Shown piece after piece: positions 1 to 39,063 of a stretch of DNA of 39,063 nt (position 1 is the stretch's first letter; each line of letters starts with the position of its first letter). This DNA is from Candidatus Abzuiibacterium crystallinum (lineage in GTDB: Bacteria > Omnitrophota > Omnitrophia > Omnitrophales > Abzuiibacteriaceae). The stretch spans positions 1 to 39,063 of the forward strand of contig PCVY01000063.1 of assembly GCA_002787155.1 (NCBI GenBank), in the 5' to 3' direction. A model generated the notes under the pieces. It ran no database searches. It worked only from the letters and a program-made list of their open reading frames with translations, and had not been told where the DNA came from. The position numbers and the translations under genes are program-made.

Positions 1-177
1 CCTTACGGGATGCACTCTATAGTGGAATGCTCACAAGAGCCTTAGAAAACTTGTACCTTATGCTTTTTCATATTTGACACAACTATTCATAGTGGACTGA
101 CGCCTAAAACGGTTTTGGAAACTAAACTGAAAGCACTTGTCTCATCGAATTAACCAAAAGGATTTTTGAGGTGATCT

Positions 178-414
178 ATGACCACATCAACAGTAAAGCA
201 GGTCAAAGGTGTGAAAGGCAGTTTATCGGTGCCTGATGAAACAAAAAAGCGGTATGCACTTCTTTATTTGGAAGAAGCTTTGGTCAAAGAGCTCTACGAA
301 GTTTGTGTGAAGTGGGTTGATCAGGCAAAACGCCACGGCGCTACCTCGCAAGAAATAGAGCATATCTTGGATCAGGCGCTTAATCATCATCAGAATGAAA
401 GGAAAACAGCATGA
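178..414 (+). CDS. Small hypothetical protein, 78 aa
   Basis: I do not recognise this family. The start is supported by an AGGTGA ribosome binding site at 168-173. The product is charged and mostly helical in character, with a basic N-terminal stretch, no membrane segment and no cysteine pair. Its last codons overlap the start of the cupin gene as ATGA, so the two are very probably translated together. The coupling suggests a shared role with the cupin, for example as a small partner protein, but nothing in the sequence names a function. Confidence 0.7.
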   Translation: MTTSTVKQVKGVKGSLSVPDETKKRYALLYLEEALVKELYEVCVKWVDQAKRHGATSQEIEHILDQALNHHQNERKTA

Positions 415-890
415 CCGAACCCAATCAAACCATTCAAAAAGTAAAGGGAAAAAACTTTTTAGCCATTCATTTTGGTCCTTGGCACACATTGTCCGAATAT
501 TCAATTAAACATCCCGATCTTGACGAGGCTTACCCGGGAAAAATCTTCTTAAGGGATCTTTTAGGTTTAAGCGGTTCGCAGATTTCATTGAACCAATTTC
601 CGCCCGGCGCGGTCATGCCTTTTTCTCACCGGCATCAAGTCAATGAAGAAGTTTATGTCTTTATCAAGGGGAAAGGACAGTTTTATATCGATGGTGAAAT
701 TATTCCTGTTGAAGAGGGGACTGTTATTCGAGTAGGCCCCGAGGGTATTAGAAATTGGCGAAATGATTCAAACGAACCTCTCTATTATGTGGTGATTCAG
801 ACCAAGCAGGGAAGTTTGACGCAAGAAACCGTTAATGACGGCAAACGTTCGTTTGATCCTATCACGTGGCCTGAGCGCCCGCGGTCATAG
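411..890 (+). CDS. Cupin-domain protein
   Basis: This 159-residue protein is a single-domain cupin. The first cupin motif is visible: Gly66, then His73, His75 and Glu80 (HxH followed by E at the usual spacing) and Gly87. These residues normally bind one divalent metal inside a small beta barrel. The second motif is weaker, around residues 105-125. Small cupins of this type include isomerases, dioxygenases and sensor proteins, so the reaction cannot be named. The ATG overlaps the stop of the preceding small gene (ATGA). The protein has no signal peptide and should be cytoplasmic. A possible terminator follows directly. Confidence 0.8.
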   Translation: MTEPNQTIQKVKGKNFLAIHFGPWHTLSEYSIKHPDLDEAYPGKIFLRDLLGLSGSQISLNQFPPGAVMPFSHRHQVNEEVYVFIKGKGQFYIDGEIIPVEEGTVIRVGPEGIRNWRNDSNEPLYYVVIQTKQGSLTQETVNDGKRSFDPITWPERPRS

Positions 891-914
891 CCAATGTGTT
901 GGCGATATCTTTTT
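887..914 (+). terminator. Possible intrinsic terminator after the cupin gene
   Basis: A stem of 8 pairs with one mismatch (887-894 with 899-906) closes a four-base loop, TGTG. The perfect core is GCCAA/TTGGC. A run of five T follows at 910-914. The stem overlaps the stop codon. It is short, so termination is plausible but not certain. Confidence 0.4.
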
Positions 915-939
915 GATTCGGTGAAAGGTATTTTTTCAG

Positions 940-945
940 TATAAT
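940..945 (+). promoter_or_regulatory. -10 box TATAAT just upstream of panE
   Basis: A perfect TATAAT ends seven bases before the panE ATG, which would place the transcription start at about 952-953. No good -35 hexamer stands at 16-18 bases upstream (917-922 is TTCGGT), and no ribosome binding site precedes the ATG. The geometry equals that of the FKBP lipoprotein promoter. Confidence 0.5.
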
Positions 946-952
946 AAGCCGC

Positions 953-1894
953 ATGACGATTTTAGTTTTCGGCAGCGGTGCCATTGGAAGTGCTTTTGGC
1001 GGATTTCTTTTACGTGCCGGTCACAGGGTCATTCTCTACGGGAGAGCCCGCCACCTTTCACGAGTTAAAAAGCATGGGCTGAGAGTTTCCGGTATTTGGG
1101 GCCGTCACTGTTTTAAAGGACTTCAAGTGGTTACCAACCTTGCCGGCCTGAAACAGTTAAACATCCGTTATGATTTAATGCTTTTAACGGTGAAAGCGTT
1201 TGATACCTTCCAAGCGGCCCGGCAAGCCAAATCAGTCATCCAAGCGAAGACACTGGTTTGTTCTCTTCAAAATGGGCTGGGCAATATTGAGGCCTTACAC
1301 CGGGTTTTCCCAAAACGGCAAGTCATTGCCGGGCGCGTTATTTTTGGGGTTGAATTACATCCGGGAGAAATTAAAATAACAGTTTGGGGCGGTGATGTGT
1401 TGGTCGGTGAAACTGCTATGAAACGCCTTACCTCGCGCGTTAAGCAATTGGCCGTTTTATTTTCAAAGGCTGGTATTCGGTCACAGGCAGTTAGCGATAT
1501 TCGGCAACACATTTGGGGGAAAGTCATTTATAATTGCGCTTTAAATCCATTGGCATCTCTGTTACATGTTCATTATGGCGCCTTACTTGAAAAACCGATG
1601 ACGCGTGATATGATGAAGCAAGTGGTTCAGGAATGCTATGCCGTAGCCAAGAAAGGTCGACTGAACTTAAAACCACGGAAAGCAGCTGACTATGAAAGGC
1701 TCTTGTTCCGTCGGTTGATTCCGGATACCTATTACCATCATCCTTCAATGTTATTTGATTTGGAAAGAAATCGCCCGACCGAGATCGAAGCTTTGAACGG
1801 GGCGATTTGTCACTTGGGAAAACGCCGGAGAGTTCCAACCCCTATGAATGGTTTAATTTACAATTTGATGAGGACCGCCTCATGCCGTGGGTAA
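953..1894 (+). CDS. panE: 2-dehydropantoate 2-reductase (ketopantoate reductase)
   Basis: The 313-residue product should reduce ketopantoate to pantoate with NADPH in pantothenate/CoA synthesis. The N-terminus carries the Rossmann motif GSGAIGSAFG (residues 7-16), followed by a basic patch suited to NADPH. The middle has the family segment LQNGLGN. The C-terminal helical domain has HIWGKVIYN, containing the catalytic-type lysine, and the SMLFDLERNRPTEIEALNG region with the conserved Ser, Asp and Glu. The length is normal. No Shine-Dalgarno sequence precedes the ATG, and a TATAAT lies seven bases upstream, so the mRNA may be leaderless. It overlaps crcB by 13 bases. panC and panD lie about 32 kb away in the same window; panB is not seen. 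Confidence 0.88.
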   Translation: MTILVFGSGAIGSAFGGFLLRAGHRVILYGRARHLSRVKKHGLRVSGIWGRHCFKGLQVVTNLAGLKQLNIRYDLMLLTVKAFDTFQAARQAKSVIQAKTLVCSLQNGLGNIEALHRVFPKRQVIAGRVIFGVELHPGEIKITVWGGDVLVGETAMKRLTSRVKQLAVLFSKAGIRSQAVSDIRQHIWGKVIYNCALNPLASLLHVHYGALLEKPMTRDMMKQVVQECYAVAKKGRLNLKPRKAADYERLLFRRLIPDTYYHHPSMLFDLERNRPTEIEALNGAICHLGKRRRVPTPMNGLIYNLMRTASCRG

Positions 1895-2253
1895 GTCTCA
1901 TGCTGGGGGGCTGCCTGGGCACCTTATGCCGTTATTTGGTTTCAGGAGGCGTTCATCAATTATTGGGTACCCAATTTCCTTATGGTACTTTAAGTGTCAA
2001 TATTTTAGGGTGCTTTCTAGTCGGTTTCTTAGCAGCCATTGGTGAGGAAAGATTTTTACTTAGCACCGAGGCGCGTCTGTTTTTAATCATTGGTTTTTGC
2101 GGTGCATTCACCACGTTTTCTACTTTCATGTTTGAGACCGCTGACCTGATTCGGGCAGGCGAATCATGGCGTGCTTTTTTTTACGTGATTTCAAGCGTGA
2201 GTGTGGGTTTTGCGGTATTTCGTTTGGGATTTTTAGCTGGCCGCACACTTTAA
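1882..2253 (+). CDS. crcB: Fluoride ion channel CrcB/FluC
   Basis: This 123-residue, four-helix membrane protein matches the CrcB/FluC fluoride channel family, which works as an antiparallel dimer to expel fluoride. Visible family marks are GGCLGTLCRY near the N-terminus, FPYGTLSVNILGCFLVG in the second helix, and GFCGAFTTFSTFMFE in the third, which includes the phenylalanine-box region and the Asn/Thr pore positions. I chose the ATG at 1882 because it gives the normal family length and follows GAGGA at 1870-1874. The upstream in-frame start would add unrelated residues that overlap panE. No fluoride riboswitch is possible in this position. Confidence 0.9.
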   Translation: MPWVSLMLGGCLGTLCRYLVSGGVHQLLGTQFPYGTLSVNILGCFLVGFLAAIGEERFLLSTEARLFLIIGFCGAFTTFSTFMFETADLIRAGESWRAFFYVISSVSVGFAVFRLGFLAGRTL

Positions 2254-2261
2254 TACCCGTC

Positions 2262-2290
2262 TTGACAAAGCAGGCTCATCAGCTTACTAT
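2262..2290 (+). promoter_or_regulatory. Promoter of the FKBP lipoprotein gene (leaderless)
   Basis: TTGACA at 2262-2267 and TACTAT at 2285-2290 are separated by 17 bases, a near-consensus sigma70-type promoter. Transcription should begin at about 2297, and the ATG is at 2298. No ribosome binding site fits in between, so this is a strong candidate for a leaderless mRNA. Confidence 0.8.
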
Positions 2291-2297
2291 CGGGAAT

Positions 2298-2825
2298 ATG
2301 TTTATCAAATTAAGAAGAGAATGTTATGCATGGGGTTTGTTGGGCTGCTTGTTGGCAGGAAGCATTCTTTTGAGCAGCTGCCATTCACAAGGGGCTCGCG
2401 ACACATCCGTGGTTGAGCCGGGTAAACATGTGACCATGGTTTATCGATTAACGGTGAACGGCCAAGTGATTGATCAAGCGACTTATGAGAAGCCGTTTAC
2501 CTACACACAGGGTGAAGCTCCGATTGTTCCCGGTTTAGAAAAAGAATTGGTTGGTTTGCATGCCGGTGAGCATAAACATATCTCTCTTTCACCTCAGGAA
2601 GGCTATGGTGAAGTCAATCGGGAAGCCGTGATTGTTATTCCAAGCGGCCAATTGCCCAATGAAAACATGGCCGTCGGTAATCTGATTTCGGTTCCCTATC
2701 AAGATGGCAGAATTTTGACAGCAGTCATCAGAGCCATTGAAGATGATACGGTTGTACTTGATTTCAACCATCCGCTGGCCGGTCAACAGCTGGAATTTGA
2801 TGTGGAGATTCTAAGCATCAGTTAA
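2298..2825 (+). CDS. FKBP-type peptidyl-prolyl isomerase, lipoprotein
   Basis: The 175-residue product begins with a lipoprotein signal peptide: basic residues 4-7, a hydrophobic stretch at about 11-25 and a lipobox LSSC with the lipidated Cys28. The remainder is an FKBP domain of the SlyD type, with the paired segments MVYRLTVNGQVIDQ, VPGLEKELVGLHAGE and SPQEGYGEVN. Such proteins catalyse proline isomerisation and assist folding in the periplasm or at the cell surface. The start at 2298 is fixed by the signal peptide and by the promoter whose -10 box ends seven bases upstream. A longer in-frame reading from 2166 would run through crcB and the promoter and is not credible. Confidence 0.88.
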   Translation: MFIKLRRECYAWGLLGCLLAGSILLSSCHSQGARDTSVVEPGKHVTMVYRLTVNGQVIDQATYEKPFTYTQGEAPIVPGLEKELVGLHAGEHKHISLSPQEGYGEVNREAVIVIPSGQLPNENMAVGNLISVPYQDGRILTAVIRAIEDDTVVLDFNHPLAGQQLEFDVEILSIS

Positions 2826-2839
2826 GCTGTTAAAACAGC
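2826..2839 (+). other. Small hairpin after the lipoprotein gene
   Basis: GCTGTT/AACAGC forms an inverted repeat directly after the stop codon, with a tiny loop. No T-run follows, so it may stabilise the 3' end rather than terminate. Confidence 0.3.
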
Positions 2840-2911
2840 CTCTGTCTTACCAGTATTTCACTCGATCAAAATAACCGTAACAGATAAGGTGAATTTTTTG
2901 ATCTTTTTGGC

Positions 2912-2917
2912 TATACT
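2912..2917 (+). promoter_or_regulatory. -10 box TATACT just upstream of leuC
   Basis: TATACT ends eight bases before the leuC ATG and would start transcription at about 2924, only two bases before the start codon. A -35 hexamer at the usual distance is poor (2889-2894, GTGAAT). No ribosome binding site precedes leuC, which agrees with a leaderless or nearly leaderless message. Confidence 0.4.
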
Positions 2918-2925
2918 ACACACTT

Positions 2926-4335
2926 ATGTCTAAAACTTTATTTGAGAAAATTTGGGATGAACACCTGGTGACCACCCTTCGGGATGGGACATCGTTAATC
3001 TACATTGATCGCCATTTAATCCATGAAGTGACCAGTCCGCAAGCCTTTGAGGGTTTGCGTCTGACACATCGAAAAGTAAGACGTCCTGAACTCACTTTTG
3101 CCACGATGGATCATAATGTGCCCACAGAAGATCGACTGAATATCAAAGATCCTATTTCCAAGGCGCAAGTTGATGCTTTGTCAAAAAATTGCGGCGAATT
3201 TGGTATTACTCTTTATGACTTAAAAAGTGATAAACAAGGCATCGTCCATATCATTGGTCCTGAGTTGGGGATTACGCTGCCGGGTTTAACCATTGTCTGC
3301 GGTGACTCCCATACGTCCACGCACGGCGCGTTTGGTACGTTTGCTTTGGGAATCGGCACGTCAGAAGTAGAACATGTTTTGGCTACTCAATGTTTACCGC
3401 AAAAGAAACCAAAAACTTTTAAAGTTGAATACACAGGCCGGTTGCAGCCGAACGTAACCGCCAAAGACATGATATTAAAATTAATCGGTTTAATCGGTAC
3501 CGCCGGCGCGACAGGTTATGTGCTTGAATATTGCGGGGAAGCCGTTCGCGCTTTGTCGATGGAAGCGCGTATGACCATTTGTAACATGAGCATTGAAGCG
3601 GGCGCGCGCGCAGGGTTAATTGCGCCGGATGAAACAACATTTCAATATATTGCAAATGGGAATCGTCCTTTTGCGCCGCGCGGAAAAGACTTAGAAAAAG
3701 CATTGTCTTATTGGAAAACACTTCCAAGCGATGAAGGAGCCCGGTATGACCGGCAATTAACCATTGATGCCTCGCAAATTGCACCGCAAGTGACGTGGGG
3801 AACCAGTCCTGGTATGGTGATCGATGTGGATGAGCGTGTGCCGCAGCTTGATCAAGTGCCTGGTTATAGTAAAACGGATGTGATGCATGCACTTGACTAC
3901 ATGGGATTAAAACCCGGTACGCCGATGACGGATATCAAAGTAGATACCGTGTTTATCGGGAGTTGTACCAATGCGCGTATCGAAGATTTAAGAATTGCCG
4001 CGTCACTTTTAAAAGGGAAGAAGATTTCATCTGCGGTACGGGTTTTAGTTGTTCCTGGTTCCGTTCGCGTGAAGCAAGAGGCAGAAAATGAAGGATTGCA
4101 CGAAATCTTTAAGAAAGCAGGATGTGAATGGCGGGATGCCGGATGCAGCATGTGTCTGGGAATGAATCCTGATCAATTGAAACCGGGAGAACGCTGTGCT
4201 TCAACTTCTAATCGTAATTTTGAAGGCCGTCAGGGAAAGGGCGGCCGTACGCACTTGGTAAGTCCGCAGATGGCGGCCGCAGCGGCGATTGAAGGACATT
4301 TTGTTGATATCAGAAAGTGGGCCAAATTGTCATGA
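2926..4335 (+). CDS. leuC: 3-isopropylmalate dehydratase, large subunit
   Basis: This 469-residue protein is the iron-sulfur subunit of isopropylmalate isomerase, which converts 2-isopropylmalate to 3-isopropylmalate in leucine synthesis. Aconitase-family segments are clear: [25 protein letters not shown] and [11 protein letters not shown]. The three [4Fe-4S] ligands are Cys347, Cys407 and Cys410 (CSMC). Length and cysteine spacing match the bacterial LeuC group rather than the shorter archaeal-type homologues. It overlaps leuD as ATGA, so the two subunits are translationally coupled. leuA and leuB are not in this window. Confidence 0.95.
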
Positions 4336-4973
4336 AACCATTTGAAAACTTTACAGGTTTGATAGGCGTTTTGGATCGTGCAAATGTCGATACCGATCAA
4401 ATTATTCCGAAGCAATTTTTGAAATCCATCCAACGAACCGGGTTTGGAAAAGATTTATTTTATGATTGGCGTTATTTAACAGATGGAAAACCAAATCCCG
4501 ATTTTCCATTAAATCAAAATCGGTTTCGCGGTTCTTCTATATTAGTTGTTCGTAACAACTTCGGCTGCGGTTCCAGCCGCGAACATGCCGTTTGGGCTAT
4601 TCAGCAAGATGGTTACCGCGCTGTGGTGGCACCTCGCGTGGAGCGCCAAGGCAATGTGGTGCCGGCATTTGCCGATATTTTTAAGAATAATTGCAGCAAG
4701 AATGGATTATTAACCATTGAGTTGTCCGAACATGAGGTGGACCGTATTTTTGATTTGGTTAATCAGACTCCAGGCTTGCGAGCTTCTATAGATTTAAAAC
4801 AGCAGACATTGGTTTTGGAGACATCCCCCAAAGTTACTTTTAAATTTGAGATTGATTCCGCCGTCAAAGAACGTTTCATCCATGGTCATGATGATATCGG
4901 CATGACTTTGACTTACGAATCTCAAATTAAAGAGTTCGAAACCAAGCATCACACACAACGCTACGGCACCTGA
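4332..4973 (+). CDS. leuD: 3-isopropylmalate dehydratase, small subunit
   Basis: The 213-residue product is the swivelling small subunit that completes isopropylmalate isomerase with LeuC. Family marks are [17 protein letters not shown] near the N-terminus and [14 protein letters not shown], the loop that reaches the substrate. The start at 4332 gives the usual N-terminus (MKPFENFTG) and an ATGA overlap with the leuC stop; a GTG 15 bases upstream is less likely. The C-terminus is about ten residues longer than the commonest forms and rich in charged residues. Confidence 0.94.
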
Positions 4974-4984
4974 AGGTTATCCCG

Positions 4985-5677
4985 ATGAATTTAATGGAAC
5001 GTTTGCGCACTTATCCGCGTTTTCAGTTTAAAAAGTTTCGAATTTTACTTGCTTGGGTAGGCGGTATTCTTTTGATGTTTTCAGCCAAGCAAATGACTGA
5101 TACCAGTTTTCGTATCGGTGTTCCTTTTATTTGTTTGGGAGAATTGATCCGCATTTGGTCACTGGGCTGCATGGCAAGAAAAGGTGTCAAATTGGCTGCC
5201 GGAGGACCTTACGCATTTGTGAGAAACCCGCTTTATATCGGAAATTTGTTGATCGGTTTGGGGACTGTCTTGGTGTTTCAAAACAGGTGGCTGCTGTTGA
5301 TTTTTTTAATTGGTTTTCCCATTGTTTATTCGGGCACAGTCCGCAAAGAAGAGAGTGACCTTGAACAGCGATTAGGTGATGAATTTCGTCGATACAAAGA
5401 CAACGTGCCGCGTTTTTTACCTCGATTGACCCCATATCAGTCCGGCGAAAAAGAACCATTTCTCTGGAGCCGTTTAATTCAGCACCACGAATACATTACG
5501 ATCGCTGCCATTTTACTTTGCCTAATGGGGCTCTACATACTTAAAACTTTTGTGACCCATCAGGTGTTCGGGCCGGGACAATGGGTTTCGAGCGTCATCG
5601 CTTTACTGTTGGCCAGTTACCTGGTCATTGATCGCGCCAAGCGGATCAAAAGAACGCGGGGTCAGGCTAGGGTCTGA
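4985..5677 (+). CDS. Membrane methyltransferase of the isoprenylcysteine/phospholipid methyltransferase type
   Basis: This 230-residue membrane protein has hydrophobic helices at about 19-36, 40-58, 75-115 and two more near the C-terminus (about 160-178 and 190-207). The signature GGPYAFVRNPLYIGN (residues 72-86) and the downstream EESDLEQRLGDEFRRYKDNV with PRFLP match the ICMT/PEMT superfamily, in which this region binds S-adenosylmethionine. The substrate may be a lipid or a prenyl-like acceptor and cannot be named. It starts 11 bases after leuD, so it is probably cotranscribed. The stop codon lies inside an 8-bp inverted repeat. Confidence 0.78.
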   Translation: MNLMERLRTYPRFQFKKFRILLAWVGGILLMFSAKQMTDTSFRIGVPFICLGELIRIWSLGCMARKGVKLAAGGPYAFVRNPLYIGNLLIGLGTVLVFQNRWLLLIFLIGFPIVYSGTVRKEESDLEQRLGDEFRRYKDNVPRFLPRLTPYQSGEKEPFLWSRLIQHHEYITIAAILLCLMGLYILKTFVTHQVFGPGQWVSSVIALLLASYLVIDRAKRIKRTRGQARV

Positions 5678-5681
5678 CCCC
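5658..5681 (+). repeat. Inverted repeat GGGGTCAG...CTGACCCC across a stop codon
   Basis: GGGGTCAG (5658-5665) and CTGACCCC (5674-5681) form a perfect 8-bp stem with an eight-base loop. The right arm contains the TGA stop of the methyltransferase gene. No T-run follows, so it is not a classical intrinsic terminator. GGGTCAGACCC-like palindromes are often dispersed repeats in environmental genomes, but one copy does not prove this. Confidence 0.6.
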
Positions 5682-5692
5682 AGGATACACGA

Positions 5693-5721
5693 TTGACTTT
5701 ATGCTTATTGAATGGTAGATT
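5693..5721 (+). promoter_or_regulatory. Promoter of the KDO operon
   Basis: TTGACT (5693-5698) and TAGATT (5716-5721) are separated by 17 bases. Transcription would start near 5728, giving a leader of about 36 bases that contains AGGTGA at 5748-5753 before the ATG at 5764. It would drive the overlapping gene run from the sugar kinase to kdsD. Confidence 0.6.
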
Positions 5722-5763
5722 AACATCCCATGTTGATCAAAAAGATTAGGTGAATGAATTAAC

Positions 5764-6791
5764 ATGGGATCCAGCCGAAAACGCCCTCAACTATCAAGTC
5801 AAGCGCATCAGAAGGCCCGACTTCTCGATATCATCCGCCGCTTTGATTCTGCCCACATTTTGGTTTTAGGCGATTTTATTCTCGATGAATTTGTTTGGGG
5901 TCAAGTAGAGCGTATTTCACCGGAGGCGCCTGTTCCTGTTGTCAACGTCCAAAGACAATCTTTCATGCCGGGCGGAGCGCTGAATGTGGCGCACAATATT
6001 CGTACACTCAAAGGCATAGTTTATCCGTGCGGTGTGGTGGGCCGCGATTTGCACGGCCGCATGTTAGTTCGTGAAATTCGAAAGCAAAAAATTGAAACTG
6101 GCGGCGTGATTTATGACCGTGACCGGCCGACGACACTCAAAACACGCGTCATTGCACACTCTCAGCAAGTGGTTCGGTTTGACCGGGAAAAAGGGAGTGA
6201 TTTAAAACCCGTTGATGCCGGTGCAATTTTAAAGTTTGTACGCCAATCCATTGAAAAAGCCAAAGTCGTGATTATTGAAGATTACGGCAAAGGTGTTGTC
6301 ACGCCTGCTTTAATCCAAAAAGTGCTAACACTGTGCCGCAAAAAACGTATCCCCGTTGTTGTTGACCCTAAAGAAAAACATTTCCTGTATTACCGCGGCG
6401 TCACAGCCATCACGCCCAACAAGAAAGAAGCTTTTTCGGCTTATGCCAGTTTGTTTAACAAAGAAGGTTCATCCATTGAGTCGGTTGGTAAAGGTTTGCT
6501 GCAAAAATTAAACTGCCAAGCAGTTGTCATGACACTTGGCGAAGACGGTATGGCGGTTTTTGAAAAAGGCGGACGCATGACGAAAGTGCCCACTGCGGCA
6601 CGAGAAGTTTATGATGTTTCAGGCGCCGGAGACACGGTGATTGCCGTGTTGGGTTTGGCTTTGGCAGCCGGTGCGACGATGAAAGACGCCGCTTGGCTGG
6701 CGAATGTGGCAGCGGGAGTTGTGGTCGGTAAATTAGGAACAGCCAGTTTGGTTCAAAAAGAATTGACCGGTGCCTTAAAAGAGCATGTCCG

Positions 6792-6795
<4 letters not shown>
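5764..6795 (+). CDS. PfkB-family sugar kinase, HldE/RfaE kinase-domain type
   Basis: The 343-residue protein matches the kinase half of HldE (RfaE), which phosphorylates heptose-7-phosphate at C1 for the LPS inner core. PfkB signatures are visible: GDFILDEFVWG with PEAPVPVV near the N-terminus, GGALNVAHNI, and DVSGAGDTVIAV with the catalytic-base Asp290. There is no cytidylyl/adenylyl transferase domain, so it is the stand-alone kinase form. The first 25 residues are basic and extra to the domain. AGGTGA precedes the ATG by 10 bases. It overlaps kdsB as ATGA. Position at the head of a KDO operon supports a role in LPS core sugar supply, although another sugar phosphate is possible. Confidence 0.8.
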
Positions 6796-10041
<3,246 letters not shown>

Positions 10042-10045
<4 letters not shown>

Positions 10046-11007
10046 AAAAAGATATTCAGTTAGGCAAACAAGTTTTACGCTCAGAAGCGCGCGCCATTCA
10101 AAGCCTGATTTCACATGTGAACCGGGATTTTGAAAAAGCGGTCGATTTAATCAAACGCTGCGAGGATCGCGTGATTATCACCGGGATGGGAAAGCCCGGT
10201 ATCATCGGCCGTAAAATTGCGGCAACTTTGGCGTCTACCGGAACCCCCAGTTTGTTTTTACATCCGGCCGAAGCTGTCCATGGTGATTTGGGGATGGTGA
10301 CCAAAGAAGATGTGATTGTGGCTATTTCTAACAGCGGTGAAACCGAAGAGGTCACTCGTTTGCTTTCCGTTATTAAGAAAATCGGCGCCCGTCTCATTGC
10401 CATGACGGGTAATTTAAAATCGACCCTGGCTCGTCACGCTGATGTGGTGCTGAATGTTCAAATTGACCGCGAAGCTTGCCCATGGAATTTGGCGCCGACC
10501 GCCTCCACCACTGCCGCGCTCGCTATGGGCGATGCCTTAGCCGTTTGTGCGGCCAAACGCCGCGGATTCAAAGAATCAGATTTTGCTCTTTTTCATCCCG
10601 GCGGCAGTCTTGGAAAAAAATTGCTGCGTGTCAAAGATATTATGCGGAAAGGGAAATCGCATCCGGTCGTCAAACCCGAGACAACGATTCAAAAGGCATT
10701 GTTTGCGATTACGGCTGCTCGTGCCGGCAGCTGCAGCATTGCGGATGAGAAAGGGCGGTTATTGGCTATTTTTACCGATGGTGATTTAAGACGTCACATT
10801 GATGAGCGCGGTTTAAAGATTTTGCAGGAACCCGTTTTGAAATATGCGACCAGGAAGCCCACCGTCATTCAAGAGGATCACTTAGCTGCCGAAGCTCTAC
10901 AGCGTCTTAGGGATAAGAAAATCGACGAATTACCAGTTGTGAATCGCTCGGGGAAAGCAGTAGGCCTTTTAGATGTGCAAGACCTCCTAAAAGCTGGTTT
11001 TCTCTGA
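10042..11007 (+). CDS. kdsD: Arabinose-5-phosphate isomerase
   Basis: This 321-residue protein interconverts ribulose-5-phosphate and arabinose-5-phosphate, the first step of KDO synthesis. Domain order is an SIS sugar-isomerase domain (about 35-170, with GMGKPGIIGRKIAATLASTG and ISNSGETEEV) and two CBS domains (about 205-260 and 270-321). PTASTTAALAMGDALA and HPGGSLGK are classic KpsF/KdsD segments. It follows kdsA with an ATGA overlap and ends the operon. kpsF is an equivalent name in capsule loci; the LPS context favours kdsD. Confidence 0.94.
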
Positions 11008-11030
11008 TTAAACAGCCTATAATCCCTTCC

Positions 11031-11059
11031 TTGACTGTCGCCCTGCGCTTTCTTATAAT
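11031..11059 (+). promoter_or_regulatory. Promoter of the LPS export/PTS operon
   Basis: TTGACT (11031-11036) and a perfect TATAAT (11054-11059) are 17 bases apart. Transcription would start near 11066 and leave a leader of about 97 bases before the acyltransferase ATG. A second TATAAT at 11018-11023 lacks a convincing -35 box. It separates the KDO operon from the following gene run. Confidence 0.75.
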
Positions 11060-11162
11060 CTTATCCTTACGGTTAGTTTTTGTAATCGTTATCTGTTTGT
11101 TTGCAGTTTTTTAACTGATCTTTGCGAACTGACCGGCCGGGGGCGAAGTTGATGGTTTACCT

Positions 11163-12089
11163 ATGAGTCAAAAGAAACCTTATCGCTATATACTCTATAT
11201 CCTGCTGCGGCTCTTGCAGGGGATAGCACTGATACTTCCGCGATGGATTTTATTACCGCTGGCTCGGTTACTGGGGTTGATTGCCTGGCATGCCTTACCT
11301 CGCGAAAGAAAACGTGTTTTAGAGCATCTCACTTTAGCTTTTGGTGATCAAAAGACATGGGTTGAAAAAAAGCGAATCGGAAGAGGCGTATTTGAGAATC
11401 TTGGCCAAACAGCCGTTGATACATTAAGGATTCCATTGTTTAAAAAGCCGTTAGAAAAAAACCGGCTTATTAAAATTGAGCCTCTCGTCATTGAAAAATT
11501 AAAAGAGGCGCATCAAGCCGGCCATGGCACCATTTGCTTAGCAAGTCATATCGGTAATTGGGAGTTGATTTCCTTAAGCGTGGTCGAAGCCGGTTTTGCC
11601 GGCACGGTCATCGGACGGCGGATTTATTATGAACCCTTCAACCGGGTCATTGAAGCCATTCGGCATCAGGCAGGCGTTGACGTTCTTTACAGAGATCAGT
11701 CGCCGAAAGATTTCTTAAAAGTTTTAAAGGCAAATGAAGTGCTTGGCATTTTGGCCGATCAGGATGTGGACAGTATCGACGGCATCTTTGTTCCTTTTTT
11801 TGGTCAACCGGCGTATACACCAACGGCACCGGCGCGTTTATCGCTTTCAAGCGGAGCGCCTATTTTGCCCTTGTTTATGATCCGTGAAAAAAATAGGTAT
11901 CATTTAATCGCCGATCAACTCATCTGGCCGCCGGAAACTGCGCCAGACAAAGAGGCGGCTGTTGAGCGCATGACCAAGCAGTGGTCTTTGATTGTCGAAG
12001 GCATGATCCGCCGTTATCCTGAGCAGTGGGTTTGGATGCACCGAAGATGGAAAACAAAACCCACAGATAAGAAGGTATCTACATTATGA
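11163..12089 (+). CDS. Lipid A acyltransferase, LpxL/HtrB family
   Basis: The 308-residue protein matches the HtrB/LpxL lysophospholipid acyltransferase family, which adds secondary acyl chains to KDO-lipid A at the inner membrane. A hydrophobic N-terminal segment (about 10-43) anchors it. The catalytic motif is His129-Ile-Gly-Asn-Trp-Glu134. Further family regions are VIGRRIYYEPFNRVIE, ILADQDVDSIDGIFVPFFG and the C-terminal PEQWVWMHRRWK. The precise chain position and the acyl donor cannot be told. It overlaps the LptC-LptA fusion gene by ATGA, which links lipid A completion to LPS export. No strong ribosome binding site is visible at the ATG. Confidence 0.88.
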   Translation: MSQKKPYRYILYILLRLLQGIALILPRWILLPLARLLGLIAWHALPRERKRVLEHLTLAFGDQKTWVEKKRIGRGVFENLGQTAVDTLRIPLFKKPLEKNRLIKIEPLVIEKLKEAHQAGHGTICLASHIGNWELISLSVVEAGFAGTVIGRRIYYEPFNRVIEAIRHQAGVDVLYRDQSPKDFLKVLKANEVLGILADQDVDSIDGIFVPFFGQPAYTPTAPARLSLSSGAPILPLFMIREKNRYHLIADQLIWPPETAPDKEAAVERMTKQWSLIVEGMIRRYPEQWVWMHRRWKTKPTDKKVSTL

Positions 12090-13012
12090 TTAAACAAATT
12101 GTCAAAATTACCATTGGGCTTGCGCTTTTTTATATTGGTCTTGTCCAATTTCAGTTATGGCTGGCTTCACGCCATCCAAACGTTTTTGACCGGCAGGAAT
12201 ATTTTGAGCGGCAGGAGCGGGAGCAAAAAATCTTCAGTTTTGCTTTTTCCAAATACGACACAGGCGGAAAAAAAGAATTAGAAATTGAAGGTGATACCGC
12301 CGACATTCTGAAAAAACAAATTTTCTTTACCAACGTACTTGCCAAAGCATTCGCAGAAGATTCTCCCATTACGATTACCGCCGACACCGGTATTTTTGAC
12401 AAAAAAACCAGCAATGTGCATTTGGAAAAAAATGTCATTGCGACCACTAAAACGGGCACGCGCCTTCTAACCGAAGAATTGGATATTAATCCCACTGACA
12501 AAGTGGTTACCACACCGGTGCACGCCAAGGTAAAACGTGAAAACATTCACGTTGAAGGAATTGGCGCGCAGGGTGATTCGGAACTAAAAAAAGTGCGGTT
12601 CAAACGCAATGTTACCGTCGTAGTTCAGAATCCTGATACCAATACACCCACGATTATCACTAGCGACGGCCCCTTAGAAGTTGATTACCATAGCAACGTC
12701 GCTCATTTTTCCGATAACGTGATCGCACGCGACGAACGGGGAAGACTTTTTGCAGACTACATGGATGTTTTTTACAGCCAAGAAACCAAGAAAATTTACA
12801 AGATTATTGCCACGGGTAATGTTATCATCACCAATAAGGACGGCCATACCACTTACAGTGATAATGTTATTTACTTAGCCGATGAGGGCAAGATTATCCT
12901 GGGCGGCGATGTGGAAGCTTTTGGTGCTCAAGAGAGTGAAGGCGGCCAATCCGAGCAATCATTGTCCGGTTTTCTGGAGAATCTTGGCACGTCATCCAAA
13001 AAGAAATCATAA
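12086..13012 (+). CDS. LptC-LptA fusion protein (LPS transport bridge)
   Basis: The 308-residue product starts with one membrane helix (about 7-27), followed by an LptC-type domain (about 48-180, with SKYDTGGKKELEIEGDTADI, ITITADTGIFD and a series of V-L-x-x-NV beta repeats). It continues directly into an OstA/LptA-type domain (about 190-295, with IITSDGPLEVDY, AHFSDNVIARD and IIATGNVIITNKDG). In E. coli these are separate proteins that stack their beta-jellyrolls into a bridge carrying LPS across the periplasm; here they form one anchored chain. The gene sits between the acyltransferase (ATGA overlap) and lptB. Assignment rests on pattern recognition of repeats, not on a profile search. Confidence 0.8.
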   Translation: MIKQIVKITIGLALFYIGLVQFQLWLASRHPNVFDRQEYFERQEREQKIFSFAFSKYDTGGKKELEIEGDTADILKKQIFFTNVLAKAFAEDSPITITADTGIFDKKTSNVHLEKNVIATTKTGTRLLTEELDINPTDKVVTTPVHAKVKRENIHVEGIGAQGDSELKKVRFKRNVTVVVQNPDTNTPTIITSDGPLEVDYHSNVAHFSDNVIARDERGRLFADYMDVFYSQETKKIYKIIATGNVIITNKDGHTTYSDNVIYLADEGKIILGGDVEAFGAQESEGGQSEQSLSGFLENLGTSSKKKS

Positions 13013-13030
13013 TTTTTTCGCAAGGATTTT

Positions 13031-13756
13031 ATGCATCTGTTAGAAACGAAGAACCTGGTTAAAAGCTACAAAGGCCGCACGGTTGTTAATAAAGTCTCCA
13101 TTAATATTTCCCGCGGTGAAATTGTCGGCCTATTAGGTCCGAATGGTGCCGGTAAAACGACTACTTTTTATATGGTGGTCGGCATTATTCAATCGGACGC
13201 AGGGCAAGTTTTATTTCGCGGGGAAGATATCACGAATCTTCCGATGTACCAACGCGCCCGTCTGGGTATCGGCTACTTATCGCAAGAACCTTCCATTTTT
13301 CGAAAATTAACGGTTGAAGAAAACATCATGGCCATTCTCGAAACTCTGGACATCTCCCAAACAGAACGCAAACGGCGTTTAGAACAGCTTTTAGAAGAAT
13401 TAAACATTGCCTACCTGGCTAAGAATAAAGCCATGACGCTTTCGGGCGGTGAACGCCGGCGTTTAGAAATTACGCGTGCTTTGGTAACAAACCCATCGCT
13501 GATTTTATTGGACGAACCTTTTAGCGGCGTTGATCCGATTGCCGTCTTTGAAGTGCAAAAGATTTTACAACGGTTAAAAGAGCAAGGTTTAAGCATTTTA
13601 CTCACGGACCATAGCGTTCGTGAAACCTTGGCTATTACGGACCGCGCCTACATTATGTATGAAGGCCGTGTCGAAGTTTCAGGAACATCCCATTTTCTTG
13701 CCACTGATAAAAAGGCGCGCGAGATTTATTTGGGCGATCGTTTTGTCTTACAATAA
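13031..13756 (+). CDS. lptB: LPS export ABC transporter ATP-binding protein
   Basis: This 241-residue ATPase powers LPS extraction from the inner membrane with the LptF/LptG permeases. Walker A is GPNGAGKTTT (residues 36-45), followed by a Q-loop in SQEPSIFRKLTVEENI, the signature LSGGERRRLE, Walker B LILLDEPFSG and the switch His in LTDHSV. The Q-loop region and the ERRRLE form of the signature are characteristic of LptB rather than of amino-acid importers. AAGGA precedes the ATG at 13022-13026. It lies 18 bases after the LptC-LptA fusion. A likely permease partner is the minus-strand gene at 21884-22978. Confidence 0.94.
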   Translation: MHLLETKNLVKSYKGRTVVNKVSINISRGEIVGLLGPNGAGKTTTFYMVVGIIQSDAGQVLFRGEDITNLPMYQRARLGIGYLSQEPSIFRKLTVEENIMAILETLDISQTERKRRLEQLLEELNIAYLAKNKAMTLSGGERRRLEITRALVTNPSLILLDEPFSGVDPIAVFEVQKILQRLKEQGLSILLTDHSVRETLAITDRAYIMYEGRVEVSGTSHFLATDKKAREIYLGDRFVLQ

Positions 13757-13789
13757 TTTTACTTCAACTGAGGGGAGGAGTTATTTTAG

Positions 13790-14254
13790 ATGAAGATTCA
13801 TGAAATTTTAGACAAGCGTGCGATTAAGATTGGCTTGAACGCAACGGACAAGACAGGAGTGCTGAAAGAATTAGTCGGCATACTGTCCAATATTCGCAAC
13901 ATCGGTGATCAAAAGAGCATCGTGAAAGCATTGGTCGAAAGAGAGAATTTGGGTTCGACCGGTATTGGACAAGGGATTGCTATTCCGCATGGCAAAACCG
14001 ACAAAGTAGATTCTTTAGTCGCCATCTTGGGCGTGAGCAATCAAGGGGTTAATTTTGATGCGCTTGACGGGGAACCTGTCTATATTTTCTTTTTGCTCGT
14101 GACGCCGAAAGATACATCGGGGCCCCACTTAAAAGCATTAGCTCAAATTTCACGTCTTCTTCGAGATAGTTATTTCTGTGAATTGATCCGCCGTTGTAAA
14201 ACTGCTGAGGAAGTTCACGAACTAATCAAAAACGAAGAAGAAAAAAAGCATTAA
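13790..14254 (+). CDS. PTS EIIA domain protein, nitrogen/fructose type
   Basis: The 154-residue single-domain protein matches EIIA of the fructose/PtsN group. The phosphorylatable histidine is His67 in GIAIPHGK, with the typical ENLGSTGIGQG just before it. In PtsN systems this protein receives phosphate from HPr and regulates other proteins instead of moving sugar. A very strong ribosome binding site (AGGGGAGGAG, 13771-13780) precedes the ATG, which may give it higher expression than its neighbours. It is followed by hprK, yvcK, ptsH and ptsI, with no EIIB or EIIC gene, so a regulatory role is favoured. Confidence 0.9.
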   Translation: MKIHEILDKRAIKIGLNATDKTGVLKELVGILSNIRNIGDQKSIVKALVERENLGSTGIGQGIAIPHGKTDKVDSLVAILGVSNQGVNFDALDGEPVYIFFLLVTPKDTSGPHLKALAQISRLLRDSYFCELIRRCKTAEEVHELIKNEEEKKH

Positions 14255-14283
14255 GCCGAAACCAAGCCATAGAGCCATTCGTC

Positions 14284-15228
14284 ATGACTAATCTGACTGT
14301 CCAGGAATTCTATGAACGAATGAAGGACAGGTTAAAACTGACCTTGCTGAATCCGTCAGTGCCCTTAACCCGTCGTATCCGGTCTTCAGAAATTCATCGG
14401 CCCGGCCTTGCTTTTTCGGGGTTTTATGAATATTTTGCTTATGACTGCGTGCAGGTTTTGGGGAAAACGGAAATCAAATTTCTTCAAAAACTGAAAGGCG
14501 CTAAAAGACGCCGTAATTTACTGCGGTTTTTCTCTTACCGGATCCCTTGTATTGTCATTGCAAAAAATCAACGGCCTCCTGATGATTTCATCAAAATGGC
14601 AACAGAAGTGCAAGTGCCTATTTTTAGAGCCATTTACCGGACATCTGTTTGCGGCAGTCAAATTACGTTATTTGTTGATCATGCAACGGCTCCCGAAACC
14701 AGCATCCATGGAACCATGTTGGATGTCTACGGGATCGGCATGTTATTGATAGGTGAAAGCGGAATCGGTAAGTCTGAATGTGCGCTTGAGTTAGTCGAAA
14801 GAGGACATCGCTTAGTCGCAGATGATGTTGTGAAAATCCGTCGCGAAGGTGATGTCTTGATCGGTTCTTCTAATGAGATTGTGCAGCATCATATGGAAAT
14901 TCGCGGACTGGGGATTATTGATGTCCAATCCACTTTTGGTGTCGGGGCAGTACGGGACCGCAAACGCATTGTTTTAATAGTTACTTTGGAAAGTTGGAAA
15001 TCGAAGCGGGAATATGACCGTTTAGGCTTGGAGACACAAACGAAAGAAATCTTGGGTATCCCATTGCCCAATTTTGTCATTCCAGTCCGTCCCGGGCGCA
15101 ATATCCCCATTTTGGTTGAAGCAGCTGCTTTAACACAACGCGCCAAATTCATGGGACATCACTCTGCCAGAGATTTCAATGATGCTTTAATTGACCGGAT
15201 GCAGAGAGAAGCGGGCCGGAAGTTTTAA
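14284..15228 (+). CDS. hprK: HPr kinase/phosphorylase
   Basis: The 314-residue bifunctional enzyme phosphorylates HPr at its regulatory serine and removes that phosphate, depending on energy state. The N-terminal domain covers about 1-130. The C-terminal kinase domain has Walker A GESGIGKS (157-164) and the HprK signature beginning EIRGLGIIDV (205-214). Near the end, IPVRPGRNIPILVE matches the K3/C-terminal region. Length is normal. The target Ser57 of the nearby HPr is present. In Firmicutes HprK controls catabolite repression; in Gram-negative lineages it more often accompanies a PTS without permease, as here. Confidence 0.94.
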   Translation: MTNLTVQEFYERMKDRLKLTLLNPSVPLTRRIRSSEIHRPGLAFSGFYEYFAYDCVQVLGKTEIKFLQKLKGAKRRRNLLRFFSYRIPCIVIAKNQRPPDDFIKMATEVQVPIFRAIYRTSVCGSQITLFVDHATAPETSIHGTMLDVYGIGMLLIGESGIGKSECALELVERGHRLVADDVVKIRREGDVLIGSSNEIVQHHMEIRGLGIIDVQSTFGVGAVRDRKRIVLIVTLESWKSKREYDRLGLETQTKEILGIPLPNFVIPVRPGRNIPILVEAAALTQRAKFMGHHSARDFNDALIDRMQREAGRKF

Positions 15229-15250
15229 TGCGGAACGGCAAGGAATACCA

Positions 15251-16495
15251 ATGAAGTTCTTTAAATGGCTATATCCCGGCATTGGTATTAAGCGCTGGGT
15301 GATTTTGGCCTCGTTTGGTTTGGGGCTCACCATTGTCGTAGCCCTTTCAGCGGTGCAAACGATTTCGCGTAACAATGTATTGTTGGCGAGTTTCGCGCTT
15401 GCTGCTTTGATCTTTGGCATTTTCTTGGTGTATATGGCCATCAAAAACATCGTACGCACTTTTGTGCGTGCCCTGATGCCGCCGTCCCGTGAAGACTTGG
15501 CTAGTTTGGTCTATGAAAGTCGTCAGCGGGAATATTTGGCGCGCGGTCCGCGAATTGTGGCGATTGGCGGTGGAACCGGTTTAAGCACTTTACTGGCGGG
15601 ACTAAAGTTACATAGCAGTAATGTGACAGGCATTGTCACCGTCACCGATACCGGCGGCAGTTCAGGGCGTCTCAGAGATGATTTTGATATTCTGCCGCCT
15701 GGTGATATCCGAAACTGTTTAGTCGCTTTGGCCGAGTCGGGGCCGCTTATTCGCGACTTGTTTCAATACCGGTTTGAAGAAGGGTCCGGTTTGAAAGGGC
15801 ATAGTTTTGGCAATCTTTTTATTACGGCACTTTCAAAAGTAACGGGTGATTTTGAGCAAGCGATTAAAGAATCGAGCAAAGTTTTGGCCATCCGGGGCCG
15901 TGTCATCCCTTCGACGCTGCAAAATGTAACTTTAGTAGCGGAATTTGTTGACGGCAAAATCATTGAAGGTGAAACGAATATCACCGAATACGGTAAATCA
16001 ATTAAACGCGTTTCACTCAAGCCGACGGATTGCCCGGGAACACCCGAAGCTCTGGAGGCTATTGAAGATGCAGATTTGATTATCATGGGGCCCGGCAGTT
16101 TGTATACCAGTATTTTGCCTAATTTGTTGATTAAAGATATTTTAGAGAAAATTTTAGAGTCGGACGCGTTGAAGATTTTCGTCATCAATGCCATGACGCA
16201 GCCCGGTGAGACAGATCATCACAGCGCTTATGACCATGTACAAGCATTGATTAGCCATACGGATCCTCGCTTGTTTGACGTTAGTTTTATGAACGTGCAG
16301 GTCATTCCTAAGTCGCTCTTGGTCAAGTATAAAGAAAAGCAATCGGTTCCGGTCAAGTTAAACGCGGATGAAATCAGAGCGCGCGGCTATGAGGTGGTAG
16401 AAGGAAAGATGCTTCAATTAGACGAACAAGTCCGGCATGATTCTGAAAAGCTGGCCAAGTTAATCATGGACAGGTATTTGCAAAAAACACGTTAG
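15251..16495 (+). CDS. yvcK: YvcK/CofD-like protein with N-terminal membrane anchor
   Basis: The 414-residue product has two hydrophobic helices at about 14-36 and 43-66, then a YvcK domain from about residue 100. Its glycine-rich start IGGGTGLS (105-112) and the segment TDTGGSSGRLRDDF with PPGDIRNCLVAL are typical. YvcK proteins bind UDP-sugars and act in gluconeogenic growth and cell-wall regulation in Bacillus; CofD relatives are transferases, so catalysis cannot be excluded. The ATG at 15251 follows AAGGA at 15240-15244. The membrane anchor is not part of the B. subtilis protein. The gene lies between hprK and ptsH, in the same order logic as the hprK/yvcK/crh neighbourhoods of Firmicutes. 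Confidence 0.88.
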   Translation: MKFFKWLYPGIGIKRWVILASFGLGLTIVVALSAVQTISRNNVLLASFALAALIFGIFLVYMAIKNIVRTFVRALMPPSREDLASLVYESRQREYLARGPRIVAIGGGTGLSTLLAGLKLHSSNVTGIVTVTDTGGSSGRLRDDFDILPPGDIRNCLVALAESGPLIRDLFQYRFEEGSGLKGHSFGNLFITALSKVTGDFEQAIKESSKVLAIRGRVIPSTLQNVTLVAEFVDGKIIEGETNITEYGKSIKRVSLKPTDCPGTPEALEAIEDADLIIMGPGSLYTSILPNLLIKDILEKILESDALKIFVINAMTQPGETDHHSAYDHVQALISHTDPRLFDVSFMNVQVIPKSLLVKYKEKQSVPVKLNADEIRARGYEVVEGKMLQLDEQVRHDSEKLAKLIMDRYLQKTR

Positions 16496-16500
16496 TTTTT

Positions 16501-16800
16501 ATGGACAAACCGCATTCTAAACAAACAAACGAAAAGTTCGAACAAAAATTTACCATTCGTAACTCGCTTGGTCTTCACGCAAGACCCGCTGCCCTGTTTG
16601 TGCAGGCTGTCAGCCGTTTTGCAAGTACGATTACGGTGATAAAAGGTAAACAGACCGTCAACGGGAAGTCGATCATGGGTATCATGATGTTGGCAGCCGG
16701 TCCGGGCACTTCGATTACAGTGCGCGCTGAAGGTTCCGATGCTGCGAAAGCGATGGCAGCCATCGCGCAATTGTTTGAAGAAAATTTTAAGGAAAAATAG
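16501..16800 (+). CDS. ptsH: Phosphocarrier protein HPr
   Basis: The 99-residue protein is HPr with about 11 extra, polar residues at the N-terminus. The EI-dependent phosphorylation site is His26 in GLHARPA, and the HprK-dependent site is Ser57 in NGKSIMGIMML, exactly 31 residues later as in classical His15/Ser46. It therefore can both carry phosphate to EIIA and be regulated by HprK. The ATG lies five bases after yvcK, with no clear ribosome binding site, so translation is probably coupled. ptsI follows after two bases. Confidence 0.94.
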   Translation: MDKPHSKQTNEKFEQKFTIRNSLGLHARPAALFVQAVSRFASTITVIKGKQTVNGKSIMGIMMLAAGPGTSITVRAEGSDAAKAMAAIAQLFEENFKEK

Positions 16801-16802
16801 TA

Positions 16803-18551
16803 ATGTTGGTACTTCACGGCATTCCAGTTTCACCCGGTTTTGCTATCGGACAAGTCCGTGTTTTTCATAGCGAGGACTTTTTTTCGATTCCTGCCATTCA
16901 TATTCACGAGGATGAAGTGCCTCGTGAAATTGCGCGTTTTGAAGAAGCATTAACCAAAACACGCGCAGAATTACTCGGTATCCGGAGAAAAATATCCAAC
17001 GAAATCGGACATGAACATTCTGATATTTTTAATGCCCACTTACTCATTTTGGAAGATCGCACCTTGATTGAAGATGTGATTCAAAAGGTGAGGGAAGAAA
17101 AAGTGATGGTAGAACGTGCTTTTTCGATTGTGGTTCAACGTTATTTTCACGCTTTCTCTCAAATTGACGACGAATATTTGCGTGAGCGGGTCAGTGACAT
17201 TAAAGATATCGGACGCCGTATCATGCGCAATCTCATGGGTCACGAGAAAGAATCACTGAGCGATCTCAAAGAACCCATCATCATCATCGCGCACGATTTA
17301 TCTCCCTCCGAAACAGCCAGCATGGATAAGAAAAATGTGATTGCATTTGCGACAGATATCGGCGGCCCGACTTCACATACGGCTATTATGGCGAGATCGC
17401 TTGAGATTCCTGCGGTTGTCGGGCTTGACCGCATCAGTAAAGAAGTGGTCAATGGCGATACGGTGATTGTAGACGGTACGCGCGGTGATGTAATTTTGGA
17501 TCCCGACACGGAAACGTTAGACCGTTATAATCGTGAAGAAAAACGCTTTATCGAACTTATTAGTGAGTTGGATAAACTTCAAAAATTACCCGCTAAAACG
17601 TTAGACGGTCATCAGATTACGCTTTCTGCTAACATTGAATTTCCTGACGAAATTCCTTCTGTTTTAGCCCACGGAGCCGACAGCATCGGGCTTTATAGGA
17701 CTGAATATTTTTATCTTAACCGCCCCGATTTACCGACGGAGGAAGAGCAATTCGAAGCTTATAAAACTGTTGCCGAAAAAATGGCGCCCAAGGAAGTGGT
17801 AGTTCGTACGCTTGATTTGGGAGGCGATAAATTCTTATCTTCTATGGAATTGCCGCATGAGATGAATCCTTTTTTGGGCTGGCGTGCCATTCGGTTTTGC
17901 TTAACACGGGTTGATATTTTTAAAGTGCAATTACGTGCGGTTTTAAGGGCGAGTGCTTTCGGTCATTTTAAAATTATGTTCCCGATGATTTCTACCATTT
18001 CAGAATTTCAAAAGGCCCGTGAAATACTTAATGATGCCAAAGAAGAACTAAAGCGGGAGGGTGTTAAGATTGATGATCAAATTCAAGTGGGCGCCATGAT
18101 CGAAATTCCTTCGGCGGCTGTGATCAGTGATATTTTGGCAAAGTCCTGCGATTTTTTTTCGATTGGTTCAAATGACCTCATTCAATATGCTTTGGCGGTT
18201 GACCGCGGCAATGAAAAGATTGCGTATTTATATCAACCAACCCATCCGGCTATTTTGAAATTGGTGTCGCAAATTATTACCAACGGAAAAAAAGAAAAGA
18301 AGTGGGTCGGTATCTGCGGCGAAATGGGCGGTGATCCGATTGCGGCCCTTTTGTTAGTTGGTTTAGGCATTGATGAAATTAGCACCAGCGCTTTTGTACT
18401 CCCAAAAGTCAAAAAAGCCGTTCGTTCCGTTCGCTTTGACCAGTTAACCAAAATGACGCGGAAGGCAATGCGTTTTAGCACGGCCGAAGAGATTCGAGAT
18501 TTTGCCGAACAAGAAATTAAAAAAATGGCGCCGGATTTATTTGCTGAATAA
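16803..18551 (+). CDS. ptsI: PTS enzyme I (phosphoenolpyruvate-protein phosphotransferase)
   Basis: The 582-residue enzyme transfers phosphate from PEP to HPr. The N-terminal part contains the HPr-binding helices and the phospho-histidine domain with active His192 in GGPTSHTAIMARS. The C-terminal PEP-binding barrel has LYRTEYFYL, RTLDLGGDK, MIEIPSAA, FSIGSNDLIQYALAVDR and GICGEMGGDP. There is no GAF domain, so it is ordinary EI rather than EI-Ntr (PtsP). It directly follows ptsH. Together with HPr, HprK and EIIA it makes a complete phosphorelay without a transporter in the window. Confidence 0.95.
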   Translation: MLVLHGIPVSPGFAIGQVRVFHSEDFFSIPAIHIHEDEVPREIARFEEALTKTRAELLGIRRKISNEIGHEHSDIFNAHLLILEDRTLIEDVIQKVREEKVMVERAFSIVVQRYFHAFSQIDDEYLRERVSDIKDIGRRIMRNLMGHEKESLSDLKEPIIIIAHDLSPSETASMDKKNVIAFATDIGGPTSHTAIMARSLEIPAVVGLDRISKEVVNGDTVIVDGTRGDVILDPDTETLDRYNREEKRFIELISELDKLQKLPAKTLDGHQITLSANIEFPDEIPSVLAHGADSIGLYRTEYFYLNRPDLPTEEEQFEAYKTVAEKMAPKEVVVRTLDLGGDKFLSSMELPHEMNPFLGWRAIRFCLTRVDIFKVQLRAVLRASAFGHFKIMFPMISTISEFQKAREILNDAKEELKREGVKIDDQIQVGAMIEIPSAAVISDILAKSCDFFSIGSNDLIQYALAVDRGNEKIAYLYQPTHPAILKLVSQIITNGKKEKKWVGICGEMGGDPIAALLLVGLGIDEISTSAFVLPKVKKAVRSVRFDQLTKMTRKAMRFSTAEEIRDFAEQEIKKMAPDLFAE

Positions 18552-18560
18552 GGGGATGCG

Positions 18561-19310
18561 ATGAAGGCCATGATGCTTTGCGCCGGCTATGCCACTCGGT
18601 TGTATCCTTTAACGAAGGATAAGCCCAAACCGCTTTTACCATTAGCCGGCCGGCCTATGATTAATTACTTAATTGATAAACTGCAAGCCATTCGTGAGTT
18701 AGATGAAATGTGCGTGGTGACTAATGCAAAGTTTTTTGATCATTTTCAAGAATGGAAGGAACAATATTACCCGCGGGAACCCATTCATGTATTGAACGAT
18801 CATACCGATAGCAATGAGACGCGTTTAGGGGCTATTCGTGACATGAATTTAGCTCTCAAGAGTTTTAACGCCGAAGATGACATCCTCGTATTGGCGAGCG
18901 ATAATTATTTTGATTCTGATTTGAATCAATTTGCCCAAAATGCGGTCTCTCACCGGCCTGCGGCGACACTGGCTGTTTATGATGTGAAAGACTTAAAATT
19001 GGCAACCAAATACGGCTTGATTTCGCATGATAATCACTACAAAATTACCCAATTTTTTGAAAAGCCAAAACATCCCACGACTACGCTGGCCTCAACGGGT
19101 GTTTACTTTTTCCCCAAGGAAAATCTGAAATTAATTGATCAATTTTTAGCCGGTAATCAAAACCCGGATGCCCCGGGTCATTACATCAAATGGCTCAGTG
19201 AACGCACGGAAGTTTTTGCTTTCCCTTTTGAAGGGACATGGTATGATATTGGCGATTTTGAGTCTTATCGCAAAGCCGACACCCTGGTTCGGCAGGCATT
19301 TAAGTCATGA
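18561..19310 (+). CDS. Sugar-phosphate nucleotidyltransferase
   Basis: The 249-residue protein matches NDP-sugar pyrophosphorylases of the glucose-1-phosphate thymidylyl/uridylyltransferase superfamily. The nucleotide-binding motif is LCAGYATRLYPLT followed by KPKPLLPLAGRPM, and a metal-binding Asp appears in LASDNYFD. The C-terminal GTWYDIGDFESYRKA is typical of the catalytic domain. No acyltransferase repeats follow. It probably makes a nucleotide sugar for LPS or other surface glycans; the sugar cannot be told. GGGGAT precedes the ATG. Confidence 0.82.
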   Translation: MKAMMLCAGYATRLYPLTKDKPKPLLPLAGRPMINYLIDKLQAIRELDEMCVVTNAKFFDHFQEWKEQYYPREPIHVLNDHTDSNETRLGAIRDMNLALKSFNAEDDILVLASDNYFDSDLNQFAQNAVSHRPAATLAVYDVKDLKLATKYGLISHDNHYKITQFFEKPKHPTTTLASTGVYFFPKENLKLIDQFLAGNQNPDAPGHYIKWLSERTEVFAFPFEGTWYDIGDFESYRKADTLVRQAFKS

Positions 19311-19344
19311 TGTTATAAAGAGTTAGCATTATTTGGGAGCATAT

Positions 19345-20529
19345 ATGAAAGAAGAAAAACATTTGTTTACATCCGAGTCAGTATCCGAAGGCCATCCCGA
19401 TAAATTGTGCGATCAAATTTCAGATGCCATTCTGGATGCCGCTTTAATCCAAGATCCTTTGTCTCGCGTTGCCTGCGAATCCATGGTGACTTTTGGCAAG
19501 TTGTTTGTGGCCGGTGAACTTACCACCAAAGCTAAAATCGATTATGAAAAAGTGGCCAGACATGTTATTAAAGAAGTTGGCTACGATAGCGATGAAATGG
19601 GGTTTAACTACAAAACTTGTGAAGTGCAAACACACATTCAAAGTCAGTCGCCCGATATTGCCATGGGTGTCGATAAAGGCGGGGCAGGCGATCAGGGGAT
19701 GATGTTTGGATTTGCTTGCGATGAAACCAAAGAACTCATGCCTTTACCGATTGCATTGGCCCACAAGTTGGTGAGGGAATTAACCAAGATCCGCAAACAA
19801 GGGGAATTGGATTATTTAAGGCCGGACAGTAAGAGCCAAGTCACCATCGAATATCAAAATGACAAACCGGTACATATTGATGCCATTGTCATTAGCACGC
19901 AGCATAATAAGAATGTTGCATTGGAGAAAATTGAAAAGGATGTTAAAAACATTCTGATTAAGCGTGTTATTCCGGCGAATTTATTTGATGCAAAAACAAA
20001 AATTTTTGTTAATCCCACCGGCCGTTTTGAAATAGGCGGACCGCAAGGCGATACCGGTTTAACAGGCCGGAAAATTATCGTCGATACTTACGGCGGCTAC
20101 GGTGCCCACGGCGGAGGGGCTTTTAGCGGTAAAGATCCTTCCAAGGTTGATCGTTCGGCTGCTTATTTTGCGCGTTACCTTGCCAAGAATGTTGTGGCAA
20201 GCGGTGCGGCACGCCAATGCGAAATTCAAATTGCTTATGCCATCGGGGTTGCCGAACCGGTCTCAGTTTTAATTGATACTTTCGGGACAGGTCAGTATGC
20301 GGACAATCAAATAGTACAGGTCCTGCGTCAGTTATTTGATTTCACCCCTAACGGGATCATTTCGCAACTTGATTTGCGTCGGCCCATTTATCAGAAAACA
20401 GCCGCCTACGGTCATTTTGGCCGCGAAGAAGAAGGTTTTACTTGGGAAAAAACAAATGCTGCACAAAAAATTCGCCAGGCCCTGGAAAATTCCGGCGCAG
20501 CTTCTTCTGAGTCAAAAAAAAGCAAGTAA
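19345..20529 (+). CDS. metK: S-adenosylmethionine synthetase
   Basis: The 394-residue enzyme makes S-adenosylmethionine from methionine and ATP. Clear marks are [21 protein letters not shown] at the start, [13 protein letters not shown] in the middle, and [25 protein letters not shown] near the C-terminal third. The ATG at 19345 follows GGGAG at 19335-19339; the in-frame TTG upstream is part of the ribosome binding site region and is not the start. The 34-base gap upstream leaves no room for a SAM riboswitch. ahcY follows after about 90 bases, so two SAM-cycle enzymes are neighbours. Confidence 0.96.
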
Positions 20530-20621
20530 GCCTCGTTTAAATCGAGAGTGATCGCATCTCAATTATTCCGTTAAGATTAAAATAAGACATCTCATCTATT
20601 TTTAAGCAAAAGGAGTTAACT

Positions 20622-21878
20622 TTGAAGTACGATATCAAAGACATTGGTTTGGCAAATGAAGGTAAATTAAGAATCGAGTGGGCAGGTAAACAAATGCACG
20701 TGACCCAATTGATTCATGACCGTTTTCAGAAAGACAAACCGCTGAAAGGTGTCCGCATTTCGGCGTGTTTGCATGTTACATCCGAAACAGCTAATCTGAT
20801 GATTGCTCTGAAAGCAGGCGGAGCCGATTGTGTTTTGGTTGCCTCCAATCCTTTGAGTACGCAAGATGATGTTGCCTCATCTTTAGTGAAGCACCATAAG
20901 ATTCCTGTTTTTGCTATCCGAGGTGAAAATCATAAAACTTATTACCGCCATATCGGCGCTGCCTTGGATCATGAGCCGCATGTGACCATGGATGACGGCG
21001 CAGATTTGGTATCTGAGATTCACAGCAAACGCCCCCATTTGGCCGAACAAATTAAAGGCAGCACCGAAGAGACCACGACCGGCGTGATCCGTTTGCGGAG
21101 TCTGGAAGCAAAAGGGTTGTTATTGTTCCCGGTTGTTGCGGTCAATGACGCTCAAACCAAGCATTTTTTTGATAATCGATACGGCACCGGTCAATCCACC
21201 ATTGATGGTGTGCTGCGTGCCACAAACGTCTTGATGTCGGGTCTGATATTTGTCGTTTGCGGTTATGGCTGGTGCGGCCGCGGATTGGCCAATAAGGCAC
21301 GAGGCATGGGTGCGCGTGTGATTGTCACAGAAACCGATGCGCTGAAAGCTTTAGAAGCAGCCATGGATGGTTTTGAAGTGATGCCCCTTGCTCAAGCGGC
21401 ACGTTTGGGAGATGTCTTTGTAACGGTGACAGGCAATATCCATGTTGTTCGCCGTGAACATTTCCAGAACATGAAAAACGGCGCCATCGTTGCGAATTCG
21501 GGACATTTCAATGTTGAACTTGATATTCCCGCGCTCAAGAAACTTTCCAAACAAGTTCGGGCAGCTAGAACTCATGTCACCGAATATACGCTCAAAGACG
21601 GCAGAAAAATTAATCTAGTGGCAGACGGCAGATTGGTTAATTTATCGGCAGCCGAAGGTCATCCAGCGGCCGTGATGGATATGTCTTTTGCCAATCAGGC
21701 GTTGAGCGCTGAGTTTATTGTACAATCCGGCCATCAATTGGAAAGGCGTGTTTATGCGGTTCCGAAAGCCATTGATGAAAACATTGCCGTTCTTAAACTT
21801 CACTCCAAAGGCATTCGCATTGACCGATTGACCAAAGAGCAATCGCATTATTTGGCTTCTTGGGAGATGGGAACCTAA
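20622..21878 (+). CDS. ahcY: Adenosylhomocysteinase
   Basis: The 418-residue NAD-dependent enzyme splits S-adenosylhomocysteine to adenosine and homocysteine and so removes the inhibitor of methyltransferases. Family segments include SACLHVTSETANLMIALKAG, ETTTGVIRLRSLE, and the NAD fold VVCGYGWCGRGLANKARGMG. The C-terminus is the short form ending near YLASWEMGT, as in many thermophile and archaeal enzymes, and lacks the PFKPDxYRY tail. The start is a TTG: AAGGAG at 20610-20615 stands six bases before it, and the next ATG would remove conserved residues. It converges on lptG with a five-base gap. Confidence 0.94.
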   Translation: MKYDIKDIGLANEGKLRIEWAGKQMHVTQLIHDRFQKDKPLKGVRISACLHVTSETANLMIALKAGGADCVLVASNPLSTQDDVASSLVKHHKIPVFAIRGENHKTYYRHIGAALDHEPHVTMDDGADLVSEIHSKRPHLAEQIKGSTEETTTGVIRLRSLEAKGLLLFPVVAVNDAQTKHFFDNRYGTGQSTIDGVLRATNVLMSGLIFVVCGYGWCGRGLANKARGMGARVIVTETDALKALEAAMDGFEVMPLAQAARLGDVFVTVTGNIHVVRREHFQNMKNGAIVANSGHFNVELDIPALKKLSKQVRAARTHVTEYTLKDGRKINLVADGRLVNLSAAEGHPAAVMDMSFANQALSAEFIVQSGHQLERRVYAVPKAIDENIAVLKLHSKGIRIDRLTKEQSHYLASWEMGT

Positions 21879-21883
21879 ATTCC

Positions 21884-22978
21884 TCAGTGATCCGCGCGGT
21901 CGAGAAAAAATAAGGCAATAAACCCGAAAAGGAAGTTGTTGGCCCATGTGCTAACAAAAGGGTAGACTTTGCCTGATTTTCCAAGTGCCATCAATACAGC
22001 TGTCGAGACGTGAAACATAAAAACGATGCCTAGACAGGCTAGGATGGAACTTGCAATGGACTTGCGGGTAGCAGTTTTCGCTAACAGTGGAATACAAATA
22101 AACATGATGATTAAAGAATGCCATGGTGAAGCCAACCGCTCCTGGAGATCGACCAATTCACTGGAAAGTATCAATCCATTTTCTTTTAATCGGTTGACAT
22201 ACTGTTTCAGGTCTTTGTATGAAATATAATTGGTGTCAGCCGCTGCTCGATAAAAATCTTCCGGCGTTTCCGTGATTTCCGGATATATCTTTTGGTCGTA
22301 ACTGTTGGGTTGTGCAACCATTTGGCCTGTTGAGGACATTTCGAATTCATTCACTTGTTTCAAAATCCACAAAGAGCCGTTCCAATGAGCGGTTCTTGCC
22401 ATCACTTTTTTGCGGGTTGTCTTGTTTTGATCCAGCCACAAAATGATGAAATCCCGCATTTCATCGTCAGCCACGTTGAATGTCTTGGCGTAATACAAGC
22501 GGTTGCCGCTTCCATAATAAGTAATATCCATATAAACTTTTCGGTCTTCTTTTTTCTGTTTTTTTTCAATCCGCTCTGCCTGGATGCGCATGGCTTGCTT
22601 GTAGGTTGGCGGGACCAATTGATCCCGTACCAGAAAAGTAAAGATTGCCATCAAAAAACCCACAAACACCAAAGGCCTGACGATCATGGCAATTTCAAGT
22701 CCTGATACTTTCATGGCTGTCAACTCGTTATGAACATTCAGTTGAACCAATAAATACAAGGTTCCTAAAAGTGTGGCCCATTGAATCACTTGAACAAAAA
22801 CGAAGGGGGTTAAATTGAGGTAATAACGCAATGCCTGCCTAACAGTCACCTGATTTCTAAGGAATTCGTCCAGGTTGTCAAAAACATCCGCAACCAAAAC
22901 AAGGAAAATAAGCATCACGGCGCAGAAAAGAGTTGGGATTAAAAAATACTTAATTAAATATCGGTCAAGAATTTTCAT
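21884..22978 (-). CDS. LPS export permease, LptF/LptG (YjgP/YjgQ) family
   Basis: The 364-residue membrane protein has the LptF/LptG plan: two or three hydrophobic segments at the N-terminus (about 10-33, 50-80 and 95-115), a periplasmic beta-rich domain (about 135-265), and three helices at the C-terminus. The N-terminal MKILDRYLIKYFL and the early FDNLDEFL are characteristic. It probably forms the membrane channel with LptB (13031-13756). Only one such permease is seen here; E. coli needs an F/G pair. The ATG overlaps the comF stop as ATGA on the minus strand, so both share a transcript. LptG is somewhat more likely than LptF. Confidence 0.87.
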   Translation of the reverse strand: MKILDRYLIKYFLIPTLFCAVMLIFLVLVADVFDNLDEFLRNQVTVRQALRYYLNLTPFVFVQVIQWATLLGTLYLLVQLNVHNELTAMKVSGLEIAMIVRPLVFVGFLMAIFTFLVRDQLVPPTYKQAMRIQAERIEKKQKKEDRKVYMDITYYGSGNRLYYAKTFNVADDEMRDFIILWLDQNKTTRKKVMARTAHWNGSLWILKQVNEFEMSSTGQMVAQPNSYDQKIYPEITETPEDFYRAAADTNYISYKDLKQYVNRLKENGLILSSELVDLQERLASPWHSLIIMFICIPLLAKTATRKSIASSILACLGIVFMFHVSTAVLMALGKSGKVYPFVSTWANNFLFGFIALFFLDRADH

Positions 22979-23730
22979 AAGGTAACCGTACGGGCTAGTG
23001 CAACAAAATCGACTCGCTTTGCGCCATGTTGTTTTAATGTTCGGGCGCACTCGTTCATGGTGGCGCCTGTCGTCACAACATCATCAACGAGTAAAATGGT
23101 TTTACCATGAACGGGTATTTTTTTATCCACTCGAAATAAATTTCTAAGATTCTCTTTCCGTTGTTCTCGATTTAATAAACTTTGCGGCTGCCGGTGTCTT
23201 GATCTTAAAAGTGCCTGCCGGATACGCGGTGTTTGGCCGCCCCGTTCGAGATAGGCTGCTAACAGATGTGCCTGGTTATAATCTCGCTGTCTCACTCGCC
23301 ACCAATCAAGCGGCACCGGTACAATCATATCATATTGAGCGATGGGCAGGGGAGTCAGTGTTTGTTGAAAATCGGGTTTAAAAACTTTAAATGCCCAAGG
23401 CATACCGTTGAATTTTGCTGCTCGCATGAGAGTCTTCATTCCATCTTGGTAACGGTAGAAAGCTGTCCCCTGATCAAAAAACCTTTTCTCATTTCGGCAA
23501 TCTTGACACACGTTGGTTGCTGCGTGGTGATAAGGCGGTATTTCAAGAGCGCATTTTTGGCATTGGGGGTGCTTTAAGCGGGGAAGATGATCAAAACAGG
23601 AGCTGCATAAAACCGCTTCATCAAGCAGGAGAGTCTGATGGCAAAGCAGGCAATTCGCAGGGAAGATAAACCGTAAAAAGGTTACCCAATAATTTTTGAG
23701 TTCCAAATGCCATAAAGCTGTGTCAATCAT
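22975..23730 (-). CDS. comF: ComF-family phosphoribosyltransferase-like protein
   Basis: The 251-residue protein has an N-terminal zinc-finger region with CLLC, CSSC, CQKC and CQDC pairs (about 27-80), followed by a type I phosphoribosyltransferase fold with DMIVPVPLDWWRVRQRDYNQ and the PRPP loop LLVDDVVTTGAT. ComF supports DNA uptake in naturally competent bacteria, and GntX in E. coli is similar; the biochemical reaction is not settled. It is expressed from a near-consensus promoter that leaves at most about five bases before the ATG. Pairing with an LPS permease gene is not functionally obvious. Confidence 0.88.
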   Translation of the reverse strand: MIDTALWHLELKNYWVTFLRFIFPANCLLCHQTLLLDEAVLCSSCFDHLPRLKHPQCQKCALEIPPYHHAATNVCQDCRNEKRFFDQGTAFYRYQDGMKTLMRAAKFNGMPWAFKVFKPDFQQTLTPLPIAQYDMIVPVPLDWWRVRQRDYNQAHLLAAYLERGGQTPRIRQALLRSRHRQPQSLLNREQRKENLRNLFRVDKKIPVHGKTILLVDDVVTTGATMNECARTLKQHGAKRVDFVALARTVTL

Positions 23731-23741
23731 GGTAGAGGGTT

Positions 23742-23770
23742 ACTATAGCGAAGGCCACTTTTGATGTCAA
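23742..23770 (-). promoter_or_regulatory. Promoter of comF-lptG (very short leader)
   Basis: Read on the minus strand, TTGACA (23770-23765) and TATAGT (23747-23742) are 17 bases apart. Transcription should start near 23735, and the comF ATG begins at 23730, leaving about five bases of leader and no room for a ribosome binding site. Confidence 0.75.
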
Positions 23771-23834
23771 TCATAATTCGTCTTTAAAATCCGCTTATCT
23801 TGTTATCATCAAAGTAGTTACATTAATCGAGTTC

Positions 23835-23862
23835 TTGACAAAAACGAAGCGGACGATATAAT
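23835..23862 (+). promoter_or_regulatory. Promoter of rpsU
   Basis: TTGACA (23835-23840) and TATAAT (23857-23862), both perfect, are 16 bases apart. Transcription would start near 23869, giving a leader of about 42 bases with AAAGGAA at 23894-23900. It probably also serves hisS and later genes, and it is divergent from the comF promoter. Confidence 0.85.
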
Positions 23863-23910
23863 GCATTCTTTAAACTTAAAATCATCTTGATAGAAAGGAA
23901 TGAATCAATT

Positions 23911-24096
23911 ATGGCCCCTGAAGTGTCGGTTGGTGATCACGAGCCGTTAGATAAAGCGTTGCGCCGGTTAAAAAAGAAGATTGAACGCGAAGGTATTTTG
24001 AAGGTTTTAAAAGCCCGAAAACATTATGAAAAACCTAGCGAAATCAAGCGCCGCAAGCTTCGTGCAGCAAAAAAACGAAAAGTTAGAAACGGTTAA
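23911..24096 (+). CDS. rpsU: Small ribosomal subunit protein bS21
   Basis: The 61-residue, very basic protein matches bS21. The segment PLDKALRRLKKKIEREGIL corresponds to the conserved helix, and HYEKPSEIKRRK to the family signature; a lysine/arginine-rich tail follows. I chose the ATG at 23911 because AAAGGAA stands ten bases upstream and the protein then begins as usual. An in-frame TTG at 23887 would place the ribosome binding site inside the gene. It is preceded by a consensus promoter, as expected for a highly expressed gene. Confidence 0.93.
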   Translation: MAPEVSVGDHEPLDKALRRLKKKIEREGILKVLKARKHYEKPSEIKRRKLRAAKKRKVRNG

Positions 24097-24281
24097 TTCA
24101 ACTAAGCGGTTCTCATCATTCAGCACGACAGTGCCGGGAGAGCGCCTCGTTCATGTCAGGCAGTTTTAATTCTTATATTCATGCCTTATCGAACTGAAGT
24201 TGTCCTATCTTGTATTCGCGTTCAATTGATGTCCATGCCAAAACCAGCTGCCTTTACCTCAACGTATTTTGAGTGGCAATC

Positions 24282-25541
24282 ATGAAATTCCAAAATGTCA
24301 AAGGAATGAAAGATATTCTGCCGGGGGAAGTTGAGTCATGGCAGTTATTTGAACGGCGTACCCGCCAATTCTTGGATGCTTACGGTTTTCAGGAAATTCG
24401 AACCCCTGTGATAGAAGCGACCGAACTTTTTCAAAGGTCGATTGGGGAAGCGTCGGATATTGTGCATAAAGAAATGTACACGTTTGAAGACCGTGGGGGA
24501 CGAAGTTTAACGCTGCGCCCTGAAATGACGGCTTCGGTGGTTCGTTCTGCCATTGAACATCGCCTGATTCATGAAAATGAGCCGCTTTATTTATATTACC
24601 TAGGGCCGATGTATCGGGCTGAGAGGCCGCAAGCCGGACGCAAAAGAGAATTTTTTCAAATGGGCGTTGAAACCATTAATACACGCTCGGCGGTCAATGA
24701 TGCCGAGTTATTGATTATGATTAAGTCCTATTTTGATGTATTTGGCCTGCAAAAATACAAGATCAAGATTAATAACCTGGGTACCGAAAATGACCGTTTG
24801 CAATACGCAAATCGACTGAAAGAATATTTCACGAAGCATCGGGATCAATTGGATGAAGATTCACAGTTTCGTCTTTCAAAGAATGTCCTCCGGATTTTAG
24901 ACAGTAAAAATCCTGACCTGCAGAAATTAATTAAAGCAGCTCCCGCCATTGAGTTGTCCAAAGAAGCCAGGGATGACTTTGAGGCCATACAAAAGTTGTT
25001 GCGCGAAGCCGGCGTGGCTTACGAAATTGATCATCGTCTTGTAAGAGGGCTGGATTATTATACGGGCTGTGTTTTTGAAGTGACGACAGCAGGGTTGGGG
25101 GCTCAGGATGCAATCTTGGCCGGTGGTCGCTATGACGGGCTGGTGGCCTCGCTGGGAGGCTCTCACGTAGGTGCCAGCGGTTTTGCCATGGGAATTGAAA
25201 GGTTCCTGATGGCATTGGAAGCCGAAGGTATTTCACTGGCACAAGCTTTAAAGACCAATTTGGTCTATGTGGCCGGCTTAGTTCATGGCGAATCGAGCTG
25301 CGGTTTTTATAGACAAATTGCTCAAAGTTTGTTTCGCACGGGCAAGCAGGGACGTTTTTCATTTGGCGGCAAAAATATTGCCAAACACCTGAAGCAAGCA
25401 AACAAAATCAACGCTGCCTTGACGATCATCGTCGGTGAAAACGAATATCAAAAGAAAGAAGTCAGCATCAAAAACATGACAACCGGCAGCCAGGTAACCA
25501 CCCCGCTTGCGAAATTAGACGAGGCATTAAAATCATGTTAA
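24282..25541 (+). CDS. hisS: Histidyl-tRNA synthetase
   Basis: The 419-residue class II enzyme charges tRNA-His. Motif 1 lies in FLDAYGFQEIRTPVIE, motif 2 in GPMYRAERPQAGRKREFFQ, and the histidine-specific RGLDYYTGCVFEV and motif 3 region GGRYDGLVASLGG are clear. The anticodon-binding domain follows from about residue 325. The ATG at 24282 gives the normal MKFQNVKGMKDI start; a GTG three codons earlier is possible. The 185-base gap after rpsU shows no convincing T-box, promoter or terminator. It overlaps aspS by seven bases. Confidence 0.95.
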   Translation: MKFQNVKGMKDILPGEVESWQLFERRTRQFLDAYGFQEIRTPVIEATELFQRSIGEASDIVHKEMYTFEDRGGRSLTLRPEMTASVVRSAIEHRLIHENEPLYLYYLGPMYRAERPQAGRKREFFQMGVETINTRSAVNDAELLIMIKSYFDVFGLQKYKIKINNLGTENDRLQYANRLKEYFTKHRDQLDEDSQFRLSKNVLRILDSKNPDLQKLIKAAPAIELSKEARDDFEAIQKLLREAGVAYEIDHRLVRGLDYYTGCVFEVTTAGLGAQDAILAGGRYDGLVASLGGSHVGASGFAMGIERFLMALEAEGISLAQALKTNLVYVAGLVHGESSCGFYRQIAQSLFRTGKQGRFSFGGKNIAKHLKQANKINAALTIIVGENEYQKKEVSIKNMTTGSQVTTPLAKLDEALKSC

Positions 25542-27298
25542 GAACGCATCACTGCGCCGAGCTTTCAAAGGCGGACATCGGAAAAACAGTCACTTTATGC
25601 GGATGGGTGGATGCCCGGCGTGACCACGGCGGATTACTGTTCATCGATTTACGCGATCGTTGGGGTAAAACACAAATGGTATTTGACCCCACCAAAGCCA
25701 AAGCGGTTCATGATGCTGCTAACAAATTGAGATCTGAATATGTGATTTCGGTAACAGGTCAAGTGGCTGCGCGTCCGCAAGGGACTGTGAATAAGAAAAT
25801 TCCGACCGGTGAAATTGAATTGATCGTTTCAGAACTTAAATTACTCAGCGAATCCGAAACGCCCCCGTTTGAAATTTTAGATCAAATGGAAGTTTCCGAA
25901 GAAATTAGGCTGCGGTACCGTTTTTTAGATATTCGGCGGCACACCATGATGAATCGGTTGCTCACACGCTCAAAAATTACAACCACCGTCAGGCAATATC
26001 TCGACGGACAGCAGTTTGCCGAAATTGAGACGCCTTATTTGACCAAAAGTACGCCGGAAGGAGCGCGTGACTTTTTGGTGCCTTCGCGTTTAACACCCGG
26101 CACCTTTTATGCGCTGCCGCAGTCGCCGCAACTTTTCAAACAAATGCTGATGGTCTCAGGTGTAGACCGTTACTTCCAGATTGCTCGCTGCTTTCGCGAC
26201 GAAGACTTGCGCGCCGATCGTCAATTGGAGCACACGCAAATTGATATCGAGATGTCTTTTATTACCGAGGAGGACATTCATACTTTGATCGAAGGCATGA
26301 TGGCTGTCATTTTTCGTGATGTCATGGATCAAAGTTTAAATACGCCGTTTCAGCGGCTTACTTATGCGGATGCCATGAACCAATACGGCAGCGATAAACC
26401 TGATCTCAGATTTGGTTTACCGCTCAAAGAACTCACCGAGATTTTTAGAGTGACTCAGTTCAAAGTATTTCAAGCAAATATCGCAAGCGGCGGGGTTGTG
26501 AAGGGCTTGAAAGTAGGCGGTAAGATTTTTAGCCGAAAAGAACTGGATGATTTCACCCAAGTCGCAAAAGACTTTGGGGCCAAAGGATTGGTTTGGTTGA
26601 AAGTTAAATCGATTGCTTCGAGCGAACTGGAATCGCCCATTGCCAAATTTCTTTCTCCCGATGAAATCAAAGGGCTCATCAAAGCTCTAGAATTGAAAGA
26701 TGGCGATACGGCTTTTTTGGTTTCGGATGAATGGGAAACCACCTGTGTTGTTTTAGGCGAGTTAAGATGCCGGTTAGCTAAAGAATTGAAGTTAATCAAT
26801 CACGAGAGTTTTTGCTTTCTTTGGATCGTAGACTTTCCGTTGCTTGAGTGGAATCCGGATGAAAAAAGATGGCAGGCGAAACATCATCCTTTTACTTCTC
26901 CCAAGGAAGCGGATATGACGTCTTTGCGGGATAAGCCCGCTCAGGCTCGTGCGCGCGCTTATGATTTGGTATTAAACGGAACGGAAATCGGCGGCGGCAG
27001 TATTCGTATTCACTCTCAAAAAGTGCAGCAAGAGATGTTTAAAGTACTCGGGATTTCCGATGAAGAAGTCCAATCAAGATTTGGGTTCTTTTTAAGGGCA
27101 CTTCAATACGGGGCACCCCCTCATGGCGGGATTGCTTTGGGGCTTGACCGCTTGACAGCCATGCTTCTCAGGTTAGAATCTATTCGAGAGGTGATTGCGT
27201 TTCCCAAGACCCAAAAAGGTACTTGTTTGTTGAGCGAAGCGCCCTCGAGTGTTGCCGATAAACAGTTAAAAGAACTGCACATAAGGATTAAGACTTGA
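25535..27298 (+). CDS. aspS: Aspartyl-tRNA synthetase
   Basis: The 587-residue bacterial-type enzyme has an N-terminal OB-fold anticodon domain ([23 protein letters not shown]), the class II core with [20 protein letters not shown] (motif 2) and the motif 3 GLDRL near the end. The bacterial GAD insertion lies in between (about 275-405). Length is typical. It overlaps hisS at the start and phoH at the end (TTGA). Whether it also charges tRNA-Asn cannot be told from the sequence alone. Confidence 0.95.
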
Positions 27299-28224
27299 AG
27301 AAAACACTCAAATTGCATTCTGACGATGAAGCCATTGCCCTATATGGCAATTTGGATGAAAAACTTCGCTTTGCCGAAACACATTTCCGCGTTCATATTT
27401 CTGCCAAGAATCACGAATTAACCATTGAAGGCCAAAAACCCAATGTGGCTAAGGCCATTGATTACTTTAAAGACATGTTGCGGCAGATTCGCTCTGACGG
27501 CAGCCAATTAACGGTTGCAGTCCCCCGCACATCCCCCGAACATTATGCAGGGCGATCTAAGTCCGCACAATTTTTTCACAAAGGTAAAGTTGTCAAACCC
27601 AAAAGCATTAACCAGGAAGAATATTTAGATGCCGTCAATCATTATGATGTGGTCATCGCCATTGGACCTGCCGGAACCGGCAAAACCTATTTGGCAATGG
27701 CATTGGCCATCAATGCACTGAAACGAAAGCAAATTGAACGGATTATTTTGACACGGCCGGCGGTTGAAGCGGGTGAAAGTTTAGGCTTTTTACCCGGCGA
27801 TCTTTCTGCCAAAATTAATCCTTACCTCAGGCCGTTATACGATGCTCTTTATGACATGATGGATTTTGACGAAGCAGCCCGCCATATTCAACGCGGCACG
27901 ATCGAAGTGGCGCCTTTGGCTTACATGCGAGGCCGAACGCTCAATGATGCCATTGTCATTTTGGATGAAGCGCAAAACTGTACTTATGAGCAGCTTAAAA
28001 TGTTTCTCACGCGATTAGGGGTTTCTTCTAAAATGATTGTCACGGGTGATGTCACGCAAATCGATCTTCCCAACGGCAAGCGATCCGGTTTGTTGGAAGC
28101 GCAAGGCATTTTAAATACCATCGAGGGACTTAAGTTTATTTATTTTAACGAAAAAGACGTCGTACGCCATCCGTTGGTACAAGCCATTATCAAGGCTTAC
28201 GATCAGCATGAAAAGAATCAGTAA
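27295..28224 (+). CDS. PhoH-like ATPase (YbeZ type)
   Basis: The 309-residue protein has an N-terminal KH-like region (about 1-70) and a PhoH P-loop domain with Walker A GPAGTGKT (124-131), LTRPAVEAGE, LGFLPGD and Walker B IVILDEAQNCTYEQ. YbeZ partners YbeY in rRNA maturation and stress survival, and ybeY overlaps the end of this gene by 17 bases, which supports that assignment. The start is TTG, overlapping the aspS stop as TTGA, with AAGGA at 27283-27287 seven bases upstream. Confidence 0.92.
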   Translation: MKKTLKLHSDDEAIALYGNLDEKLRFAETHFRVHISAKNHELTIEGQKPNVAKAIDYFKDMLRQIRSDGSQLTVAVPRTSPEHYAGRSKSAQFFHKGKVVKPKSINQEEYLDAVNHYDVVIAIGPAGTGKTYLAMALAINALKRKQIERIILTRPAVEAGESLGFLPGDLSAKINPYLRPLYDALYDMMDFDEAARHIQRGTIEVAPLAYMRGRTLNDAIVILDEAQNCTYEQLKMFLTRLGVSSKMIVTGDVTQIDLPNGKRSGLLEAQGILNTIEGLKFIYFNEKDVVRHPLVQAIIKAYDQHEKNQ

Positions 28225-28681
28225 GCCAGCCTCGGTTCACATTACCAATCTGTATTCTAAGAATCGCCTGAATCTCACTAAAATTTCACGCCTTACCCAA
28301 AAGGTTTCCAAGGCACTTCGGTTAAAGCAAGGGTTATCGCTTGTTTTTTTAAATGACACCAAAATGCGAACGGTGAACCGCGAGTATCATGGGGTAGATG
28401 AAACTACGGATGTATTGGCTTTTGAATCGCCTAAACATTGGCCTCATTTGCCCGGCGCAAAAGGTTTGCTCGGTGAAATTGTGATATCAGTTGATCGGGT
28501 CATAAGGTATGCTAAAGAATATCAAGTGAAACAAGGAGAAGAATTGATGCGTTATGTGATCCACGGTATTTTACATCTCTTGGGCGAGCGTGATCACCGA
28601 GTTAAGGCGCGGGCAAAAATGTTTATCAAACAAGAAAAATTACTGCGTTTGTTTAGGTCATTTGACGGCATCATTCGTTAA
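28208..28681 (+). CDS. ybeY: Endoribonuclease YbeY
   Basis: The 157-residue protein matches YbeY, a metal-dependent RNase needed for 16S rRNA 3' end maturation. NREYHGVDETTDVLAF and LLGEIVISVDRV are family segments. The metal site reads His119, His123 and His130 in HGILHLLGERDH. The last histidine is one residue further away than in the usual HGxLHLxGxDH, which is unusual. It overlaps phoH and is followed by recO after four bases. Confidence 0.9.
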   Translation: MKRISKPASVHITNLYSKNRLNLTKISRLTQKVSKALRLKQGLSLVFLNDTKMRTVNREYHGVDETTDVLAFESPKHWPHLPGAKGLLGEIVISVDRVIRYAKEYQVKQGEELMRYVIHGILHLLGERDHRVKARAKMFIKQEKLLRLFRSFDGIIR

Positions 28682-28685
28682 GACG

Positions 28686-29456
28686 ATGGCTATTCATAAG
28701 ACCAAAAGTTATCTGTTACGCAAAATACCTCTTCGCGAGACGTCCTGGATTGCCACTTGCTTGACGCGCTCTTACGGGAAAATCAAAGGCGTGATTAAAG
28801 GTGCGCGGCAGGAGAAAAGCAAGTGGTTTGGTTCGTGCGAATTATTTACTTATTCCAATCTTATTTATTTCTCTAAAACCAGAACCAATTTACATTTGAT
28901 CACGGAACTCTCGCTGATTAATTCTCATTCGCGTTTAAGAAATTACCTCGAGTCAATTGCACACGCAAGTTATTTTGCGGAATTGGTTGATCATTTTCTG
29001 GAAGAAGGCGAAGCACATGCCGATATTTTTGATTTGTTTCATGCAGCCATCGGGGCACTTGAGGATCAGCCAATGTCTTGTCACTTGATTGCCCGCACTT
29101 TTGAAATTAAACTGCTCTATGCGCTTGGTTTTTTCCCAAATTTGACGGAATGCCTTGGCTGCCGTGGCAAGGTTTTTAAAGTGATCTATTTCAGCGGTCG
29201 GCAGGGAGGTATTTTTTGCGAGTCCTGTTATGAGCAGTCTCAAAGCGGCTTTCGAATTTCTCATGGTTGTGCGCAAGCCATGCAATTCCTGGCACGCACC
29301 GATTTTCAAAGGGCAGTCACGTTGAAATTGGGTCAACAGATCTCTCAAGAACTAGGGACAGCCATGCGTCAATTCTTGGATGATCGGTTTGATAAGCAGC
29401 CTAAAAGTTTACACTTTATCTCCCAGCTAAAACAAACCTATCCAGCTTATGTCTAG
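28686..29456 (+). CDS. recO: DNA repair protein RecO
   Basis: The 256-residue protein fits RecO, which loads RecA onto SSB-coated gaps together with RecR. The N-terminal OB domain begins KTKSYLLRKIPLRETSWIA, and the C-terminal helical domain has a four-cysteine zinc motif, CLGCRGK and FCESCYE. I chose the ATG at 28686, five bases after the ybeY stop; the longer reading inside ybeY adds unrelated residues. Its ribosome binding site is poor, so coupling to ybeY is likely. Confidence 0.9.
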   Translation: MAIHKTKSYLLRKIPLRETSWIATCLTRSYGKIKGVIKGARQEKSKWFGSCELFTYSNLIYFSKTRTNLHLITELSLINSHSRLRNYLESIAHASYFAELVDHFLEEGEAHADIFDLFHAAIGALEDQPMSCHLIARTFEIKLLYALGFFPNLTECLGCRGKVFKVIYFSGRQGGIFCESCYEQSQSGFRISHGCAQAMQFLARTDFQRAVTLKLGQQISQELGTAMRQFLDDRFDKQPKSLHFISQLKQTYPAYV

Positions 29457-29461
29457 GTTAA

Positions 29462-29498
29462 TTTATGTAACTTATTTATAATAAATAACTTACATAAA
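29462..29498 (+). repeat. Long AT-rich near-perfect palindrome after recO
   Basis: Two 18-base arms (29462-29479 and 29481-29498) are reverse complements with one mismatch, around a single central A. It stands six bases after the recO stop, in the gap before the unknown cluster. The stem is almost all A/T, so it is not a typical terminator; it could be an operator, a cruciform or a weak bidirectional terminator. Confidence 0.6.
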
Positions 29499-29629
29499 AT
29501 TTATTTTCATGCAAAAATTGGTTTGTCCCGTTGACATCCAGTATAGCAACAGGCAAACTTTATATAAGTCCGGTATAGTGGGTAATTTTTTTTTGGCTTA
29601 AATTAAACATATTTATAAAGGCTTTAACT

Positions 29630-30436
29630 ATGGAAAACCATGAGAATAACCAATATTTTGATATGGAAAAAAACGACCGCGATGCTGTCATCGGCTACTT
29701 GCTCAATTCGCTCATTCATGCGCGGCAGGCATGCGGCATGCCTTCTAATGAAAAAGGCTATGATGAAGACGTCAATATCTACCTGGCGCACTTACTTTTT
29801 GCGTTGTCGCTTCCGGATTATCGAGGACTCACCAGACGTTATCTTAAGATCAATGCAAGTGATCTCATGGATTTGGTACAGCAAAACGATGACAAAGTCA
29901 TTCGTTACTTTATTTATAAGGTGAATGCCGATTATTTGCTCGTTCATTTGGGCATCTTTAATGATCTCACGGCAGATAGGCCGCACATGGTGCACAAGAG
30001 TGAAAAGCAGTTTATTGAAATGGGCCAATCCTATTATGACCATGCGGCTCAATACAATCATTTGATTTATCGCAAACCAACTGCTGTCAGTGACGTTTTA
30101 GACAAATTAGCGCAGGGTTTTCAGGACTATCAGCATATTTTGCACACGGTACGCCGTGAATATTTTCAAGTGATTGAAAAAATGAAACATGCGCCCGGAG
30201 AGTTCTCAATTCAAGTCCCGGGCGAAACACAAACACCCGATCACGAAAAAATGGTTAAAGAAAAACAAGATGCTTTTCTGGATTTGTATGGTGCATGGCT
30301 GGCTTCTAAATCAAAAGACCTCATCCCTCAAATGGTGAGGTTGGTTGAAGAAATTAAGGCTTTGGATCCAAATTTCGGTTTTGATATCCATTTGATTTAT
30401 CCATCAAATCAAAGTTCAAAGGGGAGGGAAGAATGA
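29630..30436 (+). CDS. Hypothetical protein, 268 aa, first of a shared-module cluster
   Basis: I cannot name this family. The protein is soluble, with no signal peptide or membrane helix, and looks largely helical. An N-terminal region (about 15-140, including EDVNIYLAHLLFAL and YKVNADYLLVHLG) is followed by a helical middle (about 140-205) and a C-terminal module at 216-251 that recurs, without gaps, in the next two genes. AAAGG at 29617-29621 supports the ATG. It overlaps the next gene by ATGA. A regulator, scaffold or assembly function is possible, but there is no catalytic motif to support a guess. Confidence 0.75.
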   Translation: MENHENNQYFDMEKNDRDAVIGYLLNSLIHARQACGMPSNEKGYDEDVNIYLAHLLFALSLPDYRGLTRRYLKINASDLMDLVQQNDDKVIRYFIYKVNADYLLVHLGIFNDLTADRPHMVHKSEKQFIEMGQSYYDHAAQYNHLIYRKPTAVSDVLDKLAQGFQDYQHILHTVRREYFQVIEKMKHAPGEFSIQVPGETQTPDHEKMVKEKQDAFLDLYGAWLASKSKDLIPQMVRLVEEIKALDPNFGFDIHLIYPSNQSSKGREE

Positions 30437-30600
30437 GAATAACGTCACGGTTAGAAAAGGAATTTCTGAAACTATACTCAAAATGGCACGAAACCCATGA
30501 CGAGGCGCTGAAGAATCGTTTGTATTCCAGCATGGGCCGGCTCATGGCTATCGAGCCAAGCTTTGATTTTAGGCAAATGCTTTGGCAGGTGCTTTCGTAA
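30433..30600 (+). CDS. Hypothetical small protein, 55 aa, shared-module
   Basis: This gene encodes 55 residues, nearly all of which form the module seen at the C-terminus of the preceding protein. FLKLY at 11-15 is followed by Trp18, Ala39, Glu41, Pro42, Phe44 and Phe46 at the same spacing. The ATG overlaps the preceding stop (ATGA), and a strong GGGGAGGGAAG ribosome binding site lies at 30421-30431. The protein is predicted to be helical and soluble. Coupling, the ribosome binding site and similarity to both neighbours make it a real gene. Confidence 0.7.
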   Translation: MRITSRLEKEFLKLYSKWHETHDEALKNRLYSSMGRLMAIEPSFDFRQMLWQVLS

Positions 30601-30628
30601 ACGTTTCAATCGTCAAGGAGAACCAGGC

Positions 30629-30823
30629 ATGGAAATCTACTTATATGTCCTAGATGCCAATGAAACAGCCGGTTTAAGTGCTCATTTAGAGCAAAAGAAA
30701 AATGAACTCTTAGACATCTATTCCCTTTACCTCAAAACACGCATTCCTGCCGTTAAAGAAGAAGTCATTCATAAAGCCTTTGAACTCCATGCCCGCGATT
30801 CTCGTTTTTGCTTTGTTATCTAA
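30629..30823 (+). CDS. Hypothetical small protein, 64 aa, shared-module
   Basis: This 64-residue product carries the same module as its two upstream neighbours. LLDIY at 27-31 is followed by Tyr34, Ala55, Asp57, Phe60 and Phe62. The first ten residues (MEIYLYVLDA) look like an added beta-strand. AAGGAG at 30615-30620 stands eight bases before the ATG and decides the start; a longer in-frame reading from 30563 overlaps the previous gene. The function is unknown. Confidence 0.68.
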   Translation: MEIYLYVLDANETAGLSAHLEQKKNELLDIYSLYLKTRIPAVKEEVIHKAFELHARDSRFCFVI

Positions 30824-30827
30824 TTGA

Positions 30828-30848
30828 GGTCGGGGAGTTCTCCCGGCC
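30828..30848 (+). terminator. GC-rich hairpin after the unknown cluster
   Basis: GGTCGGG pairs with CCCGGCC (one G-U pair) around a short loop, five bases after the stop codon at 30823. No T-run follows, so termination would be imperfect or need Rho. Confidence 0.35.
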
Positions 30849-30856
30849 CTTCACCC

Positions 30857-30927
30857 TGAGCAAGCGAATGAAGTGAGCGCGTCGAAGGGTTTCTTAAGGT
30901 AATCCTTCGACTCGCTTCGCTCACTCA
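30857..30927 (+). repeat. Imperfect inverted repeat, dispersed-palindrome type
   Basis: The left arm (core 30870-30889) and the right arm (30904-30927) are reverse complements apart from a four-base gap, sharing AGTGAGC and GTCGAAGG blocks. Motifs of the kind CCTTCGACTCGCTTCGCTCA occur as dispersed palindromes in many environmental genomes. It lies between the unknown cluster and the dapL promoter. Confidence 0.65.
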
Positions 30928-30974
30928 TCTAATTGCGCTTTGTCCATACCTTGTGAAATGTTGTCCGCGCTTGA

Positions 30975-31003
30975 TTGACACCTCTTCCATCCATCAGTAT
31001 AAT
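30975..31003 (+). promoter_or_regulatory. Consensus promoter of dapL
   Basis: TTGACA (30975-30980) and TATAAT (30998-31003) match the sigma70 consensus in all twelve bases, with 17 bases between. Transcription would start near 31010, leaving a leader of about 43 bases with GAAAGGG at 31041-31047 before dapL. This is the strongest promoter in the window. Confidence 0.88.
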
Positions 31004-31052
31004 CACGCCTTTGAACCGCTTTCTTTTGCACGAACCTGTTGAAAGGGCGATG

Positions 31053-32237
31053 ATGTCAGTTGAAATGGGACGTATTGATTCTGCCGATCGTATTAAGAGA
31101 TTACCGCCCTATCTTTTTGCCGAAGTAGACCGCTTAAAGCGTGAATTGATTCAAAAAGGCAAAGACGTGATTGATCTAGGGGTCGGCGATCCTGATTTAC
31201 CCACACCGAAGTTTATCATTGATGCGCTTTATGAAGCTGCCAAGGATGCCAAAAATCACCGTTATGCCTTGGACCAGGGTTTACCTGAACTCAGAAAAGG
31301 AATGGCACGTTGGTACCAGAATCGTTTTGGCGTTGAACTGAATCCGGATACCGAAATTTTACCCCTGATCGGCTCTAAAGAGGGGATTGCCCATTTGCCT
31401 CTGGCGCTGCTGAATCCCGGTGATATTTCACTTGTTCCGGATCCTTGTTATCCCGTCTATAAGTCCGCTACCTGGTTTGCCGGCGGAGAAGTCCATCTGC
31501 TTGATTTGTTGGAAGAAAATCAATATTTACCCACGTTTAAAGACATTCCCGACCGGACATTAGAACGTGCCAAACTTTTATTTCTGAATTATCCCAATAA
31601 CCCAACAGGCGCTTGCGCAACGCCTGAGTTCTTTAAAAACACGGTTTCGTTTGCAAAAGAACATCAATTGATTGTTTGTCATGATGCGGCTTACACCGAA
31701 ATCGCCTTTGATCATTACAAGCCGCTTAGTTTTTTGCAAACACCGGGGGCAAAATCTGTCGGTGTTGAATTTCACTCACTTTCAAAGACTTACAACATGA
31801 CTGGCTGGCGCGTGGGCTTTGTCTGCGGTAACCATGAAGTTGTGCGTCATCTTTCAAAATTGAAAGCGAATATTGATTCCGGTATTTTTCAAGCGATTCA
31901 AATCGCGGGTCTCAAAGCATTAGAACATGGCCAAGCCGAAGTTGATCGGTTGAAGGCAATTTATCAGAAGCGAAGAGATATTGTGGTCAATGGATTTCAG
32001 GAAATTGGCTGGCAAATTCAACCGCCTAAAGCGACTTTTTACATGTGGCTTCCCGTACCGCCAGGTTACACGTCACAAGAGCTTTGTTTAAAATTTCTCA
32101 AAGAGGCTAATGTGGTGGTGGTGCCCGGTAATGGATTTGGCAGTAATGGGGAAGGTTATTTTAGGATTTCGCTCACCATGGCCGAAGACCGGTTAACGGA
32201 AGCCGTTAATCGAATCAAGAAAATTCATACCAAGTAG
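31053..32237 (+). CDS. dapL: LL-diaminopimelate aminotransferase
   Basis: The 394-residue PLP enzyme converts tetrahydrodipicolinate directly to LL-diaminopimelate, for lysine and peptidoglycan. The start ADRIKRLPPYLFAEVDRLK is typical of DapL. FLNYPNNPTGA, CHDAAYTEIAFD and SLSKTYNMTGWR are class I/II aminotransferase segments; the PLP lysine is Lys245. I chose the second of two adjacent ATGs (31053) because GAAAGGG is five bases upstream; the first at 31050 adds one residue. Readings that start at 30975 begin inside the promoter. Other class I aminotransferases are close relatives, so specificity is likely rather than proven. Confidence 0.88.
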   Translation: MSVEMGRIDSADRIKRLPPYLFAEVDRLKRELIQKGKDVIDLGVGDPDLPTPKFIIDALYEAAKDAKNHRYALDQGLPELRKGMARWYQNRFGVELNPDTEILPLIGSKEGIAHLPLALLNPGDISLVPDPCYPVYKSATWFAGGEVHLLDLLEENQYLPTFKDIPDRTLERAKLLFLNYPNNPTGACATPEFFKNTVSFAKEHQLIVCHDAAYTEIAFDHYKPLSFLQTPGAKSVGVEFHSLSKTYNMTGWRVGFVCGNHEVVRHLSKLKANIDSGIFQAIQIAGLKALEHGQAEVDRLKAIYQKRRDIVVNGFQEIGWQIQPPKATFYMWLPVPPGYTSQELCLKFLKEANVVVVPGNGFGSNGEGYFRISLTMAEDRLTEAVNRIKKIHTK

Positions 32238-32244
32238 GTGCCAT

Positions 32245-32955
32245 GTGTCTTTTCAAAATAAAGTCGTCATTATAACCGGTGCTTCCAGCGGTATCGGCGC
32301 GGCTTGTGCACGTGCTTTTGCAAGTCAAGGCGCTCAGGTAGCCCTGGCGGCCAGGCGTGAAGACCGGTTAAAACAATTGGAAGGCGAGCTCACCAAAGCG
32401 GGACAAAAGGCCAAGCATTACGTTTGCGATATCAGTCAGGAAAACCAAGTCCGTCAATTTGTCAAATCTGTGAATCAGGATTTGGGGCCTTGCGATATTC
32501 TGGTTAATAATGCCGGTATCGGGCTTGAAGGCCCTTTTCACCAATCAACAACCAAAGATTTGGATGATGTGTTTAACGTCAATGTGCGCGGCTTGATGAT
32601 CATAACGCGCGAAGTGTTACCTTTGATGATCAAACGGAAAACGGGTGCCATTATTAACATTTCTTCGGTTGCCGGTAAGATGGGAATAAGAAAACGTGTC
32701 ATATATTGTGCCAGCAAATTTGCTGTCTCAGGGTTTTCAGATGCTTTGCTTGAAGAAGTCCGCGCATACAACATTAAGGTGTGCAATATCTGTCCGGGGC
32801 TGGTTCATACCGATATGCATGGCAATTGGGAGCTTAACCGCAGACATGAAATGATCCAACCCGAAGACGTTGCCGAAGCTGTTTTGCTCGCAGCTTCAAC
32901 ATTGGAAACCTGTACCATAGCAGAAGTCCGAATACGTCCCAGACGTCCTTTTTAA
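32245..32955 (+). CDS. Short-chain dehydrogenase/reductase
   Basis: The 236-residue protein is a classical SDR. The nucleotide motif TGASSGIG lies near residue 10, NNAG at about 90, the catalytic serine in SSVAG and the YxxxK pair in YCASK. Basic residues after the second strand (ARREDRL) suggest NADP. The C-terminus PGLVHTDM is typical, and the protein ends with a basic RIRPRRPF. Start is GTG, with TAGGTG upstream. It lies between dapL and folK, so a reducing step near folate or amino-acid metabolism is possible, but the substrate cannot be named. Confidence 0.82.
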   Translation: MSFQNKVVIITGASSGIGAACARAFASQGAQVALAARREDRLKQLEGELTKAGQKAKHYVCDISQENQVRQFVKSVNQDLGPCDILVNNAGIGLEGPFHQSTTKDLDDVFNVNVRGLMIITREVLPLMIKRKTGAIINISSVAGKMGIRKRVIYCASKFAVSGFSDALLEEVRAYNIKVCNICPGLVHTDMHGNWELNRRHEMIQPEDVAEAVLLAASTLETCTIAEVRIRPRRPF

Positions 32956-32973
32956 CGAACCTCTTAACGCTCT

Positions 32974-33456
32974 ATGCAATCAACAAATTGGCATCGTGTT
33001 TTTATTGGAGTCGGTTCTAATGTGGGAGACCGGCATGCAGCGTTCAGGCAGGCCAAACTATTTTTGGCCAATGATGCCAATATTCAAGCATTTCAAACAT
33101 CGCCTATTTATGAAACCAACCCCGTCGGGGGCCCACCACAAGGGAAGTTCCTGAACGCCGTTTGGGCATTTCAGTTTTCAGGGACGCCCCAAACTTTATT
33201 AAAATTGTTATTACAAATTGAACAAACAATGGGGCGAAAGCGGACTGTCAAAGATGGGCCCCGTACAATTGATTTAGATATCCTTTTCTTTGACGATTTT
33301 GTGGTGGCTGAGCAGGGCTTAACCATTCCGCATCCTCGGCTGCATGAAAGATGGTTTGTGTTAAAACCTTTATGGGATTTGGCAGCCGATTGGATTCACC
33401 CCACACTCAAGAAAAGTGTGTGTGAGCTTCTGGATGAATGTCATGCAGATTGCTAG
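32974..33456 (+). CDS. folK: 2-amino-4-hydroxy-6-hydroxymethyldihydropteridine pyrophosphokinase
   Basis: The 160-residue HPPK transfers pyrophosphate from ATP to the pterin in folate synthesis. VFIGVGSNVGDR, YETNPVGGPPQGKFLNAV, GRKRTVKDGPRTIDLDILFF (with the catalytic DxD) and IPHPRLHERWFVLKPL are all present. Length is standard. The ATG at 32974 has no good ribosome binding site but is 18 bases after the SDR gene. It overlaps panC, so folate and pantothenate genes are coupled here, as in several other bacteria. Confidence 0.93.
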   Translation: MQSTNWHRVFIGVGSNVGDRHAAFRQAKLFLANDANIQAFQTSPIYETNPVGGPPQGKFLNAVWAFQFSGTPQTLLKLLLQIEQTMGRKRTVKDGPRTIDLDILFFDDFVVAEQGLTIPHPRLHERWFVLKPLWDLAADWIHPTLKKSVCELLDECHADC

Positions 33457-34285
33457 GACTCAGTCGGAATTAAATCAAGCACTTCAGAAATTCAGGTCGC
33501 AAAAAAAAAGAATAGGATTTATCCCCACGATGGGCGGTCTGCATGCAGGGCATTTGTCCCTTGTTCGGCAGGCTAAAAAGCAAACGCAAGCAGCTGTCGT
33601 CAGTATTTTTGTGAACCCCACTCAGTTTGGACCACACGAAGATTTTAAAAAATATCCGCGCCGGGAACGTCAAGATCTACGGTTGCTCAAAAGCGTCAAA
33701 ACAGATGTTGTATTCATACCATCGGTAAAAGAAATTTATCCTAAGAAGAAAATAGCATTTATCCAACCCGGGCATTTCGCACAGGGTCTTTGCGGGGCCA
33801 AACGGCAGGGGCATTTTCGTGGCGTGGTCACGGTGGTTCATCGGTTGTTTGAAATGGTAAAACCGAATGCGGCATTCTTTGGTCAAAAAGATTTTCAGCA
33901 ATTTAAGGTCATTGAAGATTTGGTGCGGAGAAAGAAATTAAAGATTAAGTTGGCGATGTGTCCGATTATCCGTGAGGCAGATGGATTGGCCATGAGTTCA
34001 CGCAATCAGTATTTGTCAAAGCAAGACCGCCTCCGTGCTAAACAATTGTTTGTGACATTAACGCTTGCGGATAAAGCGATTCGCTTGGGTTGGCGGCAAA
34101 CTTCCGAATTGCAGTTAATGTTAAAAGCTTATCTCAGTTGTTTTGTAGACCAAATAGACTACGTGGCAATTGTGGATCCAGAGCGTCTCAAAGCTGTCCG
34201 GACAGTCAAAAAAACAGTCTTGGTTGCGCTAGCTGCCTTTATTGGGAATACAAGATTGATTGATAATCTGGTTATTCAAGTATAG
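33443..34285 (+). CDS. panC: Pantothenate synthetase
   Basis: The 280-residue enzyme joins pantoate and beta-alanine with ATP. The nucleotidyltransferase HxGH motif is in IPTMGGLHAGHLSLV, followed by FVNPTQFGPHEDF, GQKDFQQF and MSSRNQYLS (KMSKS-like). The start at 33443 (MQIART) gives the usual N-terminus; an ATG three codons earlier is possible. It overlaps the end of folK by 14 bases. panD follows with its own promoter, which starts inside the panC 3' end, so panC/panD can be controlled separately. Confidence 0.93.
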   Translation: MQIARTQSELNQALQKFRSQKKRIGFIPTMGGLHAGHLSLVRQAKKQTQAAVVSIFVNPTQFGPHEDFKKYPRRERQDLRLLKSVKTDVVFIPSVKEIYPKKKIAFIQPGHFAQGLCGAKRQGHFRGVVTVVHRLFEMVKPNAAFFGQKDFQQFKVIEDLVRRKKLKIKLAMCPIIREADGLAMSSRNQYLSKQDRLRAKQLFVTLTLADKAIRLGWRQTSELQLMLKAYLSCFVDQIDYVAIVDPERLKAVRTVKKTVLVALAAFIGNTRLIDNLVIQV

Positions 34286-34288
34286 AAT
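34260..34288 (+). promoter_or_regulatory. Promoter of panD
   Basis: TTGATA (34260-34265) and TAGAAT (34283-34288), each 5 of 6 to consensus, are 17 bases apart. Transcription would start near 34295, about 29 bases before the ATG, with GGAG at 34314-34317 as ribosome binding site. The -35 box lies inside panC. Confidence 0.7.
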
Positions 34289-34323
34289 ATACGACCATAC
34301 TTAATGAATCGCTGGAGATAGCC

Positions 34324-34671
34324 ATGTACCGCGAAATGCTAAAAGCAAAAATTCACCGGGCCACCGTTACCGAGGCAAATGTGGATTATGAGGGCAGTAT
34401 TAAGATTGATGCTAACCTCCTAAAAGCAGCTCGTATCTTGGTGGGGGAGAAAGTCTTGGTGATCAATTTAAACAATGGCTCTCGCGTCGAGACCTACGCC
34501 ATTTTAGGCAAACCGGGCGCAGGTGAAATTAGTGTGAACGGCGGGGCTGCGCTCCATTCGAAAGTGGGAGATAAAGTCATCATTATGAATTTCTGCATGT
34601 TAGATGAGTCGGAATTGCCAAAATATAAACCAATTATCGTACACGTCAATGATCGCAATCAGGCGGTCTAG
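34324..34671 (+). CDS. panD: Aspartate 1-decarboxylase precursor
   Basis: The 115-residue proenzyme makes beta-alanine from aspartate. It cleaves itself between Gly24 and Ser25 (in YEGSIKID) to create the pyruvoyl group, and both residues are present at exactly the usual position. Other conserved regions are KIHRATVTEANVDY and the NGGAAL loop. It is slightly shorter than E. coli PanD at the C-terminus. Its own promoter and a good ribosome binding site precede it. It follows panC, which uses the product. Confidence 0.94.
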   Translation: MYREMLKAKIHRATVTEANVDYEGSIKIDANLLKAARILVGEKVLVINLNNGSRVETYAILGKPGAGEISVNGGAALHSKVGDKVIIMNFCMLDESELPKYKPIIVHVNDRNQAV

Positions 34672-34685
34672 ATTTCAGTGTTTGA

Positions 34686-35486
34686 ATGATTCGCATCGGG
34701 TTAGTGGGTTGCGGTACCATCGGACGGGCTTTAACCCACGCCATTACCAAAAAATATCATCGCATTGCTAAAATTGCCTTCCTGTGCGATCGCCATCACG
34801 AAGCTGCCGAACGCCTCAAGCGTGATTTGCGTCTTCGAGCCGACATACTGCCGCTGTCTTCTTTGATTCGGAAATCCGATTTTATCGTTGAAGCGGCTTC
34901 TCAGCAGGCAGTGCTCGAAATGTTACCTATTCTGACTCAGCAAAAAAAGAACGCCATGATTTTAAGTGTCGGAGCTTTATTGCGTGTTCCGCCGCGCCTC
35001 CTCAAAAAAGCCAAAGGCTTGCTTTATATTCCCAGCGGAGCGGTGTCCGGGATTGACGGTATCTTGGCTGCCAAAACAAGTGCTATCCGGCATGTTTCGA
35101 TTCGCACTTACAAACCGCTCAAAGGAATTCAAAGCGCCCCTTATTTCAAACACAAACAAGCTTGGTTGAAGCGCATCCAGAAACCAACCGTTGTTTTTCG
35201 AGGGACTGCCAAACAAGCCATCAAACATTTCCCGCAAAACGTCAATGTGGCAGCAACACTCAGTTTGGCCGGCATTGGCTCGGAGCGTACCAAGGTCACC
35301 ATCATTACCTCGCCCGCATTCCGCCGGAATTCTCATGAAGTGTTGATTGAAGGAGACTTTGGCATGATTCAAACAAGAACCGATAATGTGCCTTCTAAGC
35401 TGAATCCTAAAACCAGTGCTTTAGCCTTCCATTCGGCTATTGCGTGTTTTGATAAAATGATTTCTTCCATCAAAATCGGGACATGA
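34686..35486 (+). CDS. L-aspartate dehydrogenase-like protein (NadX family)
   Basis: The 266-residue protein has an N-terminal Rossmann fold (IGLVGCGTIGRAL) and the aspartate dehydrogenase domain with YIPSGAVSGIDGILAA, NVNVAATLSLAGIG and the SHEVLIEGDFG segment containing the putative catalytic histidine. It ends with NPKTSALAFHSAI. Such enzymes oxidise aspartate to iminoaspartate/oxaloacetate or run the reverse amination. Next to panD, which uses aspartate, it may supply or compete for aspartate; alternatively it serves NAD synthesis. Start ATG at 34686 lacks a clear ribosome binding site. It overlaps uvrA by ATGA. Confidence 0.85.
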   Translation: MIRIGLVGCGTIGRALTHAITKKYHRIAKIAFLCDRHHEAAERLKRDLRLRADILPLSSLIRKSDFIVEAASQQAVLEMLPILTQQKKNAMILSVGALLRVPPRLLKKAKGLLYIPSGAVSGIDGILAAKTSAIRHVSIRTYKPLKGIQSAPYFKHKQAWLKRIQKPTVVFRGTAKQAIKHFPQNVNVAATLSLAGIGSERTKVTIITSPAFRRNSHEVLIEGDFGMIQTRTDNVPSKLNPKTSALAFHSAIACFDKMISSIKIGT

Positions 35487-38290
35487 AAACCGAATCCAAG
35501 ATTTCCATCCGCGGCGCACGAGAACATAATCTTAAAAACCTCAACTTAGATTTACCCCGCAACCAGTTAATTGTCATTACGGGCCTGTCAGGATCCGGAA
35601 AAAGCTCATTGGCTTTTGATACCATTTATGCCGAAGGGCAAAGGCGCTATCTGGAAAGCATGTCCTCCTATGCGCGTCAGTTCCTTGAGCGGATGAAAAA
35701 ACCCGATGTGGACCACATTTCCGGACTTTCGCCGAGCATTGCGATTGAACAAAAATCATTATTGCACAATCCCAGATCAACCGTTGCCACGGTTACTGAA
35801 ATTTACGATTACATGCGGCTTCTATTTGCCAAAGTGGGGAGTCCTCATTGTCATCAGTGCGGGGCTTCGGTTTCGAAGCAAACGCCGCAGGAAATTCTGG
35901 AACGCGTGCGTGACATTCCTGCCGGCATGCAGTTGGGCATTTTTGCACCTCTCATCCGGGGACGGAAAGGCGAATATAAGAAATTGATATTGGATGTGAA
36001 GAAGCAAGGATTCACACACATTCGCTTAGACGGCAAATTAAAAGATGTACACCGCGACATCACAATGAGCAGAAAAAAACGGCATGATATTGAAGTCTTA
36101 ATTGATACCGTTGAAGCAAATGAAAAGCATGCCAGCCGCATACAGCAATCAGTCGAAACAGCGCTTCGTTTGACAGACGGCACTTGTTTGATTTCCATGG
36201 TGGATGCCAGCGGCAAGGCCCGGAGGAAAGAGCTGCTTTTTTCACAGAAAATGACATGTTTAAAATGTGACATCAGTTATCCCGAATTTACGCCAAATAT
36301 GTTTTCCTTCAATAGCCCGTATGGCGCTTGTCAGAAATGCCGCGGCATCGGCAAGCTATCGCAAGCGGTGACCGATTATGTGATTCACGATCCGACCAAA
36401 GCACTTCTAAAAGGCGCCATTAATGAAGCTATCTATTTTTCTTTTAACCGGTATGTGATTGAAGATCTCGTTTACGATCTCAAAGAACATTTTGAATTTG
36501 ATCTTGAAACGCCTTATCAAGATTTGCCGGCTGAAGTTCGGGATGCGCTTTTTTGGGGCACCGATGAAGTCACCGGTCTCATTGAAGAATTGGAAAATTT
36601 ATTTTACTCAACATCTTCCGAAGAGATTAAACGCAAAATCCGGAAATTTATCCGGGAAGAAATTTGTCCGGCATGCCGCGGCGGCCGATTGAAACCCGAA
36701 AGTTTGGGTGTTCAGATTGAAGGGAAGAATATCGTTGAAATTTGCCGGCTTTCCATTGACGAGGCATCCCAATTGTTTCAGACAATTGAATTCAAAGAAT
36801 CTGTTCGTAAGATTTCAGACTCTATTTTGAAAGAAATCAGAGAACGCTTGCGGTTTTTAGTGAACGTTGGATTAGGCTACCTGACGTTGGATCGGACGGT
36901 ACCGACTTTAGCAGGCGGTGAATTACAGCGGATTCGCCTGGCAGCACAAATTGGTGTTGGTTTGTCGGGTGTTTTATATGTGCTGGATGAGCCCAGCATC
37001 GGACTGCATCCCAGAGATAATGAAAAGTTGATTCGCACATTGGAATCGCTCCGAGATTTAAGAAATACGGTTATTGTGATCGAACACGATGAAGAAACCA
37101 TGCGGCGAGCAGATTTTATCGTCGACATTGGACCGGGTGCCGGTGAACACGGCGGATTGATTACAGGGATTGGCCAAATGGATCAATTGAATAGCCATCC
37201 CGAATCTTTGACAGCACAATACTTAAGTGGAAATCTTAAGATTGAGCTACCGATCAAAAGAAAAAACTATCACCGAGCAAAGATCATCGAGTTGAAAGGG
37301 TGCTGTGAGCATAATTTAAAGCAGATTGACGTTAAAATTCCTCTCGGTTGTTTTGTTTGCATTACCGGCGTTTCAGGATCGGGTAAGAGCACCCTGGTTC
37401 ATGATATTCTGTTTAAGGCGCTTCACAACCAAATATGGAAAACGGATTACCGGACAGGTCAGTTCAAATCAATCAAAAATGCTCACTTAGTTGATAAAGT
37501 CATTGCCATTGATCAATCTCCCATCGGCCGCACGCCACGTTCCAACGCCGCCACTTATACGGATTTATTTACCCACATTCGAAAGTTATTTGCGCAGACA
37601 CCTGAAGCAAAGCTTCGAAGTTATTCGGCATCCCGTTTTAGTTTTAATGTCAGTGGCGGACAATGTGCCAAATGCCGCGGGGAAGGATTTGTTCGATTGG
37701 AAATGAGTTTTTTGCCGGATGTTTATGTGCAATGCGATGATTGTAAAGGAAGACGTTATAATGATCAGACGTTGGAAGTATATTACAACGGAAAAAATAT
37801 TGCCGAAGTACTCAATCTGTCCATTGAAGAAGCAAAAGATTTTTTTCAAGCGATTCCACCCGTGCGCGATCGACTGGAAATTTTGAACGAAATCGGGTTG
37901 AGTTATTTGAAGTTAGGCCAACCATCCACCACGCTTTCGGGCGGTGAAGCGCAGCGAGTGAAACTAGCCAGTGAGCTGGGTAAGAAATCTACGGGGCAGA
38001 CGTTATACATATTGGATGAGCCGACCACGGGGCTTCATTTCGCTGATATTCAAAATTTACTTCACGCCTTTTTTAGATTGCGTGAGGAAGGTAACACGAT
38101 CCTGATCATTGAACACAACTTGGATATCGTCAAAATGGCCGATTACATCATTGATTTAGGTCCGGAAGGCGGTTCTGGCGGCGGTCAAATCATCGCCTCA
38201 GGTTCTCCGGAAGAACTAGTTACCCAGCCTGGTTACACGTCTTCCTACCTGAAAAATTACCTTAATAAGGTGAAGTTAGTCTCTCCTTAA
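35483..38290 (+). CDS. uvrA: UvrABC excision repair protein UvrA
   Basis: The 935-residue protein is the damage sensor of nucleotide excision repair. It has two ABC ATPase modules: the first with Walker A GLSGSGKSS (about 33-41) and signature LAGGELQRIRLA, the second with GVSGSGKST and LSGGEAQRVKLASELG. The zinc modules show CHQC, CLKC, CQKC and, in the second half, CAKC and CDDC. The N-terminus ISIRGAREHNLKNLNLDLPR is typical, and length is normal. It starts with an ATGA overlap with the aspartate dehydrogenase gene, an unusual neighbour. Confidence 0.97.
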   Translation: MKTESKISIRGAREHNLKNLNLDLPRNQLIVITGLSGSGKSSLAFDTIYAEGQRRYLESMSSYARQFLERMKKPDVDHISGLSPSIAIEQKSLLHNPRSTVATVTEIYDYMRLLFAKVGSPHCHQCGASVSKQTPQEILERVRDIPAGMQLGIFAPLIRGRKGEYKKLILDVKKQGFTHIRLDGKLKDVHRDITMSRKKRHDIEVLIDTVEANEKHASRIQQSVETALRLTDGTCLISMVDASGKARRKELLFSQKMTCLKCDISYPEFTPNMFSFNSPYGACQKCRGIGKLSQAVTDYVIHDPTKALLKGAINEAIYFSFNRYVIEDLVYDLKEHFEFDLETPYQDLPAEVRDALFWGTDEVTGLIEELENLFYSTSSEEIKRKIRKFIREEICPACRGGRLKPESLGVQIEGKNIVEICRLSIDEASQLFQTIEFKESVRKISDSILKEIRERLRFLVNVGLGYLTLDRTVPTLAGGELQRIRLAAQIGVGLSGVLYVLDEPSIGLHPRDNEKLIRTLESLRDLRNTVIVIEHDEETMRRADFIVDIGPGAGEHGGLITGIGQMDQLNSHPESLTAQYLSGNLKIELPIKRKNYHRAKIIELKGCCEHNLKQIDVKIPLGCFVCITGVSGSGKSTLVHDILFKALHNQIWKTDYRTGQFKSIKNAHLVDKVIAIDQSPIGRTPRSNAATYTDLFTHIRKLFAQTPEAKLRSYSASRFSFNVSGGQCAKCRGEGFVRLEMSFLPDVYVQCDDCKGRRYNDQTLEVYYNGKNIAEVLNLSIEEAKDFFQAIPPVRDRLEILNEIGLSYLKLGQPSTTLSGGEAQRVKLASELGKKSTGQTLYILDEPTTGLHFADIQNLLHAFFRLREEGNTILIIEHNLDIVKMADYIIDLGPEGGSGGGQIIASGSPEELVTQPGYTSSYLKNYLNKVKLVSP

Positions 38291-38292
38291 AT

Positions 38293-38321
38293 TTGACAGT
38301 TAAAAAATAACCGGTTATTAT
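38293..38321 (+). promoter_or_regulatory. Promoter of the secreted protein gene
   Basis: TTGACA (38293-38298) and TATTAT (38316-38321) are separated by 17 bases. Transcription would start near 38328, leaving a leader of about 109 bases. The spacer holds a palindrome that overlaps the -10 box. Confidence 0.78.
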
Positions 38322-38341
38322 TTAATATCAACCTGTTATTA
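38306..38341 (+). promoter_or_regulatory. Putative operator: palindrome plus repeated half-site
   Basis: AATAACCGGTTATT at 38306-38319 is a perfect 14-bp palindrome placed between the -35 and -10 boxes. The half-site ACC(G/T)GTTATTA occurs at 38310-38320 and again at 38331-38341, 21 bp apart, i.e. two helical turns. This position suits a dimeric repressor; the regulator is unknown. Confidence 0.6.
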
Positions 38342-38376
38342 GATATTTTTATCAAGTATTGCATAGATTCAAATTT

Positions 38377-38418
38377 GCCGCTACACTAGCGGCGCATTAA
38401 CTGCTGAAAAGTTAGCAG
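38377..38418 (+). promoter_or_regulatory. Two tandem hairpins in the 5' leader
   Basis: GCCGCTA/TAGCGGC (38377-38383 with 38387-38393) is a perfect 7-bp stem with a three-base loop. A second stem, CTGCT/AGCAG (38401-38405 with 38414-38418), ends seven bases before AAGGGG (38426-38431), the ribosome binding site. I do not recognise a known riboswitch class. Confidence 0.5.
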
Positions 38419-38436
38419 CGCTTCCAAGGGGATCGG

Positions 38437-39063
38437 ATGTATTGTACGGGTATTCAAAAAAAACAATTCAAGCCAAGCCGCCGATTTTTATCACGCCTAT
38501 CACGCTTCCTGATTGTTTTAGCAATCATTACCATTACTTGGTCAGCACCCCGTGTCTATGCCGAAGAGATTTCGCCTGATCCTAACGTAGGTTTAGGCGA
38601 CGTCACCTCTTTTAATTTTGACAACCAAGGCGCCATTGATAGTGATGGCGGAGGCGGTGCGGCAAGCGCGCAGTTTCAAGTTTTTTCCACCAACTACGCC
38701 AAACTCACTTACGAAGTGACTGTCCCTGAATCTTTTGTCGGACTTTATCATGCATTTTTATCAGCTGCCGATCTTTCGCACGTGGATTATTTTGTGATGG
38801 GCATTCAAGCGCCAGCTGATACGCGAATCAAATTAGAAATTAAAGATGATCAAAATAATGTTGATTCGGTGACGCTAATAGAACAGACAGGCAATGAAGT
38901 GTTCTATAAGATTTCCAAGGATTTTTTTGATGCCATTAATCAGGCCAGTGTAAAAGAAATTAACTTCATCGTCACCGGTGCAGACAATCCAAATCAGTCA
39001 GGCGATTTCTTGATTCATTTTGGCGATTATTCTTTGGGCCCGGATGGCCAGACGGGCGGAGAG
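38437..39063 (+). CDS. Secreted protein, N-terminal part (cut by window end)
   Basis: An open frame of 209 codons runs to the window edge with no stop. The first 42 residues form a signal peptide: several Lys/Arg at 8-23, a hydrophobic stretch at about 24-34, and a likely cleavage after Val-Tyr-Ala42. The mature part starts with an acidic, Asp/Gly-rich region (DSDGGGGAASAQ at about 69-80), followed by beta-strand-like segments such as AKLTYEVTVPE. Ordered segments such as KLEIKDDQNN and KEINFIVTGAD suggest a beta-sandwich or carbohydrate-binding-like fold. AAGGGG five bases upstream fixes the start. The family and the missing C-terminus are unknown. Confidence 0.8.
   Translation, partial: MYCTGIQKKQFKPSRRFLSRLSRFLIVLAIITITWSAPRVYAEEISPDPNVGLGDVTSFNFDNQGAIDSDGGGGAASAQFQVFSTNYAKLTYEVTVPESFVGLYHAFLSAADLSHVDYFVMGIQAPADTRIKLEIKDDQNNVDSVTLIEQTGNEVFYKISKDFFDAINQASVKEINFIVTGADNPNQSGDFLIHFGDYSLGPDGQTGGE

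Follow-up and report, generated by a model that had tools for sequence, protein, structure and literature searches.

Classical microproteins, described mainly in eukaryotes, dimerise with their relative. Rop/ROM proteins form helical-hairpin dimers, and Rop, which is plasmid-borne, binds RNA. In beta-carboxysomes, CcmM occurs as a long form and as a short form with only the repeated SSUL modules, the latter being made by internal translation of one gene.

Here we analysed a window of 39,063 nucleotides from Candidatus Abzuiibacterium crystallinum (contig PCVY01000063.1, positions 1 to 39,063) in which a large protein, P1, is followed by two mini-proteins, P2 and P3, that are ancient stand-alone copies of its C-terminal hairpin, kept beside it (Table 1). 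As in microproteins, each of P2 and P3 consists of a single domain and is a paralogue of one domain in a larger neighbour; here, however, two distinct examples sit next to the parent gene, and any interaction with P1 is putative. With Rop/ROM they share a length of about 55–65 amino acids, a two-helix hairpin (predicted for P2 and P3) and heptad hydrophobic spacing, but a search of the PDB gave no sequence relation and the likeness is that of predicted single chains. As with CcmM, full-length and module-only forms come from one locus, whereas P1, P2 and P3 are encoded by separate, diverged genes, their fold and sequence being unrelated to those of CcmM. Uncultured lineages are already known to carry families that are near-universal yet uncharacterised (PMC10849945), and the present locus resembles the lineage-specific FESNov families of that study in being near-ubiquitous in an uncultured lineage, with a kept gene context, low dN/dS and no characterised member. 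That study treats single families, whereas the unusual part here is that a full-length protein is accompanied by two mini-copies, both ancient and each a gene of its own.

Table 1 Features of the P1–P2–P3 locus, in window positions
Feature	Position	Strand	Description
P1	29630..30436	+	268-aa all-helical protein (predicted); N-terminal domain ~8–187, low-confidence linker 188–202, C-terminal hairpin 203–245
Module copy 1 (P1 C-terminal hairpin)	30230..30391	+	Module-profile and P3-profile matches
P2	30433..30600	+	55-aa basic mini-protein, module copy 2
P3	30629..30823	+	64-aa mini-protein, usually acidic, module copy 3

The open reading frames of 268, 55 and 64 amino acids and the ATGA overlap of P1 and P2, which had been claimed in the original prediction, were confirmed on the window sequence. 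A purine-rich ribosome-binding site lies 5′ of P2, and AAGGAGA precedes the ATG of P3. An 86-amino-acid form of P3 with a TTG start, listed by the open-reading-frame finder, was rejected in favour of the 64-amino-acid ATG form because Met1 is invariant in 32 of 32 aligned orthologues. In most genomes P1 and P2 overlap by 4 to 26 nucleotides (4 or about 20 in most), and P3 usually starts ≤45 nucleotides from P2. P2 and P3 share one reading frame in nine genomes, and at locus L054 all three genes are in one frame. The overlaps in most genomes, together with the kept order P1–P2–P3, imply translational coupling of P1 and P2.

Judged from their sequences, the three proteins carry a homologous module of about 45 residues. 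When the window sequences alone were aligned locally against 2,000 shuffles, scores as good as the real one were obtained once for P1–P2, never for P1–P3 and ten times for P2–P3. The best gapless three-way alignment of 30 residues (starting at P1 215, P2 10 and P3 26) scores 85, as against 21 ± 9 and a maximum of 49 in 500 shuffles. Profiles of orthologues, compared using hhalign, match the P1 C terminus to P2 (E = 2.9e-9) and to P3 (E = 1.4e-10), and P2 to P3 (E = 6.2e-6). The refuting condition attached to the original prediction, a lack of significant similarity after composition correction, did not hold. The profile similarity extends over the whole module, free of gaps, in all three proteins. 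A module profile recognises the P1, P2 and P3 of the window at E values of 8.8e-19, 1.3e-17 and 2.3e-16, respectively, the match inside P1 spanning 30212–30391; the P3 profile matches P1 at 30230–30388 (E = 1.8e-5). No further module copies were found by hhalign within the P1 N-terminal domain.

The residue pairings first proposed, Tyr220–Phe249 in P1 with Tyr15–Phe44 in P2 and Tyr31–Phe60 in P3, are correct. Of the shared positions listed with them, the Ala at +24 is not conserved in orthologues. Among the latter the signature is F-L-x-x-Y-S-x-[W/Y] ... L-[D/E]-P-x-F-x-[F/L], in which the [W/Y] position is W in P1 and P2 and Y in P3, and hydrophobic positions are spaced 4-3-4-3 in both module helices. 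P2 is basic in all 26 sequences (median pI 10.8), the median pI being 5.0 for P3 and 6.2 for P1; the P2 and P3 of the window are themselves less charged (+2 and −2). P3 is better conserved than either of the other two copies, with a mean column identity of 49% compared with 39% for P2.

Across the 47 genomes of the host's order in the Omnitrophota, P1 is found in 43, P3 in 33 and P2 in 27 (one copy, in G041, spans an assembly gap); many of these genomes are incomplete, so that counts of absence are upper bounds. The 46 P1 loci divide into 23 with both mini-genes, 9 with P3 only, 3 with P2 only and 11 with neither, and no P2 without P1 was found among the genomes of this order. A lone P3 lies between RecO and the aminotransferase in one genome that is 91% complete (G006), with neither P1 nor P2 detectable. 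The order AspS–PhoH–YbeY–RecO–P1–(P2)–(P3)–aminotransferase–FolK–PanC–PanD–NadX–UvrA is kept. The profile search of related genomes that was proposed with the original prediction thus found the small open reading frames to be conserved, and the trio in the same order in many genomes. Searching the genome contigs with the single P1 sequence gave no match; the P1 alignment gave matches. The order includes Candidatus Omnitrophus fodinae SCGC AAA011-A17 (L079, genome G013), which is placed in the class Omnitrophia (PMC10066038). At loci of genus g11 that lack P2 (L031, L037 and L043), a conserved, secreted-looking protein of about 121 amino acids is encoded between P1 and the aminotransferase. Chance matches in relatives fell in giant open frames of 35,113 amino acids (G018:C37, near 183636–184229), 10,379 amino acids (G021:C28, near 31181) and 4,984 amino acids (G032:C49, near 37765); giant open reading frames have previously been reported for Omnitrophia (PMC10066038).

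When 163 modules were placed in a tree based on 62 columns, constructed by a quick method and with most forks unresolved, the P2 sequences formed one clade (SH-aLRT 95); its one odd row, L025, represents a P2 whose reading crosses a gap in the assembly. The P3 sequences likewise form one clade (SH-aLRT 99), which also takes in a small protein encoded by a genome from the same class as the host and another order (G048). On the basis of these single clades, each mini-gene probably had a single origin, which for P3 may predate the host order. Values of dN/dS are 0.07–0.13 for P1 (ten closest orthologue pairs) and, for unsaturated close pairs, 0.08–0.26 for P2 and 0.04–0.13 for P3, with 0.04 in the closest P3 pair; all three genes are under purifying selection.

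AlphaFold2 predicts P1 to be all-helical (45 sequences; mean pLDDT 87.5, pTM 0.70), with the helices of the C-terminal hairpin at residues 203–226 and 229–245, and a Foldseek comparison of this fold with the PDB and viral structures gave no match at E ≤ 0.001. P2 and P3 were folded as a single chain from locus L053, with the stop codon read as glycine and 49 alignment rows. Each half is predicted to be the P1-type two-helix hairpin alone, with helices at 2–25 and 28–44 in the P2 half and at 80–104 and 107–123 in the P3 half, and with pLDDT mostly >90 in both; a helical hairpin is thereby predicted in each of the three copies. The tethered chain as a whole has a pTM of 0.47 and no confident relative placement of the hairpins, a weak test with only 9 paired rows. 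A duplicated helical module with one full-length and two miniature forms, as originally proposed, is borne out by the helical prediction, the clades and the kept gene order; the accompanying idea that the three proteins bind each other is plausible but unproven.

P1 is a real, conserved all-helical family without known relatives. Its best Pfam match, TSNAXIP1_N, scores 17.4 bits against a cut-off of 27, and this and the other weak match, DUF7701, were rejected as sub-cut-off hits owing to coiled coils or chance. NCBIfam matches are far below the cut-off, the PDB searched by sequence holds nothing better than E ≥ 0.03, PADLOC gave no match at E ≤ 1, and a search of the literature found nothing on the P1/P2/P3 family. 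The description of the locus as undescribed therefore holds for Pfam, NCBIfam, PADLOC and the PDB as searched, and the uncharacterised protein system that it encodes is real. A phage origin was also rejected: no relative was found in viral contigs, and matches to PHROG families are scattered and to single members only.

Across 384 genomes of the Omnitrophota, the module is either the P1 C terminus or stands alone as a small protein, in open frames of about 60–130 amino acids. The stand-alone modules are in families f43, f18, f55, f52 and f62, all without detectable P1, and carry an extra helix before the hairpin, so that their match to P1 begins at about residue 190. Among the 384 genomes the module was not found fused to another large protein; large open frames with the module are P1 itself or upstream extensions of small genes. 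Neighbours of the stand-alone modules vary between lineages. At about ten loci of family f43 (L163–L174; about 4150–4620 in L163), a conserved gene for a protein of about 127 amino acids directly follows the stand-alone module, in the order UvrD-like helicase gene, module gene, ~127-amino-acid gene, GpsA, homoserine dehydrogenase and threonine synthase; its product is a possible candidate partner of that module.

Relatives of P1 with 30–37% identity are encoded in Eisenbacteria (45 of 47 genomes), Krumholzibacteriota, Latescibacterota and Effluviviacota. A second, more divergent P1 copy is present elsewhere in the genome in G440–G446 and G448 (Eisenbacteria) and in G384. In 28 genomes of these other phyla the module is found only inside P1, once per P1 copy, and none has a stand-alone small module. 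At about 31 of 40 loci (several on short contigs), P1 is usually transcribed divergently from a gene for a signalling-type membrane protein, which adjoins P1 or lies one gene away and has a weak HAMP or MCP match, or none in some cases. Other neighbours encode a CheW-domain protein, a response regulator with GAF and HD domains, a nitrilase and IMP dehydrogenase. Divergent MCP-like, CheW-domain, HAMP-like and response-regulator/GAF/HD genes form a conserved cluster 5′ of P1 (L096–L140) in Eisenbacteria, Krumholzibacteriota, Latescibacterota and relatives, and this cluster is possibly a degenerate chemosensory system. This context may reflect common descent alone, and the MCP-, CheW- and HAMP-like neighbours are only a lead towards signalling.

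Our preferred reading, which we advance tentatively, is that the hairpin serves for interaction and that a mixed helical bundle is assembled from P1, P2 and P3. A hairpin of roughly 45 residues, with heptad-spaced hydrophobic residues in both helices, should be stable only against a second hairpin or the surface of another protein, and this is what points to a mixed bundle. Joint translation of the three proteins, whose genes overlap or lie close to each other, would be followed by assembly, with the C-terminal hairpin of P1 acting as the contact domain. The mini-proteins, P2 being basic and P3 usually acidic, would pair with that hairpin or with each other, and the pairing would set the number of P1 molecules that are joined. 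Such pairing is favoured by the heptad hydrophobic positions and by the opposite average charges (pI 10.8 versus 5.0). It cannot be strictly obligatory, given the independent losses of P2 and P3 and the occurrence of modules free of P1; the module itself does not need P1, since it stands alone in Omnitrophota genomes in which P1 is not detectable. A more far-reaching form of this proposal, which we consider rather unlikely, is that the trio makes up a dedicated hetero-oligomeric machine whose all-helical fold is new, its assembly controlled by two ancient mini-copies, and that P1 belongs to the uncharacterised core proteome of several uncultured phyla (Eisenbacteria, Krumholzibacteriota, Latescibacterota and part of the Omnitrophota), possibly tied to chemosensory-like signalling.

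The absence of confident docking in the tethered P2–P3 pair (a weak test) and the independent loss of the two mini-genes make a shared outside partner a serious rival, nearly as likely as the mixed assembly. The hairpin would then dock on one separate protein or nucleic acid and not on other hairpins; P1 would bring its large helical domain, and P2 and P3 would occupy or block the same site, in microprotein-like competition with their full-length relative. This would suit the stand-alone modules in families without detectable P1, the genome that keeps P3 without P1 or P2, and the unusual constraint on P3 (dN/dS in the closest pair and column identity relative to P2). However, no candidate for such a partner was found, the stand-alone modules have neighbours that vary by lineage, and simple competition needs no translational coupling of P2 to P1.

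That coupling also weighs against a clearly less probable account, in which tandem duplication of part of P1 gave rise to P2 and P3, which then took on separate functions (the basic P2, for example, as a small nucleic-acid-binding protein), remaining together only because the RecO-to-DapL region was inherited intact. Conservation of the whole block AspS–PhoH–YbeY–RecO ... DapL–FolK–PanC–PanD–NadX–UvrA means that proximity alone proves little, and the two mini-proteins differ in charge and signature and were lost independently. Yet P2 was found only in the company of P1, and in most genomes its start codon lies within the P1 end, which goes beyond what regional inheritance needs. Two small genes, an overlap and one basic product beside one usually acidic one give the locus a superficial likeness to a toxin–antitoxin pair, but this or any other defence module of small adjacent genes is very improbable: PADLOC has no match, no relative was found in viral contigs, a fixed position among housekeeping genes in most genomes of the order and retention across it are found in place of a mobile or patchy distribution, and the two mini-proteins share homology with one another as well as with P1. 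Chance resemblance of non-conserved open reading frames, the least probable account of all and one with nothing found in its favour, is refuted by the orthologue profiles, and the shuffles, the occurrence of the genes across the order, the clades in the module tree and the dN/dS values also speak against it.

Retention of P1 in 45 of 47 Eisenbacteria and in most genomes of one Omnitrophota order makes a basic role likely. P2 and P3 are a clue to how P1 works, in that they would mark its C-terminal hairpin as the functional contact surface, and as small, easily made proteins they could be used to find the partner of P1. The locus further offers a clean case, in bacteria, of a domain duplicated into two separate micro-paralogues that have remained next to their parent gene throughout an order.

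Downstream of P3, a perfect sigma-70 consensus (TTGACA, 17 nucleotides, TATAAT) at 30975–31003 precedes the aminotransferase gene, which probably has its own promoter and a start 3′ of the TTG listed at 30975. A single operon of P1, P2, P3 and the aminotransferase gene was considered and is unlikely, owing to this promoter. Between P3 and the aminotransferase gene, at 30843–30935, lies a 93-bp element with palindromic parts that recurs in the same genome as two near-full copies (93–94% identity) and two partial ones, and looks like a REP-like dispersed repeat.
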